From: Fimbriiglobus ruber
GTDB lineage: Bacteria > Planctomycetota > Planctomycetia > Gemmatales > Gemmataceae
Direction of reading: 5' to 3'
DNA: 64,000 bases
Assembly: GCF_002197845.1 (NCBI RefSeq)
Contig: NZ_NIDE01000004.1
Coordinates: 1,302,001 to 1,366,000, forward strand
Below the pieces are notes generated by a model, which ran no database searches, was not told the DNA's origin, and was given only the letters and a program-made list of their open reading frames with translations. Positions 1 to 64,000 of the stretch are shown here, one piece after another (position 1 is the stretch's first letter; each line of letters begins with the position of its first letter). Both the position numbers and the translations under genes were made by a program.

Positions 1-1017
1 GCCCAGGGCAAGACGTTCCCGCACCCGACCACTGGCGGCAAGACCGAACTCGGCCCGGAGTATTACGAGGCCCTGGCCAAGTCGCCCTTCGGCAGCGAAG
101 TCCTCCTCGCGCTGGCCAAAACGTGTATCCTCGAAGAAAAACTCGGCCAGCGTGACACGTCCGACCTGCTCACTGTAAGCTTTTCCTCGAACGACCTGAT
201 CGGTCACACCTGGGGACCGGACTCCCAGGAAGTTCTCGACGTCACCCTCCGCTCGGACGTGATTATGGCCGACCTGCTCTCGTTCCTGGACGAGACCGTC
301 GGCCCGGGCAACTTTGCCGTCCTGGTGACAGCCGATCACGGGATCTGCCCGATCCCCGAGGTGTCGGTCGCGAAAGGGCGGGACGCTGGGCGGCTGTCAT
401 CGCGTTCGCTCGTCGAGGGGGTCAAGGGGGCCGAAGGGGCCGAAAAGTTCCTGCAAGAGGTGTACGGCCACGCTCCTCTCGCAATGGGCGTGTCCGGAGG
501 TGAGGTACTTCCGGGGGCGACATCCCAGGGGAGCCAAGGCAAGTGGATCGAAGCATTTTCGCCGCCGAACGTTTATCTGAATCGACGGCACCTGGCCGAG
601 CGAAACATCAACCCCAGCGAGGCGGCGGACAAACTCGCCGGCTGGCTGCGCACCCAACCCGGCATTGAACGGGCTTACTCGCGATCGCAGCTGCTCGACC
701 CGCTGGCGCCGGCGAGTCCCACCCTTACGCGGACGCGGGCGTCGTTCGACCCGGCTCGGAGCGGGGACGTACTGTTCGTAATCAAGCCGTATTACCTGAT
801 CGACGTCCCCACCGCCGGCACCACGCACGGGACGCCGCACGAGTACGACACGCACACCCCGTTTCTGGTGTACGGCCCCGGCCTGACCGGCGGCCCGCCC
901 CGTACCGAACCCGTCACCCCGCTCCACGCGGCTCCGGTCCTCGCCGCGTACCTGGGCGTTCGGCCGCCGAAGGACTGTCAATACGGGGTGCCGCGGACGC
1001 TGGCGCGGCCCTGGTAG
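1..1017 (+). CDS. Alkaline phosphatase family protein (type I phosphodiesterase/nucleotide pyrophosphatase fold), 5' truncated
   Basis: The frame is open from the first base of the window to a TAG at 1015-1017, so the start lies upstream. The visible C-terminal 338 residues carry the alkaline phosphatase superfamily metal-site pattern: SSNDLIGHTWGPDS at about residues 61-74, VTADHGI near residue 110, and a late THGTPHEYDTHTPFL segment with the conserved second-metal histidines and the H-x-P-F/L end. These fit PafA-like or nucleotide-pyrophosphatase-like phosphomonoesterases or diesterases, which are normally exported; the signal peptide would be in the missing part. The substrate cannot be told from sequence. 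An internal ATG at 259 is not a credible start because the metal-binding SSND segment lies before it. Confidence 0.85.
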   Translation, partial: AQGKTFPHPTTGGKTELGPEYYEALAKSPFGSEVLLALAKTCILEEKLGQRDTSDLLTVSFSSNDLIGHTWGPDSQEVLDVTLRSDVIMADLLSFLDETVGPGNFAVLVTADHGICPIPEVSVAKGRDAGRLSSRSLVEGVKGAEGAEKFLQEVYGHAPLAMGVSGGEVLPGATSQGSQGKWIEAFSPPNVYLNRRHLAERNINPSEAADKLAGWLRTQPGIERAYSRSQLLDPLAPASPTLTRTRASFDPARSGDVLFVIKPYYLIDVPTAGTTHGTPHEYDTHTPFLVYGPGLTGGPPRTEPVTPLHAAPVLAAYLGVRPPKDCQYGVPRTLARPW

Positions 1018-1239
1018 AATCGGGCCGGGCGCGCCCTTATCAATTACCGCATCTCAAAAGAGATCAAAGTCGCTCTTTTGATGGCGAATACCCAGCCATG
1101 GGTTTTTAGTGGAGTAGCGGAGGGGCAGGGACTCTGCCGCCTCCGCCCACGTCAAACCGGATCTGTACGGGGAGGCGGCCCAGCGATGCGGCTGCGGTCA
1201 AGTTGACCGCGCGCCGGGTTGGGGGTTCCCCTCTGGTGC
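1018..1239. other. Intergenic stretch without recognised gene
   Basis: Between the phosphatase stop and the recombinase relic I see no convincing frame, Shine-Dalgarno site or structured RNA. The tract may be debris from the same insertion or decay event that left the recombinase fragment just downstream. Confidence 0.4.
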
Positions 1240-1380
1240 CCGAATCAACTCCGGCACACGTTCCCGACCTAGGCCGCCCAAGTGCGGCTCGGACACGCGC
1301 AGGTAGACGTCACCCAAATTTACGCCGAGCGGGACGAACAGTTCGCGCTCGAAGTGGCCGCGAAGATGGGGTGCCCTCCT
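1240..1380 (+). pseudogene. Relic of a tyrosine recombinase/phage-type integrase C-terminus
   Basis: In one frame the sequence reads PNQLRHTFPT, a TAG at 1270-1272, then AAQVRLGHAQVDVTQIYAERD and a short tail ending near KMG. This is the C-terminal catalytic core of tyrosine recombinases: the H-x-L-R-H-T box with its catalytic Arg, the LGH box, and the T-x-x-Y-x nucleophile region (here TQIYAERD). The roughly ten residues normally found between the RHT box and the LGH box are missing and a stop codon lies there. Nothing resembling the N-terminal half is seen upstream. It is therefore a decayed fragment, inactive, marking an old integrative element. Confidence 0.75.
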
Positions 1381-1430
1381 CCTCCGCTTAGCAAGGACAG
1401 GGGAAAAACTCGAAGCTACCGGAGAATCGC

Positions 1431-2189
1431 ATGGCGAGGAATTTTGAAGGCAAAATCGTTCTGGTGACCGGCGGCACGTCCGGCATTGGCAAGGCGACCG
1501 CCATCGCCTTCGCGGGCGCGGGGGCCAAAGTCGTCGTCACCGGCCGCCGCGAAAAGGAAGGGAAGCAAGTCGTTGCCGAGATCGAGCGGGACGGTGGCAC
1601 CGCCGCCTTTTTCCAAGCCGACTTCTCGAAGGAGATCGAGGTGAAGGCGGCCGTCGATTTCGTCGCGGCGACCTTCGGGCGGCTGGATGTCGCCTTTAAC
1701 AACGCGGGTGTCGAATCCGTGGACCCGCTGTCCGAGATCACCGAGCAGAAATACCGGGCGATTTTCGACATCAACGTCTGGGGCGTACTCAGTGCGATGA
1801 AGCACGAGATCGCCGCCATGCTCAAAACCGGCGGCGGAGCCATCGTCAACACGTCGAGTACCTTCGGTCATGTGGGCGCCGCGCAGGTGACGATCTATGT
1901 CGCGTCCAAGCACGCGGTCGAAGGGATGACCAAGTGCGTCGCCCTGGAATTCGCCAAACAGAATATCCGTGTCAACACGATTTCGCCCGCGGCGATCGAT
2001 ACGGACATGATCGACCGCTTCGCCGGCAAGGAGGGGGCGGCCCGCGATGCCTTGATCGCCCTCCATCCGGTCGGACGATTGGGAACGGGCGAAGAGATCG
2101 CTGCCGCGGTACTCTACCTGTGTTCGGATGCGGCGAAATTCACGACGGGGACTTCGCTTAAGGTCGATGGCGGGTGGCTTGCCCAGTGA
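1431..2189 (+). CDS. SDR family NAD(P)-dependent oxidoreductase
   Basis: A 252-residue classical short-chain dehydrogenase/reductase of normal family length. The N-terminal cofactor motif GGTSGIG is at about residues 14-20, NNAG follows the fourth strand, and the catalytic Ser143, Tyr156 and Lys160 (Y-x-x-x-K as YVASK) are present. The C-terminal part has the usual SPAAIDTDM and DGGW segments. The ATG is preceded by GGAGAATCGC, a reasonable ribosome site. Classical SDRs of this type oxidise or reduce alcohols, ketones or sugars in the cytosol; the Arg in TGRR after strand 2 suggests NADP(H) preference (inference). It stands alone, directly after the recombinase relic. Confidence 0.9.
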   Translation: MARNFEGKIVLVTGGTSGIGKATAIAFAGAGAKVVVTGRREKEGKQVVAEIERDGGTAAFFQADFSKEIEVKAAVDFVAATFGRLDVAFNNAGVESVDPLSEITEQKYRAIFDINVWGVLSAMKHEIAAMLKTGGGAIVNTSSTFGHVGAAQVTIYVASKHAVEGMTKCVALEFAKQNIRVNTISPAAIDTDMIDRFAGKEGAARDALIALHPVGRLGTGEEIAAAVLYLCSDAAKFTTGTSLKVDGGWLAQ

Positions 2190-2997
2190 CATCGACCCGC
2201 CGCCACTCCCACAGCGGTACGGGTGACTCCCCGGCTCAGAGCGGTCTTTATTACGTGATCGCTTGTTCAGTACGCTCGGAGTACGCTTCGCGAATCCCGA
2301 GCGGACCTTCCGGACCTGTACACAGACTAACGTCAAAGGACACGATGTCTGTGCCGGGCTTCGCCCGGCAGAACTCGGCCCTCTTGCCCAGACATCGAAT
2401 CCCAAGGGTCACACGTCCGGGACACCCGTTTTTTGCAAAACGAACCCAATTTGCGGCGACGTGTATGGACTTGCGGCCGTCGCCGAGGCGTCCCGGGATC
2501 GGTTTTTACCAAACGAACCCAATCCCGTCGTCTGACGTCCGTCTGAAGCTGGCTGGCTGAGGTACTCGGGCACACCGGTTTTTGCAAAACGAACCCATTT
2601 CGAGCGGGATCCGTTTTCCGGCTTCGCGTGCGTCGAGAAACAACTACCACCGGCTCTCAATGGGTCGGTTGCGGGCACGGATCGTCGGAATACGAACAGG
2701 ATAACCGGATCACATTGATCAAGGTCGCGTGGGGTCGAGACCGCTGTCCGCGGATCAGGCTACCGACCGATCGGGCGTGTGCCTCACGCGGGTACAGCGT
2801 TCGCCCGGGATTCGCGGAGCGGACCCCAGGCGAATGGACAAATGCTGTACAAACGCCGGGCTTCCATCGACAAACTCAACGCGATTGAAGCCTACCAACG
2901 ACGCGGCGGGGACCGGTTTGGTTGACGCCATCGACCGCGGGCGCGTCCCTGTGGACGGTGCCAGTCGCGAAGAGTCATAGTCCGAACTTCAATTTTT
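2190..2997. other. Long non-coding tract with degenerate repeats
   Basis: About 800 bases without a credible gene. Short open frames exist on both strands but none has family resemblance or a good ribosome site. The only structure noticed is the periodic repeat at 2425-2597, listed separately. Confidence 0.5.
2425..2597. repeat. Three copies of a roughly 23-bp motif spaced about 75 bp apart
   Basis: The core GTTTTTTGCAAAACGAACCC and variants of it begin near 2425, 2501 and 2576. The second copy reads GGTTTTTACCAAACGAACCC and the third GGTTTTTGCAAAACGAACCC. The starts are 76 and 75 bp apart while the spacer sequence is largely diverged, so this looks like an old tandem array whose core has been conserved, or a mobile motif. 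The spacing argues against chance. No protein-coding explanation is convincing. Confidence 0.6.
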
Positions 2998-3041
2998 GGG
3001 CGAGGGCCTGGGAATTGCGAATCATCTCCCAAGCCTCGCCC
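2998..3041 (-). terminator. Stem-loop downstream of the 36-residue membrane protein gene
   Basis: GGGCGAGGGCCTGGGA at 2998-3013 pairs with TCCCAAGCCTCGCCC at 3027-3041 with one bulge and a G-U pair. It lies 13 bases past the stop of the small minus-strand gene. There is no U-run on that strand, so it could be a terminator-like or mRNA-stabilising hairpin. Confidence 0.5.
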
Positions 3042-3053
3042 GAGCGACAGAGA

Positions 3054-3164
3054 CTACGGATGCGCCGGGCCACCGCGGTGGCCGGTGCGGAAGAGTAACC
3101 CACTCAACACCCAGATCGCGAACGTGAGCAACAGACCGAACCCGATAAAGGTAACGGTTTCCAT
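3054..3164 (-). CDS. Small single-pass membrane protein, 36 residues
   Basis: ATG at 3162-3164, TAG at 3054-3056. The peptide begins METVTFIGFGLLLTFAIWVL, continues SGLLFRTGHRGG and ends PAHP. It has one strongly hydrophobic helix (about residues 5-25) followed by a basic tail, so an N-out/C-in anchor is likely. The start is preceded by CCCGGAGGCGTCAG, with a perfect GGAGG core seven bases before the ATG, and a stem-loop follows the stop. It resembles in size and plan the tiny accessory subunits of membrane complexes such as KdpF, but no specific family is recognised and no partner lies next to it. Function unknown. Confidence 0.6.
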   Translation of the reverse strand: METVTFIGFGLLLTFAIWVLSGLLFRTGHRGGPAHP

Positions 3165-3307
3165 CTGACGCCTCCGGGAGAGCGTGTGCCACTAGACGAG
3201 TGACAGACACGACCGAGCCGGTGACGAATGAGACATGCCGGCCCGACACCTCTTATTTTGCCCGCGCCTGACGCAAAATCCAACAAAACTCGTCGCAAAT
3301 CGGCCGT

Positions 3308-4414
3308 TTACCCCGCCGCCCGCGCCGGCACGTTCGCCACGGACTGGAGGCCGGCGACCGCCTGCCGGACGAGCGCGAGCCCCCGCTGGATGACCGTCGC
3401 CCGCCACCCGTGCGCCGCCGGAGCGAACACGTTCTTGAGCCACGCCCGGGTCCGGTTCCGTGCGGGATCGCCGGGGGCACACCAGACGTGCGCGCGGTTC
3501 TCGTCGCGCATGGCGGAGAGGACGGTCAGCCCGCCGTACGTCCCGAACTCGGCGCAGAAAAAAAGGTAGTCCCGACTACCTGCTTGCGAAACACACCACT
3601 GACCGAACCCGCCGCGGGTTTCGTAGGCCATGCCTTCGGGCGCCGACGCCTCGATCACGCCGGGGCCGAACCACTTCGTCGCCCGGTCCGTCTGCTCCGG
3701 GGTGAGCGGGTCGTCGATCAGGAGCTTGTACGTACCCCACCGGCCCAACCCCGTGTGCATGTCGAGGTGGACGACGTTCGGGGCGGCCCCGAGCCAGGTC
3801 GTGAAGTGGGCGTTCAGGATGCGTTGGCTTTCCGCCGGCCCGTGTCCGCCGAAGAAGATGCCCTTCGGGTAGTCGTACTGCCCGCCCGCGATCGCCTGCT
3901 TCAAGCCGGAATAGCCGTGCCGGGCAATCGAAAGCAGTGCCTTCGCGAAGAACGGTTCCCACCGGTTCGGCGGGCCGGGCGGGTTGAGTGTGGAGTCCAC
4001 GAGCGCGTAAGTCGGCGGGCTGCCGCGGAAGGGTACGCCGTCGAGCAGGAAGTTCCGGTTCAGGTCGACGTTGTTCTCGTCGAACCGGCGGCCGTGCGCA
4101 AAGCCGTGCGGGCTGACGGCGTGAACGAACACGTACCGCACCCCCGGCGGCGGCCCGCCGGCCCGCTCGAACGCATCGAAAGCAGCGAGTTGAAGGGCCG
4201 AGCCGAAGTACCCTTCGACGCCGTGGACCCCGCTCGTAACCAGGAGGACCGGCCGGCCGTCGCCCTCGCCCGAGAGGGCCACGTCAATGGTCAGTTCCTC
4301 TCCCCCCGGCCCGCGGGCGGCAATCGGGTAGGCGTGTTGAGTCCACCCGAGCCTGGTAGCCGCGGCGCGGAAGCGATCTCGGGCGGTGAAGTAGTCGGGA
4401 GAAAATGGCGTCAT
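3308..4414 (-). CDS. DUF2817 (M14-like zinc carboxypeptidase fold) protein
   Basis: A 368-residue protein beginning MTPFSPDYFTARDRF. I chose the ATG at 4412-4414 because GGAGG lies nine bases upstream; a longer frame reaches 4462 but has no such site. The segment LLVTSGVHGVEGYFGS carries the H-x-x-E metal-ligand pair typical of DUF2817 and related aspartoacylase/carboxypeptidase-like enzymes, ENNVDLNRNF follows with the conserved N-R, and HLDMHTGLG gives the third zinc histidine. The near-C-terminal AEFGTYGG is the probable catalytic Glu region. Substrate unknown; members are hydrolases of unassigned specificity. It is probably cytosolic, as no signal peptide is visible, and is co-directional with the protease gene upstream of it on the minus strand. 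Confidence 0.85.
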   Translation of the reverse strand: MTPFSPDYFTARDRFRAAATRLGWTQHAYPIAARGPGGEELTIDVALSGEGDGRPVLLVTSGVHGVEGYFGSALQLAAFDAFERAGGPPPGVRYVFVHAVSPHGFAHGRRFDENNVDLNRNFLLDGVPFRGSPPTYALVDSTLNPPGPPNRWEPFFAKALLSIARHGYSGLKQAIAGGQYDYPKGIFFGGHGPAESQRILNAHFTTWLGAAPNVVHLDMHTGLGRWGTYKLLIDDPLTPEQTDRATKWFGPGVIEASAPEGMAYETRGGFGQWCVSQAGSRDYLFFCAEFGTYGGLTVLSAMRDENRAHVWCAPGDPARNRTRAWLKNVFAPAAHGWRATVIQRGLALVRQAVAGLQSVANVPARAAG

Positions 4415-4519
4415 GTTCGGCGGCCGCCTCCGTGTGGCGGCGCGACCGCCGTGGGGGTTCACAATGGAATTCTACGCCGCCTGCCCGGCGCCAAACATTC
4501 ATTCAGATCTCGAATGATG

Positions 4520-6760
4520 TCACTCCCCGAATCCGGGGAATGCGTCGGGCGGGTTTCCCGGCCCCGCGGGCGGTTTCTGTCGAGCCCGGGGATTGGGTCG
4601 GGCGACGGGACGGGGAGCTGGTTCGGGTTCGCCCCGGCTCGCGTCGGCCCGGCGGCCCGTTCTCGTATCCTCGACCTCGGCATCGCCCTTACCGCGGCGG
4701 AGCGACATGACGACCAATCCGACCACGCAACCGCCGATCAGGAGTACCGCCAGCCCGCCCACGATCATGGCGATCAGCCTCCACGGCGTACCTTTCGCCG
4801 CAACTGGTTCGTCCGCTTCGTCCTCCGCGGCAGCGGCGGCCGGTTTCGGGGCCGCGGGCGGGCGCGGCGGCGGCTCGTAGGGGTAAATGATTTTGTCGTC
4901 CGCGGCGAGCGTCTTTGCGACCTTGCCGGTCCGCGAGTCGAGGATCTCAATCTTGTTCACGCCGACGATTCCGTGGCCGGTCTTCGCGCTGACCCGTTCG
5001 ATCGTGCAGCTGAGGCGGGCCAGTTGCGGGCCGCGCGGGATCTCGTCTTCCGCCCGCGAGCCGACAGTTTTCGAGGTGAACAAATCCAGGTTCAGCGGTT
5101 TGACGTTGTTGTCGTTGACGATCTTGACCTCGAAGCCGGAGCCGGCGAAGCCGATGCCCGTGTAGATCGCTTCGAGAACGAGCGGCTTGCCCTGGAACTT
5201 GTCCGGGAAGCGGTTCACAGCAGCCAGTGTCGGCGGTCCGGCCGGGGGCGCGGTCTCCGGCTTCATGGTCGCCGTGGCTTTCCCGTCGGAGTCCACGAAC
5301 TGTACCTGGCGGACCTCGACCGTGTGGCGAACGTCCCCGCGGACCGGCTTCCTCACGTCGCCTTTGACCCGGATCGCGAACGTGTCTTCTGGCGTCACCC
5401 CGAGATCGGACAACTGGAGCCCGATGTCCTTGGGGACGACCACCCGCAGACTGGAGGGCGGCTTCAGGCTCTCCGCCATCAATTCCAGTTCGTACCCGTC
5501 GTCTCGCGCCTTGAGGCCGCAGGACGTGAGCGCGTCGAACTCGACGGCCTTGCCGGCGAAGCCTTCGGGGTTGCGATTCAGGTCCACAAGATCAGTGTCG
5601 GCTCCCTTGGCGGGCAGCCGGTCGGTCGGGGCCGGGAGCATGGGACCGGACGTGAATGGCGAGTCTGCCCGGTTGGTCGTCGCGGGTCGTTGCACGTCGC
5701 CCAGCTTGACCTCGGCCGGGGCGGACAAGACCTTCCCCGCGGACGTGGTCAACTCGACCTGGACCCAGAGCGCCCGCTTGCCGTCGTCCGCGAGTTTGAC
5801 CGGAGCCCGCCCGCTGGACGTGGCCGCCTGGATCGGCAGGGGTACCCGTTTCGCGTCCGGCATCGCGGTCGGGCCGTCGGGGCCGGGCCGCGGGGGTAAG
5901 TCGCCGTCGACCGGGCGGACCAGAACGGCGGCCGATTTCACGATCTGAAGCGGGTCGATGATGAGGACGTCGAGTGCGTAATCCGTACCCGCCGGGACGA
6001 GCCGGATCGGTCCGGCCCGGCCCTTGAGCATCGAGGCGACCTCGTGCTGCGGGATCGCGAACCCGATCCCGGCCCCCTTGATAGTCGCGACCGCGACGCC
6101 GACCAGCTGGCCCTCGGCCGTCACGACCGGGCCGCCACTGTTGCCGGGGTTGAGCGCGCCGTTGAGCTGAACCATCGCCACCTGACCGCCGGGGCCGGTC
6201 CGGATGCTCGAGACGCTCGCCGGGCCGATGCTGATCTCGGGATTCTTCTGCGTGCCGAGTCGCTGCCCGAACGGGAATCCGCAAACGAAGACGGGCATCG
6301 TTTCCAGCAATTTCGGTGAATCGTTCGGATCGATCGGGGCGGGCAGGTCGGCGATTCCGCTGATACGCAACACGGCCAAGTCCCGCGTCGGGTCGTATGC
6401 GGCGATGTCGGCCGTGGCAATCCGCTCGTCCGCCGTTCCGCTGTGAAGCACCACGTCCACGGACCGCTTCACCGTTTGCGGCGTCTGGCCGGGCGCCGGC
6501 GCGATCGGGATATCGACGACGTGGAGGTTCGTGATTACGTAAGCGGTCTTGTCCTCGGCGCGGACGATGAAGCCAGACCCGGTGACCGTCGCGATCCCCG
6601 CCTGGACTTTGACGAAGACCGTCGCGGCCTTCAATTTCTTGACCTGCTCGGCCGACAGCCCCTGCCCCAGAGAGGACGCGGGCCAGAGCCCCGCAATCAC
6701 CAGGGTCGCCGCTAATACACTTAGCAACTGAAGGATCGAGCGGCGGCGGGTTCCGGTCAT
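4520..6760 (-). CDS. Membrane-anchored trypsin-like serine protease (DegP/HtrA-like catalytic domain)
   Basis: A 746-residue protein starting at the ATG at 6758-6760 (ACGGAGTACCCA upstream). Residues 8-33 form a signal sequence or N-terminal helix. A trypsin-2-type protease domain follows with the triad His80 (VITNLHVVD), Asp127 (TRDLAVLRI) and Ser208 (NPGNSGGPV), ending in the typical GIGFAIP strand near residue 231. No PDZ domain is evident after it; instead there are about 350 residues of beta-rich unknown sequence, a Pro/Ala-rich stretch, and a C-terminal transmembrane helix (IAMIVGGLAVLLIGGCVVGL) followed by a short basic, Pro-rich cytoplasmic tail. It is probably a surface or periplasmic quality-control or processing protease held in the membrane. 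Substrates unknown. Confidence 0.85.
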   Translation of the reverse strand: MTGTRRRSILQLLSVLAATLVIAGLWPASSLGQGLSAEQVKKLKAATVFVKVQAGIATVTGSGFIVRAEDKTAYVITNLHVVDIPIAPAPGQTPQTVKRSVDVVLHSGTADERIATADIAAYDPTRDLAVLRISGIADLPAPIDPNDSPKLLETMPVFVCGFPFGQRLGTQKNPEISIGPASVSSIRTGPGGQVAMVQLNGALNPGNSGGPVVTAEGQLVGVAVATIKGAGIGFAIPQHEVASMLKGRAGPIRLVPAGTDYALDVLIIDPLQIVKSAAVLVRPVDGDLPPRPGPDGPTAMPDAKRVPLPIQAATSSGRAPVKLADDGKRALWVQVELTTSAGKVLSAPAEVKLGDVQRPATTNRADSPFTSGPMLPAPTDRLPAKGADTDLVDLNRNPEGFAGKAVEFDALTSCGLKARDDGYELELMAESLKPPSSLRVVVPKDIGLQLSDLGVTPEDTFAIRVKGDVRKPVRGDVRHTVEVRQVQFVDSDGKATATMKPETAPPAGPPTLAAVNRFPDKFQGKPLVLEAIYTGIGFAGSGFEVKIVNDNNVKPLNLDLFTSKTVGSRAEDEIPRGPQLARLSCTIERVSAKTGHGIVGVNKIEILDSRTGKVAKTLAADDKIIYPYEPPPRPPAAPKPAAAAAEDEADEPVAAKGTPWRLIAMIVGGLAVLLIGGCVVGLVVMSLRRGKGDAEVEDTRTGRRADASRGEPEPAPRPVARPNPRARQKPPAGPGNPPDAFPGFGE

Positions 6761-7052
6761 TGGGTACTCCGTGGTGTCGCCGGATTTGGGACGTGGGGGC
6801 CGCCTACTAATGCTATTGGCAGCGTACCACACCCGCCGCCGATTCGGAAGCGTGGCACACGAAATGAAGACCCGGGGACCCGGGGAAAAGATTCATAAAC
6901 CCGACCCGGAGTCGCGGTCCCGGCCTTAAATTTGCTCTTTGACGAGACCTCTTGTGAATTCACGGCATTCCGTTTGTGTGACTCCCACGTGAGTGACGTG
7001 TTGCTATTGGCGTAACGTTTTATCCGTTTCCAACGATCTCAGGAGAATCACC

Positions 7053-7541
7053 GTGGCGACGAAATCCTTTCCTACGCGAAATGACCTGTCGGCGGAAGTG
7101 CGGGCGAAGTCGGTCGACCTGCTCAACCAGTTCCTCGCCGATTACATCGACCTCTACACCCAGATCAAGCACGCCCACTGGAACATCAAGGGCCCGCATT
7201 TCATCATGCTGCACGAGCTGTTCGACGACCTGGCGGAGGAAGTCGAAGAAGGGATCGACACGGTCGCCGAACGGGCGACGGCCCTCGGCGGGGTGGCCAA
7301 GGGGACGGCGCGACTGGCGTCCGCCGCTTCGAAGTTGCCCGAGTTCCCGATCGACACCCACACCGATTTGGCCGTCGTCGACGTGCTGGTCGCCCGGTTC
7401 GCGCACGCGGCCAAGTTCGCCCGGGCGGCGATCGAGGAGGCGGACAAGTTCGGCGACAAAGGGACGTCGGACCTGTTCACCGGGCTCTCCCGCGAGTTAG
7501 ATAAGTCCCTGTGGTTCCTCGAATCGCACCTGCAAAAGTAA
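7053..7541 (+). CDS. dps: Dps-family ferritin-like protein (DNA protection during starvation)
   Basis: 162 residues, the usual Dps length. I chose the GTG at 7053 because AGGAG at 7041-7045 precedes it at the right distance; an upstream in-frame ATG at 6993 has none. The inter-subunit ferroxidase ligands are present: His42 in KHAHWNIKG, His54 and Asp58 in MLHELFDDLAEE, Asp69 and Glu73 in GIDTVAERA, which is the standard Dps pattern. Dodecameric Dps proteins oxidise and store iron using peroxide and protect DNA in the cytosol. There is no long basic N-terminal tail for strong DNA binding. The next gene follows after 16 bases and may be co-transcribed. Confidence 0.93.
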   Translation: MATKSFPTRNDLSAEVRAKSVDLLNQFLADYIDLYTQIKHAHWNIKGPHFIMLHELFDDLAEEVEEGIDTVAERATALGGVAKGTARLASAASKLPEFPIDTHTDLAVVDVLVARFAHAAKFARAAIEEADKFGDKGTSDLFTGLSRELDKSLWFLESHLQK

Positions 7542-7557
7542 TGGCCCCGGGTACTTC

Positions 7558-8085
7558 ATGTCCGACGCCCCCGAACGCGCCCCCGCACCAAAGTTTGGTA
7601 AGGCGGTCGCCCTGATCGTTGCCCTGATCGTGATCGTCCTGGCGGGGGTGGCGGTCGTCGTCTTTCCGCTCTTGATGGCCCAGTCGTTTGAATCGGCGGA
7701 AGAACTGACCCCGGAAAACATCAAGTCTTTCCGGGTGTTCGTGATGAACCGCAAAGAATTGGACGGCGGTGAAGATATCGGCCCGTATTACGCGGCCGAG
7801 GAAGACTACGCCACACTTCTGGCCCCGCTGAAGGGCGTCCCCGAAGTGCCGCAGTTCGCCGACGCCCGGGGGCCGTGGCTGGCCGAGTACCGGATTCAAA
7901 CGAAGAACGGCCGCAAGGGGACAATCAAAATGTATTGGGTGTTGCCGCCCGGCGGACGGATGCCGGCGGGCGACGCCGCGAAGCTCCGCTTCCAGATCGG
8001 CCCGCACCTGTTCGAGGGCGGCCGGGCCACGTCCATTGTGGCAGTCGCCGACGAATGCGCCTCGCGGGGGCGGTCGGCGAAATAA
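7558..8085 (+). CDS. Hypothetical single-pass membrane protein
   Basis: 175 residues from the ATG at 7558. A Pro/Lys-rich head of about 14 residues is followed by one long hydrophobic helix (KAVALIVALIVIVLAGVAVV, about residues 15-40) and an extracytoplasmic domain of about 130 residues with an alpha/beta look and no cysteines before a single late Cys. I do not recognise a family. It follows dps closely and on the same strand, so it may share its promoter; a role in the stress response is only a guess. Confidence 0.75.
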   Translation: MSDAPERAPAPKFGKAVALIVALIVIVLAGVAVVVFPLLMAQSFESAEELTPENIKSFRVFVMNRKELDGGEDIGPYYAAEEDYATLLAPLKGVPEVPQFADARGPWLAEYRIQTKNGRKGTIKMYWVLPPGGRMPAGDAAKLRFQIGPHLFEGGRATSIVAVADECASRGRSAK

Positions 8086-8114
8086 ACCCGAGTTAGAACT
8101 TGGCTGCGTGAATA

Positions 8115-8160
8115 GACCACCCCCACCCGTGCATTCCAAGCGCACGGGCGGGGGGTGGTC
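8115..8160 (+). terminator. Strong GC-rich stem-loop after the dps operon
   Basis: GACCACCCCCACCCGTGC at 8115-8132 pairs with CGCACGGGCGGGGGGTGGTC at 8141-8160 with few mismatches. It begins 29 bases after the stop at 8085. There is no U-tract, so termination may be Rho-assisted or the hairpin may stabilise the mRNA end. Confidence 0.6.
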
Positions 8161-8334
8161 GCGCATTTCTCAATACAAATTCCGCCCCTCTTCATGGCAG
8201 AGGTCCGGCCCACGCGGGCCGGCAGTATGTGGAAATCTTGGTCGTAATTTCATGCGATACTCATATTCGCGGCTACCGCGGCAATAAATTGAAACGGAGG
8301 CCGGCCGGCGATCCAGAACTCGACCCGCGAACAG

Positions 8335-9273
8335 GTGTCATCTTTGATCCCGATCGATGCGGCACCGATTTCTGGTCGACGAGTGGGTTCTCCGAGCGAG
8401 TCGGCCGCTGGCGGCGACGAACCGGCACCTCCCGCCCCAACTGACGTTCCGCCTATGAGGTACTACGGCCCGAGTCCGCGTTGGCGGGCGATCGACTTCC
8501 GGGAAGTCTGGCTGGCGCGGGAACTGTTTTGGACGTTGGTCGTCCGGGACATCAAGGTTCGTTTTCGACAAACGCTCGTCGGCCTCGCGTGGGTGGTCCT
8601 TCAGCCGGTCGCCACGACCGCGATTTTCCTGGCGCTGTTCGGCCTCCTCGGTCGTCAACCGACCGGTGGTGAGGTTCCATACGCTCTCGTGGTCCTGTCC
8701 GGGTTGCTCCCCTGGCAACTGTTCGCCTCGGTGTTAACGAACGCGACACACAGTCTGGTGTTGAACCAGAATTTGATCGGCAAAGTGTTCTTCCCGCGGA
8801 TCATCCTGCCGTTGACGGCCGTCGGACCGGCGCTGGTCGATTTCGCCGTCGGGTGCTGTCTGCTCGCCGGCCTGATGTTGTACTTCGGCGTTTCGCCCAC
8901 GCGCTCGGTGGTGTTGTTACCGGTCGCGGTGCTGCTACCGCTGTTCGCCGCGATCGGAGTGGGCGTCTGGCTGTCCGCCCTCAACGCCATTTATCGAGAC
9001 GTCGGGTACGCGGTGCCGTTTCTGCTCCAGATCGGGTTCTTTGTCAGCCCGGTCGTGTACGCCACGAGTGCACTGATCCCCGAGGAGTGGCGCGCGGTTT
9101 TTTCGCTCAATCCGATGGTCGGGGCGATCGAAGCGTTTCGGTGGGCGGTTTTCGGGCGGGGTGAGGCACCCTTTCGGTCAGCCCTGGTCGCGGTCGTCGT
9201 GATCGCCGCGGCGCTGGCGTCCGGGATGGTTTACTTCCGGCGGGTCGAAGGGTATCTCGCGGACCGGATCTGA
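8335..9273 (+). CDS. ABC transporter permease for surface polysaccharide export (Wzm/TagG type)
   Basis: 312 residues from a GTG at 8335; an ATG at 8455 (MRYYGPSPRWRAIDF) is an alternative start, and the intervening Ser/Pro-rich segment is weakly conserved in such proteins. After FREVWLARELFWTLVVRDIKVRFRQT (split here by position: residues about 52-77), typical of ABC-2 permeases that export O-antigen, teichoic acid or exopolysaccharide, come about six membrane helices including GVWLSALNAIYRDVGYAVPF, the conserved cytoplasmic loop of the Wzm family. The partner ATPase starts six bases after its stop. It forms the inner-membrane channel that exports an undecaprenyl-linked glycan. Confidence 0.9.
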   Translation: MSSLIPIDAAPISGRRVGSPSESAAGGDEPAPPAPTDVPPMRYYGPSPRWRAIDFREVWLARELFWTLVVRDIKVRFRQTLVGLAWVVLQPVATTAIFLALFGLLGRQPTGGEVPYALVVLSGLLPWQLFASVLTNATHSLVLNQNLIGKVFFPRIILPLTAVGPALVDFAVGCCLLAGLMLYFGVSPTRSVVLLPVAVLLPLFAAIGVGVWLSALNAIYRDVGYAVPFLLQIGFFVSPVVYATSALIPEEWRAVFSLNPMVGAIEAFRWAVFGRGEAPFRSALVAVVVIAAALASGMVYFRRVEGYLADRI

Positions 9274-9279
9274 GACCCC

Positions 9280-10599
9280 ATGAGCGACATCGCGATCAGC
9301 GTCGAGGGCGTGAGCAAGCAGTATCGCCGCGGGATTCCGATCGGGAACGATCGGATGACCGAGGTGCTTTCCAACCTCGGTCGCGGCCTAGTATCGGGAC
9401 CGCGACGGTGGCTGGCGCGATCGCGCCGCCCAGAGCCGTGTGTGCCGGCTGAGGCGAGTGCGGACTTTTGGGCACTCAAGGACGTCTCGTTCGACGTTCG
9501 CCGTGGCGAAGTCGTTGGCATCATCGGGCGGAACGGGGCGGGGAAAAGCACACTCCTCAAAATCTTGTCGCGGATCACCGAACCGACCGCCGGGCGGTTC
9601 GGGGTGCGCGGCCGGGTCGGAAGTTTGCTCGAAGTCGGGACCGGCTTCCATCAAGAATTGACCGGGCGGGAGAACATCTTCCTGAACGGCACCGTGCTCG
9701 GCATGAGCCGGCGCGAGGTGCTGAAGAAGTTCGACGAAATCGTAGCGTTTTCGGAGATCGAAGCGTTCCTGGATACGCCCGCGAAACGGTACAGCAGTGG
9801 TATGTACGTCCGACTCGCGTTCGCCGTGGCAGCCCACTTGGAGCCGGAAATCCTGATCGTCGACGAGGTGCTGGCGGTCGGCGACGCACGGTTCCAGAAG
9901 AAATGCCTCGGACGCCTGGGCGAGATCGCGGCCGGCGGGCGCACGGTGCTGTTCGTCAGCCACAACACCCCGGCCGTACTGACACTCTGCCACCGGGCGG
10001 TTTGGCTGTCCGACGGCCGGGTTCTCGGCTCCGGGGAAGCGAAGGACGTGGTGTCCGAGTATCTCGAACTCGGGACCGCGTCCACGAAGGAACGACACTG
10101 GGCGGGTGACGGAGCCCCCGGCGACGATCGAGTTCGCCTGCGTTCCGCGTCGGTCGCCCCGTGTGACTCGACGACCGGGACGCACCTGACGGTCGACACG
10201 GCCTTACGTTTCAGGTTCGAATTCTCGACCGCCGTTTCGGGCGCGACCTTCCACTACTGCGTGACGGTGAGCGAGACCGAACGCGGGTGCATTTTCCAGA
10301 CGCACTCGGCTGCGGTCCCATGCCCCGCCGGATTGGTCTGCGGGGAATTTGTCGTGCCCGGAGGATTATTGAACGACGGCACTTACACGGTTCGAGTGCA
10401 GGTAATGGAAGACGGGGCGAAGGTCCGGGCCGACGCCCCCGAATCACTGGTCTTTCAAATCCACGACGTGGAACGGTCCGGCGCCTGGTTCGGCAAATGG
10501 GCCGGCGCGGTTCGCCCGACGTTGGCGTGGACCGTGTCGAATGACGTCAGGCCAATTGCACACACGGATGGACCTGACGTTGGAGGACCGCATGGCTGA
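9280..10599 (+). CDS. ABC transporter ATP-binding protein for polysaccharide export (Wzt/TagH type) with C-terminal glycan-binding domain
   Basis: 439 residues. Walker A is GRNGAGKST at residues 83-91, the ABC signature region reads RYSSGMYVRLAF, Walker B is ILIVDEVLAVGD, and the switch His is in VLFVSHN. The insertion before Walker A (VLSNLGRGL and PRRWLARSRR) is typical of the Wzt/TagH group. After about residue 270 a beta-sandwich-like C-terminal domain of 150 residues resembles the Wzt C-terminal domain that recognises the non-reducing end of the exported glycan. Its 3' end overlaps the next start by eight bases, indicating a tightly coupled operon. Confidence 0.92.
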   Translation: MSDIAISVEGVSKQYRRGIPIGNDRMTEVLSNLGRGLVSGPRRWLARSRRPEPCVPAEASADFWALKDVSFDVRRGEVVGIIGRNGAGKSTLLKILSRITEPTAGRFGVRGRVGSLLEVGTGFHQELTGRENIFLNGTVLGMSRREVLKKFDEIVAFSEIEAFLDTPAKRYSSGMYVRLAFAVAAHLEPEILIVDEVLAVGDARFQKKCLGRLGEIAAGGRTVLFVSHNTPAVLTLCHRAVWLSDGRVLGSGEAKDVVSEYLELGTASTKERHWAGDGAPGDDRVRLRSASVAPCDSTTGTHLTVDTALRFRFEFSTAVSGATFHYCVTVSETERGCIFQTHSAAVPCPAGLVCGEFVVPGGLLNDGTYTVRVQVMEDGAKVRADAPESLVFQIHDVERSGAWFGKWAGAVRPTLAWTVSNDVRPIAHTDGPDVGGPHG

Positions 10600-11458
10600 A
10601 ATCGGTCTCCTCGCGCGATCGGTCGTCGGGCGTTTGATCGGGGCCGTCCGCGACCATGTTCTCGGCCCTGGGTCGTTCGTTTGCAACGTTTGTGAGCGCG
10701 GCGTCCGGGAGTTCGCGCCGCTGCCAGACTATTACGCCTCCCACATGCGGAACGCGGGTTGGCCGTACGGTCTCGATCGCCTCGAAACGTGTAATGTCGG
10801 CCGTTATTCCTGCCCGCATTGTGGTGCGCCCGACCGGGCCCGATTGTGTGCCCTGTTTCTCGCCCAATATTTCCCAGAAGTGGACGACGGCCGGCCACTC
10901 AAGGTGGTCGATTTCGCGCCGATGGCTTCACTCTCGGCGTTCGTCAGACGTGCCACGAACGGACGAACCCCACTTGTCGTGTACCGCACGGCGGACCTGC
11001 TCGCCCCCGGCGTTGACGACACCGTGGACCTGATGGACCTGAAGGTGTATTGCGACGCCACGGTCGATTTCGTGATCTGTTCACACGTCCTCGAACACGT
11101 GACCGACGACCGCCGGGCGATCCGCGAGTTGTTCCGCATTCTCAAAGACGGCGGTCAGGGGATCGTGTTGGTTCCGATCGTTCTGGGCCTTGAACAGATC
11201 GACGAAGACCCGACCGTAACCGACCCGACCGAACGATGGCGGCGGTTCGGGCAGGATGACCATATTCGTCTGTATTCCAAAGCCGGTTTCGTCGGGCGTT
11301 TGCGGGAAGGCGGCCTGACGGTCCGCGAACTCGGCGCACACGATCTTGGGCTCGAAAAATTCGCGCTACACGGGATCACCCAACAAAGTGTGCTCTACAT
11401 CGTCGAGAAGTCCGCGGGTCGCGAGCCCGACCGGTCGGCACCAGGAGTCGTCACGTAA
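10592..11458 (+). CDS. Class I SAM-dependent methyltransferase with N-terminal zinc-ribbon-like region
   Basis: 288 residues from the ATG at 10592, chosen because GGAGG at 10582-10586 sits five bases upstream. An N-terminal module has paired cysteines (CNVCE near residue 30 and YSCPHCGAPDR about 40 residues later), followed by a Rossmann-like methyltransferase with FVICSHVLEHVTDD, the motif of the methyltransferase-11 group, and FRILKDGG after it. In polysaccharide loci such enzymes methylate sugars, sometimes to cap a chain (established for some Wzm/Wzt systems). Its position between the exporter ATPase and an acyltransferase fits glycan modification. Confidence 0.8.
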   Translation: MAEIGLLARSVVGRLIGAVRDHVLGPGSFVCNVCERGVREFAPLPDYYASHMRNAGWPYGLDRLETCNVGRYSCPHCGAPDRARLCALFLAQYFPEVDDGRPLKVVDFAPMASLSAFVRRATNGRTPLVVYRTADLLAPGVDDTVDLMDLKVYCDATVDFVICSHVLEHVTDDRRAIRELFRILKDGGQGIVLVPIVLGLEQIDEDPTVTDPTERWRRFGQDDHIRLYSKAGFVGRLREGGLTVRELGAHDLGLEKFALHGITQQSVLYIVEKSAGREPDRSAPGVVT

Positions 11459-12073
11459 ATGAGTGGCCTCGGCCTGGGCAATACGACGAATGTCTTCACC
11501 CGCGACGAACTCCTCGAACTCGGTGTCGCCGGCGTCGGGCGGGAAGTGTTCGTCGATCGATCCGTGAGGTTTTTCCGACCCGAATCTGTGCGATTTGCCG
11601 ACCGCGTCCGGGTCGACTGCTTTTGCGTGATTTCTGCCGGTCGAGACGGGATCGTTATCGGAAACAATGTCCACATCGCGGCGGGCTGTTTCCTGTTCGG
11701 CGGTGGCGGGGCGGTGGTGTTGGAAGACTTTGTCGGCCTCTCATCCCGCGTGTCTCTCTACACGAGTACCGATGATTACGTTGCCGGACACCTGACAAAC
11801 CCGACGGTGCCCGACGAGTATCGCGACGTAACCACGGGACCGATCGTCCTGCGCAGACACGCGATCGTCGGATGTGGGTCGGTCGTCCTTCCCGGTGTCA
11901 CGCTCGGCTTCGGGGCGTCGGTCGGTGCGCTCACGGTCGCGCGGAAGGATGTGGGGGACTGCGAAATTGTGTTCGGCAACCCGGCCAGATCGCTCCCGAC
12001 CAGACGGAACGCCGACAAACTGCGAGAGTTCGAGGCGCGATACGGGCAGACCGTCGGGCAAAACGAAACCTGA
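11459..12073 (+). CDS. Acyltransferase with left-handed beta-helix hexapeptide repeats (LacA/WbbJ-like)
   Basis: 204 residues; the ATG at 11459 directly follows the preceding TAA. From about residue 60 the sequence shows hexapeptide-type periodicity (IVIGNNVHIAAGCFLFGG, VVLEDFVGLSSRVSL), then GPIVLRRHAIVGCGSVVLPG and GFGASVGALTVARKDV, ending in IVFGNPARSLPTR, the usual C-terminal coil of CoA-dependent O- or N-acetyltransferases. These act as trimers on sugars or nucleotide sugars in the cytosol. The neighbouring aminotransferase suggests it may acetylate the amino sugar formed by that enzyme (inference). Confidence 0.87.
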   Translation: MSGLGLGNTTNVFTRDELLELGVAGVGREVFVDRSVRFFRPESVRFADRVRVDCFCVISAGRDGIVIGNNVHIAAGCFLFGGGGAVVLEDFVGLSSRVSLYTSTDDYVAGHLTNPTVPDEYRDVTTGPIVLRRHAIVGCGSVVLPGVTLGFGASVGALTVARKDVGDCEIVFGNPARSLPTRRNADKLREFEARYGQTVGQNET

Positions 12074-12174
12074 CTGTGGCCCATTACTGGAAGGCCATTG
12101 GAAAAATCCCCTACCTGACGGCGGGGATGACGCGACTAACAGCTGCGATCCGACTTCATACCGATTCGGCGAGA

Positions 12175-13392
12175 ATGCATACAACCCTGGCTATCCTCGG
12201 CGGCCGCCCCGCGTTTCCCGACCCACTCCACGTCGGCCGCCCGAACGTCGGCGAGCGCGCGGCCCTCATGCGCCGTTTCAACGAAATGTTGGACCGGAAC
12301 TGGCTGACGAACGACGGCCCGCTGGTTAAAGAGTTCGAGCGGGAGGTCGCGGCCCACGCCGGGGTCGAGTACTGCGTCGCGATGTGCAACGCGACGGTCG
12401 CCCTGGAGATCGCCATCCGCGGTGCCGGCTTAAAAGGTGAGGTAATCGTCCCGTCGTACACCTTCGTCGCCACCGCCCACGCGCTCCAGTGGCAGGAAAT
12501 TACCCCCGTTTTTTGCGACATCGACCCCGAAACGCACAATTTAGACCCGAACAAAGTTGAGCGAATGGTTACACCCCGGACCACCGGGATCATTGGGGTC
12601 CACGTCTGGGGTCGGCCGTGCGCCGTCGAGTCGCTGACCGAGATTGCCCGGCGGCGCAACCTGACGCTCCTGTTCGACGCCGCCCACGCGTTCGGGTGCT
12701 CTCACCACGGGCGCAGCGTTGGGTCGTTCGGGTTGGCCGAGGTGTTCAGCTTTCACGCCACCAAGTTCCTCAATTCGTTCGAGGGCGGGGCCGTCGTGAC
12801 GAACGACGGGGCGTTCGCGGCCAAACTCCGACTCATGCGAAACTTCGGGTTCTCCGGCTACGACAACGTGATTTACATCGGGACGAACGGCAAGATGACC
12901 GAGGCGTCGGCCGCTATGGGGCTGACGTCGCTGGAGAGCCTGGAGACGTTCGTCGCCGCCAACCGCCGCAACTACGAGGCTTACGCGGCAGAGATTCATG
13001 ACATTCCGGGTTTGAAGTTGCTTCCTTACGACGCCCGCGAACGAAACAACTACCAGTACATCGTTCTGGAGGTCGACGCCCGCGCGTACGGTCTGACGCG
13101 GGACGAAATCGTCGCCGTCCTCCACGCCGAGAACGTACTCGCCCGCCGGTACTTCTACCCCGGCTGCCACCGCATGGAACCGTACCGGTCGTACCACCCT
13201 CACGCCGGATTGCTCCTCCCGGAGACGGAAGCGGTCGCCGCCCGAGTGTTGCTTCTGCCGACCGGAACGAGCATGGAGGTGGAGGCCATCCACGACATCG
13301 GCCGGATTCTTCGTGCGGCCCGCTCCGAGGTGAGCGCCGTCCGCCGGGCCATCGAGGTTTCCACTCCTGTGGTTGTCAACGGAGCATCATGA
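12175..13392 (+). CDS. DegT/DnrJ/EryC1/StrS-family PLP-dependent sugar aminotransferase
   Basis: 405 residues from the ATG at 12175; the frame extends upstream across the acyltransferase gene, so the first Met after that overlap was chosen, just before the conserved beginning FPDPLHVGRPN. The family landmarks are CNATVALEIAIRG, VPSYTFVATAHA, the PLP-binding Asp in LLFDAAHAFG and the Schiff-base Lys197 in SFHATKFLNSFEGG. These enzymes transaminate keto-sugar nucleotides during synthesis of amino sugars for surface glycans. The stop overlaps the next start (ATGA), so the two genes are translationally coupled. Confidence 0.92.
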   Translation: MHTTLAILGGRPAFPDPLHVGRPNVGERAALMRRFNEMLDRNWLTNDGPLVKEFEREVAAHAGVEYCVAMCNATVALEIAIRGAGLKGEVIVPSYTFVATAHALQWQEITPVFCDIDPETHNLDPNKVERMVTPRTTGIIGVHVWGRPCAVESLTEIARRRNLTLLFDAAHAFGCSHHGRSVGSFGLAEVFSFHATKFLNSFEGGAVVTNDGAFAAKLRLMRNFGFSGYDNVIYIGTNGKMTEASAAMGLTSLESLETFVAANRRNYEAYAAEIHDIPGLKLLPYDARERNNYQYIVLEVDARAYGLTRDEIVAVLHAENVLARRYFYPGCHRMEPYRSYHPHAGLLLPETEAVAARVLLLPTGTSMEVEAIHDIGRILRAARSEVSAVRRAIEVSTPVVVNGAS

Positions 13393-14351
13393 GTTACCCT
13401 CCGTTCAAAGTCAGCGTCTTGACGGTGACCTACAACCACGAACGGTATATCGAACAAGCCGTCCGCAGCGCTCTGGCCCAGGAGACGGATTTCGCGGTCG
13501 AGATCGTCGTCGCCGACGACTGCTCGACCGACGGAACGCGGGAGATTCTCCGGCGTCTGGACCTCGAATTCCCGGGCCGTCTTCGATTGCTTTTGCGGGA
13601 CCGGAACCTGGGCGCGACGGCCAATTTTGCCGACGCACTAGCGACCTGCACCGGCGAATATCTCGCGCTGCTTGAAGGCGACGATTATTGGACCGACACG
13701 TCCAAACTCGCCCGCCAGGTCAACTTCCTCGACCAACACCCGGAATACGAGGGAACGGCCCACGTCGTCCGACAGTTGAGCGCGACGACCGACTACGGTC
13801 TGTTCCCTCACCACAGTCCGGACGTGGTGACTTTTCAAGATTTGCTTGTGAACAATCGATTCGCGACCTGCTCGGTCTTATACCGGCGGCGGTGGTCGGT
13901 GCTACCGGGGTGGCACCGGAAGTGTACGATGGGTGACTGGCCGCTGCACATCCTGCACGCCTCCCGCGGCCCGTTCCGCGTGTTCCCTGAGGTGATGGGT
14001 GTTTACCGGATTCACGAACAGGGGATGTGGGCCACTGCCAAAGTGACGTGGCAACTCCGGCAGACTGTGGCCATGTACCAACAGCTGGCGGGTGCCTACC
14101 CGGAGTACGCCCGAGCCATTGCGGGCTGCAAGCTACGTCACCAATACGTCCTGCTTTACGAACTCGCGAAATCGCGGGAGTGGTCGGGCGTGCGCGAATG
14201 GATTCGGGCGATCGCAACCGACGTGTCCCGGTCCAGGCGCGCGGACGTGCTTCACTTCCTCGCGATGAGTTGTCGGATCATTCCGGAAGTCGTTTACCGG
14301 GCCGTATCGCCGCTTTGGACTCCCGCCCCCTCGCAAATTCAGAAAGCTTGA
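13389..14351 (+). CDS. Glycosyltransferase family 2 protein
   Basis: 320 residues. A GT-A domain occupies roughly residues 7-240: VSVLTVTYNHERYIEQAVRS, the nucleotide-binding VVADDCSTDGT, and the metal-binding ALLEGDDYW (D-x-D-like). A C-terminal helical tail of about 80 residues follows. No membrane helices are evident, so it is probably a cytosolic or peripheral transferase adding a sugar to the growing glycan. It overlaps the aminotransferase gene by four bases and ends 13 bases from the convergent glycosyltransferase gene on the other strand. Confidence 0.9.
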   Translation: MSYPPFKVSVLTVTYNHERYIEQAVRSALAQETDFAVEIVVADDCSTDGTREILRRLDLEFPGRLRLLLRDRNLGATANFADALATCTGEYLALLEGDDYWTDTSKLARQVNFLDQHPEYEGTAHVVRQLSATTDYGLFPHHSPDVVTFQDLLVNNRFATCSVLYRRRWSVLPGWHRKCTMGDWPLHILHASRGPFRVFPEVMGVYRIHEQGMWATAKVTWQLRQTVAMYQQLAGAYPEYARAIAGCKLRHQYVLLYELAKSREWSGVREWIRAIATDVSRSRRADVLHFLAMSCRIIPEVVYRAVSPLWTPAPSQIQKA

Positions 14352-14364
14352 GTCGGACTCGAAC

Positions 14365-15318
14365 TCAAAGAATCAGGTCCTGGGCCACACTCTTCCAGCC
14401 GAGTGCGTATCGGGAATAGCCGCCTTCCCACACCTCCCGCAGGATGCGAGGAAATCGCCAGCGGGCATCCCGCATGGCGGCCCGGCGCGTGAAGAATTGG
14501 GCCTTGCGATCCAGCAATTCCAGATCCCGCGCCGAAACTCCCCGCACCCCGCCGAGGCGATCTCGCGCCATCGCGTACCGCCCCGCGACGGCCTCGAACG
14601 TGCCCCGTGTCATTTGCTTCGCCAGCAGATATTGGGCGTACAACCCGCGCATCCGTTGGCCGATCTGCTGGCTCGCGTGTTGACGGTATCGAATGAGTGG
14701 TTCTTCGATCGGTACGCACGGAGCGACGGCGGCGATCACGAGGGCGATCCACGCGTCGTGAACCCACTCCGGGGGGATCGGCAGCACGATGTCCCGGTAC
14801 GCGGCGCGGAACGCCATCGTCGCCCCCGTTACCCGGTACCGTTTCAGGAGGACTTCAAACGCCCGGCCCTGACGGACGCGACGTTGGTCCGACGGCGAGA
14901 ACCGGATCGCGTCCCAGAGGGTAAAGCCGAGCGGGTTTAGCGTGTCGTTGACTACCGCGGCGTTGCTCCAGACGAAGCCCGCCTCCGGGTGAGCGAGGAG
15001 AGTCCGCTCCAGGGTCTCCAGTTTGTGTGGCAGCCAGACGTCGTCTTGGTCCGAAAGAACGACGACGTCGCCAGTACACAGGCCGATCGCCTTGGCGAAG
15101 TTCCGCGTCGAGCGGAGGTTTTCCGCGTTGACCTCGACCCGGACCGGAAACGAAACCTCGGCCGCGAACCGGCGGACGACGCCCACGGTCCCGTCGGTCG
15201 ACACGTCGTCGCACACGACCACTTCGTCCGGTAAGCGAGACTGTGCTCGCACCGACGCGAGCTGATCCGCGAGATATTTTTCGCCGTTGTACGTACACAG
15301 CGCGACCGAAAGTTTCAT
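14365..15318 (-). CDS. Glycosyltransferase family 2 protein
   Basis: 317 residues beginning MKLSVALCTYNGEKYLADQL; ATG at 15316-15318. Motifs: VVVCDDVSTDGT and LSDQDDVWLPHKLE, the latter with the D-x-D metal site and the W common in rhamnosyl- and related transferases. The C-terminal part has Arg-rich helices and no membrane segment. Its start overlaps (ATGA) the run-on stop of the IS transposase frame, a consequence of the insertion. Before the insertion it lay about 38 bases after the stop of the glycosyltransferase now ending at 17871, so the two were probably one operon and transcription is now interrupted or replaced by IS-derived readthrough. Confidence 0.9.
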   Translation of the reverse strand: MKLSVALCTYNGEKYLADQLASVRAQSRLPDEVVVCDDVSTDGTVGVVRRFAAEVSFPVRVEVNAENLRSTRNFAKAIGLCTGDVVVLSDQDDVWLPHKLETLERTLLAHPEAGFVWSNAAVVNDTLNPLGFTLWDAIRFSPSDQRRVRQGRAFEVLLKRYRVTGATMAFRAAYRDIVLPIPPEWVHDAWIALVIAAVAPCVPIEEPLIRYRQHASQQIGQRMRGLYAQYLLAKQMTRGTFEAVAGRYAMARDRLGGVRGVSARDLELLDRKAQFFTRRAAMRDARWRFPRILREVWEGGYSRYALGWKSVAQDLIL

Positions 15319-16226
15319 TTCCAATTCACGGGCAACTTGTGAGTGCGTTGTCGTCTCAGAGCCTGTCCGGGAAGACTATTTTGATGCAACTCTATATTTA
15401 AACGGGGATAACGCTCTTGTGGATCCATGCGATTGAGGATCAGCTGGATTGACCGCACACGAATCATGGATTCGCTGGAACTATTCAGTCGCTCATAATT
15501 ACGACTTAACCGCCGGGCCCGCCCGAGCCACCCGAACGTCCGCTCGACGACCCACCGCTTGGGTAACAGGGTGAACCCCTTTACCCCGTCCGGTCGGCGG
15601 ACGATGACGAGTTCCCATCCGAGTTCCGGGTGGCCGTCTTTCCACCCGTTCAGGGCATGGTTGTGGTACTTCCCGTCGGCCCACACGACCTTCAATCGCG
15701 GGTACGCGTCACGGTCCAACCCTTCGAGTACGGTCGGGGCCGCGGCCGCGTCGTCGACGTGCCCGGCGGTCACCGCCACGACCATCAGCAGGCCCAGCGT
15801 ATCGACCACGATCGACCGCTTCCGGCCCTGGATTTTCTTGCCCGCATCGTACCCGTTCCCGCCCGCGTGTTCGGTCCCTTTGACCGACTGGCTGTCGATG
15901 CTCGCGGCACTCGGGGTCCGCTCGTGACTCGGGGCGTGGACTTCCCGATACCCCTCCCGGAGGACATCCAGGAGTTCTTGCCAGGTGCCATCGTCCCGCC
16001 ACTGGGCGAAGTATTCGTACACCGTACTCTTGGCCGGGAAGTCGTGCGGGAGCATCGACCACTGACACCCCGACCGGTTCACGTACACGATCGCGTTCAG
16101 CACCTCCCGGAGGTCCACCGACCGGGGGCGTCCTCCGGGTCGGGCGGCCGGCAGGACGACCTGGATGATCTCCCATTGGAGGTCGGTCAAATCGGTCGGA
16201 TACGGTTTGCGAACGGTCGCATCCAT
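15315..16226 (-). CDS. IS5-family (IS1031/IS427-like) DDE transposase
   Basis: 303 residues starting MDATVRKPYPTDLTDLQWE; ATG at 16224-16226 with GAGGAGC seven bases upstream. The family features are the N-terminal YPTDLTDLQW and the helical insertion module, the first catalytic Asp in SIDSQSVKG, the second in VVWADGKYHN, and the Glu in the Y/R-E-K-like region VVERTFGWLGRARRLSRNYE. The frame has no stop inside the element: it crosses the left terminal repeat and adds 14 residues of host sequence (starting LRRQRTH) before a TGA. The enzyme looks catalytically intact, but the right end of the element has been invaded by another IS. Confidence 0.92.
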   Translation of the reverse strand: MDATVRKPYPTDLTDLQWEIIQVVLPAARPGGRPRSVDLREVLNAIVYVNRSGCQWSMLPHDFPAKSTVYEYFAQWRDDGTWQELLDVLREGYREVHAPSHERTPSAASIDSQSVKGTEHAGGNGYDAGKKIQGRKRSIVVDTLGLLMVVAVTAGHVDDAAAAPTVLEGLDRDAYPRLKVVWADGKYHNHALNGWKDGHPELGWELVIVRRPDGVKGFTLLPKRWVVERTFGWLGRARRLSRNYERLNSSSESMIRVRSIQLILNRMDPQERYPRLNIELHQNSLPGQALRRQRTHKLPVNWK

Positions 16227-16287
16227 GACTTCGCTCCTCGAGTACGAAGGAGCGACTAACTTACAAGAGACGCACAACTTACAGCAA

Positions 16288-16304
16288 GGTCACTTTTCGG
16301 ACAG
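16288..16304 (+). repeat. 17-bp target-site duplication, left copy
   Basis: GGTCACTTTTCGGACAG lies directly before the IS1202-like element and is repeated exactly after it at 17850-17866. The sequence is itself part of the right terminal repeat of the older IS5-type element. Confidence 0.9.
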
Positions 16305-17849
16305 TGTCACGCCCCATTAGAAATGTCCGGGGTTTGGCCCCAATAGAAATGTCCTCCCCCCGGGACATATTTCCACTCATCATAGACGTTTTCGCCAAGG
16401 ATGATTTGGAGCTGGACGGTACGATCGCTTCGGGTTATCTACCTCCTCGCCGCCGGAAGGATAGGGCTCCGCAGGAGTGCGACCCGAGCGTCCGGCAGTC
16501 GGCTGCATGCCCGCGGGACGGGAGTCCTTGACCGGCTCCCGTCCCGTCGTCTCCGCACTGGCATCGGCCGCTGATGCGCTAAACTCCGGGGGTTTGGGGG
16601 CAGAGCCCCAAGGCTGCCCCCCACGGTGATCTCCTGGTACGGCAAATGACGCTTCCCGAACCGAATGTGCAGCGTCCCATCCAGTCTCTGCTCAATCACC
16701 ACCCGGCCGCCACGCTCTCCCGGGTACGCTGGCGGCAACAATTGGTAGAACGTATTCGCGAAACGCACCACGTAGTCGTTGCTCACCACCCGCTCGCTCT
16801 GAATCGACAGGATCGACGCCAGCTTGTGATCTCGACCCAACGGTCGATGGGCATCGTTTGGCTGACGCGCCGGCTTGGCGAACCGCTTGTTGTGGTCGGG
16901 AAGGAGTTTCGCCAACAACGCGTTGGCGTCCTCGCAGGTCGTGACCTTGGCCAACCGCAGTTCCTTGACCCACCGATCCTGAGCCGTGCCAAACGAACGC
17001 TCGACACGTCCCTTCGCCTGGGGACTGTGCGCCCGAATCAACTCTATGGCCAGTTCGCCGAGCGCTCGGCCAAACTGCGTTTGCGCGTCGGGATCGGCGA
17101 GCGGACGTCCCTTCTCGTGCGGCTCGAAGATGCTGTGTCGATCCGTGTAAACCGCCAGCGGTCGGCCGTATTTCCGCAGCCAGACCCCCAACAAATCCAG
17201 GTGCGATTCCACGCTCCCATGCCGGTAAAACTTCGCTTCGACGCGGCTGGTGGCGTCATCGATCATGGTGATCAGAACGATCGTCTCGCCGCGACCCTCC
17301 AGCCACTCATGCACCGAGGCGTCCATCTGCACCAACTCGCCCAAACAAGCCCGTCGCGGCCGACGACTGCGATGCGGGTCACGGCGACGTTGGCGTTCCC
17401 ACAAGCCCTCGGCCAGCAACCAGCGACGCAGCGTTTCGACGCCCACCTTCAACCCTTCTTCCGCCAACTTCTCGCACGCGAAGGTGGGGCCGAAGTCGCG
17501 GTAACGCTGGCGGTACGCCGCCAGCACCTGCGTTCGCAGCTTGGCTTCCAGGCAGCGATTCGACGGCTGACCTCGAAGGCCATGCACCAGGGCGCTGTCA
17601 CCCTGGGTCTTCAGTTTGCCCTTCAGTCGCCGGACCTGACGCGCGCTCAACTTCAACAAACCAGCGGCTTCCGTAACCGTCCGATCTCCCGATACCACCG
17701 CCTTCAGAATCGCCAAAACGTCACGCTCGCGCTGACTCATGGCTAGAATGCCCCAATCTTGTAGCTCGGTAGACATACGTCCTCCTTGGCATGAACAAGG
17801 AGGACATTTCTAACGAGTTAAGGCCGGACATTTCTAATGTGTTTCAACA
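16305..17849 (-). mobile_element. IS1202-like (ISNCY) insertion sequence, 1,545 bp, nested in the IS5-type element
   Basis: The element begins TGT at 16305 and ends ACA at 17849. Exactly ten bases in from each end is the perfect 16-bp inverted core CATTAGAAATGTCCGG (16315-16330; complement at 17824-17839), and a second TAGAAATGTCC copy follows inside each end (16344-16354 and 17802-17812). A 17-bp direct duplication flanks it. Long duplications of about 15-29 bp are a hallmark of parts of the IS1202 family. The single transposase gene it carries supports the call. Confidence 0.88.
16439..17776 (-). CDS. IS1202-like (ISNCY) transposase with integrase core
   Basis: 445 residues from the ATG at 17774-17776, preceded by AAGGAGGACGT. 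N-terminal helix-turn-helix DNA-binding segments (TVTEAAGLLKLSARQVRRLK and a second in DFGPTFACEKLAEEGLKV) are followed by an rve-type DDE core: Asp in ELVQMDASVHEWLEG, Asp in AVYTDRHSIFEP and Glu in AKGRVERSFGTAQDR. A beta-rich C-terminal domain with NDYVVRFANTFYQL follows, as in this family. The last 50 residues are Arg/Pro-rich and look like low-complexity run-on. All catalytic residues are present, so it may be active. Confidence 0.9.
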   Translation of the reverse strand: MSTELQDWGILAMSQRERDVLAILKAVVSGDRTVTEAAGLLKLSARQVRRLKGKLKTQGDSALVHGLRGQPSNRCLEAKLRTQVLAAYRQRYRDFGPTFACEKLAEEGLKVGVETLRRWLLAEGLWERQRRRDPHRSRRPRRACLGELVQMDASVHEWLEGRGETIVLITMIDDATSRVEAKFYRHGSVESHLDLLGVWLRKYGRPLAVYTDRHSIFEPHEKGRPLADPDAQTQFGRALGELAIELIRAHSPQAKGRVERSFGTAQDRWVKELRLAKVTTCEDANALLAKLLPDHNKRFAKPARQPNDAHRPLGRDHKLASILSIQSERVVSNDYVVRFANTFYQLLPPAYPGERGGRVVIEQRLDGTLHIRFGKRHLPYQEITVGGSLGALPPNPRSLAHQRPMPVRRRRDGSRSRTPVPRACSRLPDARVALLRSPILPAARR

Positions 17850-17866
17850 GGTCACTTTTCGGACAG
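17850..17866 (+). repeat. 17-bp target-site duplication, right copy
   Basis: Exact copy of 16288-16304, directly after the ACA end of the IS1202-like element and continuing into CCTC, the outermost bases of the IS5-type element. Confidence 0.9.
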
Positions 17867-17870
17867 CCTC

Positions 17871-18776
17871 TCAGTCGGCTATTTCCGCGAGCAGCCTCAG
17901 CTTTTGTACGGCTCCCCGCCCTCGTGATGCCAGAAGATCGTTGAAGGCACAGTACAGAAGGTTGAGTTTCACGATCCCGACGCTCGCCGCGGCCGCCGCC
18001 GCCCGGTCCCAACCGCGGGCACGCGCCCGCCGCGCGACGTCCCGGAAGAGCGCCCACTCCTCGCGGAACCTGAGCAGATTCTTGGTTTGCGCCGCCGTCG
18101 CGTTTTCCTCGTGCCGGCGGTAGCGGTACAACGACTCTGGGATGCCAACGAGCGTGTCTCCGTCCAGAAGAAGGCGGGCCGTCAGGTCGAGGTCGAGAAC
18201 CTGCCGCCATTGCGGGTCGAACGCCCGCCCGGCCAGGTGGCTGCGGCGGAAGCACATCGTCGGGCACATGATGAAATTCCCCCGCATGATCGCTCGCAAC
18301 CCTACCTCGCCCCGAAGGATCGTGAGCCCGCGCGCGGGACGAAAGAAGCGTTTGACGTAATCCGGGAATGAAAACAACGGCTCACCCTTGGGCCCGATGA
18401 TCGAGGCGTTACAGAACAGCAGGGTCGCGCCCGGGTGGGCGGCTGCGGCGGCGATCATCCGCCCGGCGTAATCGGGTTCGAGTTCGTCGTCTTCGTGGAG
18501 CAATGTGACCAGGTCCGTTTCGGCCGCGCGGAGGCACCGGTTCCAGTTCTCCGCCATTCCGGGCTTTCCCGCGGGCGGAATGTACCGAATGCGGTCGTCG
18601 CGGTATCCGTCGGGCAACCCCCGCGGCGGCCCGGGCCGTTCTTCCCCACCGTCGCAGACGAGTAACCGCCAGCGGGCGTCGCGCTGCGTCAAAACGCTGG
18701 CGATGGCGCGGCCGATGTAATTGTCACCTCGATAGTAGGGAATCGCGAACGTCAGCACCGAGTCCGGCATGGGCAT
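17871..18776 (-). CDS. Glycosyltransferase family 2 protein
   Basis: 301 residues from the ATG at 18774-18776 (MPMPDSVLTFAIPYYRG); a second Met three codons in could also start it. GT-A landmarks are FAIPYYRGDNYIGRAIASVL, LLVCDGGEE in place of the usual DDGS, and LLHEDDELEPDYAG, with the acidic pair that normally binds the metal-nucleotide. Later SHLAGRAFD and a Trp/Arg-rich helical tail fit family 2 enzymes of polysaccharide loci. Its TGA stop (17871-17873) coincides with the 3-bp target duplication of the IS5-type element, so the coding sequence is intact although its operon is broken. Confidence 0.88.
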   Translation of the reverse strand: MPMPDSVLTFAIPYYRGDNYIGRAIASVLTQRDARWRLLVCDGGEERPGPPRGLPDGYRDDRIRYIPPAGKPGMAENWNRCLRAAETDLVTLLHEDDELEPDYAGRMIAAAAAHPGATLLFCNASIIGPKGEPLFSFPDYVKRFFRPARGLTILRGEVGLRAIMRGNFIMCPTMCFRRSHLAGRAFDPQWRQVLDLDLTARLLLDGDTLVGIPESLYRYRRHEENATAAQTKNLLRFREEWALFRDVARRARARGWDRAAAAAASVGIVKLNLLYCAFNDLLASRGRGAVQKLRLLAEIAD

Positions 18777-19020
18777 TGATGATTCGAGGTATTCACGGTA
18801 ACGGGTTCGCCAGCACCGCTATCTCTACAGAAGCGACGCGCGTACAAACCAGAAGAATATATCGCGGATCGATATCTTCTTCATTCCATCACAAACGATC
18901 AGCACCGGCCACGGACTTCACGAATTCTGAACACGCGCGACACGATAAACACTTGGTCGCCAATACTTATTACTGCGTACACACTATCAGGCCCGGAATA
19001 CACTTGTCCCGTGTGCGTTC
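18777..19020. other. Divergent intergenic region between two glycosyltransferase genes
   Basis: About 244 bases of lower GC than the neighbours, between a minus-strand and a plus-strand gene, so it should hold both promoters. I could not assign -35/-10 boxes with confidence and saw no gene or strong hairpin. Confidence 0.4.
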
Positions 19021-19929
19021 TTGCTCAAGCACCACGACTCTCATCCGACGTGTGCCGACCCGAACGCATTCGGGGGAAGCGATCGAACACAGACCGCGAC
19101 ATTCGTTGGCCCAACGTCGGGCCCGACGGTATCCAATGAGATCGGACCGACGGGTGAACTTTGTAAGCCGGGGGAAGGCATTGGCGCCGCGGCAACCAAA
19201 TCCGTTAAACATCTCGTCGTCATCCCCGCCTTCAACGAAGAAGAAGCGCTCCCGGGCACACTTCTCAGCCTCCGCATTCTGCCCGCCGAATACGAAGTGC
19301 TGATCGTGGACGATGGGTCGTCCGACCGGACTGCCGAAATTGCCGGGCGGACTGTCCGCGACGGCGAGCGCCCCGTTCACTTCGTCCGCCTCCCACTCAA
19401 TAGTGGCATTGGAGTGACTGTCCAGACCGGGTATTTGTTTGCCAACTCGCGGGGTGGGTACGAATACGTCATCCAATGCGACGCGGACGGCCAACACGAC
19501 CCGGCCGACATCCCCCACCTCGTCGCGGAATGCCGGCGCCGGAATCTCGACCTCTGTATCGGCTCGCGGTTCCTGGCCGGGGACGGCGATGGCTACCAGT
19601 CGACGTTCTCCCGCCGGCTCGGAATTCGCTTCTTCGTCCGGTTGATCGGCATTCTGTCCGGCGCCCGCGTCACCGACCCGACGAGCGGCTTTCGCTGTGC
19701 CGGCCCCCGCGTCTGGCGACGGTTCGCCCACCGATACCCCGAGGATTACCCGGAGCCGGAATCCCTATTCTGGTGCGTGCGAAACGGCCTGACAGTTGGC
19801 GAAGTGCCGGTCAGAATGCGGCCGCGGGCCGGCGGCATGAGTTCGATCGTCTATCTCCACACCCTGTACTACATGACCAAAGTCTCACTCGCCATCCTGG
19901 TCGATCGGTTGCGGGTGAAGGATTTTTAA
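19021..19929 (+). CDS. Glycosyltransferase family 2, dolichyl-/undecaprenyl-phosphate mannosyltransferase-like (DPM1-like)
   Basis: Up to 302 residues. The conserved domain begins at VKHLVVIPAFNEEEALPG (about residue 62) and includes VLIVDDGSSDRT, IQCDADGQHDP (D-x-D) and LCIGSRFL, followed by DPTSGFRCAGPRVW, all typical of DPM1-like soluble enzymes that charge polyprenyl phosphate with a sugar. The only possible initiator in frame before that domain is the TTG at 19021: no ATG or GTG lies between an upstream stop near 18946 and the domain. The start is therefore unusual or the gene is altered at its 5' end. The next gene, a DUF2304 protein, is its regular partner. Confidence 0.82.
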   Translation: MLKHHDSHPTCADPNAFGGSDRTQTATFVGPTSGPTVSNEIGPTGELCKPGEGIGAAATKSVKHLVVIPAFNEEEALPGTLLSLRILPAEYEVLIVDDGSSDRTAEIAGRTVRDGERPVHFVRLPLNSGIGVTVQTGYLFANSRGGYEYVIQCDADGQHDPADIPHLVAECRRRNLDLCIGSRFLAGDGDGYQSTFSRRLGIRFFVRLIGILSGARVTDPTSGFRCAGPRVWRRFAHRYPEDYPEPESLFWCVRNGLTVGEVPVRMRPRAGGMSSIVYLHTLYYMTKVSLAILVDRLRVKDF

Positions 19930-19930
19930 G

Positions 19931-20308
19931 ATGAACGCCGAATTACTCATGCTCCTCGCGGGCTGCGCCGCTTTCGTGCTGACCATCTATTGGGTGCGAA
20001 ACCGCGACCTGGGCGAACGACACGCCCTCGGCTGGCTACTCGTGGCGTTCGTCGCGATGATGTGCGGACTCTTCCCCCGCACCCTCATGTCTCTCGCCGA
20101 AGCGTCTCACCTGAGTTACCCGACGGCCGTCCTGTTCATTTCGCTCGGGGTGGCGTACCTGTTCGCCTTCGCGGTCTCCGTCGCCCTGACCCGCCTCCAC
20201 GCCCGGTACGTCCGCCTACTGCAAGAAACGGCCCTCCTGGAACATCGCATCCGTCAACTCGAAAGTGGCCGCGAGCAGTTGGCGGGGCAGCCGACTGAAA
20301 AGCGTTAG
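19931..20308 (+). CDS. DUF2304 membrane protein
   Basis: 125 residues starting one base after the preceding stop. Three hydrophobic helices (about residues 4-20, 34-52 and 63-88) are followed by a basic, coiled-coil-like tail (HARYVRLLQETALLEHRIRQLES). The signature ALGWLLVAFVAM followed by P-R-x-L fits DUF2304 proteins, which are usually encoded beside DPM1-like glycosyltransferases and are thought to help anchor or couple them to the membrane (inference from context). It converges with the TPR gene, leaving a 24-base gap. Confidence 0.85.
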   Translation: MNAELLMLLAGCAAFVLTIYWVRNRDLGERHALGWLLVAFVAMMCGLFPRTLMSLAEASHLSYPTAVLFISLGVAYLFAFAVSVALTRLHARYVRLLQETALLEHRIRQLESGREQLAGQPTEKR

Positions 20309-20332
20309 GTTGCCGGACGGCGTCTGGTCAGG

Positions 20333-22360
20333 TCAAGATCCGCGTCGGACCTGTCCTTGCGCGGTTGCCAGGGCTTCCCGGTATTGCCGCACGTCCGGCG
20401 CTAACCGCACCGCATTTTTGAATTCGTTCACCGCCTCCGCGCCTTGCCCGTCACGGAGGAGCGTGATGCCGAGGTAATAGTGCGACGTGGCTCGGGCGGG
20501 GTCGAGTTCGCTCGCGCGGCGGAAACACGTTGCGGCTTCGGGCAGTCGACCGGCGCGCCCGAGTTCCATGCCCAGGCTGTCGAGCGGGACCGGATCGGAC
20601 GGATTGGCTACGCTCGCCCGGCGGAACCACTCGATGGCCTCGTCGCCGCGATTCTGCTTACTCAGTTCCGTCCCCAAGTTATTCATGGCCCGGAAGTGAC
20701 TTGGGTCGTATTGGACGGCTTGCTGGTAGGCCCGGATGGCCTCCTCGGCTCGACCCAACCGGCCGAGTTCGATGCCCATGTTGAAGTACGCGGTGGCGTT
20801 TTCGGGGTCGACTTCGGTCACGCGGCGGTAGCACTCGGCGGCTTCGGCGGCGCGGCCCAATTTGCTCAGTTCCGTTCCCAGATTGTTGACCGACTGAACG
20901 TGCCCCCGCTCGACGATTGGGAAGAGCGCGAGGGCGCGACTGTAGCAGCGGACGGCCTCTTCGTTGCGGCCGATTTTTGCCAATTCGGCCCCCAGATTGT
21001 AATGCGCCCGGCCGTTTTCCGGTGCCCGCTCGACCACCTCGGCCCAGAGCTTGACCGCACTCTCGTAGACCTCGTTCCGGTGGACGGTCAGGATCGTCAG
21101 GATCGCGACCGCGACGACCGCGATCGCCCGACTCGTGAACCCCGCACCTGACGAACCGAGTAGACCGCGACGATCCATTTCGACGACCGCCGCCCGGACG
21201 CCCAGCACGGCTAAAACCACAAGTGGGGCCAACGCGAGATACATCCGGTGTTCGACCGCCAGGTCCTGAATGGGCATGACACTCGACGTGGGGGCCAACA
21301 CAATAAACGGCGCCGCGGCGAGGAACCCGATTCGCGGGCGGCGTACCAGTGCCCATACGGCAGCACAACATAGAACCATCAGGAAAAGCGCCGGAACGAA
21401 AATCGCTTGAGCGGAGCGGGCGACCGGCCAGTTGTAATCGAAACATTGCGGATAAGGGAAAGTAGCTAAGCGTAAGTAGTGAACGATCACGCCCGGTTGA
21501 CTTTGCACGAATTCAAGCGGGGTCAGGTTTCGTACCGAAAACCCCGCGGTCGGCTCATCGTTCGGCCGCGCCGCAACGCTAGCCCCATCCAATGTCGCAA
21601 CCGGCCCAAGTAGCAGAGGAGCGACGAACGGCCACAAAATGACCCACGTGGCAGCTAGGCCGACGTACAATCCCCGCCGGACCCGCAACGCGTCGCAAAA
21701 TGATCCGGCCACGACGCAGCGGTCGAACAGGAGCGCGAGTATCGGGATCACGACCGCCCCCTCCTTGCTTCCCATTCCGAGCCCGCACGCGATCACGGCC
21801 GCCCCATACCAGCCCCACCGGGCTCGACGGTCAGCCGCACTCGCGCCACGGACGAGGGCGTACAGCGTCGCCAGAATACACAGGCCCGCCAGCGACTCCA
21901 TCCGCTGAACAATGTAAGTGACGGCCTGCGTCGTCAACGGGTGAACGGCCCAAACCAACGCGGACGCGGTGGCAACGTCGGCGGCAGACTGGGGAGACCA
22001 GGTTGAGAGGGTGCCGGACGCTGATGGCAGTAGGAGAGAGCGGCGGACGAGGTCGTACAACGTCAGGGCGGCGAGCGTATGGATCAGGAGGTTGACGGCG
22101 TGGTAGCCCCAGGGGTCGTCGCCGCCGAGCAGGTAGTTGACGGCGAAGGTCGCGCGGGCGACCGGGCGGGGGTTGATCAGGAGAGCCGGCCAGGTTTCGA
22201 GCGGCGCTCGTACCACCGGGTTCTCGGTGATATTCTGGTAGTCATCGAACACAAACGCGCCGGCGAAGCTGTTGTGGTACGCGACCGCGACGACGACTAC
22301 GATCGCGAGCGGCCGCCACCAGTCTGAACATTTCATTTCTTGATTTCCGGACCGCGACAT
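20333..22360 (-). CDS. Polytopic membrane protein with C-terminal TPR repeats (TMTC/GT-C-like)
   Basis: 675 residues; ATG at 22358-22360 directly abuts the stop of the upstream gene, and an alternative start (ATG near 22336) follows a GGAAATCAAGAA site. The N-terminal 400 residues have about ten membrane helices and the luminal motif GAFVFDDYQNITENPVV, the acidic D-D signature of GT-C-type enzymes such as the TMTC group. The C-terminal part has about six TPR units of 34 residues (for example AHYNLGAELAKIGRNEEAVR). A related gene lies at 31932-33671. A role in protein O-glycosylation or complex assembly is plausible but unproved; the lipid-sugar donor could come from the DPM1-like enzyme nearby. 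Confidence 0.82.
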   Translation of the reverse strand: MSRSGNQEMKCSDWWRPLAIVVVVAVAYHNSFAGAFVFDDYQNITENPVVRAPLETWPALLINPRPVARATFAVNYLLGGDDPWGYHAVNLLIHTLAALTLYDLVRRSLLLPSASGTLSTWSPQSAADVATASALVWAVHPLTTQAVTYIVQRMESLAGLCILATLYALVRGASAADRRARWGWYGAAVIACGLGMGSKEGAVVIPILALLFDRCVVAGSFCDALRVRRGLYVGLAATWVILWPFVAPLLLGPVATLDGASVAARPNDEPTAGFSVRNLTPLEFVQSQPGVIVHYLRLATFPYPQCFDYNWPVARSAQAIFVPALFLMVLCCAAVWALVRRPRIGFLAAAPFIVLAPTSSVMPIQDLAVEHRMYLALAPLVVLAVLGVRAAVVEMDRRGLLGSSGAGFTSRAIAVVAVAILTILTVHRNEVYESAVKLWAEVVERAPENGRAHYNLGAELAKIGRNEEAVRCYSRALALFPIVERGHVQSVNNLGTELSKLGRAAEAAECYRRVTEVDPENATAYFNMGIELGRLGRAEEAIRAYQQAVQYDPSHFRAMNNLGTELSKQNRGDEAIEWFRRASVANPSDPVPLDSLGMELGRAGRLPEAATCFRRASELDPARATSHYYLGITLLRDGQGAEAVNEFKNAVRLAPDVRQYREALATAQGQVRRGS

Positions 22361-25090
22361 TCAGTTAGTGGTGGTGCCACGATCTTTCTCGCCAGAGCGA
22401 TTTTCGTGGGAGCTTTTGGGAGCCGGAGCTAACTCTTTTTCCGGGCGCAACTCTCCCTGACGAGAACCCTGCTTGACGAGCATGGGAACGACATCCGTAT
22501 CCACGATTTTCATCTCGACGATCGTTAGATCAACATTCACTGCAGGTTTAAGTTGAACCTGTCCTGTGTGGGGCGTCAGGGACGACGTGGCAAAGGATGG
22601 GGGGGGCAGCGCCGGCAAAAGAAATTCACCGTTCGGCCCGACCTGTTCGGTCGCACCGGCTGACTTCGCGTCGGGGACGGCTTTTTTTCGCAGCTGCACC
22701 AGACGGGCAATTTCTCCGATGCCTCGGGCATAACGAATGCAGGAGACCTCTTCGAAATTCTGAAGCGCCGGAGTCAATCCGGCCGGCGACGCGACCCGGT
22801 GGATCTCGACCGTTGACCCGTACACCGGAAGTTCCCCGAACGCGGCGACGGTACATGTCACCGTCTGGCCGGTGTACGACGTGAACACCCACGACTGCCC
22901 GCGGCGACAGCCAAGTTTGAGGACCGGTTCCCACAACACCTCCGTCCGTACTGGTGCCGGAGGGGCAGGCTTGAGTCTGGGGTTCGTGGGTTTCGGTGAG
23001 AGCGGTGGGGGGAACTTAACGACCAGGCCGACGAAAATCTGGTCTTCGGCGATTCGATACATCTGTGTCTGAGGTTCGCTGCGGGTAGTTTTCTTGAGAC
23101 CTTTACCCGTACCTTTCGCGTCCGATCCGTCGCCATCGCTCGAATCGTGCTTCGGGTCGTCGGGGCTTTTCGCCGGGCCCGACCCTTTCGGGGCCGGCAT
23201 TCGTTTCGGGTCCGCAGGCTCGGTTTCCTCGCGCCCACCCACAGGCTCTTTCGACCCGGGAGAACGGGGCACCTTGTTCCAAATCGGACGGGCCTCCTCC
23301 GGGGGGGCGAACAGTGTTCGACCACCCAACCGCCCGGTGCGAACGGAGGCCACTTCAATGGTCGAATCGTTCAAGAAGCCGACGGTGATCCTTTCGAGGG
23401 CGTTGCCGGGAAACGGGGATCGGTATTGAACCCGGTCGTAAGTTAACAACTGACCCTGTTCTCGTTGCGGGAAATAGTCTCGTGTCACGCGCGGAACAGT
23501 CGGTTTGAGACCGCTCAAATCGAAGAGTTCGGCCCCGTCCAGGGTGATCGATTTCGGGCCGACGGCGGCCACGTAGGCCCGTAGAGACATTTCGGCCTGA
23601 AGTTCCGGAGCGAACTCGTATTCGGCGGAGGTGAGCCGGGCCGTCACTTTGCGGAGGTGGTCCGTCGCCATTTCAAAAGAAACGGCTCGAAGGCCCGGGA
23701 TTTTTTCGACGATCAGCCCGCGGACGTCGACCCGCTTGCGGTGATACTTCGCGAAGGCCGCCGGCGCGTCGGTTTGAAAGGCGGCCGCCAGTTCGTTCGC
23801 GGTCACGGCAATGGGGGGGGTAGACATGTCGACGGGATCATCGACCGTAAGGTCATTGTCGTAGGCCGCAGCCAGCTGGCCGGCGGACGCACACACGACC
23901 ACTTGACTGGGCGAAGGGGCGGAAAGAATCCGCGAGTTGTTCACGTGTACTGTGAACCCGGTGCGCCCCGCACACGCCCCCGCGATGGTCAAACGCTGGC
24001 CAGCTAGGACGGCTTTGAGGCGGTCGCGATCGGTCACCTTGAACAAACAAACGACGCGCGTTTTCGCCTCCGCGACCGACGGCTCGAAAGTAATGGACGG
24101 AAACCCGCCACCCGGAGCCAGGTCGACCGCACCCACGAGTCCGGTCAGTTCGACGGGCTTCGCGAGATATCGCCAATCTCCTCGGGAAACGACAGTGGCA
24201 ATCTCGCCGCCGGTAAATTGGAGATCCTTCACGTACACCCCGCGGACCACGATCGGTTGCCCGACCCGAAATTGGTCGACGATGTTCAAGAAAGTGGGCG
24301 GAAGAAGTACGGATACGGGAGCGCCGCAAGCCGCCCCGACGGCCGACCGGCGGACCGTTGTGTCGAGCGCGATTTTGACCGGCGGGGTGGCAGGCGGGAC
24401 TGGACCATCTGGCGCGAACGTGACGACCGCGTTCTTGGGGTCGTACGCGGCGAACGTGCCGCGGAGGGCGACGACCCGGCCGGCAAAAGTCGCGTTAAAC
24501 TTCGTGCTGTCGGCGACGTACTGCGAGACCAGTCGAGCCGCGGTCGCGGGAACGGCCGGGGGGAAAACCTTGACCGGCGGTGCGGGCTTGGGTGGCGGAG
24601 GAGGTGGCGGAGGAGCGGGTGGCGGAGCGGCCGCCACCTCGGGTCGCGGTTTCTCCTCCGGCTCGCCGCTGGTGAGGAAATAGACGAGTCCGCCGAGCAA
24701 CAGCACCACGGGGACCACGATCGCCGTAATTTTCTGCCACATCGGCCGGGAGTAGCCGACGGGGTCGGCTTCGTTCGTCTCCTCCAACTCGGCGGCTGAT
24801 GCTTCGTCGTCGGGTAAATTTGCGTCGGCCCAGGTCGGGGCCCCGGACGGGATGTTGATCGCGTTCGGGTCGTAGTCGTCCAGGTCGAGACTGATGTCAT
24901 CTTCCGCAGCCGGCGATGATTCTTCGCCACCGTCTTCGGTCTCGATCTCTTCTTCCTCCGCGACCTCCTCGGCGTCCGGGTCGGGAATCTGGAACCGCGT
25001 TTTGCACCGAACGCAGCTCGCCATACGACCGACGAACTCCTCCTTGGCGGTGTGCGGGCATTCACATTCCGGGCACAGGAATCTGATCAT
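22361..25090 (-). CDS. Large membrane protein with N-terminal zinc ribbon and OB-fold-like repeats
   Basis: 909 residues. It opens with a zinc-ribbon pattern (CPECECPH near residue 5 and CVRCKTRF near residue 27), followed by an acidic stretch, one transmembrane helix (about residues 114-137) and a Pro-rich linker with ten consecutive-type prolines. The extracytoplasmic part contains several modules with the pattern of a short helix followed by V-x-x-R/G-x-V-x-x-x-D (for example NATFAGRVVALRGTFAAYD and KYHRKRVDVRGLIVEKI), resembling the tRNA_anti-like OB fold. The last third is Lys/Pro-rich with more beta segments. Function unknown. It is immediately upstream of the TPR gene and likely co-transcribed with it. 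Confidence 0.7.
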   Translation of the reverse strand: MIRFLCPECECPHTAKEEFVGRMASCVRCKTRFQIPDPDAEEVAEEEEIETEDGGEESSPAAEDDISLDLDDYDPNAINIPSGAPTWADANLPDDEASAAELEETNEADPVGYSRPMWQKITAIVVPVVLLLGGLVYFLTSGEPEEKPRPEVAAAPPPAPPPPPPPPKPAPPVKVFPPAVPATAARLVSQYVADSTKFNATFAGRVVALRGTFAAYDPKNAVVTFAPDGPVPPATPPVKIALDTTVRRSAVGAACGAPVSVLLPPTFLNIVDQFRVGQPIVVRGVYVKDLQFTGGEIATVVSRGDWRYLAKPVELTGLVGAVDLAPGGGFPSITFEPSVAEAKTRVVCLFKVTDRDRLKAVLAGQRLTIAGACAGRTGFTVHVNNSRILSAPSPSQVVVCASAGQLAAAYDNDLTVDDPVDMSTPPIAVTANELAAAFQTDAPAAFAKYHRKRVDVRGLIVEKIPGLRAVSFEMATDHLRKVTARLTSAEYEFAPELQAEMSLRAYVAAVGPKSITLDGAELFDLSGLKPTVPRVTRDYFPQREQGQLLTYDRVQYRSPFPGNALERITVGFLNDSTIEVASVRTGRLGGRTLFAPPEEARPIWNKVPRSPGSKEPVGGREETEPADPKRMPAPKGSGPAKSPDDPKHDSSDGDGSDAKGTGKGLKKTTRSEPQTQMYRIAEDQIFVGLVVKFPPPLSPKPTNPRLKPAPPAPVRTEVLWEPVLKLGCRRGQSWVFTSYTGQTVTCTVAAFGELPVYGSTVEIHRVASPAGLTPALQNFEEVSCIRYARGIGEIARLVQLRKKAVPDAKSAGATEQVGPNGEFLLPALPPPSFATSSLTPHTGQVQLKPAVNVDLTIVEMKIVDTDVVPMLVKQGSRQGELRPEKELAPAPKSSHENRSGEKDRGTTTN

Positions 25091-25159
25091 GACCGCGTTT
25101 CCAATGGCTCCCGGAGCGCAAGGATTTTCGCCGGCCGGGTAGGGCGACGACCCGATACG

Positions 25160-25774
25160 TCAGACGAGTTCTGAGTCTTCGTTGAAGGCCGCTATCGTGG
25201 CCTCTCGCTCCCACTCCGCCGCGGCGTCTTCGGTCACCGCCTCGTCCTCACCGGGGAAGCGCAGGATGCTCTTGCACCGCGGGCACTGACCCAGTTCCCC
25301 GAGCGAGATCTCGCGAAACCGCAGCCGCTGGTTACAGGTCGTGCAAGTGCATACGTAGTAAGTATCAGCCGGGTTCGTGTACGGTCGGTAGAGGACGTAA
25401 ACGACCACCGCAAGGACGACCAAGAAGTCGAGCCCTACTGCGGTGTAGAACCACCGGAGGGGGTACGAGCCCCGACCCAAATCCTTGAGAGAATCCTTCT
25501 GCTTGTAGAAAAACCCCGTGTTCGGCGGTTGACACCTCGGACACCGCTTCCCGTCGAGTTCTTTGTTGTACGGCAGTTCTGTATTACACACGTCGCAACG
25601 GAGATACTTGTAGACGTTCGGGTCGACCGGACCCTTACTGTCGTTCTTCGGGATGAGTGTTTTCGCGCTGGCGCCGGCGACCGCCAACCCGCCCAGGACC
25701 ACAAAGACGACCTGCACCCAACGTTTCCTCAGGTATTTGGCGATTCTTCGCGATCGATTTTTTGTCGCCGACAT
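25160..25774 (-). CDS. Membrane protein with two zinc-ribbon-like motifs
   Basis: 204 residues from the ATG at 25772-25774 (MSATKNRSRR), chosen over a longer frame because AGGAG lies about ten bases upstream. One helix near residues 18-36, a first cysteine set (CDVCNTEL and CPRCQPP) before a second helix near residues 110-130, then a second set (CTCTTCNQRLRF and CPRCKSILRFP) and an acidic tail. The CxxC pairs suggest structural zinc. It is next to another zinc-ribbon membrane protein and may work with it. No known family assigned. Confidence 0.7.
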   Translation of the reverse strand: MSATKNRSRRIAKYLRKRWVQVVFVVLGGLAVAGASAKTLIPKNDSKGPVDPNVYKYLRCDVCNTELPYNKELDGKRCPRCQPPNTGFFYKQKDSLKDLGRGSYPLRWFYTAVGLDFLVVLAVVVYVLYRPYTNPADTYYVCTCTTCNQRLRFREISLGELGQCPRCKSILRFPGEDEAVTEDAAAEWEREATIAAFNEDSELV

Positions 25775-25874
25775 CCCCGGACACTCCTGCCTGACCGAGC
25801 CGACCTGCGCCTCGTACATCCGACTCTCACACCGGCGACCGAGCCGACCGAAAAAATGGTGCCAACGGCACTGC

Positions 25875-26951
25875 TCATTGGTCGAGGTAGCCGGAAGCAA
25901 TACCCTCCGAGGCCGTCAGGAGCCGCCGGATGGTGATCGGGTCGATGTCGTCACGGATGAAAGTCACGTGGCCGTCCATGAAAACGACGTTGACTCCGTT
26001 GCCGTGGAAACTGAACGGTTCGCCGTTGGGCCCACAGTCCTGGGCGGTCCACGGGCATGTCGTTGGGCCGCCCAGCGGGCGGGCGTTGTTGTTCAAAATC
26101 TTCGTGTTAGCGGGCGCGGTTCCGATCGGCGGCCCGGATATCGTGGTAGCGGACTGCGGCTCGCCCCACCGCCACACGTTCACTTTGGTACCACCGGACG
26201 GAAGCAGATCGGCGGTCGCGCCGCCGGCGTTCGGGTCCGTAACGGTAGACGTTCCAAAGTGCTCCGTACGGCCGGCCATTTCGACGATCCCAATGGTGTT
26301 GCTCGTACCGTCCAGGATCTGAGTGACGGGCCCAGGCGGATCGATGAATGCTCCGAAGTCCTGGATTCCGGGGAAGGCGGGAGGGGTGGCGCCGCCAGGG
26401 TAAAATCCCCTCAGAGGTCCGCCGGGAGTCCAGGCCGGGTTAATCTGGCACGCGGCGACGGGTGCGAAGTCGGTTAAGCCGAATCCGAGGCTGTCCGCCC
26501 CGGTCGTGGCGCGCAGCGGGTTGCTGGGGCAGAGGAACGTGTTGATTGCATTCTGAGCCGCGGGAACGTTACTGCTCGAAAAATTATAGCCGGATTTTGG
26601 AGCCCCAAAGCTCTGGTAGACGTCATTGTGCTCGACGTACGGTAAAAGCTGAGTGAACACGGACTGGAGGTTGCTGGTGTCCGGAGCCGGCCAAACCGGA
26701 GTCGCCGTCGATTGGTTGTTGAACCCGACCGACGGCAGCACCCGGCGGTCCACTTCGTAGGAAAGATACGCGATTCCTATTTGCCGCAGGTTGTTCGAAC
26801 ATTGAATCCGTGCGGCGGCCTCGCGCGCCTTCTGCACGGCCGGTAGCAGGAGTGAAATCAGGATGGAAATAATGGCGATAACGACCAGTAACTCGATCAG
26901 GGTGAACGCCCGGCGGGTGCGGAAACCTGATGAGGCGGCGAACGATCGCAT
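25875..26951 (-). CDS. DUF1559 protein with prepilin-type N-terminal cleavage/methylation signal
   Basis: 358 residues. The N-terminus [20 protein letters not shown] is a type IV pilin-like signal: cleavage is expected before Phe, with Glu at mature position 5, followed by the hydrophobic helix. [19 protein letters not shown] follows as in all DUF1559 proteins, and the family C-terminal H-x9-DG signature is present as [12 protein letters not shown]. These abundant planctomycete proteins are exported pseudopilin-like proteins of unknown role, possibly forming fibres. A paralogue lies just upstream at 27121-28353. Confidence 0.92.
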
Positions 26952-27031
26952 GGTTGACTCGGAAGGATGGATGCGGAGAGATAAAACGGGATCGTGGGAA
27001 TCCTAAGACCGAGGCGGTCGATCCATCAACG

Positions 27032-27069
27032 CGCCCGCTCAACACGACCCGGGGTCGGCTGAGCGGGCG
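27032..27069 (-). terminator. Hairpin between the two DUF1559 genes
   Basis: CGCCCGCTCA at 27032-27041 pairs with TGAGCGGGCG at 27060-27069 around a CG-rich inner stem. It lies about 50 bases after the stop of the upstream DUF1559 gene; there is no clear U-run. Confidence 0.45.
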
Positions 27070-27120
27070 GCAACCAATGATCCCCACCCGGGCGACGGGC
27101 GAGGAGAGGTTTGGGTTGGC

Positions 27121-28353
27121 TTAGAAGTCGACGGTCGGCGGGGCGACGCCTTCGATCGGGGTCAACAGCCGGAGGAAGGTGGCCGAGTCCACGTCGTCCC
27201 GCATGAAGGTCACGTGGCCGTCGCAGAACAGGACGTTGCACCCGTTCGCGTGGAAGCTGAAGGCCTCGTCGTTCGGGCCGCAGTTGGTGACGGTCCAGGG
27301 GCACTGGGCCGGGCCGCCGATCGGGACGTTGAAGTTGTTGATGACCTTGAAGTTCTTCTGGCCGTAGGTCACGGACGGGCTGGCGCTGTTCGGTCCCGAG
27401 ACGCCGTTCGCGGTGTCGGGTTCGGCCCACCGCCACGCGGCGCGGTGGCCGGAGTTGGACGCGGGGAGTTGAGCGCCGACGCCGTCGAGGTAGTGCGGCG
27501 TACCGAGCCCTTCGACCCGACCGACGTCTTCGACCATGGCGATCGTGTGGGCCAGACCGTCGATGATGTCGCTCTGGACGGGCCCTTGAGCCCCGTTGTT
27601 GGCGGTCGTGATGTTCGGCAGGGCGGCGGCCACCTTCTGCGTGTTCACAATGAACATCCCGTTGCCGCCGGCCCCGACGAGGGAAGCGGGGGCGTTCGGG
27701 TCGTTGATGGTGACTTGGCCGCCCGGGAAGGCGGTGGTAGCGACCGCGTTCACGGAGTTGGCGTAGTTGGCGTTGAGGGCGCCGGGCCACCGGCCGATGC
27801 CGGTCGTCGAACCGAGGGGCACGCCCCCGGTGCTAGCGGTCAAGCTGACGGAGGGGGTGCTGCTCAGGTTGGTGTACGCGATCGGCATGTAGTCGCAGTA
27901 GCCGAAGCCCAGGGAGTCGGTCCCGGTGCGCGGGCGCAGCGGGTTGGTGGGGCAGAGGAATTCCTGGATGACGGATTGCGCGGCGGCGATGTTCCCGGGC
28001 GTCGCGTTGTACGGCAGGGTCAGGTCGTCGAACAGTTGGTAGATGTCGTTGTGTTCGACGTACGGCAGCAGGTGGGTGAACATCGACTGCGTGTAGAACG
28101 CGGTCCCCTGGCCGCTCGCGGCGAGGGCTTCACCGGACGCCGGGAAGCAGCGGTTGTTGTCGTGGTACGTGTGCAGACCGATGCCGATCTGCCGCATGTT
28201 GTTCGCGCAGGTGGTGCGGGCGGCCGCTTCGCGGGCCTTTTGGATGGCCGGCAGCAAGAGGGCGATGAGCAGCGCGATGATCGCAATGACCACCAGCAGC
28301 TCGATCAACGAGAAACCCTTGCGGGCCCCGCGTCGCAGCGTCGAGAGGCGCAT
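27121..28353 (-). CDS. DUF1559 protein with prepilin-type N-terminal cleavage/methylation signal
   Basis: 410 residues; ATG at 28351-28353 with AGGAGC eight bases upstream. N-terminus [20 protein letters not shown] has the pilin-type cleavage site (Gly before Phe) and Glu5, then [19 protein letters not shown]. The C-terminal H-x9-DG signature is [12 protein letters not shown]. It is a paralogue of the 25875-26951 protein with a longer Gly/Ala/Asn-rich middle. Expected location is the cell envelope after processing by a prepilin peptidase; function unknown. Confidence 0.93.
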
Positions 28354-29071
28354 CTACTGTAGCTCCTAAGACGTAAAGACGAGAGTCGACCCGCGAAACC
28401 GCTTACATGCGATTCATATGGCGACCGGGGCGACGCGGAGTATCCTAGCCGCGACAATCACGTCAGCCAGTTGAGTCTCATGAATACGTGGTTAAGTTGT
28501 GGTGAAGCCAATGTTTCGCGACACGACATATCGGTATTAGTGATGCCCTTTCTCCTGCGACGCATCTGTGCGGCCCCGCCATATCACACGCCTAACAGGA
28601 GCACGAAAGCTCGCTCGCCACGGCGTCCGAACGACCCCGCCACTCCCACTCGGTTTCTTGGATTTTCTTCTCCTGATATGAACCGAGTGTGCAAAGGCTC
28701 ACGGCTAATTCGTTCGGCTAGCAGGCATATCAGTTCGGGTATAGACTTTGCGAAGTACGAAATCGCCGTCAGGAAGACTACGGGCCGATCGTGAATTTAC
28801 GGCAAAGAATACATGAGCAAACGGCGCGGGCGTGTGTATTCTCAATCAACTTTTATCCACGCCGGCTGCTAAATAGACGGAACACACACACTAATCGGTA
28901 CGGGCGCTGAGCTGATCTGGTTTGAAGATTTCGTCATTTCCTGTCAAACACCGACTACCTTTCGCAACTTCACACAACCTACACGTGCCGCCCGCTACCA
29001 TACTGATCTTTGAAACGCTAAATGTACTTGATGACCAGCCGTTCCCGCACCCTTGACCTGCCGGTGGCCCC
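28354..29071. other. 718-base intergenic region, comparatively AT-rich
   Basis: Divergent promoters for the DUF1559 gene and the TPR gene must lie here. The base composition is clearly lower in GC than the flanks. No convincing small gene, tRNA or strong hairpin was found; one 107-codon frame at 28471 lacks any family resemblance. Confidence 0.4.
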
Positions 29072-31825
29072 ATGACGCACGACCCCGTGGCCGAGGTGCC
29101 GCCCCTCTCCCTGCCGGGGGGAGGCACGACCGACCGCTCGTACGACCTCCACTTCCGGGCCGCGACCGCCGCCCTCCAGCGGTGCGATTACAACCTCGCC
29201 GCCGCCGAGTACACGCACTGCGTCCAACTCGACCCGTCCCGGGCGGAGGCGTTCGCCCGCCGCGGGGACGTCTGGAAGGTTCTCGGCCGGTACGACGTCG
29301 CGATCGCCGACTACTCCCAGTACATGCGGGTCGATCCGCGGAGTGAGGCCGTCGTCTTCGGCCGCGGCCAGTTGTTCGCCTTCCTCGACCGGCACAAGGA
29401 CGCGGTCGCCGATTTCGACACCGCCATCGAAATCAACCCGGCGAACGCGGCCGCCTACCTCAGCCGCGGGCAATCCCGCGCCCGGTTCGGGGACGCCCCC
29501 GGCGCCGCCGCCGATTTCGGCCGGGCGATCGAACTGGCCCCGGGCAACGGCGTCGCGTACCTCGAGCGCGGGACGGCCCTGATCGACCTCCAACAGTACA
29601 AGGAGGCCATCGGCGACCTGACCCGCGCCGTCCAACTCAACCCCTTTCTCGGCGCGGCCGTAGCACGCCGGGCGGAAGCGCACGGGAAACTCGGGCAGTA
29701 CGAGTTGGCCGCCGCCGACCTGTCCGAGGCCCTCCGCCTCGATCCCCTGAACCCCCAACTGTACGCCATCCGCGGCGACATCCACCTCCGCCTCAAGTCG
29801 GTGGAAGCGGCCCTGCAGGATTACGCCGAGGCCCTCCGACTGGCCCCGGGTAACCCCGACCTGCTCGCCCGCCGCGGGATGGTTTGCCTGGAAGCTAAGC
29901 GGTATGACGAGGCGGCCGCCGACCTGACCGAGGTCCTGCGCCTCGTGCCCGGCAAACCCGAGTGGCTGCGGGCGCGGGGCGAAGCCCGCCTGCAAAAGGG
30001 CGAGCCGGATCTCGCACTGGCGGACTTCTCCGAGGCGGCCCGTAAGGCTCCGAACTACGGGCCGGCGTACCTCGGGCAGGCCCGCGTGTGCATCTCGCGG
30101 GGGGATTTCGGGATGGCCATCCCGTACCTCGACCGGGCGGCCGAGTTGGCCCCGAACCTGGCCGAGGTGTTTTACCAGCGGGCCCGCTGTCACCTCAACC
30201 AGGACCGGGCGGCCCTCGCCGAGATCGACGCCGCCCGCGCGATCGAACTGACGCCCGACGACCCGGCCCCGCGGCAGTTGCGGGCGGAGATCGCGATCCG
30301 CGGCGAGCGCTACGAGGAGGCTTACGACGACCTGGCCAATCTGGTCCGGCTGACGCCGAACGACCCGGCGGTCTTCCTCCTGCGGGGTAAGCTGGAGTTC
30401 CGCCGCAAGCGTCTAGACGCGGCCGTCCAGGACCTGACGATCACGCTCAAGATGAACCCGTCCCTGACGGAAGCCCTCGCCGAGCGGGCGACCGTGTTCC
30501 GCGCCCAGCGGCGGCACTACGACGCCTTGAACGACTTGATCTCGGCCGTCCACCAGAACCCGAAATACTCGGCCGAATACCTCGTCCAGCGTGGCATCGT
30601 CCACGGCAGTCAGGGCGAATACAACCGGGCGATCGCGGACTTCCTGGTCGCGCTCCAACTCGACCCCGAGAACAAGGGGGCGGCCAAGGGGAAGGAACTC
30701 GTCTCCCAGTTGCGTGACCAGCAAGGGCCGCACGGCCCCGCACAAGGCGCGGACGACCAGCACGCGGAAGCCGAGCGTGTGTTGAGTGGCGACGCCGGCG
30801 GCCCCAAGAGAGTCACGCACTGGAAATCCCCGGTCCAACCCCGGGGCGTACCCGGAGGGAGCGTACCCGGAGGAGGGGGCCAACGCCTGGGCGCGGCGGC
30901 AGCGCGGCTGCCCCAGACGGCCCGCGTCCCCCGGACGTCTCGCATCCCGAAGCCGAAGCCGCGACCCATCGAGGCACCCGCCGAGGTCGTGCCGGACGAG
31001 GAACCCGTCGTCGTGGCCTACGACCCGTCCTTCGAGGCGGAAGGGGCGGTGGCGCTGGCCGATCCCGACGTGACCGTCGAGCGGGAACCCCGGACGGCCC
31101 GCACCGCGCTCAAAGCCCGGAAACCGGTCTCGACCAAACTCAAAGACAAGCCGGATACCCGGAAACCCGCCCCCACGCGATCTGAAAAGTCGGCCCCCAC
31201 CCGCCCGGCCGCCCCGGCGCTCGAACCGCTCTCGACCAAGTTGGCCGCGCCCCCGCTGAAACCCGCGGGTTTTCCAAACAAGACGGCTACGTCCCAGGCC
31301 CTGAGACCGAAGAAGAAAGCGGCCAAGGCGAAGCAGAGTTTTTGGAAGGGGCTGTTCAAACCGGCGGACGACGAAGAAGAAAGCAAGCTCCGTAAGTACG
31401 GGAAGTTCGCCGTCATCCCGATCGGACTTCTGGCCGGGGCATTTACCCTTTACAACGCGCTGGGGCTCGGCGAACCGTCGTTGGACGACATCATCAAGAA
31501 GGGGAAAACGTTTTCCGTGCCCGTCGCCGCCACGGTCACGGCCGAGCAACTGTGGTCCGAGAGCGAGAAGGATTCGAGAAAATACGCGACCAAGTACGTC
31601 GAGGTGTCGGGCGCGGTCAGGAAAGTGATTTCGGAGCCCCGAAAGAACGCGGTCGTCCTGGAAAGCCCGAACGCCAACTTCGGCGTCGAGGTCGACTTCA
31701 ACACCAAGGACGACGTTCAGGCGATAAAAGCCGGCGACAAGGTGGTGATGACGGGAGAGGTCCAGCCCAAACAGGCGAACGCGAATCTGTCCCTCCGCGA
31801 CGGGCGCGTCAAGCCGAAGCAGTAA
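29072..31825 (+). CDS. TPR-repeat protein with membrane helix and C-terminal OB-fold-like domain
   Basis: 917 residues. Residues about 20-550 are some fifteen TPR units of 34 residues (for example AEAFARRGDVWKVLGRYDVA), then a Pro/Lys-rich low-complexity linker (about 580-760), one transmembrane helix near residues 777-797 (GKFAVIPIGLLAGAFTLYNAL region) and a C-terminal 100-residue module (KYVEVSGAVRKVISEP, VEVDFNTKDD, KAGDKVVMTGEV) that looks like the tRNA_anti-like OB fold. The topology would put the TPR scaffold in the cytosol and the small domain outside. The role is probably protein-protein assembly; partners unknown. Confidence 0.82.
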   Translation: MTHDPVAEVPPLSLPGGGTTDRSYDLHFRAATAALQRCDYNLAAAEYTHCVQLDPSRAEAFARRGDVWKVLGRYDVAIADYSQYMRVDPRSEAVVFGRGQLFAFLDRHKDAVADFDTAIEINPANAAAYLSRGQSRARFGDAPGAAADFGRAIELAPGNGVAYLERGTALIDLQQYKEAIGDLTRAVQLNPFLGAAVARRAEAHGKLGQYELAAADLSEALRLDPLNPQLYAIRGDIHLRLKSVEAALQDYAEALRLAPGNPDLLARRGMVCLEAKRYDEAAADLTEVLRLVPGKPEWLRARGEARLQKGEPDLALADFSEAARKAPNYGPAYLGQARVCISRGDFGMAIPYLDRAAELAPNLAEVFYQRARCHLNQDRAALAEIDAARAIELTPDDPAPRQLRAEIAIRGERYEEAYDDLANLVRLTPNDPAVFLLRGKLEFRRKRLDAAVQDLTITLKMNPSLTEALAERATVFRAQRRHYDALNDLISAVHQNPKYSAEYLVQRGIVHGSQGEYNRAIADFLVALQLDPENKGAAKGKELVSQLRDQQGPHGPAQGADDQHAEAERVLSGDAGGPKRVTHWKSPVQPRGVPGGSVPGGGGQRLGAAAARLPQTARVPRTSRIPKPKPRPIEAPAEVVPDEEPVVVAYDPSFEAEGAVALADPDVTVEREPRTARTALKARKPVSTKLKDKPDTRKPAPTRSEKSAPTRPAAPALEPLSTKLAAPPLKPAGFPNKTATSQALRPKKKAAKAKQSFWKGLFKPADDEEESKLRKYGKFAVIPIGLLAGAFTLYNALGLGEPSLDDIIKKGKTFSVPVAATVTAEQLWSESEKDSRKYATKYVEVSGAVRKVISEPRKNAVVLESPNANFGVEVDFNTKDDVQAIKAGDKVVMTGEVQPKQANANLSLRDGRVKPKQ

Positions 31826-31931
31826 TTGACCGCGACTGACGACACGAACGCTTGGGGCTGTTGGCGTTACCAAGGAAGAACAAGCTCCCGACCGGCGGGA
31901 ATGCGGACACGATTCACGGTCGAGAGTGGGC

Positions 31932-33671
31932 ATGGGTATCGCAACGGAAAAAGCGCCCGGCGGTTCGCGTAACCCGCTGGCGATCGGTTTCGGCCTCGTC
32001 GTACTCACCTTGGTCGCATACTGGGGCGTCTGGAACTTCGGGTTCTTTTCTTACGACGACGACCAGTACGTGTTCAACAACCCGGCCGTCCGCGGGGGGC
32101 TCGGACCGGCCGGTTGGGTTTACGCCTGGACCTCGTTCGACATGGGTCACTGGCAGCCCGTCACGTGGTTGTCGTTCGAACTCGACGCGACGCTGTTCGG
32201 AGTTCGGCCCGCGGCTTACCACGCGACCAACCTGACCCTCCACGTCTGTAACGTCCTGCTCGTGTTCGCGGTGCTGCGTAAGCTCTCCGGGGCAGTCTGG
32301 CGCAGTGCCCTCGTCGCGGCCCTGTTCGCGGTTCACCCGATGCACGTCGAATCCGTGGCGTGGGTGTCCGAGCGGAAGGACGTGCTGAGTACGCTTTTTT
32401 TCCTCCTCACCCTGCTCGCCTACGCCTGGTACGCGGAGCGCCCTTCCTGGCGGCGACTGGCGGCGGTGTCGGCCGCGATGGCCGCCGGCTTGCTCGCCAA
32501 GACCATGCTCGTCACCCTTCCCTTCGTACTGCTACTACTCGACTATTGGCCCCTCCGCCGGCTGACGCCGTTTGGCGTTTCCGCGGCGCGCGTCGATCCT
32601 GGTCCTGAGGGTATAGCGCGCCCATTCGGTCGGCTCTTGTTGGAAAAACTCCCGTTGTTCGCACTCGCGATCGCCGGCTGCGTCATGGCGATCGTGCCCC
32701 AACCGGCCGCGGGCGCACTGACCGCGCTCCCACTGGAAGCGCGGCTGCAAAACGCCTGCACGGCTTACGGAATGTATCTGTGGAAGACGGCCGTGCCGAA
32801 TGATCTGGCCGTACTCTACCCGCGAACCACGAACTACCCGCAGGTCGCCGAATCCGTCGGCATCGCGGCTCTGGTGCTGGCGATCACTGGCGCGGCCCTG
32901 GTCACGGGCCGACGGTATCCTTACGTCGCGGTCGGGTGGTGTTGGTTCGTCGGGGCGTTGGTGCCGGTCAGTGGGTTGGTCCCGGTCGGCCCTCAACTGG
33001 CGGCCGACCGGTTCACGTACATCCCGCACATCGGCTTGTTCATTGCGGTCGTCTGGTCGGCCAATGCCGTTCGGGTTCGGACCGGCGGCGCGTGGCCGGT
33101 GGCGGCGGGGATCGCCGGGGTCGTGTTGCTCGGGGCCGTCGTCGTCGGCCGGGGCCAACTCGGGTATTGGGCGAGTAGCCGGGCCATGTGGGAACACACG
33201 GCCGAAGTCACGGACGAGAACTGGATAGCCCACACCCACCTCGGCATCTTGCTCCGCAGCGAAAAGAAACCGCGCGAGGCCGAAAAGCACCTCCGGACCG
33301 CGTTGGAATTCGCCCCCGATCAACCAGACGCGCACTTCGAACTCGGGCTGATCTGTGCGGCCGGCGATCGCCTCCAGGAAGCCGCCACCCACTTCGAGGC
33401 GACGCTCCGCTCCGAGCCCAACCGATCTCAAGCGCACGCGAACCTCGCCATAGCGCTGTTCCAACTGGGGCGAGAAAACGACGCCGCGATACACATGCGG
33501 ACCGCCCTCGAACTCGATCCGAACTCCGCCGACTTTCACTTCAGCCAGGGCATGATGTTCGAGATGAAAGGCGACCGGACAGCCGCGCATCGACACTTTT
33601 CCGAGGCCGCGCGCCTCAACCCGAACGACAAAGCGGCCCGCGCCGCGGCGGCGCGAACCGGGCCGCCGTGA
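31932..33671 (+). CDS. Polytopic membrane protein with TPR repeats (TMTC/GT-C-like)
   Basis: 579 residues from the ATG at 31932; a GTG two codons upstream (31926) is also possible. About ten membrane helices with GFFSYDDDQYVFNNPAV in the first loop (GT-C-like acidic motif) and HVESVAWVSERKDVLS, a motif common in planctomycete proteins of this kind. The C-terminal 150 residues are TPR-like (AHTHLGILLRSEKKPREAEK and following units). It is a distant paralogue of the protein encoded at 20333-22360 on the other strand. It could be a glycosyltransferase using a lipid-linked sugar, but no activity is shown for close relatives to my knowledge. Confidence 0.82.
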   Translation: MGIATEKAPGGSRNPLAIGFGLVVLTLVAYWGVWNFGFFSYDDDQYVFNNPAVRGGLGPAGWVYAWTSFDMGHWQPVTWLSFELDATLFGVRPAAYHATNLTLHVCNVLLVFAVLRKLSGAVWRSALVAALFAVHPMHVESVAWVSERKDVLSTLFFLLTLLAYAWYAERPSWRRLAAVSAAMAAGLLAKTMLVTLPFVLLLLDYWPLRRLTPFGVSAARVDPGPEGIARPFGRLLLEKLPLFALAIAGCVMAIVPQPAAGALTALPLEARLQNACTAYGMYLWKTAVPNDLAVLYPRTTNYPQVAESVGIAALVLAITGAALVTGRRYPYVAVGWCWFVGALVPVSGLVPVGPQLAADRFTYIPHIGLFIAVVWSANAVRVRTGGAWPVAAGIAGVVLLGAVVVGRGQLGYWASSRAMWEHTAEVTDENWIAHTHLGILLRSEKKPREAEKHLRTALEFAPDQPDAHFELGLICAAGDRLQEAATHFEATLRSEPNRSQAHANLAIALFQLGRENDAAIHMRTALELDPNSADFHFSQGMMFEMKGDRTAAHRHFSEAARLNPNDKAARAAAARTGPP

Positions 33672-33948
33672 TCGTGCAGTAGCACGGGCACTTCGCGAAA
33701 GGCCAATGGCTCGATGTCGAGGTCTTGTGTACCCGACTTTTGGCCCTCGATCCGAACCGACATCCTGTTCGAGTGTGGGTGGTGTAAATTCCAGCAGTTA
33801 TTGGTTCCGAAAATTGGTAAGCGAACTGGAAAGAAGGGCCAGCCGTTCTGCTCCCGAACACGTGTACAATAACGCCATCGGGCTTAACACCCGGACGGAG
33901 ATACAAGCTCCCGAGACGGGCGATTCTTACAATTCTGGCTAAAAGCAC

Positions 33949-34215
33949 ATGGAAACGGTGATCCGTAACGTCGGCGATCTCGACACCAAAGACCGCTCGG
34001 CTTTGGAGCGCGTGGTCGGGCATCACTTGCAGGACGGCCAGAAGGTCGTGATCCAACTCGTAAATCCTGCTGTAACTTCCCGCGAAATCGTACCCAATGT
34101 CGCGGGCACGCAGCTACCATACTGGTGTCGAGTCTACGACGGCCTGACTGACGAACAGATCGGCGATCTCGACCGAAGTATCGTCCGCTCCCAATCTAGC
34201 CGTGACATCGCCTGA
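33949..34215 (+). CDS. Probable antitoxin of a VapBC-like pair
   Basis: 88 residues, beginning METVIRNVGDLDTKDRSALERVVG. No DNA-binding family is clearly recognisable, but its size, its position one base before the PIN-domain toxin gene and the matching orientation are those of a type II antitoxin. The early part reads as a helix-rich segment with D-R-x-A-L-E, followed by a short beta stretch (QKVVIQLVNP) and an acidic tail. Antitoxins in such operons normally bind both the toxin and the operon promoter; both roles are inferred from context. Confidence 0.6.
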   Translation: METVIRNVGDLDTKDRSALERVVGHHLQDGQKVVIQLVNPAVTSREIVPNVAGTQLPYWCRVYDGLTDEQIGDLDRSIVRSQSSRDIA

Positions 34216-34216
34216 T

Positions 34217-34627
34217 ATGGACGCCGCCCTACTCGACACCGACATCCTTTCGGAAGTCATCAAGCAACGAAACGCAACGATCATCGCTAAAGCTGTTGCT
34301 TACCTCGGGCAACACGGGCCGTTCATCATTTCGGCGTTCAGCCGATTTGAAGTCCGGCGCGGCTACCTCCACAAGAACGCGGGACAGCAACTCGTCCGGT
34401 TCGCGGTGTTTTGCAGCCATTCGGTCGTCCTTCCGGTGACCGACGCCGTTTTAGATCGGGCTGCATATCTCTGGGCAGAAGCACGACACGGCGGACATTC
34501 TTGCGGTGACGCCGATCTCAGTATCGCGGCATCGGCACTCGAACACGGCCTTGTTCTCGTTACGGGCAACCTCCGCCACTTTGCCTGGGTAACCGGCCTG
34601 AAGATCGAAGACTGGCGGACCCCGTGA
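34217..34627 (+). CDS. PIN-domain toxin (VapC-like ribonuclease)
   Basis: 136 residues from the ATG at 34217, one base after the antitoxin stop; a GTG at 34202 would overlap it. The PIN acidic residues are visible: Asp in LLDTDILSEVI, Glu in SRFEVRRGY, and the later Asp pair in GHSCGDADLSIAASAL, plus LVTGNLRHF at the C-terminal strand. PIN toxins of this kind are Mg-dependent RNases that cut tRNA or rRNA and are neutralised by the antitoxin. Gene order, spacing and size fit a VapBC module. The target is unknown. Confidence 0.85.
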   Translation: MDAALLDTDILSEVIKQRNATIIAKAVAYLGQHGPFIISAFSRFEVRRGYLHKNAGQQLVRFAVFCSHSVVLPVTDAVLDRAAYLWAEARHGGHSCGDADLSIAASALEHGLVLVTGNLRHFAWVTGLKIEDWRTP

Positions 34628-34811
34628 GTGTGGGCGGGTTGCCACAAGTGTTTCCTACTCACCGTTGACCGTCTCTGGCGTCACAGTCCCGCTCGTATTC
34701 GGTTCCTGGTTTGTGTCCGCCCTCTTCGTTCTCGAAGCCTCGTTCCTATTGTGCTTCACTACACTATTCCGATACCTACCTGCCGAAGTCCTTTCCCAGC
34801 CGGAGCCCCAC

Positions 34812-37800
34812 ATGTCGGAGTTGCGAACCGTTCTCGTTCTCCTATTGACCGCGTGCGCCGCGGTCGCGAAACCACCGGGAGCACTGCCCACGCACCAGCC
34901 GGACTGGAAGGTCGAGGTCGTGGCCGAGGCGCCCAAACTCCTTCACCCGTCGGTCGTCTGCTGCGCCCCGGACGGGCGGGTCTTCGTCGCCGAAGACCCG
35001 ATGGACATGGGCAACGACTCCGAAAAGCCGACCGACCGCATCCTCTGCTTTCACCCGGGCGGCAAGGTCACGGTGTTCGCCGAGAAACTGCACGCCGTCT
35101 TCGGCCTCGCCTACGTGGACGGCAAAGTTTACGTCCACCACTGCCCCAAGTTCAGCGTCTTCACCGACGACGACGGTGTGGGTAAGGACCGCAAGGACTT
35201 GATCGCCACCACCAACCCGCGGCCGAACACCGGGTTCAACGACCACATCCCGTCCAACATCCGGCTCGGCATGGATGGGTGGCTCTACATGAGTACCGGG
35301 GACAAGGGGATTTACGGAGCGGTCGGGACGGACGGCAGCAAAGCCCAGATTTACGGCGGCGGCGTCCTCCGGTTCCGCCCGGACGGTAGCCATCTGGAGG
35401 TCTACTCGTCCGGCACCCGGAACCACCTGGACGTGGCCGTCACCGCCGAGGACGAAATCTTCACTTACGACAACACGGACGACGGCAACGGCTGGTGGAC
35501 GCGGGTGACGCACATGGTCGACGGCGGGTTTTACGGCTACCCGTGGGACTACAAGCCCCAGCGGCCGTACACGCTCTGGATGATGACCGACTACGGCGGC
35601 GGCTCCCCGACCGGGGCGATCGCCTACAACGAGGACGCCCTGCCGGCCAAGTACCGCGGCAACCTGTTCTTCTGCGAGTGGGGCCGCAAGCAGTTCCTCC
35701 GCCTGACCGTCGAGCGGAACGGCGGGACGTACAAGATCGCGAACCGCGAAGACTTTCTGACCGGCGGACCGAGCGAGTTCCGCCCGGTCGGGGTGGCGGT
35801 CTCGCCGGACGGCATGAGCCTCTACGTGACCGACTGGAACTACGGCGGCTGGAAGCAGAACGTCCAGGTCGGGCGGTTGCTGAAGGTGACGTACACCGGC
35901 AAGAGCGAGGCCGCGCCGAAGCCGGAGTGGTTCGTCCCCGCGGCGATGGGCAAGAAGTTCGAGGCGAAGACCGCGGAACTGGTCGCCGGTTTGAAGCACC
36001 CGGCTCAGAGCGTCCGCCTCGTCGCCCAGCGTCGGCTCGCCGACCGCGGTCAGGAAGCCATCGAGCCGGTCACCGCCCTGCTGAACGACGCCAAAGCCCC
36101 GGCGTTCGCCCGCTGGAGCGCGATCTGGACTCTGGACGCAATTGACGGCGGTAAGAGCAGCCGGACGGCGATCATCGCCGCGTTGAAAGACGACGACGCT
36201 TCCGTTCGTCGTCAGGCGGCCCGGCAACTCGGCACGCGGGCGGCGAGGGAAGCCACCAGCGAGTTGACGAAACTGCTCGTCGGTGAGGACGCCTCGGTCC
36301 GCTTCCAGGCGGCAGCAGCCCTCGGACGAATCGGGGACAAGGCCGCTGTCCCGGCCCTGCAATCGGCCCTCGGGCAGTCCGACTTGTTCAGCCGATACGC
36401 CGCGTTTACCGCGTTGAACCGGATCGGCCGGGCCGACCCGTCGGCCTGGCCGGCGATCGTGGCCGGGCTCGCCAGCGAGGCGTCCGCCATTCGGGAGGGC
36501 AGTCAATTTGCCCTGCGGGAAACGTATGTCGAGGGGCTGGCCGTCGCGCTGGCGGCGTTCGCCGCGGACGCGAAGCACCCGGCCGAAGCCCGCGCGGCCG
36601 CCGTCGCAGCGCTGGCCGCCTTGCACCGCAAGCCACTGCCCTGGAACGGGCAGTGGTGGGGCACCCAGCCGGTCCGGTCGCCGCGACCGGCCGGAGTCGA
36701 TGCGTGGGCGGGAACGCCGGTCGCGCTCAAGGCCGTCCGCGACTCGCTTAAGTCCGACGACGCCATTCTGCGGCGGGCGGCCATCGAAGCCGTCGCCGTG
36801 GTCAAGGACGCAGACTCGGCCGCCGCTCTGGTGCCTGCATTCCCGAAAGAATCCGACCCCGAAGTTAAGCGGGCGATTCTCCGGGCGCTGGCCGCGGTCA
36901 AGTCTCCGGCCGCCGCGGATCTCGTGGCGAGCTTGTTGGCGAAGCCGGGTGAAACCCCCGACTTACTGGCGGACGCCGTCGCGGCCGCCGGGCAGATCGG
37001 CGGCGCGAAGATGACCGAGGCGCTGACGTCGTTCATCGCCTCACAAGCCCCGCCCGTGGCGGTCGCTTCTGCCATCGAGTTTCTTGGTACGCAAAAGGCG
37101 ACCGCCGCGGTGCCGACCATCGCCGCCCGGTTGACCCACGCCGACGCGAAGGTCCGCACGGCTGCCGTGGCCGCGCTGGCCGCGATCGGCGGCGAGCCGG
37201 CCGCGAAGGCGCTGGTGTCGATGCTCGCCGATAAGAAGCCCGACGTTCGCCGGGCCGCGATCGGTGCGCTGGCCGTCGTAAAAAGCAAGTCGGCCATCGA
37301 GCCCTTGTTGAAGGCGTTCGCCGACCCGGACACGCGGTTCGAAGCCGTCGCCGCGCTGGCCGCGACGCCGGACATCCGCGCGTTTGACGCTTACCTCGAA
37401 GGGCTCGGGAGCAAGAACGCGACCGTCCGCGACGAGTGCCGCAAGGCTGTCACCGCCATCCGCGTCGCGGCCCTGCCGAAGATCGACACGCGACTCGACC
37501 AGACGCCGCCGCTGTCGCAGGCGGTTGTGGGCGAACTCCAGCGGGTCTACTCGACGGCCGCCCCGATCCGGTCGTGGCGGGTTCTCGGTGCGTTTACCCG
37601 GGAAGCGAAACCCCCGTTCGACCCAACCACCCCGACGTTGGACGCCGAGTACAAGGACGCGAACGGCAAGCCGGTGCGCTGGAAAGCGACCCGCACCGAC
37701 GCGGGTGGCAAGGTCAACCTGCTCCGGCAGGGCTTCTCGCTGACGGGCGATGCGTCGGCTTACGCCTACGCCGAGATCGATTCGAAGACGGCCCGCGCGG

Positions 37801-38528
37801 TCGAGATGATCGCCGGGAGCGACGACGGGTTAACCGTTTGGGTGAACGGAAAGCAGGTGTTCGAGGTGAAGGGCGACCGCGGGTACAACGCCGACGCCTT
37901 CCACATCAAGGCGAACCTGACCGCCGGCCGCAACGTGATTCTCGCGAAGATCACCCAGGGCGGCGGCCCGTGGGAGTTTTCGATCGCGGTCCCCGAAGCC
38001 GGGACCGGCAGGCTGTTCGAGACGACCGCCCACAAACTCGACCCGGCCGAGTTCGCGACCTTCGCGACCAAGACCACCGGCAACCCGGCCCACGGCAAGG
38101 TACTCTACGCGGATCTGAAGGGGCTCGCCTGCATCAAGTGCCACGTGGCCGGTCCGCCCGGCTCGCCCGGCGGCGACGTCGGCCCGAGCCTCGCCGGGAT
38201 CGGGGTGAAGTACAACCGGCTACAGCTCATCGAGTCGGTTCTGTACCCGTCGAAACAGATCCTCGACGGCTACCAACAGACGCGGGTCGCCACCCTCGAC
38301 GGCCGCGTGATCGTGGGCGTCGTCCGCGGAGAGACGCCCGACGACGTGACGATTCTCGACGCCGAGGCCCGGAAGATCGTGATCAAGAAAGCCGACATCG
38401 AAGAGCGAAAGGTGCTCGACAAGTCGGTGATGCCGGAAGGGCTCCAGGCCGGCCTTACGCCGCAAGACTTCGCGGACCTGATCGCGTTCCTGGAAAGCCT
38501 GAAGGAAAAACCGCCGGAGAAGAAGTGA
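34812..38528 (+). CDS. PVC-type secreted dehydrogenase with HEAT repeats and cytochrome c domain
   Basis: 1,238 residues from the ATG at 34812, preceded by GGAG; upstream codons in frame look non-coding. A signal peptide covers residues 1-20. Residues about 30-400 form a sorbosone/glucose-dehydrogenase-like beta-propeller (IRLGMDGWLYMSTGDKG, GTRNHLDVAV, FYGYPWDYKP). From about 430 to 930 there are HEAT/PBS-lyase-type repeats, then a PA14-like or sugar-binding beta domain, and a class I cytochrome c with C-x-x-C-H at residues 1107-1111 (CIKCH) and a distal Met in KSVMPEGL. Such proteins are thought to oxidise sugars or sugar-like compounds in the periplasm and pass electrons to the haem; no direct assay is known to me. 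Confidence 0.9.
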   Translation: MSELRTVLVLLLTACAAVAKPPGALPTHQPDWKVEVVAEAPKLLHPSVVCCAPDGRVFVAEDPMDMGNDSEKPTDRILCFHPGGKVTVFAEKLHAVFGLAYVDGKVYVHHCPKFSVFTDDDGVGKDRKDLIATTNPRPNTGFNDHIPSNIRLGMDGWLYMSTGDKGIYGAVGTDGSKAQIYGGGVLRFRPDGSHLEVYSSGTRNHLDVAVTAEDEIFTYDNTDDGNGWWTRVTHMVDGGFYGYPWDYKPQRPYTLWMMTDYGGGSPTGAIAYNEDALPAKYRGNLFFCEWGRKQFLRLTVERNGGTYKIANREDFLTGGPSEFRPVGVAVSPDGMSLYVTDWNYGGWKQNVQVGRLLKVTYTGKSEAAPKPEWFVPAAMGKKFEAKTAELVAGLKHPAQSVRLVAQRRLADRGQEAIEPVTALLNDAKAPAFARWSAIWTLDAIDGGKSSRTAIIAALKDDDASVRRQAARQLGTRAAREATSELTKLLVGEDASVRFQAAAALGRIGDKAAVPALQSALGQSDLFSRYAAFTALNRIGRADPSAWPAIVAGLASEASAIREGSQFALRETYVEGLAVALAAFAADAKHPAEARAAAVAALAALHRKPLPWNGQWWGTQPVRSPRPAGVDAWAGTPVALKAVRDSLKSDDAILRRAAIEAVAVVKDADSAAALVPAFPKESDPEVKRAILRALAAVKSPAAADLVASLLAKPGETPDLLADAVAAAGQIGGAKMTEALTSFIASQAPPVAVASAIEFLGTQKATAAVPTIAARLTHADAKVRTAAVAALAAIGGEPAAKALVSMLADKKPDVRRAAIGALAVVKSKSAIEPLLKAFADPDTRFEAVAALAATPDIRAFDAYLEGLGSKNATVRDECRKAVTAIRVAALPKIDTRLDQTPPLSQAVVGELQRVYSTAAPIRSWRVLGAFTREAKPPFDPTTPTLDAEYKDANGKPVRWKATRTDAGGKVNLLRQGFSLTGDASAYAYAEIDSKTARAVEMIAGSDDGLTVWVNGKQVFEVKGDRGYNADAFHIKANLTAGRNVILAKITQGGGPWEFSIAVPEAGTGRLFETTAHKLDPAEFATFATKTTGNPAHGKVLYADLKGLACIKCHVAGPPGSPGGDVGPSLAGIGVKYNRLQLIESVLYPSKQILDGYQQTRVATLDGRVIVGVVRGETPDDVTILDAEARKIVIKKADIEERKVLDKSVMPEGLQAGLTPQDFADLIAFLESLKEKPPEKK

Positions 38529-38554
38529 CAGCTCCGAAATCAGGCTGATTTACA

Positions 38555-38594
38555 CGTCGGGGCCGCCGGGACTTTTGTCCCGGCGGCCCCGACG
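38555..38594. terminator. Bidirectional intrinsic terminator
   Basis: A perfect 17-bp stem (CGTCGGGGCCGCCGGGA at 38555-38571 with its complement at 38578-38594) around the loop CTTTTG, followed by CATTTTG on the plus strand. It lies between two convergent genes and should serve both. Confidence 0.85.
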
Positions 38595-38612
38595 CATTTT
38601 GCGACTGCGCCG

Positions 38613-39029
38613 TCACACCACCTGTTTCCGCCGACGGGCCCATCGCCCGACCAACGCGAGCGTACTCATCCCGATCGCCGCACTGAGGAGGGTCGCCGGC
38701 TCCGGCGCGGGCATGGGGTGTTCGACGGGAGGGTTGGGAGAGTCCGGGGCATTGGGGGTTCCACCGCCGCCGTTGGGCGGTCCCGGAGTATTGGGTGTTC
38801 CGGTGGAGTGGTCGATGTCGGTATTCGGGGGGGCGGCGATAATTCCCGCCGGGGGTGCCGGGGCCAGGGTGATCGGGGGAACTACGGGGGTCGCGAGGGC
38901 CTGCGGGGTGGACAGACCAGCCCCCGGCCAGCCCTTGAAATAAAACGCGCGGACGGGAATAACTGGGGCGACTGCCACGGCCCCGGCGGCCGTGAACCAG
39001 GCTATCACTTTCACACGCTTCGTGAACAT
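38613..39029 (-). CDS. Small PEP-CTERM-type exported protein
   Basis: 138 residues from the ATG at 39027-39029 (GGAG upstream). An N-terminal signal (MFTKRVKVIAWFTAAGAVAV) is followed by a Pro/Gly/Asn-rich low-complexity body, then APEPATLLSAAIGMSTLALV and the basic end GRWARRRKQVV. The PEP motif, hydrophobic helix and Arg cluster are the exosortase recognition signal, so the protein is expected to be processed by an exosortase and sent to the surface or extracellular matrix. No exosortase lies in the window. A longer upstream reading frame is open but unlikely to be coding. Confidence 0.8.
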   Translation of the reverse strand: MFTKRVKVIAWFTAAGAVAVAPVIPVRAFYFKGWPGAGLSTPQALATPVVPPITLAPAPPAGIIAAPPNTDIDHSTGTPNTPGPPNGGGGTPNAPDSPNPPVEHPMPAPEPATLLSAAIGMSTLALVGRWARRRKQVV

Positions 39030-39319
39030 CAACAGCTCCGACGTACCGCCGCGGCCGGCCGCCACCAGAAACCGGTAACGGTCCGCCGACTTCCTGTGAG
39101 CGAGCAGGTACGGTGCGGACCCATCACAAATTTGGCTCCGTCGGTCAATCCGGAAAAAGTTGAAATGACGTTTGTGAACTCCGGGTGTTCCTCGCAATTT
39201 TGGCCGTGGGCCACGATATGAGAACTGCTGATGCACGATCCGGGTGCGGGCGTCCGATCCGGGAGGCAGACTTGTACCCACGAACGGAACCCGCTCGGCC
39301 CTCGCCCGTCGACCCACGG

Positions 39320-39485
39320 CGTCATTCGCGAATATAACAAAGAGACGGGTAAGTCGGTTGCGGAGTTTCGCGGCGATAACGCTTCGCCCACCTCTTTGGC
39401 CTTCTCGCCTGACGGAAAAATCTGTGCGATCGGGGCGCTCGACGCCACGGTCTTGCTTTCGGGTCTGGGCGCCGTGAAGCAATGA
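39320..39485 (+). pseudogene. Fragment of a WD40-repeat protein
   Basis: In frame the sequence reads VIREYNKETGKSVAEFRGD then TSLAFSPDGKICAIGALDATVLL before a stop. SLAFSPDGK with a preceding G-K-x-x-x-x-F stretch is a standard WD40 blade. Only one blade is present and nothing before position 39300 in the frame resembles the family, so this is a C-terminal scrap of a larger WD40 or kinase-WD40 gene. The ATG at 39231 could start an 84-residue peptide, but expression is doubtful. Confidence 0.5.
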
Positions 39486-39553
39486 GCGAACGCGCTATCG
39501 GCAGCCTGTTCATTGGGACGGGCGTTTTTGATCCTGCATGGGTATGAGCTGGT

Positions 39554-40774
39554 ATGACACAGTTCGTTTCTCACCTCGAAGCCGCGATTGACGGCAGCGA
39601 AATCCCTTTCGGCGGGCTCGTGAATATGCACGCGGGGCGGCCCGTCTGGGTGCGGTATCACCTCGATCGCGTCCGGTCCGCCGTTACCCCGGCCGACATC
39701 GCCCGGCGGCCGCCCTCGCTCTGGCGGTACCGCGAACTCCTGCCGCTGCCGACAAACGTCGAGCCGGTGACGCTCGGAGAGGGGATGACGCCGCTTCTTC
39801 ATTGTCCCCGTCTCGGGCAGCTGCTCGGTCTGTCCAACCTGTACGTGAAAGACGAGTCGCAATTGCCGACCGGGAGTTTCAAGAGCCGGGGGATGACGGC
39901 GGCGGTGAGCCTGGCGAAATGGCTGGGCGTGAAGCGCGTGGCACTGCCCACGGCCGGCAATGCGGGCGGGGCGGCCGCGGCCTATGCCGCGCGGGCGGGG
40001 CTCGAGTGCTTCGTCTTCATGCCGCACGACACCCCGACGGTGAACCAATTCGAACCTTACCTTTACGGGGCGAAAGCGTTCCGCGTGAATGGACTGATCA
40101 ATGATTGCGGGAAGATCGTTCGCGACGGCGCCGAGCGCATGGGGTGGTTCGACCTCTCGACTCTGAAAGAACCGTATCGGCTCGAAGGCAAGAAGACGAT
40201 GGGGCTCGAACTCGCCGAGCAACTCGGCTGGACGCTGCCCGACGTGATCCTCTACCCGACCGGTGGCGGCACCGGCCTCATCGGCATGTGGAAGGCGTTT
40301 CAGGAACTGAAGGAACTCGGCTGGCTGACGGGGAACACCTTCCCGCGATTGATCTCGTGCCAGGCCGAAGGGTGCGCCCCAATCGTAACCGCGTTCGATA
40401 AAGGCGAGCGTTTTGCCGACCTCTTCCCCAACGCCCGGACGGTCGCGAGCGGGTTACGTGTACCCGTTGCGGTGGGCGATTTCATGATGCTCGACGCCAT
40501 TCGGGCGAGCGGTGGGAAAGCCGTGGCCGGGAGTGAGCCCGCCATTGCGCCGTGGATGCGCCGCGCCAGTTCGGCGGAAGGGATCGCCGTTTGTCCGGAA
40601 ACTGCCGTGTGTTTCGATGTTCTCGAGAAACTGATTGCCGCGGGCGATGTCGCGCGAGACGAGAAGGTGGTTGTGTTCAACACCGGTGCCGCGCCGAAGT
40701 ACCTGGAAGCCCTGCCGGTCGATCTCCCGGCTCTCGATAAGGAACGAATCGACTGGAGTGTGATCGAAAAGTGA
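39554..40774 (+). CDS. thrC: Threonine synthase
   Basis: 406 residues, in the range of the shorter bacterial and plant-like enzymes. The PLP lysine is Lys110 in PTGSFKSRGMT, following YVKDESQLPTG; the phosphate-binding loop near TAGNAGGAAAAYAARAG and the later PTGGGTGLIGMWKAF are also typical. The N-terminal LWRYRELLPLP and VTLGEGMTPLL match threonine synthases rather than cysteine synthases. The enzyme converts O-phosphohomoserine to threonine and phosphate in the cytosol. No other threonine pathway genes are nearby, which is common in planctomycetes. Confidence 0.92.
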   Translation: MTQFVSHLEAAIDGSEIPFGGLVNMHAGRPVWVRYHLDRVRSAVTPADIARRPPSLWRYRELLPLPTNVEPVTLGEGMTPLLHCPRLGQLLGLSNLYVKDESQLPTGSFKSRGMTAAVSLAKWLGVKRVALPTAGNAGGAAAAYAARAGLECFVFMPHDTPTVNQFEPYLYGAKAFRVNGLINDCGKIVRDGAERMGWFDLSTLKEPYRLEGKKTMGLELAEQLGWTLPDVILYPTGGGTGLIGMWKAFQELKELGWLTGNTFPRLISCQAEGCAPIVTAFDKGERFADLFPNARTVASGLRVPVAVGDFMMLDAIRASGGKAVAGSEPAIAPWMRRASSAEGIAVCPETAVCFDVLEKLIAAGDVARDEKVVVFNTGAAPKYLEALPVDLPALDKERIDWSVIEK

Positions 40775-40802
40775 GGCGAATCAATCGATTCAGGGAGACG
40801 TC

Positions 40803-40946
40803 ATGATTCGCGTTCCTTCGGCGGTCGTGACGATAAGCGGACGGGGAGGATTTCGCCATGAAGTCGTCGGCCGCGGGGTTCGGAGGCCGGCGGTGAGGGT
40901 GGTCGTCGTAACAGAGTGTACGCAAGCACACCAGGCCGTTCAATGA
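40803..40946 (+). CDS. Possible small protein of 47 residues (doubtful)
   Basis: An ATG at 40803 with GGGAGACGTC directly upstream opens a 47-codon frame ending in TGA at 40944-40946. The peptide (MIRVPSAVVTISGRGGF and a Val/Arg-rich remainder) has no recognisable domain. The ribosome site is the only support; it may follow thrC as a short operon member or be spurious. Confidence 0.25.
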   Translation: MIRVPSAVVTISGRGGFRHEVVGRGVRRPAVRVVVVTECTQAHQAVQ

Positions 40947-41069
40947 TCGAACGACACCACCGCCCTGGACCCCCTGAACAAGCCTAACGAAATCAAGAAG
41001 TGGCGAGCCGGGCGGGCGAAGTACCCACTCGAAATCGCCCCCCCGGCCGCGCGAATCACAATAGCCGCC

Positions 41070-42224
41070 TTACTCCCCGCGTTCTTTCCGCACTTCCGCG
41101 TACCGCTCTTCCAACTTGCGCGTCAGGTCCGGCAGCCGGTCCATGTACCGCTTGTGCTTCCGCGGTTCCCGGCGGGTGAGGGCGTAGGCCGACAGGAGCG
41201 GCAGGGCCACGGTCGAGTCGATGTAGCAGGTCACGGTGCCGGGGAGCTTTTCGGGGTCGACTTTGCCCCACGTCATCGCCTCGGACGGGGTCGCGCCGCT
41301 CAGACCGCCGGTGTCGGGGCGGGCGTCGGTGAACTGGAGGAAGTAGTCGTGGCCCGCTTCGGTCAGGCCGAGGACTTCCTGAATCTGAGGCTCGGTCTGG
41401 AGCATGAAGTTCTTCGGGGAGCCGCCGCCGAGGATGAACACGCCGCTCGAACCGCCGTTGTCCTTCGCGGCCCAGACGACCGCGGCCGACTGGTTCACGT
41501 CCCGCAACGGGTCGATCCGCAGCTGGCAGCCTTCGAGCTGGAGGGCGGCGAGGTTCATTCCGATCGAACTGTCGCCGGGCGAACTCGTGAAGACCGGCAC
41601 CCCGCAGCGGTACGCGGCCGCCAACAGACTCTTCCCCGACACGCCGGTCTGGGTCTCGCGCTCCGCCAGATACTTGCCGACGAGGTTGTGGAACTCCGCG
41701 GTGCCGAACGTCTGCTGGAAGGCCGGGCCGCGGCAGAGCGTCCGGTAAAACTTGTCGGTGCCGAGCAGGTTCTCGTAGTCGAAGACGATGTCGTAAATGC
41801 GGATGACCTGGTTCTCGCGTAATTCCAGGTCCGGCAAACTCGGGCCGGCCTGGTACAGGTCCATGCCGAGGGCGTAGTGCGTGTCGTGGTACAGGTTCGC
41901 CCCGGTGCTGACGATCCAGTCGATGAACCCGGCCTCGACCAGCGGCACGAGGCACGAGATGCCCAGGCCGGCCGGCGTCAGCGCCCCGCTGAGGGCCAGA
42001 CCCACGGTCGCGTCGTCCGCCAGCATCCGGCGGGCGTACAGCTGGCAGCCTTCGCGGAGCCGGCCGCCGTTGTACGAGAGGAACGCGGTGTCCAGCAGGT
42101 CGGCGGCCGAGAGCCCGCCGCGGACGGCCGGCGGGTCGATCCGCTCCCGGCTGATGCTCTTGAGGAACTCCTTGTTCTCGGAGGTTCCGGCGTGTCGGTC
42201 CATGTGCGGCTTGTGCGGATGCAT
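41070..42224 (-). CDS. Deoxyhypusine-synthase-like protein
   Basis: 384 residues from the ATG at 42222-42224 ([13 protein letters not shown]). Landmarks of the family: [14 protein letters not shown] (NAD-binding), [27 protein letters not shown] and, above all, [11 protein letters not shown], which keeps the Lys of the E-A-x-x-W-G-K active site where the enzyme-butylamine intermediate forms. Bacteria lack the eIF5A substrate of the eukaryotic and archaeal enzyme; related bacterial proteins act on polyamines, for example making homospermidine, or are uncharacterised. The metal-free NAD-dependent transfer of the aminobutyl group of spermidine is the expected chemistry. No polyamine genes are adjacent. 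Confidence 0.88.
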
Positions 42225-42286
42225 GGTCGGCCCTGTGTCGAGTATCGGGTGACGAGGGACGAGTATAGAAAAAAGCGCCGCCGGGA

Positions 42287-42907
42287 TTACCCCAACTCGC
42301 GCAACGCGGCCTCGTATTCGGCCGGCGCATTCAAATTTCTTAGCGATTGTAGGGACGGGTCGACGGCCGCGAAATCGGCGGGACCGAGGTGACGTGTCGG
42401 GACGACCCCGAACAGCGCCGACATTCGCCGCTCGCCGGCGTCGAGCAGTGCCGCGACGTCCGCGCGAACGGGCAGTCGAAACGCGGCCGCGAGTGGGTGA
42501 AAAAATCCGTCGATGCGTGGGACGGCGGCGACCCAACGGCGATCGCTTTCGGGAGTAGGCTCGTCGAGCGCGTCGACTACCCGCTTCACGAACGCCGCCC
42601 GCAGGAACGGCGCGTCGCACGCCGACAGGTACGCGGCGTCGACTTTCCCCGCGAGGGCGTCGAGGCCGGCGGCTAACCCGCGGAGCGGGCCGTGCCCTAC
42701 CGCCGCGTCGCGCACGACTTCGATTCCCGCAGGAAGTTCCGGCACTTCCTGGTCGGGGGCGGCGACCACAACGACGGGATGAACGACCGTACACAAGACG
42801 CGGACCACGCGCGGCAGGAGGAGTTCGTCGCCGAACGGGAGCCAAGCCTTCGCCCGCCCCATCCGGCTTGATCGGCCGCCGCACAACACGATGCCGCCTG
42901 TGGTCAT
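42287..42907 (-). CDS. mobA: Molybdenum cofactor guanylyltransferase
   Basis: 206 residues. The nucleotidyltransferase signature is [22 protein letters not shown] at the very N-terminus (G-G-x-S-x-R-M-G-x-x-K), with [11 protein letters not shown] as the metal-binding acidic motif near residue 95. Length and motifs match MobA, which adds GMP to Mo-molybdopterin to make the bis-MGD form for DMSO-reductase-family enzymes in the cytosol; MobA-like enzymes for CMP transfer (MocA) differ in details I cannot settle. The ATG is at 42905-42907. It lies 62 bases upstream (in transcription order) of the deoxyhypusine-synthase-like gene, without functional link. Confidence 0.88.
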
Positions 42908-42924
42908 GGATCTATTTTAGAGAA

Positions 42925-43043
42925 GAGATTAGCCACAGAGGTCACAGAGGCCACAGAGAGAAGAAAGCAGAGGGTAAAACGATGGAAACAATTACTCTGT
43001 TTTCTTCTCTCTGTGGCCTCGTGACCTCTGTGGCTAACTCTTT
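42925..43043. repeat. Long imperfect palindrome (REP/MITE-like), family A
   Basis: The left arm (42925-42966, containing TTAGCCACAGAGGTCAC and GAGGCCACAGAGAGAAG) is complementary to the right arm (43001-43043) apart from two one- or two-base indels. Arms are about 40 bp with a 35-bp loop. The core is itself internally repetitive (CACAGAGG three times). It lies between mobA and the 3' end of the giant surface-protein gene, where it would also form a terminator-like hairpin. Confidence 0.85.
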
Positions 43044-43119
43044 TCGTCATCAGTTCGAGAAACAGCTACCTTGGGTTCACCGAAAGCCCGTTCCCCACCA
43101 AGACGCCTTTTCTTTTCTC

Positions 43120-44140
43120 TCACCCGACGAACACGCCGCCGGTAAACCCGGGCTCGGCGTCGAAGTTCAGCGTCGAAACCGGCGCATCGGGATTCGCGAC
43201 GATCGCCTTCCCGATGTACGTGGTCACGGTCGCCCCGGCTCCCTGCCCGGACCCGACCACCAGACTCGCCTGAGTACTCCCGTCCAGATCGGCGATCGCC
43301 ACCCGCACCCCGCCCCGGTTGCTCGGGTCTCCGGCGAAGAAGTCGGCCAGCCCGACCCCCGATACCGACGCGTCGTCCAGAGATTGGAAGTCCCCGGCGG
43401 CCAGTAGCGCGGCGCTGTCGACAACCCGGACCCGCGGCCCGCCGCCGGGTCCGGCCCCGAAGATGAGATCCGCGTACCCCTTCCCGGTCAGATCCCCGGC
43501 CGTCACGTACGCCCCGTTCCGCAGCGAACTTTCAAACGCGAAGAAGTCCGGCATCAATTCGGTCGGCGCGCCCGCCGCCACAGATTTTCCGTCGTAAATA
43601 GCGATCCGGGGTCCGCCCCCGTACCCGGCCGACACGATCACGTCCCCGTACCCGTCCCCGTTGATGTCGCCCACGGCGGCCCGGGCCCCGCCCCGGAACG
43701 ACGGATCGGCGATGCCGAAAAACCGGGCCAGTTGGACGACCTTCCCCTGACCGAGCGAGGCCCCGTCATAGACGGCCACGATCGGACCACCGGACTGGTC
43801 GGGGGTGACGATCAGGTCGGGCACCCCGTCCCCGTTCACGTCACCGACCGTCACGAAGACGCCGCCGGTGAATGTCGTCTCGAAGGGGCTGAACGACGCG
43901 AGTTGTTGATGGGTCTTACCATCCAGAACGACGACCTGATTGGTTACCCCGGGTCCGGTCCCGGCAATGAGATCTGGCACCCCGTCGTCGTTCAAGTCAG
44001 CGACGGCGACCCGCACGCCAGCGGTGAACGACGCCCCGAATGGGGTCGCCGTGTACGCGACCGACTGGTCCGCGTTGTACACGGTGACCGTCCCGGTCCC
44101 ACCGGCGTCCTCTCCGACGGCGATCTGCGAATACCCGACG
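43120..44140 (-). repeat. FG-GAP/VCBS-type calcium-binding repeats at the protein C-terminus
   Basis: Five units of about 60-65 residues each with an acidic loop: DLNDDGVPD, DVNGDGVPD, DINGDGYGD, DLTGKGYAD and DLDGSTQAS, degenerating towards the end of the protein. Such units form beta-propeller blades in integrin-like and planctomycete surface proteins. Confidence 0.75.
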
Positions 44141-47100
44141 AGGGCCGGATTCGGGGTTCCGGGCGGAACCGAGGGCGGGACGGCCGGGGGAACCGTGGGT
44201 GGGACGGCCGGGGGAACCGTGGGCGGGACGGCCGGGGGAACCGTGGGCGGGACGGTGGGGGACGTGATGTTCGCGGAGACACTTGGTTGGGATAAGGCGT
44301 AATCCGCGGCTTGCGGGCCGGTCAGTTTGAGCCCGGAAACGGTTACGGCAATCCCGGTACCCGGGTTGGGGCTGGCAAACGTGCCCGTGGCTCCGCTCGC
44401 GTCCAATGTGACGGCGTCCCCGGGGAACGTCCCGGTCAAAGTAGCACCGGCCGTGTCGAGCGTGGCCAACGTCGTCCCGTCGCCGACCTTGTTCTGGGCC
44501 GTGACCCCTGTGACGGTGAGGGGGGCCGGGGTGATGCTCGCGGCGGCCGTCGGTTGGACCAGGACGTATTCCCCGGCCTGAGCCCCGCCGAGGGTCAGGC
44601 CGGCGACCGTGACCGGAATCCCGGTCCCGACGTCCGCGGAGGTGAACGTCCCGCTCGCGCCGGTCGCGACCAGCGTCACCGTGTCCCCGGCGAACACCCC
44701 GACCAGGGTCGCCCCGGCGGTCGACAGGGTGGCGGCCGGCGTGTGGTTGTACGCCCGGTCGTTGGCCGTCAGTCCCGCCACCGTGAGTGGGGCGGGCGTG
44801 ATGTTGGCCGTGGTTGCCGGTTGGGTCAGGGTGTAGTCCCCGGCCTGGGCGCCGCCGAGGGTCAGACCGGCGACCGCGACCGGAATCCCGATCCCCACTT
44901 GCGGGATGGCGAACGTCCCGGTCGCCCCGGTCGCGACCAGCGTGACCGCGTCCCCGCCGAGAACCCCGACCAGGGCCGCGCCCGTGATCGACACGGTCGC
45001 CGCGGTGGTCCGGTCGTAGGTCCGGTTGACGGCGGTGATCCCGGCCACCGTAAGTGGGGCGGGCGTGATGTCGGCTGTGGTCGTCGGCTCGGTCAGGGTG
45101 TAGTCCCCGGCCTTGGCCCCGGTAAGCGCCAGCCCCGAGACATCGACAGTGATTCCGGTTCCCACGTCCGGGTTGGTAAACGTCCCGGTCGCACCGGCCG
45201 TGACCAGCGCAACGGCGTCCCCTCCGAGAACCCCGGCCAGGGTCGCGACCGTGGTCGATACGGTTGCCCCGGTGGTTCGATTGTAAACGCGGTTCGCGGC
45301 AGTGATCCCGGTCACGGTGAGTGTGGCCGGGGTGATGCTCGCGGTGACGCCGGTCGGCTGGGTGAGGACGTAATTCGCGGCTTGCGGTCCCGACAGTGCC
45401 AGGCCGGAGACCGCAACACTGATCCCAGTCCCCACGTCCACGCTGGAGAATGTGGCCGTCGCCCCGGTCGCGACGAGGGTCACAGAGTCCCCGTTCACGA
45501 CCCCGACGAGACCGGCCCCTGCGGTCTCAAGGGTCGCGGAAGACGTCCCGTTATAGGCCCGATTGACGACGGTAATCCCGGTGACGGTAAGAACGATCGG
45601 GTTGACGACGAGCGACTGATGGACGGCGGCGGCGGCCGCATAATCGGTGTCGCCGGCCTGGTTCGCCTGGATGACCACGCTCCCGGCCCCGGTGACGGTG
45701 AGGACGTTGCCGGACACGGTGGCCGGCCCGCTGACGACGGTGAACGTCACTGCGTTCCCGGACCCCCCGCCGGTGGCCGCCAAGTTCACGGTCAGCCCGG
45801 CCGCGTATGTGACAGCGGTCAGAGGGGCAAACGTGATGGTCTGGGCAGCCGCGTTCACGACCAGGGTCTGCTGAACGGCGGTGGCGGCCGCATAGTCGGC
45901 ATCACTGGCCTGGTCCGCCTGGATCACCACACTTCCCGCACCGGTGACGGTGAGGACGTTCCCGGACACGGTCGCCGGCCCGCTGATCACGGTAAACGTC
46001 ACCGCGTCACCGGACGCCCCGCCGGTGGCCGTCAGATTCACTGTCAGACCGATGGCGAAGGTGACCTGGGCTAGGGGGGTGAAGGTGATAGTCTGGGCGG
46101 CCGGGTTGACGACCAGGGTCTGCTGGACGGCGGTGGCAGCTGTGAAGTTGGCGTCCCCGGCCTGGGTGGCCTGGATGACCACGCTCCCGCCCCCGGTGAC
46201 GGTCAAGACGTTCCCGGATACGGTGGCCGGCCCGCTGACGACCGTGTAGCCGACCGTCAGCCCGCTGCTGCTCGTCGCCGCCAGGTTCACCGTCAACCCG
46301 ACCGCGAAGTTGACCGGGGCCGGGGGGGTGAACGTGATGGTCTGGGCGCCCTGATTCACGACGAGCGTCTGCTGGACGGCGGTGGCGGCCGCGAAGTCGG
46401 CGTCCCCGGCCTGGATCGCCTGGATCACTACGCTCCCGATCCCGGTGATGGTCAGGACGTTGCCGGACACCGTGGCCGGACCGCTGATAACCGTGTAGCT
46501 GACGGTCAGCCCGCTGCTGCTGGTCGCCGCCAGGTTCACCGTCAACCCGACGGCGAAGTTGACCGGGGCCAGAGTGGTGAACGTGATGGTCTGGCTCGCC
46601 GGGTTGACGACGAGGGTCCGCTGGACGGCGGTGGCGGCCGCGAAGTCGGCGTCCCCGGCCTGGGTCGCCTGGATGACCACGCTCCCACCCCCGGTGACGG
46701 TGAGGACGTTGCCGGACACCGTAGCCGGCCCGCTGACGACCGTGTAGCCGACGGTCAGCCCGCTGCTGCTGGTCGCCGCCAGGTTCACCGTCAGGCCGAC
46801 GGCGAAGGTGACCGGGGCCGGGGGGGTGAAGGTGATGGTCTGGCTCGCCGGGTTGACGACGAGCGTCTGCTGGACGGGGGTGGCGGCCGCGAAGTCGGCG
46901 TCCCCGGCCTGGGTCGCCTGGATGACCACACTTCCGCCCCCGGTGACGGTCAGGACGTTGCCGGACACGGTGGCTGGCCCGCTGATAACCGTGTAGCCGA
47001 CGGTCAGCCCGCTGCTGCTGGTCGCCGCCAGGTTCACCGTCAGGCCCGCGGCGAAGGTGACCGGGGCCGGGGGATTAAACGTGATGGTCTGGGCGGCCGC

Positions 47101-50100
47101 GTTCACGACGAGCGTCTGCTGGACGGCGGTGGCGGCTGTGAAGTCGGCGTCCCCGGCCTGGGTCGCCTGGATGACCACGCTCCCGATCCCGGTGACGGTC
47201 AGGACGTTGCCGGACACGGTGGCCGGCCCGCTGACGACCGTGTAGCTGACCGTTAGCCCGCTGCTACTCGTCGCCGCCAGGTTCACCGTCAACCCGACCG
47301 CGAAGTTGACTGGTGCTGGGGGGGTAAACGTAATGGTCTGGGCGCCCTGATTCACGACGAGCGTCTGCTGGACGGCGGTGGCGGCCGTGAAGTCGGCGTC
47401 GCCGGCCTGGATCGCCTGGATGACCACGCTCCCGGCCCCGGTGACGGTGAGGACGTTGCCGGACACGGTGGCCGGCCCGCTGATGACGGTATAGCTGACG
47501 GTCAGCCCGCTGCTGCTCGTCGCCGCCAGGTTCACCGTCAACCCGACGGCGAAGGTGACCGGGGCCGGAGTGGTGAAGGTGATAGTCTGGCTCGCCGGGT
47601 TGACGACAAGGGTCTGCTGGACGGCGGTGGCGGCCGCGAAGTCGGCGTTGCCGGCCTGGGTCGCCTGGATCACCACGCTCCCGCCCCCGGTGACGGTGAG
47701 GACGTTGCCGGACACCGTAGCCGGCCCGCTGACGACGGTGTAACTGACCGTCAACCCGCTGTCGCTGGTCGCCGCCAGGTTCACCGTCAGGCCCGCGGCG
47801 AAGGTGACCGGGGCCGGGGTGGTGAAGGTGATGGTCTGGCTCGCCGGGTTGACGACGAGCGTCTGTTGAACGGCGGTGGCGGCCGCGAAGTCGGCATCGC
47901 CCGCCTGGGTGGCCTGGATCACCACGTTCCCGCCCCCGGTGACGGTGAGGACGTTGCCGGACACGGTGGCCGGCCCGCTGACGACCGTGTAGCTGACGGT
48001 CAGCCCGCTGCTGCTGGTCGCCGCCAGGTTCACCGTCAGGCCGGCGGCGAAGGTGACCGGGGCCGGGGGATTAAACGTGATGGTCTGGGCGGCCGCGTTC
48101 ACGACGAGCGTCTGCTCGACGGTGGTGGCGGCCGCATAGTCGGCATCGCCGGCCTGGGTGGCCTGAATGACTACGCTCCCGACCCCGGTGACGGTGAGGA
48201 CGTTCCCGGCCACCGTCGCCGGTCCACTGAGGACCGTGTAACCGACCGTCAGCCCGCTGCTGCTGGTCGCCGCCAGGTTTACGGTCAGGCCAACGGAGAA
48301 GTTGACCGGAGCCGGTGGGGTGAACGTGATGGTCTGGCTAGCCGGGTTGACGACGAGGGTCTGCTGGACGGCGGTGGCGGCCGCATAGTCGGCGTCGCCG
48401 GCCTGGATCGCCTGGATGACCACGCTCCCGGCTCCGGTGACGGTCAGGACGTTGCCGGACACGGTGGCCGGCCCGCTGACGACCGTGTAGCCGACGGTCA
48501 GCCCGCTGCTGCTGGTCGCCGCCAGGTTCACCGTCAACCCGGTGGCGTAGGTGACCGGGGTGGGGGTGGTGAACGTGATGGACTGGCTCGCCGGGTTGAC
48601 GACGAGCGTCTGCTCGACGGCGGTGGCGGCCACATAGTCGGCGTCCCCGGCCTGGGTCGCCTGGATGACCACGCTCCCGCCCCCGGTGATGGTCAAGACG
48701 TTGCCGGACACCGTAGCCGGCCCGCTGACGACTGTGTAGCCGATCGTCAACCCGCTGCTGCTCGTCGCCGCCAGGTTCACCGTCAACCCGGCCGCGAAAG
48801 TGACCGGGGCCGGGGGATTAAATGTGATGGTTTGCGTGGCCGGGTCGATCACGAGTGTTTGTTGAACCGCTGTCGCAGTTGTGTAATTATTGTTCCCGGC
48901 CTGGGTCGCCTGGATGACCACGCTCCCGCCCCCGGTGACGGTCAGGACGTTGCCGGACACGGTGGCCGGTCCGCTGATAACCGTGTAGCTGACCGTCAAC
49001 CCACTGTCGCTGGTCGCCGCCAAGTTCACGGTCAGTCCGGCGGCGAATGTGACCGGGGTCGGCGGGTTGAACGTGATGGTCTGTCCGATCGGGTTGATCA
49101 CGAGCGTCTGACTCTCATCCGTAAACACGTCCGTCCCGTCGCTGTACTGGATCTCGACGACATAGCTTCCGCCGGCCGTTCCCGCGGGGATGAAGTAACT
49201 GCCGACCACCGTCTGACTCGTCACGTTCACTTGGACGGACGTACCGATAACTGTGGTGCCCTGGAGCAGGGTGAAGGTGACGGTCCCGCTCGTCACCTGC
49301 CCGATGGTGGTACTCAGGTCCGCGGTCAGGTTGACCGAGTGACCGGCGTTCGGGTTGTACGGGACCGGGGGCACCGGCTCGCCGGCCGGGCGGACCGGGC
49401 GGTCGGACAAGACTGGCGGCGGCGAGTAGACCACCGTCGGCAGGATCGTCGTCGGGTTGGAGACGTGGTCGACAATGTGCGTGCGAATTTCCGAATCGAG
49501 CGACGTTCCCCAATACTCGTCGGGGAGCAAGATGTTGACCGACGTAGACCCCGAGGCCACGATGGCGTTCGCCGGCAACCCGCTAAAGTCGTTGTCCGTG
49601 ATGTTGATCGTGGCCGCGTTGTTAATCGCCAGTTGCCCGGTGAGCAGCATGTACTGCAGGGTCGAGGTCGCCCCCGCGAGCAGGTTGATGCTGGTCCACT
49701 CGAAGCTGCCGCCGATCATGTTGAAGATGCCGCCCGAATCGACCTGAAGGAGGGATGTTCCGGACGACGCCTGAGACCCGGTGGTGGTGAAGTTGGTGTC
49801 AGTCACAACCATGGTGCCGCCGCTGGCGACGGTGATCGAGTCGGTGTCGGTGTGGTCGACGGTGAACTGGGCGGCGAACGACGCCGGGTCGGTCACCGTC
49901 AGGGTCCCGTCGACCACCACCGACCCGGTGAAATCGTTGTCCGCGATCGCGACCGACGTGTTGGCCAGGAAGTTGACGGTGGCCCCGGCCGCGATGGTGA
50001 ACGGGGACGACGTCCCGTTGTACCCGGTCAGGGACGAGATGACGTACCGCTGGAGGGTCGACGACCCGCCGAGGACCGGCAGGTTCAGGGGAGTCGACCC

Positions 50101-50211
50101 GATCGAACTGCCGGAGTTCAGGTCGACGTCCTGGAACGACGTGTTGTTGGCCAGCAGGGGGACGTACGCCGGCTGGACGTACACGGTCCCGTCGAACGCG
50201 TTCCCGGTCAC
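43120..50211 (-). CDS. Giant repeat-rich surface protein, C-terminal part (continuation after a frameshift)
   Basis: About 2,363 residues. In order: a beta-helix-like copy of the 186-residue repeat, a further unique adhesin-like stretch, 14 tandem Ig-like repeats of 83 residues (Q-T-I-T-F, GLTVNLAATSSSGLTV, VSGPATVSGNVLTVTG), five MBG/YDG-like repeats of about 87 residues (LTVTGITVVNRAYNGT and variants), a Val-Pro-rich linker built of 8-residue units, and at least five FG-GAP/VCBS-type units with Ca-binding D-x-N-x-D-G loops (VAVADLNDDGVPDLI, VGDVNGDGVPDLI). It lacks its own plausible start or signal: the first Met lies in the middle of a repeat. It continues the 50283-52589 frame if one base is restored. 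Confidence 0.85.
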   Translation of the reverse strand: MTGNAFDGTVYVQPAYVPLLANNTSFQDVDLNSGSSIGSTPLNLPVLGGSSTLQRYVISSLTGYNGTSSPFTIAAGATVNFLANTSVAIADNDFTGSVVVDGTLTVTDPASFAAQFTVDHTDTDSITVASGGTMVVTDTNFTTTGSQASSGTSLLQVDSGGIFNMIGGSFEWTSINLLAGATSTLQYMLLTGQLAINNAATINITDNDFSGLPANAIVASGSTSVNILLPDEYWGTSLDSEIRTHIVDHVSNPTTILPTVVYSPPPVLSDRPVRPAGEPVPPVPYNPNAGHSVNLTADLSTTIGQVTSGTVTFTLLQGTTVIGTSVQVNVTSQTVVGSYFIPAGTAGGSYVVEIQYSDGTDVFTDESQTLVINPIGQTITFNPPTPVTFAAGLTVNLAATSDSGLTVSYTVISGPATVSGNVLTVTGGGSVVIQATQAGNNNYTTATAVQQTLVIDPATQTITFNPPAPVTFAAGLTVNLAATSSSGLTIGYTVVSGPATVSGNVLTITGGGSVVIQATQAGDADYVAATAVEQTLVVNPASQSITFTTPTPVTYATGLTVNLAATSSSGLTVGYTVVSGPATVSGNVLTVTGAGSVVIQAIQAGDADYAAATAVQQTLVVNPASQTITFTPPAPVNFSVGLTVNLAATSSSGLTVGYTVLSGPATVAGNVLTVTGVGSVVIQATQAGDADYAAATTVEQTLVVNAAAQTITFNPPAPVTFAAGLTVNLAATSSSGLTVSYTVVSGPATVSGNVLTVTGGGNVVIQATQAGDADFAAATAVQQTLVVNPASQTITFTTPAPVTFAAGLTVNLAATSDSGLTVSYTVVSGPATVSGNVLTVTGGGSVVIQATQAGNADFAAATAVQQTLVVNPASQTITFTTPAPVTFAVGLTVNLAATSSSGLTVSYTVISGPATVSGNVLTVTGAGSVVIQAIQAGDADFTAATAVQQTLVVNQGAQTITFTPPAPVNFAVGLTVNLAATSSSGLTVSYTVVSGPATVSGNVLTVTGIGSVVIQATQAGDADFTAATAVQQTLVVNAAAQTITFNPPAPVTFAAGLTVNLAATSSSGLTVGYTVISGPATVSGNVLTVTGGGSVVIQATQAGDADFAAATPVQQTLVVNPASQTITFTPPAPVTFAVGLTVNLAATSSSGLTVGYTVVSGPATVSGNVLTVTGGGSVVIQATQAGDADFAAATAVQRTLVVNPASQTITFTTLAPVNFAVGLTVNLAATSSSGLTVSYTVISGPATVSGNVLTITGIGSVVIQAIQAGDADFAAATAVQQTLVVNQGAQTITFTPPAPVNFAVGLTVNLAATSSSGLTVGYTVVSGPATVSGNVLTVTGGGSVVIQATQAGDANFTAATAVQQTLVVNPAAQTITFTPLAQVTFAIGLTVNLTATGGASGDAVTFTVISGPATVSGNVLTVTGAGSVVIQADQASDADYAAATAVQQTLVVNAAAQTITFAPLTAVTYAAGLTVNLAATGGGSGNAVTFTVVSGPATVSGNVLTVTGAGSVVIQANQAGDTDYAAAAAVHQSLVVNPIVLTVTGITVVNRAYNGTSSATLETAGAGLVGVVNGDSVTLVATGATATFSSVDVGTGISVAVSGLALSGPQAANYVLTQPTGVTASITPATLTVTGITAANRVYNRTTGATVSTTVATLAGVLGGDAVALVTAGATGTFTNPDVGTGITVDVSGLALTGAKAGDYTLTEPTTTADITPAPLTVAGITAVNRTYDRTTAATVSITGAALVGVLGGDAVTLVATGATGTFAIPQVGIGIPVAVAGLTLGGAQAGDYTLTQPATTANITPAPLTVAGLTANDRAYNHTPAATLSTAGATLVGVFAGDTVTLVATGASGTFTSADVGTGIPVTVAGLTLGGAQAGEYVLVQPTAAASITPAPLTVTGVTAQNKVGDGTTLATLDTAGATLTGTFPGDAVTLDASGATGTFASPNPGTGIAVTVSGLKLTGPQAADYALSQPSVSANITSPTVPPTVPPAVPPTVPPAVPPTVPPAVPPSVPPGTPNPALVGYSQIAVGEDAGGTGTVTVYNADQSVAYTATPFGASFTAGVRVAVADLNDDGVPDLIAGTGPGVTNQVVVLDGKTHQQLASFSPFETTFTGGVFVTVGDVNGDGVPDLIVTPDQSGGPIVAVYDGASLGQGKVVQLARFFGIADPSFRGGARAAVGDINGDGYGDVIVSAGYGGGPRIAIYDGKSVAAGAPTELMPDFFAFESSLRNGAYVTAGDLTGKGYADLIFGAGPGGGPRVRVVDSAALLAAGDFQSLDDASVSGVGLADFFAGDPSNRGGVRVAIADLDGSTQASLVVGSGQGAGATVTTYIGKAIVANPDAPVSTLNFDAEPGFTGGVFVG
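44173..44254 (-). repeat. 24-bp tandem repeats encoding a Val-Pro linker
   Basis: Units of GGGCGGGACGGCCGGGGGAA plus CCGT are repeated with one or two changes, coding on the minus strand for the 8-residue unit TVPPAVPP. This is the flexible linker between the MBG/YDG-like repeats and the FG-GAP region; copy number may vary between strains. Confidence 0.85.
44290..45600 (-). repeat. Five MBG/YDG-type repeats
   Basis: Units of about 87 residues start LTVTGITVVNRAYNGT, LTVTGITAANRVYNRT, LTVAGITAVNRTYDRT, LTVAGLTANDRAYNHT and LTVTGVTAQNKVGDGT, each followed by G-D-x-V-x-L and a Y-x-L-x-x-P end. This is the pattern of the MBG/YDG domains of large bacterial adhesins. Confidence 0.75.
45600..49100 (-). 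repeat. Fourteen tandem 249-bp repeats encoding Ig-like domains
   Basis: Successive units are 83 residues (249 bp) long and very similar at DNA level through the central copies, for example with the segment coding GLTVNLAATSSSGLTV. The first and last two units differ more. The strong identity points to recent homogenisation by recombination and makes the region error-prone in assembly. Confidence 0.88.
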
Positions 50212-52000
50212 GTCGGTGGCGCCCAGGATGGCCCCGTCGTCCCACGCGGTGACGGACCACCCGAACGTCGACCCGGTGGCCGTCAGCGGCCGCCCGACTT
50301 GACCTGGATGAACGACGTCCCGGTCGACGCCTGGGACCCGGTGGTGGCGAAGTCGGTGCCGGCCACGGCGAGCGTCCCGCCGCTGTCGACGACGATCGAG
50401 TCGGTGTCGCCGTGGTCGACGGTGAACTGGGCGACGAACGACGCCGGGTCGGTCACCGTCAGGGTCCCGTTGACCACCACCGACCCGGTGTAGCCGGTGT
50501 CCGGGATCACGACCGACGTGTTCTTGTCGATGGTGACGGTGGCCCCGGCGGCGATGGTGAACGGGGAGTAGGTGCCGTTGTACCCGGTGAGGGACGGGAT
50601 GACGTACCGCTGGAGGGTCGACGACCCGCCGAGGACCGGGAGGTCGAGGGGGGTCGCCCCGATCGAACTGCCGGAGTTCAGGTCGATGTCCTGGAACGAC
50701 GTGTTGTTGGCCAGCAGGGGGATATACGCCGGCTGGACGTACACGGTCCCGTCGAACGCGTTATTGGTCACGTCGGTGGCGCCCAGGATGGCCCCGTCGT
50801 CCCACGCGACGGACCACCCGAACGTCGACCCGGTGGCCGTCAGGCGGCCGCCCGATTTGACCTGGACGAGCGACGTCCCGGTCGACGCTTCGGACCCGGT
50901 GGTGGTGAAGTCGGTGCCGGCCACGGCGAGCGTCCCGCCGCTGTCGACGACGATCGAGTCGGTGTCGCCGTGGTCGACGGTGAACTGGGCGACGAACGAC
51001 GCCGGGTCGGTCACCGTCAGGGTCCCGTTGACCACCACCGACCCGGTGTAGCCGGTGTCCGGGATCACGACCGACGTGTTCTTGTCGATGGTGACGGTGG
51101 CCCCGGCGGCGATGGTGAACGGGGAGTAGGTGCCGTTGTACCCGGTGAGGGACGGGATGACGTACCGCTGGAGGGTCGACGACCCGCCGAGGACCGGGAG
51201 GTCGAGGGGGGTCGCCCCGATCGAACTGCCGGAGTTCAGGTCGACGTCCTGGAACGACGTGTTGTTGGCCAGCAGGGGGACGTACGCCGGCTGGACGTAC
51301 ACGGTCCCGTCGAACGCGTTCCCGGTCACGTCGGTGGCGCCCAGGATGGCCCCGTCGTCCCACGCGACGGACCACCCGAACGTCGACCCGGTGGCCATCA
51401 GGCGGCCGCCCGACTTGACCTGGACGAGCGACGTCCCGGTCGACGCTTCGGACCCGGTGGTGGTGAAGTCGGTGCCGGCCACGGCGAGCGTCCCGCCGCT
51501 GTCGACGACGATCGAGTCGGTGTCGCCGTGGTCGACGGTGAACTGGGCGACGAACGACGCCGGGTCGGTCACCGTCAGGGTCCCGTTGACCACCACCGAC
51601 CCGGTGTAGCCGGTGTCCGGGATCACGACCGACGTGTTCTTGTCGATGGTGACGGTGGCCCCGGCGGCGATGGTGAACGGGGAGTAGGTGCCGTTGTACC
51701 CGGTGAGGGACGGGATGACGTACCGCTGGAGGGTCGACGACCCGCCGAGGACCGGGAGGTCGAGGGGGGTCGCCCCGATCGAACTGCCGGAGTTCAGGTC
51801 GACGTCCTGGAACGACGTGTTGTTGGCCAGCAGGGGGACGTACGCCGGCTGGACGTACACGGTCCCGTCGAACGCGTTATTGGTCACGTCGGTGGCGCCC
51901 AGGATGGCCCCGTCGTCCCACGCGACGGACCACCCGAACGTCGACCCGGTGGCCGTCAGGCGGCCGCCCGACTTGACCTGGACGAGCGACGTCCCGGACC
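49730..52000 (-). repeat. Four tandem 558-bp repeats encoding beta-helix-like 186-residue units
   Basis: The anchor GCCCAGGATGGCCCCGTCGT occurs at 50221, 50781, 51339 and 51897, giving spacings of 560, 558 and 558 bp. The three upstream-coded copies are almost identical; the copy read last is more diverged. The 560-bp interval equals 558 plus a 3-base insertion minus a single base, and it is this missing base that breaks the reading frame. Confidence 0.9.
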
Positions 52001-52589
52001 CGGTGGTGGTGAAGTTGGTATTGGTCGCGGCGAACGTCCCGCCGGTGTTGACGGTAATGGAGTCGGTAGAGCCGCCGGAGTTGTGCTGGGCAATGAACGA
52101 TGCCGGGTTATTCGCGGTGAGGGTTCCGTTGACCGCGACCGCCACATTGTCGGCGATCGCGAACTTTGACCCGGTGCCAACAATTAGTGACCCGTTGGCC
52201 GGGATCGTGACCACTCCTCCAAAGGTTGACTGATCCGTCCCGAGCGTCAGCGATCCGTTATTTACGCTGAAAGTGGTATTCGAGTTAGTCGTTACGCTTT
52301 TGACGCTATCGGTCACCCCGGGGGCGAGCGAAACATTGCCGGCCGAAGTGAGGTTGATAACGGCGTCGTCGTTAGCGCCGGGCGCGACACCTCCGATCCA
52401 GTTGACCCCAGCGTCCCAACTTCCTCCTGTAGGATGGTCAGTCGCGTCCCAGGTGATCGTCGCCGGAACAATGCGGCCCTCGAACTGCTCGATCCACAAC
52501 CGCACGGCCAGCGAATCCGGCTTGCGAATCGGTCGAGTGTTTGGTTGAAAGAGTTTTCGGAATAAGGTGCTTTTCGATTTGTGGAACAT
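50283..52589 (-). CDS. Giant surface protein, N-terminal part (ends at a frameshift stop)
   Basis: 768 residues from the ATG at 52587-52589 (MFHKSKSTLFRKLF). After a basic head comes WIEQFEGRIVPATITWDA, the L-E-x-R-x-V-P-A type segment seen at the N-terminus of many planctomycete giant extracellular proteins, where it precedes export and repeats. Three copies of the 186-residue repeat follow (GSTFGWSVAWDDGAILGAT, LPVLGGSSTLQRYVIPS, GTLTVTDPASFVAQFTVDH), with a beta-helix or autotransporter-like feel. Translation stops at TGA 50283-50285 because one G present in the sister repeats is missing. With it restored, start to final stop is 9,471 bases, or 3,156 codons plus stop. Confidence 0.85.
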   Translation of the reverse strand: MFHKSKSTLFRKLFQPNTRPIRKPDSLAVRLWIEQFEGRIVPATITWDATDHPTGGSWDAGVNWIGGVAPGANDDAVINLTSAGNVSLAPGVTDSVKSVTTNSNTTFSVNNGSLTLGTDQSTFGGVVTIPANGSLIVGTGSKFAIADNVAVAVNGTLTANNPASFIAQHNSGGSTDSITVNTGGTFAATNTNFTTTGSGTSLVQVKSGGRLTATGSTFGWSVAWDDGAILGATDVTNNAFDGTVYVQPAYVPLLANNTSFQDVDLNSGSSIGATPLDLPVLGGSSTLQRYVIPSLTGYNGTYSPFTIAAGATVTIDKNTSVVIPDTGYTGSVVVNGTLTVTDPASFVAQFTVDHGDTDSIVVDSGGTLAVAGTDFTTTGSEASTGTSLVQVKSGGRLMATGSTFGWSVAWDDGAILGATDVTGNAFDGTVYVQPAYVPLLANNTSFQDVDLNSGSSIGATPLDLPVLGGSSTLQRYVIPSLTGYNGTYSPFTIAAGATVTIDKNTSVVIPDTGYTGSVVVNGTLTVTDPASFVAQFTVDHGDTDSIVVDSGGTLAVAGTDFTTTGSEASTGTSLVQVKSGGRLTATGSTFGWSVAWDDGAILGATDVTNNAFDGTVYVQPAYIPLLANNTSFQDIDLNSGSSIGATPLDLPVLGGSSTLQRYVIPSLTGYNGTYSPFTIAAGATVTIDKNTSVVIPDTGYTGSVVVNGTLTVTDPASFVAQFTVDHGDTDSIVVDSGGTLAVAGTDFATTGSQASTGTSFIQVKSGGR

Positions 52590-53124
52590 GGGAGCCTTTT
52601 TTGAGACACGGGAAGAAAATGCCGCTGTCGGGCTTTCATCCGAATGAAGCATTCATCAGTGATTTCGCGCCTTGAGGAGCTAAAGGCGTAAAGTGGTCGC
52701 GAGATGTCCAGGAAATCGAAATTTAATCGCGATTTTTGCGTAAGCCTATGTGGAAACTGGATTTGCTGAAATAAGAAAAGAAATCCCGGCCTTCGTTCGG
52801 GCAATGCTAGCGGCAACTGTTGCTTATCTGGAACAACACGTTGGGCCTAAATGTCCGCACCTGCCGCCTACGCGCCAATTCTTTAAGATCGATGTCCGCC
52901 CTTGGACTCATGAGTGAAGCTTCGGCGGACAATAACGAGTCGATTACCTCGTTTTTCTATTACGCGCCGCACTTTCTCTCGGAAGAATCTGGACGCTGTA
53001 CCGCGCGGGCGGCGACCATTGCCATTCCGGAGGTTGTTGTTGGCTTGCCACTCGGCTAATATCTTTTTTTGATTCTCTCGCTTCGGGACGATCGGTTATC
53101 CAAGCACTTGCCACGGACTGAACT
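52590..53124. other. Divergent regulatory region between the giant surface gene and the ECF sigma gene
   Basis: About 535 bases, lower in GC than the coding flanks, with both promoters expected here. No small gene was convincing. I could not define a -35/-10 pair or an ECF-type recognition site by eye, so no promoter is marked. Confidence 0.45.
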
Positions 53125-53712
53125 GTGTCCGCTACTCGTCTCAGCCTAATTGACCGTTTGAAGCAAAAACAACCCTCACACTCCGATTGGGAATGGCTTC
53201 GCGACATCTATACACCGTTAATTCGGATCCGCTTGGCGAACGTCCCCGGAATCCAGAACGAACTGGATGACGTGGCGCAAGATGTTATGGTCGTATTGTT
53301 AAGTGCGATCTCCGGGTTCGAGCGGCAGCGCGACGGCTCATTCCGGAAGTGGCTCCGCCAGATTACCGTGAACCGCCTCCGCGAGTATTGGCGACAGCGG
53401 GCCAAACGGCCGCTCGTCGGGTTCGACGACTCGTCGAATGAGAGCTTCTTTTCCCGGCTCGAAGACCCGAGAGGTGATCTCGCCGGGGAATGGGACCGGG
53501 AATACGACCGCCGCGTATTCGCCCAACTTACGACCGCCGTTCGAGCGGACTTCCAGCCCGACACATGGATCGCGTTCCACCGGTTTGCCCTGGACGGCGT
53601 CCCGGCGGCTCAAGTGGCGGCCGAGTTGGGGCTGACCGTGAATGCCGTGGTCCAGGCCAAACGGCGTGTGTTGAAGCGGTTGCGCGAGGAGGCGGGTGTA
53701 CTGATCGATTGA
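53125..53712 (+). CDS. ECF-type RNA polymerase sigma factor (sigma-70 family)
   Basis: 195 residues from a GTG at 53125. Region 2 reads WLRDIYTPLIRIRLANV, then the DDVAQDVMVVLL segment of region 2.2 and RKWLRQITVNRLREYWRQ for 2.3-2.4. Region 4 is a helix-turn-helix: TWIAFHRFALDGVPAAQVAAELGLTVNAVVQAKRRVLKRLREE (read as two stretches). The linker between them is acidic and short, as in the sigma factors linked with kinases in planctomycetes. The kinase gene follows after 76 bases in the same direction; together they probably form a signalling unit. Confidence 0.9.
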   Translation: MSATRLSLIDRLKQKQPSHSDWEWLRDIYTPLIRIRLANVPGIQNELDDVAQDVMVVLLSAISGFERQRDGSFRKWLRQITVNRLREYWRQRAKRPLVGFDDSSNESFFSRLEDPRGDLAGEWDREYDRRVFAQLTTAVRADFQPDTWIAFHRFALDGVPAAQVAAELGLTVNAVVQAKRRVLKRLREEAGVLID

Positions 53713-53788
53713 CCGGGGCGGTTTCTCGACATATTGGTCGTGCCAGATGCCTTTCACCTCTACCCACCCGCCCGACTGAGACCCGCCA

Positions 53789-56700
53789 ATGGCCGCCCAC
53801 CCGAGCCCCGATCATCTGAAGGCATTCGGACTCGGGAAACTCGACGAGGGCGAAATCACGGCGGTCGAACGGCACCTCGCCACCTGCGACGAGTGCAGCC
53901 TTGCGGTGGCCGAACCGTCGACGGACAGTTTTCTGGACCGCCTTCGGGACGCCCAGTCCCGAGATATCACCTTGTTCCCCGTGAATTCGGCCGACGGGGT
54001 CGCCCCAGGCGCTCCACTGCTGTCGCAGCCGAACCGAGGTCCGGTACTCGCGTCCGAACTTGCCGAGAACTCGGATTACGAAATCGTGCGGGAACTCGGG
54101 CGGGGTGGTATGGGAGTGGTTTACCTGGCCCGGAACAGACTGACCGGGCGGGAGGAAGTCCTCAAGGTGATGAACTGGGAAATGGCGGCCCGGCCAAAAG
54201 CGGTCGAGCGGTTTCTCCAGGAAATCCAGTGCGTCTCGAAACTGGACCACCCGAATATCGTTAGAGCATACCCGCCGCGGCGGTTCGGCGATCTGCTGGT
54301 TCTCACGCTGGAATACATCCCCGGGGACGACCTCGGGAAGGTGGTGCGAGCCTACGGTCCCCTCCCGGTCGCCACCGCCTGTGACTACGCCCGACAGGTG
54401 GCCGACGGCCTTCAATACGCCCACGAAATGGGTATGGCCCACCGGGACATCAAGCCGGCTAACCTGATCCGGTCGGTGACGCGGAAAGGTCACGTTGTCA
54501 AGATCCTCGACTTCGGACTGGTGAAGCTGACGACCGAAGACGGATGCGATAACAATCTGACCGGCCAGAACCGAATTCTCGGGTCACCGGAGTACATCGC
54601 CCCGGAGCAAATCCAGGACGCGAGCAAGGCCGACGTCCGGGCCGACATCTACAGCCTCGGATGCACCTTATATCACATGCTCACCGGCGCGCCGCCGTTC
54701 CGGGCGGACAGTCTCTATGAACTGCTAAAGCACCACCAGGAGACGGACGCCGGCGCGCCAAATCTCGTCCGACAGGACGTGCCCGAAGAACTCGGCGCGG
54801 TGGTCGCGAAGATGATAGCGAAACATCCGGGCGACCGCTACCACACGCCGGCTGAAGTCGTAGTCGCACTCGCGCCCTTTGTGACGGCCGGGTACGCCTC
54901 GAATCTTGATTCCAGCACGATTCGAGTGCCGGAAACAGCCGCCCCGGCGGGGCTGACGCCAGTTCGGATTCCGACCGCGTCGCTCGCACCCGCCCGGAGG
55001 CGGCCGAACTGGAGGGGCGTCCTGATCGCCTCGCTCGCCCTCGCCTTAATGGCGCCTATGGCCGGTCGGTACGAGGTCGTCTTGCTCCGCATTGAAACGG
55101 CGAATGGAACGCTCGTCGTCGAGATCAACGATGCGGGAGTGGAAGCCCGGATTAAGGGCGGCACCTTGATTCTATCCGGACCGGACGACAAGGTTCGGTA
55201 CACCCTGTCCCTCGGCGAGCGCGTCAAACAAATTGAAGCGGGGCCGTATAAGATTCGGGTCGAGGGGTCGGATGGACTGACGCTGGACACGACGGAGTTC
55301 ACGCTCAAAAAGGGCGGCGAGGTGACGGTGCGGGTCTCGGCGGAGCCCGGGAAAATCGCGAAGAAGGATTCGCCGGACAAAGCCCTGTTGACGCCACCGT
55401 TGCCTTCAGTGTTGGACGCTCTGCGGCGCGACAAAATCCCGTTGGAAGCTATGGTGATCGCCGGTGATGGGGACCCGACTCGGGCACCGTCGAGTCTCGT
55501 CGGCGTGCTGGGCGAGGCCGTGCCATTTCAGACCGAAGCCATATTGAGCGTGGCCTTCAGCCCGGACGGCCGTTGGCTGGCTTCGGGGAGTGCGGACAAG
55601 ACCATTTTCCTCCGCGAGACTGTGAGCGGGCGGGCGAGACGAGTATTGAAGGGGCACACGGGTGCGGTTTCCGGCGTGGTGTTCAGCAAAGACAGCAGCA
55701 GCCTGGTTTCATCGAGCCACGACGGCACTATCAAGATCTGGCCCGTTGAGAAAGAAGAGGGGCCGCGGACACTGAGCCCGGACCTGGGTGTGATCCGGAC
55801 CCTTGCGGCAAGCGCGGACGGCCGCTTCCTGGCCGCCGGTGGAGTGGACCGAGGGATCAGGCTCTGGAAGTGGGGAGAATGGGACAAACCGTCTGACCTT
55901 CCTGGCCTAAAGGGTCAGGTGAGTTCCCTGGCCTTTAGCCCGGATGGCGGATTACTCGCGTCGAGCTGGGATGGTCCAGTTCGTTTTTACCAGACCGCAG
56001 ATGGTAAGGTCACCCAGACGTGGCCCCAGGACGTATCGAATCGCGTCCTGGCTTTCCACCGCGACGGCAAATGGCTGGCCACGGCCGGTGATTCCGTCCA
56101 ACTCTGGGACGTTGCTTCGGGAAAACGTCTGGCCAAAAAGGGTGGCTCCGGCCGATTTAACACGCTGGCCCTTCACCCCGATGGCAAAAGCGTGTACGGC
56201 TGCGAAGTGGCCGGACTCGGAGGCTTCATCTTCAGCCTACCGACCCTGGATCGCGCTCCCGGAAAGGGAGTACACGAGATGAAGGTCTTCCGCGAGCCTC
56301 ACGGAATTCGTTCGGTGGCATATAGCCCGAACGGCGAGCTTATCGCTTTCGGTACTGACAACGGCGGCGTTCACGTCTGGGACTTCGCCAGTGGGCAAAA
56401 ACAATTGCCGAAGCAAGGGCATTCTCATTACGTCACCACGTTATCAGTAAGCCCCAATGGCCGAACGGTATTGTCGGGCGGTGACGAGAACGCTTTACGA
56501 TTGTGGGATCTCGCCCGCCCGGCCGAAAGTCAGCTCTTGGACAAGACCGAATTCCCCCTGCACGACGTGGCCTATAGCCCCGACGGGCGTAAGTACGTCA
56601 CATCTGCGTCATTTTGGGATCACGTCTCCGACATGGGGATCGTGTGGGACGCGGTCAAAGGGACGCGATTATTTGCCGTGGATCCCCCAGGCAAAATCTT

Positions 56701-57295
56701 CAGCTTCACCTTCAGTCCGGACGGAAAGCTGCTGGCGGGCTCCAACGACTTCACGGGGTCTGTCAGTTTATGGGATGCCAATCATGGCAGACAGTTGCAC
56801 CGGTTTCTCAAAATCGGTGTCTGTCAATGCCGCCCGGTGTTTAGCCACGACAGCAAACTTGTGGCAGCGGCGACCACCGACACGAAGTGCGTGAAAGTGT
56901 GGGACGTGGCGGGTGGCAACGAGGTCGCATCCTGGACCGACGAGAAGGCCATGTGCGCCATCGCCCTCAGTTCGGACGGCCGTCATGTGGCGGCCGGCCA
57001 CCACGACGGAGCGATCAGTCTGTGGGATCTCACTCAGAACGGTCGAAAAGAACGAACCTGGGAAGGCCACTCTGGTCGGATCACTCGCCTGAGGTTTATG
57101 CCCGACGGGAAGACTCTGATTTCTTCTTGCTCGGATGGCACGATCCGCCGATGGAACCCGGAAGCCGCTCGCGCCCAGGACATCATATCTCTCGGCCCGG
57201 CGAAGCAGCCCCTGGACTTCGACCTCGATCCGTCGGGCCGATACCTATTCGCGGCGGGCCGTATGCCGATTATCTTTATCTTGCGCTTGCCCTGA
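53789..57295 (+). CDS. Ser/Thr protein kinase with N-terminal zinc-finger-like motif and C-terminal WD40 repeats
   Basis: 1,168 residues. Residues 9-40 hold an anti-sigma-like zinc motif (His29, Cys33, Cys36 in ERHLATCDECSLAV). A Hanks-type kinase follows at about 95-365: glycine loop RELGRGGMGVVYLA, the Lys in EVLKVM, catalytic HRDIKPANL (His218), DFG at Asp241 (LDFGLVKL) and APEQ. A transmembrane helix near residues 409-430 precedes an extracytoplasmic linker and about ten WD40 blades from residue 585 to the end (VAFSPDGRWLASGSADKTI and others). The anti-sigma-like motif and the ECF gene next door suggest the kinase binds or controls that sigma factor; signal and targets are unknown. Confidence 0.9.
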   Translation: MAAHPSPDHLKAFGLGKLDEGEITAVERHLATCDECSLAVAEPSTDSFLDRLRDAQSRDITLFPVNSADGVAPGAPLLSQPNRGPVLASELAENSDYEIVRELGRGGMGVVYLARNRLTGREEVLKVMNWEMAARPKAVERFLQEIQCVSKLDHPNIVRAYPPRRFGDLLVLTLEYIPGDDLGKVVRAYGPLPVATACDYARQVADGLQYAHEMGMAHRDIKPANLIRSVTRKGHVVKILDFGLVKLTTEDGCDNNLTGQNRILGSPEYIAPEQIQDASKADVRADIYSLGCTLYHMLTGAPPFRADSLYELLKHHQETDAGAPNLVRQDVPEELGAVVAKMIAKHPGDRYHTPAEVVVALAPFVTAGYASNLDSSTIRVPETAAPAGLTPVRIPTASLAPARRRPNWRGVLIASLALALMAPMAGRYEVVLLRIETANGTLVVEINDAGVEARIKGGTLILSGPDDKVRYTLSLGERVKQIEAGPYKIRVEGSDGLTLDTTEFTLKKGGEVTVRVSAEPGKIAKKDSPDKALLTPPLPSVLDALRRDKIPLEAMVIAGDGDPTRAPSSLVGVLGEAVPFQTEAILSVAFSPDGRWLASGSADKTIFLRETVSGRARRVLKGHTGAVSGVVFSKDSSSLVSSSHDGTIKIWPVEKEEGPRTLSPDLGVIRTLAASADGRFLAAGGVDRGIRLWKWGEWDKPSDLPGLKGQVSSLAFSPDGGLLASSWDGPVRFYQTADGKVTQTWPQDVSNRVLAFHRDGKWLATAGDSVQLWDVASGKRLAKKGGSGRFNTLALHPDGKSVYGCEVAGLGGFIFSLPTLDRAPGKGVHEMKVFREPHGIRSVAYSPNGELIAFGTDNGGVHVWDFASGQKQLPKQGHSHYVTTLSVSPNGRTVLSGGDENALRLWDLARPAESQLLDKTEFPLHDVAYSPDGRKYVTSASFWDHVSDMGIVWDAVKGTRLFAVDPPGKIFSFTFSPDGKLLAGSNDFTGSVSLWDANHGRQLHRFLKIGVCQCRPVFSHDSKLVAAATTDTKCVKVWDVAGGNEVASWTDEKAMCAIALSSDGRHVAAGHHDGAISLWDLTQNGRKERTWEGHSGRITRLRFMPDGKTLISSCSDGTIRRWNPEAARAQDIISLGPAKQPLDFDLDPSGRYLFAAGRMPIIFILRLP

Positions 57296-57714
57296 AGCGG
57301 CATACCTGGTCCACCGCTTTGAGATTTTGTTACGGTTCCCCCTCACGTCTTCGCCATGCCGTTTCCGGTGTGCATCGTCCACGAACAAGGTCCGCGTCAA
57401 CGTCCCACCGCGCCGACAACAAAGCACGAAAGCCGGTATTGATCGCCCAATCGTGCGGGCAACGGTGTTCTCAATATTCTTGCGCCTGGGTCGGAACAAG
57501 CTCATTCCGAGCGACCGGATTAACCCGGGTTTCAAGCATACACTTTGTCGTAAGTTATTGATGGGTATTGAGACTGAGACGACTGGCGATTAAGAAATCG
57601 AATCGCACTTCAAAACATCCGTCTTCCGGCACCTCGCTTGCATTACCTTCTTTTATCGGTAGCCGGGCCGATAACCCCGGGTCCATCGCCCTTAGTGATG
57701 TTAGGAGTCCAATC
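57296..57714. other. Intergenic region before the small stress-type gene
   Basis: About 420 bases with no recognised gene. Short frames in both directions are incidental. The promoter of the 77-residue gene should lie here; AGGAG at the end of the region is its ribosome site. Confidence 0.45.
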
Positions 57715-57948
57715 ATGGCTGATACCCTTCGCGGCAAGATCACCGAAGCGGGCAACGCCGTCGGCGAAGCCGCCACCAAGGTCGGAAACAAGGTCAGCGA
57801 AAAAGCGGAAGAAGTGAAGGATTGGGCGAAGGAAAAGCTTCACCAGGCACAAAACCGGGCCGACGAAGCCGACCAATCGGCTCAACACGCCCAGAAAGAA
57901 GCGTGTGAAGACGCCAAGGCTCAAGGCGCCGACTGTCATCGCTCATAA
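57715..57948 (+). CDS. Small amphipathic helical protein (LEA/CsbD-like), 77 residues
   Basis: Start at ATG 57715 with TTAGGAGTCCAATC before it. The peptide (MADTLRGKITEAGNAVGEAA, then a repeating K-x-x-E/A pattern to the end) is almost entirely Ala/Glu/Lys/Gln and would form an amphipathic helix, as in LEA-type or CsbD-like stress proteins; the two Cys near the C-terminus are unusual for those. A hydrophilic stress-protectant role is plausible. It is a single-gene unit closed by a strong terminator. Confidence 0.7.
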   Translation: MADTLRGKITEAGNAVGEAATKVGNKVSEKAEEVKDWAKEKLHQAQNRADEADQSAQHAQKEACEDAKAQGADCHRS

Positions 57949-57975
57949 TCATAATGTCTGAGTTCACGACTCGCG

Positions 57976-58008
57976 AAGACCCGCCCCTTCTGGGGCGGGT
58001 CTTTGTTT
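57976..58008 (+). terminator. Intrinsic terminator
   Basis: AAGACCCGCCCC pairs with GGGGCGGGTCTT around a TTCT loop and is followed by TGTTT on the plus strand, 28 bases after the stop. It also lies 36 bases from the 3' end of the convergent HD-Pnk gene and may act in both directions. Confidence 0.9.
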
Positions 58009-58043
58009 ATCAGGGCTCGTGCGTTTCAACCGAGTTCATCTCA

Positions 58044-59189
58044 TCACCCGACGACATATTCGACCCGATGGGCCTCGGCCGCCGTCGGCACGTCGAGTTT
58101 ATCGAACAATCGCTCCCACACGCTCTCGGGGACGCGGGCCGTCCGCCCGCGGTTTCGCCAGCGAATTTCCGCGATCGACGGTTCCAGGTAGACGATCCGC
58201 ACCCGCGCGTTGTACGCGGCGGCGAGGTCGATGATCTTCCCGCGCAACATCCGGGACACGTTCGTCGTATTCCAGACGAACGACGTGCCGGCGCGTAGGA
58301 ACTCTTTTGCGCGGTCGTAAGCGACGACGACAACGCCCGACTGGTTGTCCCCCGGGCTGACGTCCAGTTCGGCACGGATGTCGTCCAGGGAAATCGCCGG
58401 CACATCCGGGGCGTGGGTGGCCGCCCAGGTCGTCTTTCCGCTCCCCGGCAACCCGCAAACGACAACCACCTCGGCCCGCGTGTCGTCGAACCGGTGCAGG
58501 GTCGGGTGGGCCGATTCCGTGCGGAAGTACGCGAACCGGCTGTGATCGTTCGCGAACGCGCGGGGGCTGGACCAGCATTCCCATTCGCGGCAGAATTCGG
58601 GGAACAACCCGATCCGGTCCTGCGTATCGTTCCCGACCGTGCAGACGCGGCCGCGGTGGTCGGCGTCGGCCAGGATCGTGAGCAGGTCGAACCGCGTGGT
58701 CAGGCTCGCCCGGATCACGTCCCGCGCGGCGTGCGGCTTGTCCAGGTAGTTGGCCGGCAACCCGTGCCAGCGGACGAGCGCGAGGATCTGCTCGCGGACC
58801 TCGAACGGCGTGCCGTGGTCGCCGAACGCCGGGTCGTCGGCCAGAATCCGCCGTGCGTGGTACACGCCCTTGACCGCATGGCCCGGAGACCGGACGCGGC
58901 CGTCGTCCTCGATTCGGGTACAAGCGGGCTTGGCGATGTCGTGAAGCAACGTGCCGGCGAACACGACGTGCCGGTCGGGTTCCGGAAGTTCCCGGAACGC
59001 CGGCAGCGCAGCCAACTCGTTCAGGACCATGCCCAGGTGCGTGAGGACGTCCCCTTCGGCGTGGAAGATCGGGTCTTGCGGACACTCGCCGAGCGGCCGA
59101 AGCCACGGGAAGGTGTCGATCAACGCGGGCATGTCCACGCGCCAGTCCGGACCAGTCGGGCACCCGGGGCAAGTCCACTCGGCGGTCAT
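58044..59189 (-). CDS. HD-Pnk: HD-domain phosphoesterase fused to a P-loop polynucleotide kinase
   Basis: 381 residues from the ATG at 59187-59189; a GTG at 59211-59213 is an alternative and neither has a clear ribosome site. The N-terminal HD domain shows EGDVLTHLGM (His51) and LLHDIAKP (His83, Asp84). The C-terminal kinase has the P-loop GLPGSGKT at residues 246-253, SLDDIRAELD with the substrate Asp, and an R-W-R-N-R-G lid-like segment near the end. This order is that of the HD-Pnk enzymes characterised from Runella, in which the HD domain removes 2',3'-cyclic or 2'/3'-phosphates and the kinase phosphorylates 5'-OH ends. It lies 68 bases after the RNA ligase gene, so the pair can heal and seal broken RNA. 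Confidence 0.88.
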   Translation of the reverse strand: MTAEWTCPGCPTGPDWRVDMPALIDTFPWLRPLGECPQDPIFHAEGDVLTHLGMVLNELAALPAFRELPEPDRHVVFAGTLLHDIAKPACTRIEDDGRVRSPGHAVKGVYHARRILADDPAFGDHGTPFEVREQILALVRWHGLPANYLDKPHAARDVIRASLTTRFDLLTILADADHRGRVCTVGNDTQDRIGLFPEFCREWECWSSPRAFANDHSRFAYFRTESAHPTLHRFDDTRAEVVVVCGLPGSGKTTWAATHAPDVPAISLDDIRAELDVSPGDNQSGVVVVAYDRAKEFLRAGTSFVWNTTNVSRMLRGKIIDLAAAYNARVRIVYLEPSIAEIRWRNRGRTARVPESVWERLFDKLDVPTAAEAHRVEYVVG

Positions 59190-59257
59190 CGGCGCACCAT
59201 GAGAAGAAACCACGCCCGCGGTTCACGCCCCGGACGTTCAGGATAAAGAGCAACTTT

Positions 59258-60052
59258 TCACGACCCGACCCGATCGATCCCGGCAAACAAGTCCACCCCG
59301 TCCGCGAGGCGGTTCGGGATGAGCGGGCGATCCTGCCAGTGACCGTCTGCGGTGACGAGTTGCTGGAACTCGGCCCGGACGAACTTATACCGGCCGACGA
59401 CCTCGCCACCTTCCTCGACTTTGACGTACAGCCCCTCCATCGTGCCGGACACGTCGGACTGGCGGACGGCGCGGTCGACGTCCCAGCCGAGCCGGGCGAC
59501 GTCGTCGCGGAGCCGGGTCGCCGCCCGGTCGGTGGCGAAGTACGAGGGGCCGACGAAGGCGCGGAGTGCGTCTTCGCCGGGGAACTCGCCCGCGTACAAG
59601 ACCTTCACCGGCACGTGCGGCACGTCCTTGAGCAGGGCCGCCCGGCGCGGGGTGTCGAGGAACGTGCCGGTCTCGGTGTCGAGGACGTCGAACTCCATGA
59701 AGTAGTGCGGCAGCGCATCGTAGTAAACCGTGTGCTTGGCGTACAACCATTCGCCGTACACGACATACCGCCCGCCGATCGCGTCGAACAGGCGGTCGCC
59801 GACCGTGGCGGCCCACTGCTTGAACAGGTTGAACTGCTTTTCCCGCGGCCCGCCGACCAGGTAGTGGCCGCGGCTCTGAAGAAGGAGCCCGGCGTCCGCG
59901 TCGAAGCTGAGCCCGCAGTTCGCCCCGTCCATCTTCTCTTCGATGACGACGTGCCGACCCGCGAGCGCGGCCATCGGCACCGCGTCCAGGTCTTCGTCCC
60001 CAACCTGCAGGCGCGACCCCGAGAGGTGTTGCGTCCGCGGGTATTTAAACAT
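59258..60052 (-). CDS. ATP-dependent RNA ligase (Rnl-type nucleotidyltransferase)
   Basis: 264 residues starting MFKYPRTQHLSGSRLQ; ATG at 60050-60052, with a GTG nine bases upstream as alternative. Ligase motif I is EEKMDGAN with the AMP-accepting Lys40, motif III is VVYGEWLYAKH, motif IV EGLYVKVEEGG, and motif V GRYKFVRAEF, each in the usual order and spacing. The protein lacks an OB fold and a DNA-ligase type C-terminal domain, pointing to the Rnl2/Rnl5-like RNA ligases. Such enzymes join 3'-OH and 5'-PO4 ends, precisely those that the neighbouring HD-Pnk would make. The long upstream extension of the frame is open but looks non-coding. Confidence 0.88.
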   Translation of the reverse strand: MFKYPRTQHLSGSRLQVGDEDLDAVPMAALAGRHVVIEEKMDGANCGLSFDADAGLLLQSRGHYLVGGPREKQFNLFKQWAATVGDRLFDAIGGRYVVYGEWLYAKHTVYYDALPHYFMEFDVLDTETGTFLDTPRRAALLKDVPHVPVKVLYAGEFPGEDALRAFVGPSYFATDRAATRLRDDVARLGWDVDRAVRQSDVSGTMEGLYVKVEEGGEVVGRYKFVRAEFQQLVTADGHWQDRPLIPNRLADGVDLFAGIDRVGS

Positions 60053-60434
60053 CGTGCGCACGACCGATACTCCGGGCGACTTGCCACCGACGAGGTGACG
60101 ATTTCCCAGGGACACAAGTTCGGCGGTGCGGGTTCGTCCGGGCGAACCCACACCATTTCCCCTCACCTGCCGGGGCGATTTATTGCGCTTTTTGCGCTCT
60201 CTGCCGTATTTTTGGGACCGAGCATGGACGACGGCACCAGTGTAAGAGAAGGGGCCCGCGGTGACCGCCGGTATGGTGTGGTGGCGCGTTTCCAACGTGC
60301 CGATACCGCTCGGACACGTTGGGGCTCGTTGGAAACGCGCCACCACAACCGTGTACGCAGGATAATTACACTTTTAAACTTGATCTCTCACTCCTCACTG
60401 CGTTCAATAGCGAAGTCCAGAAAATTACTCTTAC
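60053..60434. other. Intergenic region containing palindrome family B
   Basis: About 380 bases between the divergent RNA ligase gene and the secreted-protein gene. It contains the long palindrome at 60275-60350; elsewhere no gene was seen. Confidence 0.5.
60275..60350. repeat. Long palindrome (REP/MITE-like), family B
   Basis: GGTGTGGTGGCGCGTTTCCA plus ACG at 60275-60297 is complementary to 60327-60350 (CGTTGGAAACGCGCCACCAC plus AACC) with one mismatch-like offset, and the loop holds a second complementary pair around CCAACGTG/CACGTTGG. Sequence is unrelated to the other two palindromes in the window. Confidence 0.85.
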
Positions 60435-61292
60435 ATGAGTTTTAGCATGATCACGCGATTGCTGTCGGCTCTCTCCCTGTTTTCTCTCATTGTCGTGCCG
60501 GCCGCGGCTCAGGAAAAAGCCGCGGCTAACAACTTTAAGATCTCCTTGGTGGCAAACATCGAGATGAAATCCACGACGATCAACATCGCAATCGATGCTA
60601 CAACAGATTTCGCTTACTCCTGGCAGCAGGAAGCGAAAACCCGAACGTTGATGGTGGGCGATATGACGGTGGTCGCGAAGACGAAGGACGTGACCGTGAT
60701 GGATCTAAAAATGGGCCGCGCGGGCATGTTCGGGACCATGCAGGGCAAGGAATTGAATATCAAATTTGAAGACGCACCCGACGAACTCAAAACGCTGCTA
60801 AAAGACAGTTTTGACGCGCCGCTCTGCAAAAACGAGGTTGATGAGAATGGTGTGGTGACGAGTGAGAAAATTGTGGCGGGACCCGGTTCAAAAACGCTCG
60901 TCGAGACGGGAATGATTGCGAACAGCAGTTTCTTTCACCCGCCTTTTTTCGCGGCCAAGAACGAGTGGCAGAGTGTCAATGGTGTGGGCGTCGGTAAAGG
61001 GGTCGCCAGTGGCAAACTCAAGTACACCAAGATCGCGGGTGCCAAGGAGGGGTTTCAGACCGTGTCCGTCGCCGGTACTCTGAACGCCGACGGCTTGAAG
61101 TTAGAAAACGGCGGCACGGTCAAGAAAGGGAACTACAAAATCACCGGCACGCAAACCTACGACCTCAAACGGAAAGAGTGGGTTGACGGCAAGGTGAAGA
61201 TCGACCTCGAGTTCGATTACGAACTCAACAAGGTTGTGGGTGCCGGTAAAGGGAAGATGACACTCGACTTCAGTGTCGTCGATAAGAAGTGA
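60435..61292 (+). CDS. Hypothetical secreted protein
   Basis: 285 residues from the ATG at 60435; a second Met at 60447 is also possible. The N-terminus MSFSMITRLLSALSLFSLIV ending in PAAAQEK is a clear signal peptide with A-x-A-type cleavage. The mature part is beta-rich with many Lys and Val residues, and no family is recognised. It has noticeably lower GC and AAG/AAA-rich codon use compared with neighbours, which may hint at a different history. Probably periplasmic or surface-located, function unknown. Confidence 0.7.
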   Translation: MSFSMITRLLSALSLFSLIVVPAAAQEKAAANNFKISLVANIEMKSTTINIAIDATTDFAYSWQQEAKTRTLMVGDMTVVAKTKDVTVMDLKMGRAGMFGTMQGKELNIKFEDAPDELKTLLKDSFDAPLCKNEVDENGVVTSEKIVAGPGSKTLVETGMIANSSFFHPPFFAAKNEWQSVNGVGVGKGVASGKLKYTKIAGAKEGFQTVSVAGTLNADGLKLENGGTVKKGNYKITGTQTYDLKRKEWVDGKVKIDLEFDYELNKVVGAGKGKMTLDFSVVDKK

Positions 61293-61492
61293 CAAAAAAC
61301 GACACTTCTCGCTCGACGCGACAATGAAACGGGTGGTTGGTATGGTCTTCCGAACGGGTGGGGTCGGTGCCCCGAGTTTCACCCGAGGTACTGACTCCAC
61401 CACCCGACTCGATGGACGCAATCTTGAATTTCCGTTGTCTTGTCGTGCGAGAAATTTCCAAAAAGAACCAGCATTTCAGAACGTCGTACACC

Positions 61493-62791
61493 TCACCGGT
61501 CAATCTCCCCCATCACCACGTCGAAACTCCCGACAATGGCAGGGATGTCGGCGATCAGGCAGCCGCGGCAGATCTCATCCGCCACGCTCAGGTTCGCGAA
61601 GCAGGACGACCGCGCCCTCACCCGTAGCGGGACGTTCTCCTTCGCCGGGCGGCCGACCACGTGGAAGCCCATTTGCCCCCGCGGGCACTCGGTCTCGACG
61701 TAACACTCGCCCGGCGTCAGCGTCCGCGGCGGCTCGATCCGGTGGGAATACTTTGTCTTCAGCGCGTCGGCGAGCGCGGCGTCGGCCTTCTTCGCTTCGT
61801 CCGGCGTGAGCGACGGTTTCCGCGCCGCGTGGTCGTCTCGCAGGGCGACCCACTCGGCTTGCAGCTTCTCGTACTTCGCCATCGCCTGCTCGACGAGGCC
61901 GATGCTCTCGACCACTTCCCGCATCCGCACGTAGAACCGATGCCAGCAGTCGCCAATGACGCCGCCAGAGGGCGCGGCGTCGAACGGCGGGACGGGTACT
62001 TCAAACTGGTAGTCCTCGTACCCGCTGTACGGCTCCGTCTTGCGCAAGTCCCAGGCCGGATCTCCCTGGGTGCGGTCGAGCGAGCCACGGAGGACGGGGC
62101 CGGTGCAGCCGTAGCCGAGGGCGAGCGCCTTCGACAGTACGCCGATGCCGGCCGTCCGCTTCACGAAGATGTGGTTCGTCGTGAGCAGGGCGTGGTATTC
62201 GGGGATGCGGGGCTTGAAGTACGCCAGGAACTGCTTGCAGCGCTGGAGCCAGCCGTCCGGAAGGTCATCGTGGGCGCCGCCGATGGTGAGGTAGCTGTAC
62301 GTGAGCCGGGCGCCGCAGACGTCTTCAAAGAGGTCGAGGATCTGCTCCCGTTCGCGGAAGGCGTACAGGAACGGACTGAACGACCCGAGGTCGAGGCCGT
62401 ACGCGCCCATGCCGACGAGGTGGGAGGCGATCCGGTTCAGCTCGCAAATCAGGACGCGGATCACCCGGGCCTTTTCCGGCACCTTCGTCCCGCACAGCTT
62501 TTCGATTGCGAGCGAGTAGCCGAGATTCATGTTCATCGCGGCGAGGTAGTCCATCCGGTCCGTGTACGGGATGAACTGGATCGGCGTGACGTTCTCCCCG
62601 ATTTTCTCGGCGCACCGATGCAGGTAGCCCAGGTGTGGCACGACCTCACGGATCACCTCGCCGTCCGTCCGCAGCACGAGCCGGAGGACGCCGTGCGTGC
62701 TGGGGTGTTGCGGCCCCATGTTGACGAGCATCTCGTCCGTGCGGACGTCGAACTCGATGACGGTCGGGTCGGCGGTGAACTGAGGGGACAT
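61493..62791 (-). CDS. nuoD: NADH-quinone oxidoreductase subunit D
   Basis: 432 residues. The N-terminal part contains NMGPQHPSTHGVLRLVLRTDGE and LHRCAEKIGENVTP, then RASHLVGMGAYGLDLGS-like sequence (here RIASHLVGMGAYGLDLGS), all 49-kDa subunit signatures that line the quinone site. The end GSFDVVMGEIDR is the canonical C-terminus. A charged insertion of about 40 residues (near residue 310-350, KPSLTPDEAKKADAALADA) is not in most NuoD proteins. The subunit belongs to the peripheral arm of complex I. No other nuo gene is seen in the window, so it is apparently separated from the main operon or the neighbours continue elsewhere. Confidence 0.93.
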   Translation of the reverse strand: MSPQFTADPTVIEFDVRTDEMLVNMGPQHPSTHGVLRLVLRTDGEVIREVVPHLGYLHRCAEKIGENVTPIQFIPYTDRMDYLAAMNMNLGYSLAIEKLCGTKVPEKARVIRVLICELNRIASHLVGMGAYGLDLGSFSPFLYAFREREQILDLFEDVCGARLTYSYLTIGGAHDDLPDGWLQRCKQFLAYFKPRIPEYHALLTTNHIFVKRTAGIGVLSKALALGYGCTGPVLRGSLDRTQGDPAWDLRKTEPYSGYEDYQFEVPVPPFDAAPSGGVIGDCWHRFYVRMREVVESIGLVEQAMAKYEKLQAEWVALRDDHAARKPSLTPDEAKKADAALADALKTKYSHRIEPPRTLTPGECYVETECPRGQMGFHVVGRPAKENVPLRVRARSSCFANLSVADEICRGCLIADIPAIVGSFDVVMGEIDR

Positions 62792-62948
62792 CGGGAGGGT
62801 TCTCGGTCGACTCGCGGGAGAAGCGCCCAGAAGGCCGGGTCGTCACACGCACCTGACAAGCGAGAGCCGTCGGAGAAAACCGGAGCGCGCTCGTCGGTGC
62901 GTGTGGTCACGATTATACTGTTCGCCATCCCACCTACCGAGACTTATC

Positions 62949-63647
62949 ATGCCAACCGAGTTTACCCCCGTCCGACGTCTCGCTTTCCGATCGCTCGTCG
63001 CTGGTGTCGTCGCGGCGATCGCACCCGTTCTCGCGTTCGCGATAGAACCTGAACGCGCTAAGAAATGGGAGCCGGAGATCGCCGGCATCGAGAAGCGGTT
63101 GAAGCAGAACCCGTCCGCGAAGGACTGCGTCGCCTTTGTGGGCAGTTCCACGATTCGCATGTGGGACGTGAAGAAGTCGTTCCCGGATATGAACGTGGTC
63201 AACCTCGGCTTCGGCGGGTCCGAGATCCGCGACAGCACGCATTTCGCCCCACGCATCCTGCTGCCGCTCGACCCGAAAGCGATCGTCTTTTACGCGGGCG
63301 ACAACGACCTCGCAAGCGGCCGCAAGCCGGCACAAGTGCGCGACGACTTCCGCGAGTTCGTCGGCGTGGTCCGCGCGAAGTTGCCGACGACGCCGATCCT
63401 GTTCCTGTGCGTGAAGCCGAGTATCCAGCGGTGGTCGCAGTTCGAGAAGCAGAAAGAAGCGAACGCGCTGGTGAAGGCCCTCTGCTCGGAAGGAAGCCAC
63501 CTTGTTTACGTCGACCTCATCCCCGGCATCCTGGGCACGGACGGGAAGCCGAAGGCCGAGCTGTTCGCGAAAGACGGCCTTCACCTCAACCCGAAGGGCT
63601 ACGAGGTTCTCAACGCGGAAGTGAAAGCCTTTTTTAGCCGCAGATGA
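62949..63647 (+). CDS. SGNH/GDSL-type hydrolase
   Basis: 232 residues from the ATG at 62949 (MPTEFTPVRR); the 16 codons before it are unlikely to be used. A signal-like hydrophobic stretch covers residues 13-34 (LVAGVVAAIAPVLAFAIE). SGNH blocks: block I FVGSSTIRMWD (nucleophile Ser), block II NLGFGGS (Gly), block III FYAGDNDLA (Asn), block V DGLHLNPKG (Asp and His). These are esterase or acetyl-hydrolase types acting on carbohydrate or lipid esters outside the cytosol. The last codons (SRR and the stop) lie inside a mobile palindrome. Confidence 0.88.
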   Translation: MPTEFTPVRRLAFRSLVAGVVAAIAPVLAFAIEPERAKKWEPEIAGIEKRLKQNPSAKDCVAFVGSSTIRMWDVKKSFPDMNVVNLGFGGSEIRDSTHFAPRILLPLDPKAIVFYAGDNDLASGRKPAQVRDDFREFVGVVRAKLPTTPILFLCVKPSIQRWSQFEKQKEANALVKALCSEGSHLVYVDLIPGILGTDGKPKAELFAKDGLHLNPKGYEVLNAEVKAFFSRR

Positions 63648-63731
63648 ACGCGGATAAACGCGGATCAAAAATACAGATCAATGCTTTGATCTTTTCTGAT
63701 CCGCGTTTATCCGCGTTCATCTGCGGCTAAA
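63633..63731. repeat. Perfect 35-bp palindrome (REP/MITE-like), family C
   Basis: TTTAGCCGCAGATGAACGCG and its continuation to 63667 are exactly complementary to 63697-63731; a small second hairpin (AGATCAA/TTGATCT) sits in the loop. Directly after come two more TTTTTGCGGCTAAA-like copies of the outer end. The left arm covers the final codons and stop of the SGNH hydrolase gene, and the right side nearly reaches the stop of the next gene at 63741. Confidence 0.9.
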
Positions 63732-63740
63732 TTTTTGCGG

Positions 63741-64000
63741 CTAAATTTTTGCGGCCAATTCGACTCGTGCCTTGACCCGCTCGCGGCTGACGCGGGCGAG
63801 CAGTTCCTCGGCGGTGCCGCGGGTCAGGCCGGTGGCAAGCGTGAAGGTGGGTTGCTTCAACAGCGCCTCGGCTTCCTCGCCGGAACACGCACGGGCGGCG
63901 CGGACGACGGGAATCAGAGCCTCGGTCGCGATCGTCGCGTGGGCGTCGACCTCGACCTTCCACTCGGCGGCGGCCGGTTCGCGGCGGAGGAGCCGTTCCA
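63741..64000 (-). CDS. Hypothetical protein, 5' truncated by window end
   Basis: The frame on the minus strand reads ERLLRREPAAAEWKVEVDAH, then a largely Ala/Glu/Arg-rich helical stretch ending LARVSRERVKARVELAAKI and TAG at 63741-63743. About 86 residues are visible and the start lies beyond the window. No family is recognised from this fragment. The stop codon and the last codons lie within the repeated TTTTTGCGGCTAAA end of the palindrome, as on the other side. Confidence 0.6.
   Translation of the reverse strand, partial: ERLLRREPAAAEWKVEVDAHATIATEALIPVVRAARACSGEEAEALLKQPTFTLATGLTRGTAEELLARVSRERVKARVELAAKI

What the first reader, a model, noticed from the sequence alone, without database searches (positions are those of the whole stretch)
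58044..60052. Two-gene nucleic-acid repair cassette: RNA ligase plus HD-Pnk end-healing enzyme
Seen: an Rnl-type ligase with motifs I (Lys40), III, IV and V, and 68 bases later on the same strand a protein with an HD phosphoesterase domain followed by a P-loop kinase. Known: HD-Pnk of Runella heals 2',3'-cyclic-phosphate and 5'-OH ends. Inference: the pair forms a complete heal-and-seal pathway for RNA cleaved by ribotoxins, comparable in logic to T4 Pnkp-Rnl but with a different phosphatase module. A VapC-like RNase lies 24 kb away, although no link is shown. The pairing in planctomycetes seems little studied.
Basis: partly seen in the sequence, partly recalled or inferred. Interest (0 to 1): 0.75.

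Follow-up and report, generated by a model that had tools for sequence, protein, structure and literature searches.

The report
RNA ligase beside end-healing enzyme
A planctomycete carries two neighbouring genes, a small RNA-ligase-like enzyme and an HD-Pnk enzyme that cleans broken nucleic-acid ends; the pair is real and conserved across many bacterial phyla, but the same gene pair has been known for two decades from Deinococcus radiodurans, so this is a new member of a known kind.

Summary
On the minus strand lie a 264-aa PF09414 RNA-ligase-type protein (59258-60052, Lys40) and, 68 bases downstream, an HD + P-loop kinase protein (58044-59189). All diagnostic residues are present; AlphaFold2 models are confident, and the ligase model matches RNA ligases first.

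The pairing is not random. In 95 genomes of the family the ligase occurs almost only with HD-Pnk (25 both, 1 ligase alone, 8 HD-Pnk alone, 61 neither); in 9 genomes both are kept although not adjacent. In 80 named HD-Pnk loci a ligase homologue is adjacent in 70. With plasmid loci, the pair spans about eleven phyla.

"Little studied" is wrong: it is the DRB0100/DRB0098 pair of the Deinococcus radiodurans operon DRB0100-0099-0098, described in 2005-2007, here without the middle PARG gene.

The likely mechanism is heal (HD: 3' phosphate or 2',3'-cyclic phosphate; Pnk: 5'-OH), then seal. RNA versus DNA as substrate is open; the ribotoxin link and the VapC hint have no support here. Relatives also show a methyltransferase-ligase-HD-Pnk operon and an RNA-repair gene island; neither is in this window.

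The parts
59258..60052 (-). minimal ATP-dependent RNA-ligase-type nucleotidyltransferase, 264 aa, Lys40 nucleophile; first gene of the pair
   Evidence: PF09414 E 5e-35; invariant motifs; AlphaFold2 pLDDT 91.8; Foldseek top hits are RNA ligases; DRB0100 Lys40 aligns with Lys40
58044..59189 (-). HD-Pnk: N-terminal HD phosphoesterase domain plus C-terminal P-loop polynucleotide kinase domain, 381 aa from ATG 59189 (alternative start GTG 59213)
   Evidence: PF01966 and PF13671 over cut-off; invariant HD and kinase residues; AlphaFold2 pLDDT 95.9; kinase half matches polynucleotide kinases in PDB
59190..59257 (-). 68-base gap between ligase stop and HD-Pnk ATG; same strand, no consensus sigma-70 promoter found

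Best explanation
A two-gene heal-and-seal cassette for broken nucleic acid, most likely RNA. The HD domain of HD-Pnk removes the 3' phosphate or 2',3'-cyclic phosphate, its P-loop domain phosphorylates the 5'-OH, and the small ligase adenylates itself on Lys40, transfers AMP to the new 5'-phosphate and joins it to the 3'-OH. The ligase has a nucleotidyltransferase core and no room for a long C-terminal or N-terminal OB domain, so it may work bound to HD-Pnk or depend on it for substrate. Shown: both proteins, intact catalytic residues, fold class, conserved pairing, order and strand. Inferred: the enzymatic steps (from homologues), complex formation, RNA rather than DNA, and the biological trigger.
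For: Families and residues. Ligase fold closest to TbREL1, T4 Rnl2, archaeal Rnl and Naegleria Rnl; conventional DNA ligases rank lower. Co-occurrence in the family: 25 both, 1 ligase only (a 65%-complete genome), 8 HD-Pnk only, 61 neither; Fisher p 6e-15, and 1.3e-5 when collapsed to genera. Both genes are kept in 9 genomes where they are not adjacent. In the phylum sample all 11 other genomes with an HD-Pnk at E < 1e-70 also have the ligase. Of 80 named HD-Pnk loci, 70 have an adjacent ligase homologue. In 89 of 89 pairs with a strong ligase match the ligase is on the HD-Pnk strand; distance matrices of the two proteins correlate with r = 0.93 against at most 0.31 in 2000 permutations, though shared species history contributes. 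DRB0098 has 5'-kinase activity and DRB0100 adenylyltransferase activity in vitro (PMC1997131).
Against: No activity was tested. Seven genera of the family have HD-Pnk without this ligase, so HD-Pnk is also kept without it. The counterpart DRB0100 did not seal DNA alone (PMC1997131), showed no DNA or RNA ligation when purified according to PMC1978522, and is said to be active only with DRB0098 and PprA (PMC5128194). HD-site mutants of DRB0098 did not lose 3'-phosphatase activity in the 2007 assay, where E. coli contamination was suspected (PMC1997131).
Confidence: 0.68

Rival explanations
1. The cassette repairs DNA breaks with 3'-phosphate and 5'-OH ends (for example after radiation, desiccation or oxidation), as proposed for the Deinococcus operon, and the ligase is a DNA or dual DNA/RNA ligase.
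For: The Deinococcus operon is induced by irradiation and described as a double-strand-break repair complex (PMC1274311, PMC1997131); DRB0100 is called LigB and reported in a PprA complex (PMC3893189, PMC5128194). Kinase folds closest to the HD-Pnk kinase include mammalian PNKP bound to DNA.
Against: The ligase falls in PF09414 and its model ranks RNA ligases first. DRB0100 did not join DNA alone (PMC1997131) and its disruption did not change radiation resistance (PMC1978522). In three related planctomycete genomes the pair sits beside Hen1, Pnkp and RlaP genes, a setting of RNA repair.
Confidence: 0.22
2. The ligase has lost or changed its sealing role and adenylates another substrate; HD-Pnk works alone or with another ligase of the genome, and the neighbourhood reflects shared regulation only.
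For: The protein is short with no OB or long C-terminal domain. Eight family genomes keep HD-Pnk without this ligase; two RtcB and two OB-containing RNA ligases exist in the same genome.
Against: All ligase motifs are intact and invariant; strong co-retention even when unlinked; constant gene order across phyla.
Confidence: 0.1

Closest known systems
Deinococcus radiodurans operon DRB0100-DRB0099-DRB0098 (LigB/DdrP, PARG, HD-Pnk)
   Same: Same gene order and strand; ligase Lys40 aligns with DRB0100 Lys40, the HD pair with DRB0098 H81/D82, and DRB0098 kinase residue R371 with R345; about 30% identity for both proteins.
   Different: No PARG gene between the two in the window; the planctomycete ligase is 264 aa against 210 aa.
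Runella slithyformis HD-Pnk (recalled: Munir and Shuman, J Bacteriol 2017; text not held)
   Same: Domain order HD then P-loop kinase. I recall that paper stating that HD-Pnk genes are often in an operon with a putative ATP-dependent ligase.
   Different: Sequence of Runella not compared here.
Bacterial Pnkp1-Rnl-Hen1 (PMC4411300) and Pnkp-Hen1 RNA repair systems
   Same: Heal-and-seal logic with a kinase, a 3'-end phosphoesterase and an ATP-dependent ligase.
   Different: 3'-end healing by an HD domain instead of the phosphatase of Pnkp (metallophosphoesterase in a TIGR04075 Pnkp); no Hen1 next to it.
T4 Pnkp with T4 RNA ligases
   Same: Separate kinase/phosphatase and ligase proteins; ligase model resembles T4 Rnl2.
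   Different: HD phosphoesterase at the N-terminus instead of the C-terminal phosphatase domain of T4 Pnkp (T4 detail recalled).
DraRnl (Rnl5, DRB0094; TIGR02306)
   Same: PF09414 core.
   Different: DraRnl has an N-terminal domain before its core that the window ligase lacks. Two OB-containing PF09414 ligases are elsewhere in this genome.

Membership tests
HD-Pnk | N-terminal HD phosphoesterase domain with conserved metal-binding residues | tested here: met
   PF01966 over cut-off; H43, H51, H83-D84, H104, D177 invariant in 41 homologues
HD-Pnk | C-terminal P-loop polynucleotide kinase with catalytic Asp-Arg and lid Arg | tested here: met
   PF13671; G251-K252, D269, R272, R316, R349 invariant; fold matches polynucleotide kinases
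HD-Pnk | Activity on 5'-OH and 2',3'-cyclic-phosphate ends | not testable with these tools
   needs purified protein
PF09414 RNA ligase | KxDG motif I and motifs III, IV, V | tested here: met
   invariant columns; PF09414 121.6 bits
PF09414 RNA ligase | RNA-ligase fold of the nucleotidyltransferase core | tested here: met
   Foldseek: TbREL1, T4 Rnl2, archaeal and Naegleria RNA ligases first; Aquifex putative DNA ligase at ranks 28-29
PF09414 RNA ligase | Seals RNA | not testable with these tools
   needs assay
Rnl5 (DraRnl, TIGR02306) | N-terminal domain before the nucleotidyltransferase core; TIGR02306 match | tested here: not met
   motif I lies at residue 40 and NCBIfam gives no match, while DRB0094 itself matches TIGR02306
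Deinococcus DRB0100-0098 type repair operon | DRB0100-type ligase upstream of HD-Pnk on the same strand | tested here: met
Deinococcus DRB0100-0098 type repair operon | PARG (TIGR02452) gene between them | tested here: not met
   68-base gap only
Pnkp/Hen1 RNA repair | Hen1 methyltransferase in the locus | tested here: not met
   no Hen1 among the neighbouring genes

The most novel reading that the evidence does not exclude
The small ligase is an obligate partner that is inactive or weak until HD-Pnk hands over the healed end, so that the pair forms a two-subunit RNA repair machine separate from Pnkp-Hen1; in related phyla it gains a methyltransferase as third subunit (seen in 15 relatives, not in this window) that could mark or protect the repaired site.
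Probability: 0.25. Interest if true: 0.55.

Novelty: new member of a known kind. Interest (0 to 1): 0.33.

Why it matters
It shows that the Deinococcus ligase/HD-Pnk pair is a widespread bacterial module, not a radiation-resistance speciality. That makes the old puzzle of the inactive purified DRB0100 testable with homologues from many phyla, including the question whether the module acts on RNA or DNA.

Tried and rejected
Rnl5/DraRnl identity for the ligase: rejected (no N-terminal domain, no TIGR02306 match). mRNA-capping or tRNA-modifying enzyme: no such family match for the ligase. Defence-system membership: no PADLOC match. VapC link: a PIN-domain gene about 23 kb away with unrelated genes between. 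Hen1 identity for the extra methyltransferase of relatives: weak only (E 3e-5 to 4e-3, far under the cut-off), better matches to other methyltransferases, so left as an unassigned class I methyltransferase. Two alignments were too diverse for the genome scan. The texts of three key papers were not held. The single-sequence PDB search of the ligase found nothing; the profile did.

Full report
Observation. The ligase runs 59258-60052 (-), 264 aa, with the lysine of EEKMDG at position 40. The HD-Pnk runs 58044-59213 (-) from a GTG, but homologues start near the ATG at 59189, which gives the 68-base gap. Pfam gives PF09414 RNA_ligase (E 5e-35), PF01966 HD (2.3e-5) and PF13671 AAA_33 (1.6e-24), all above the curated cut-offs. 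NCBIfam has no model for the ligase and only distant hits for the HD-Pnk; PHROGs holds an unnamed family that covers nearly the whole HD-Pnk (phrog_6931).

Residues and fold. Over 43 ligase homologues K40, D42-G43, R61, H63, E101, E206-G207, K223, R226 and H238 are invariant. Over 41 HD-Pnks the HD residues H43, H51, H83-D84, H104, D177 and the kinase residues G251-K252, D269, R272, R316, R349 are invariant. The AlphaFold2 models have mean pLDDT 91.8 and 95.9. Foldseek of the ligase lists trypanosome RNA editing ligase 1, T4 RNA ligase 2, archaeal and Naegleria RNA ligases first; a putative Aquifex DNA ligase appears at ranks 28-29. TM-scores are near 0.5, so only the core is shared. The last motif V residue (R226) lies 38 residues before the C-terminus, which leaves no room for the longer C-terminal domain of T4 Rnl2 (size recalled), and motif I at residue 40 leaves none for an N-terminal OB domain.

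Pairing. In 95 genomes of the family the ligase (E <= 1e-6) is found in 26 and HD-Pnk (E <= 1e-20) in 33; 25 have both, one (65% complete) has the ligase alone, eight have HD-Pnk alone. Fisher p is 6e-15 over genomes and 1.3e-5 over genera. Genomes are related, so the genus figure is the safer one; within the largest genus the split is 10 both, 1 ligase only, 8 neither. By their coordinates the two genes are adjacent in 16 of the 25 and not adjacent in 9 (some of these on separate contigs of drafts), and they are still kept together in the genome, which argues for a shared function rather than mere linkage. In the phylum sample all 11 other genomes with an HD-Pnk at E < 1e-70 also have the ligase. 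A scan of named genomes kept the 80 loci most like the query; 70 have a ligase homologue next to HD-Pnk, 65 of them upstream on the same strand and five, all myxobacterial, with a diverged ligase on the opposite strand. This set is biased to close relatives and to cyanobacteria. The phyla named there include Cyanobacteriota, Planctomycetota, Chloroflexota, Acidobacteriota, Actinomycetota, Bacillota, Bacteroidota, Myxococcota and Latescibacterota; plasmid records add Deinococcota and Pseudomonadota. In 89 pairs with a strong ligase match the ligase is always on the HD-Pnk strand, and the distance matrices of the two proteins correlate with r = 0.93 (permutations at most 0.31). Shared species history explains part of that, and a few genomes are in this set twice.

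What is known. The Deinococcus radiodurans plasmid locus shows the same order: RNA ligase family protein, TIGR02452 (PARG), HD-Pnk. DRB0100 Lys40 aligns with Lys40 of the window ligase and DRB0098 H81/D82 with H83/D84. The operon is described in PMC1274311 (2005) and PMC1997131 (2007), with kinase activity of DRB0098 and adenylyltransferase activity of DRB0100; PMC11833690 (2025) adds the PARG. PMC5128194 reports that DRB0100 is active as a ligase only with DRB0098 and PprA; PMC1978522 finds no radiation phenotype of its disruption. From memory, Munir and Shuman (2017) described Runella HD-Pnk and noted that such genes are often in an operon with a putative ATP-dependent ligase; that text was not held. 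So the pairing is known; what this window adds is a planctomycete member and the systematic co-occurrence figures.

Mechanism. Heal and seal is the best reading (about 0.68): HD for the 3' end, Pnk for the 5' end, ligase for joining. RNA is favoured by the ligase family and fold and by neighbourhoods of relatives, but DNA is a live rival (0.22), mostly on the Deinococcus literature. A ribotoxin trigger is untested.

Wider setting. The same genome has two OB-containing PF09414 ligases, another small PF09414 ligase and at least one ATP-dependent DNA-ligase-like protein, two RtcB, four RlaP and a Pnkp whose kinase part and remainder read in different frames. In three genomes of one related genus the pair sits next to Hen1 and Pnkp genes and two RlaP genes; in two of these a Thg1-like gene and a partial kinase gene lie a few kilobases upstream. 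An association of Thg1 with polynucleotide kinase and RNA ligase genes is already described (PMC2904730). In 15 relatives from several phyla a class I methyltransferase lies directly upstream of the ligase; its family is unresolved.

Noticed in passing
L080, L095, L096, L097, L099, L101, L168, L185, L188, L196, L201, L217, L218, L220, L224: A class I methyltransferase gene (motif EVLEH...NPEH) lies directly upstream of the ligase in 15 loci from several phyla, giving a methyltransferase-ligase-HD-Pnk operon; only weak similarity to Hen1 among many methyltransferases.
   Followed up: partly
L103 3506-16335, L104 8110-16742, L106 1924-16561: RNA-repair gene island in one planctomycete genus: ligase, HD-Pnk, Hen1, Pnkp and two RlaP genes in a row, with Thg1 and a partial kinase upstream in two of the three.
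   Followed up: partly
L106 7229-9810: The HD-Pnk match is split: its start matches at 7229-7342 and the rest at 8809-9810, about 1.47 kb apart, as if something were inserted.
   Followed up: no
window 60278-60346: Inverted repeat around CGTTGGAAACGCGCCACCAC upstream of the ligase; 40 matches with up to 2 mismatches in the genome against 0 for the reversed control, often as facing pairs: a dispersed palindromic repeat.
   Followed up: partly
window 57970-58005: GC-rich hairpin (GACCCGCCCC...GGGGCGGGTC) between HD-Pnk and the small gene at 57715-57948, read by eye; the terminator scan did not list it.
   Followed up: no
L206, L208, L209, L211, L216: In Sorangium and Minicystis a diverged ligase homologue lies on the opposite strand next to HD-Pnk.
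   Followed up: no
G000:C2:759961-762560: Bacterial Pnkp homologue of this genome whose kinase part and remaining domains are read in different frames, with one stop in the kinase part.
   Followed up: no
window 33949-34627: PIN-domain (VapC-like) gene with a small upstream ORF, a likely toxin-antitoxin pair, about 23 kb from the cassette.
   Followed up: partly
L144 5092-7110: The ligase-HD-Pnk pair is also on a Pseudomonas aeruginosa plasmid.
   Followed up: no
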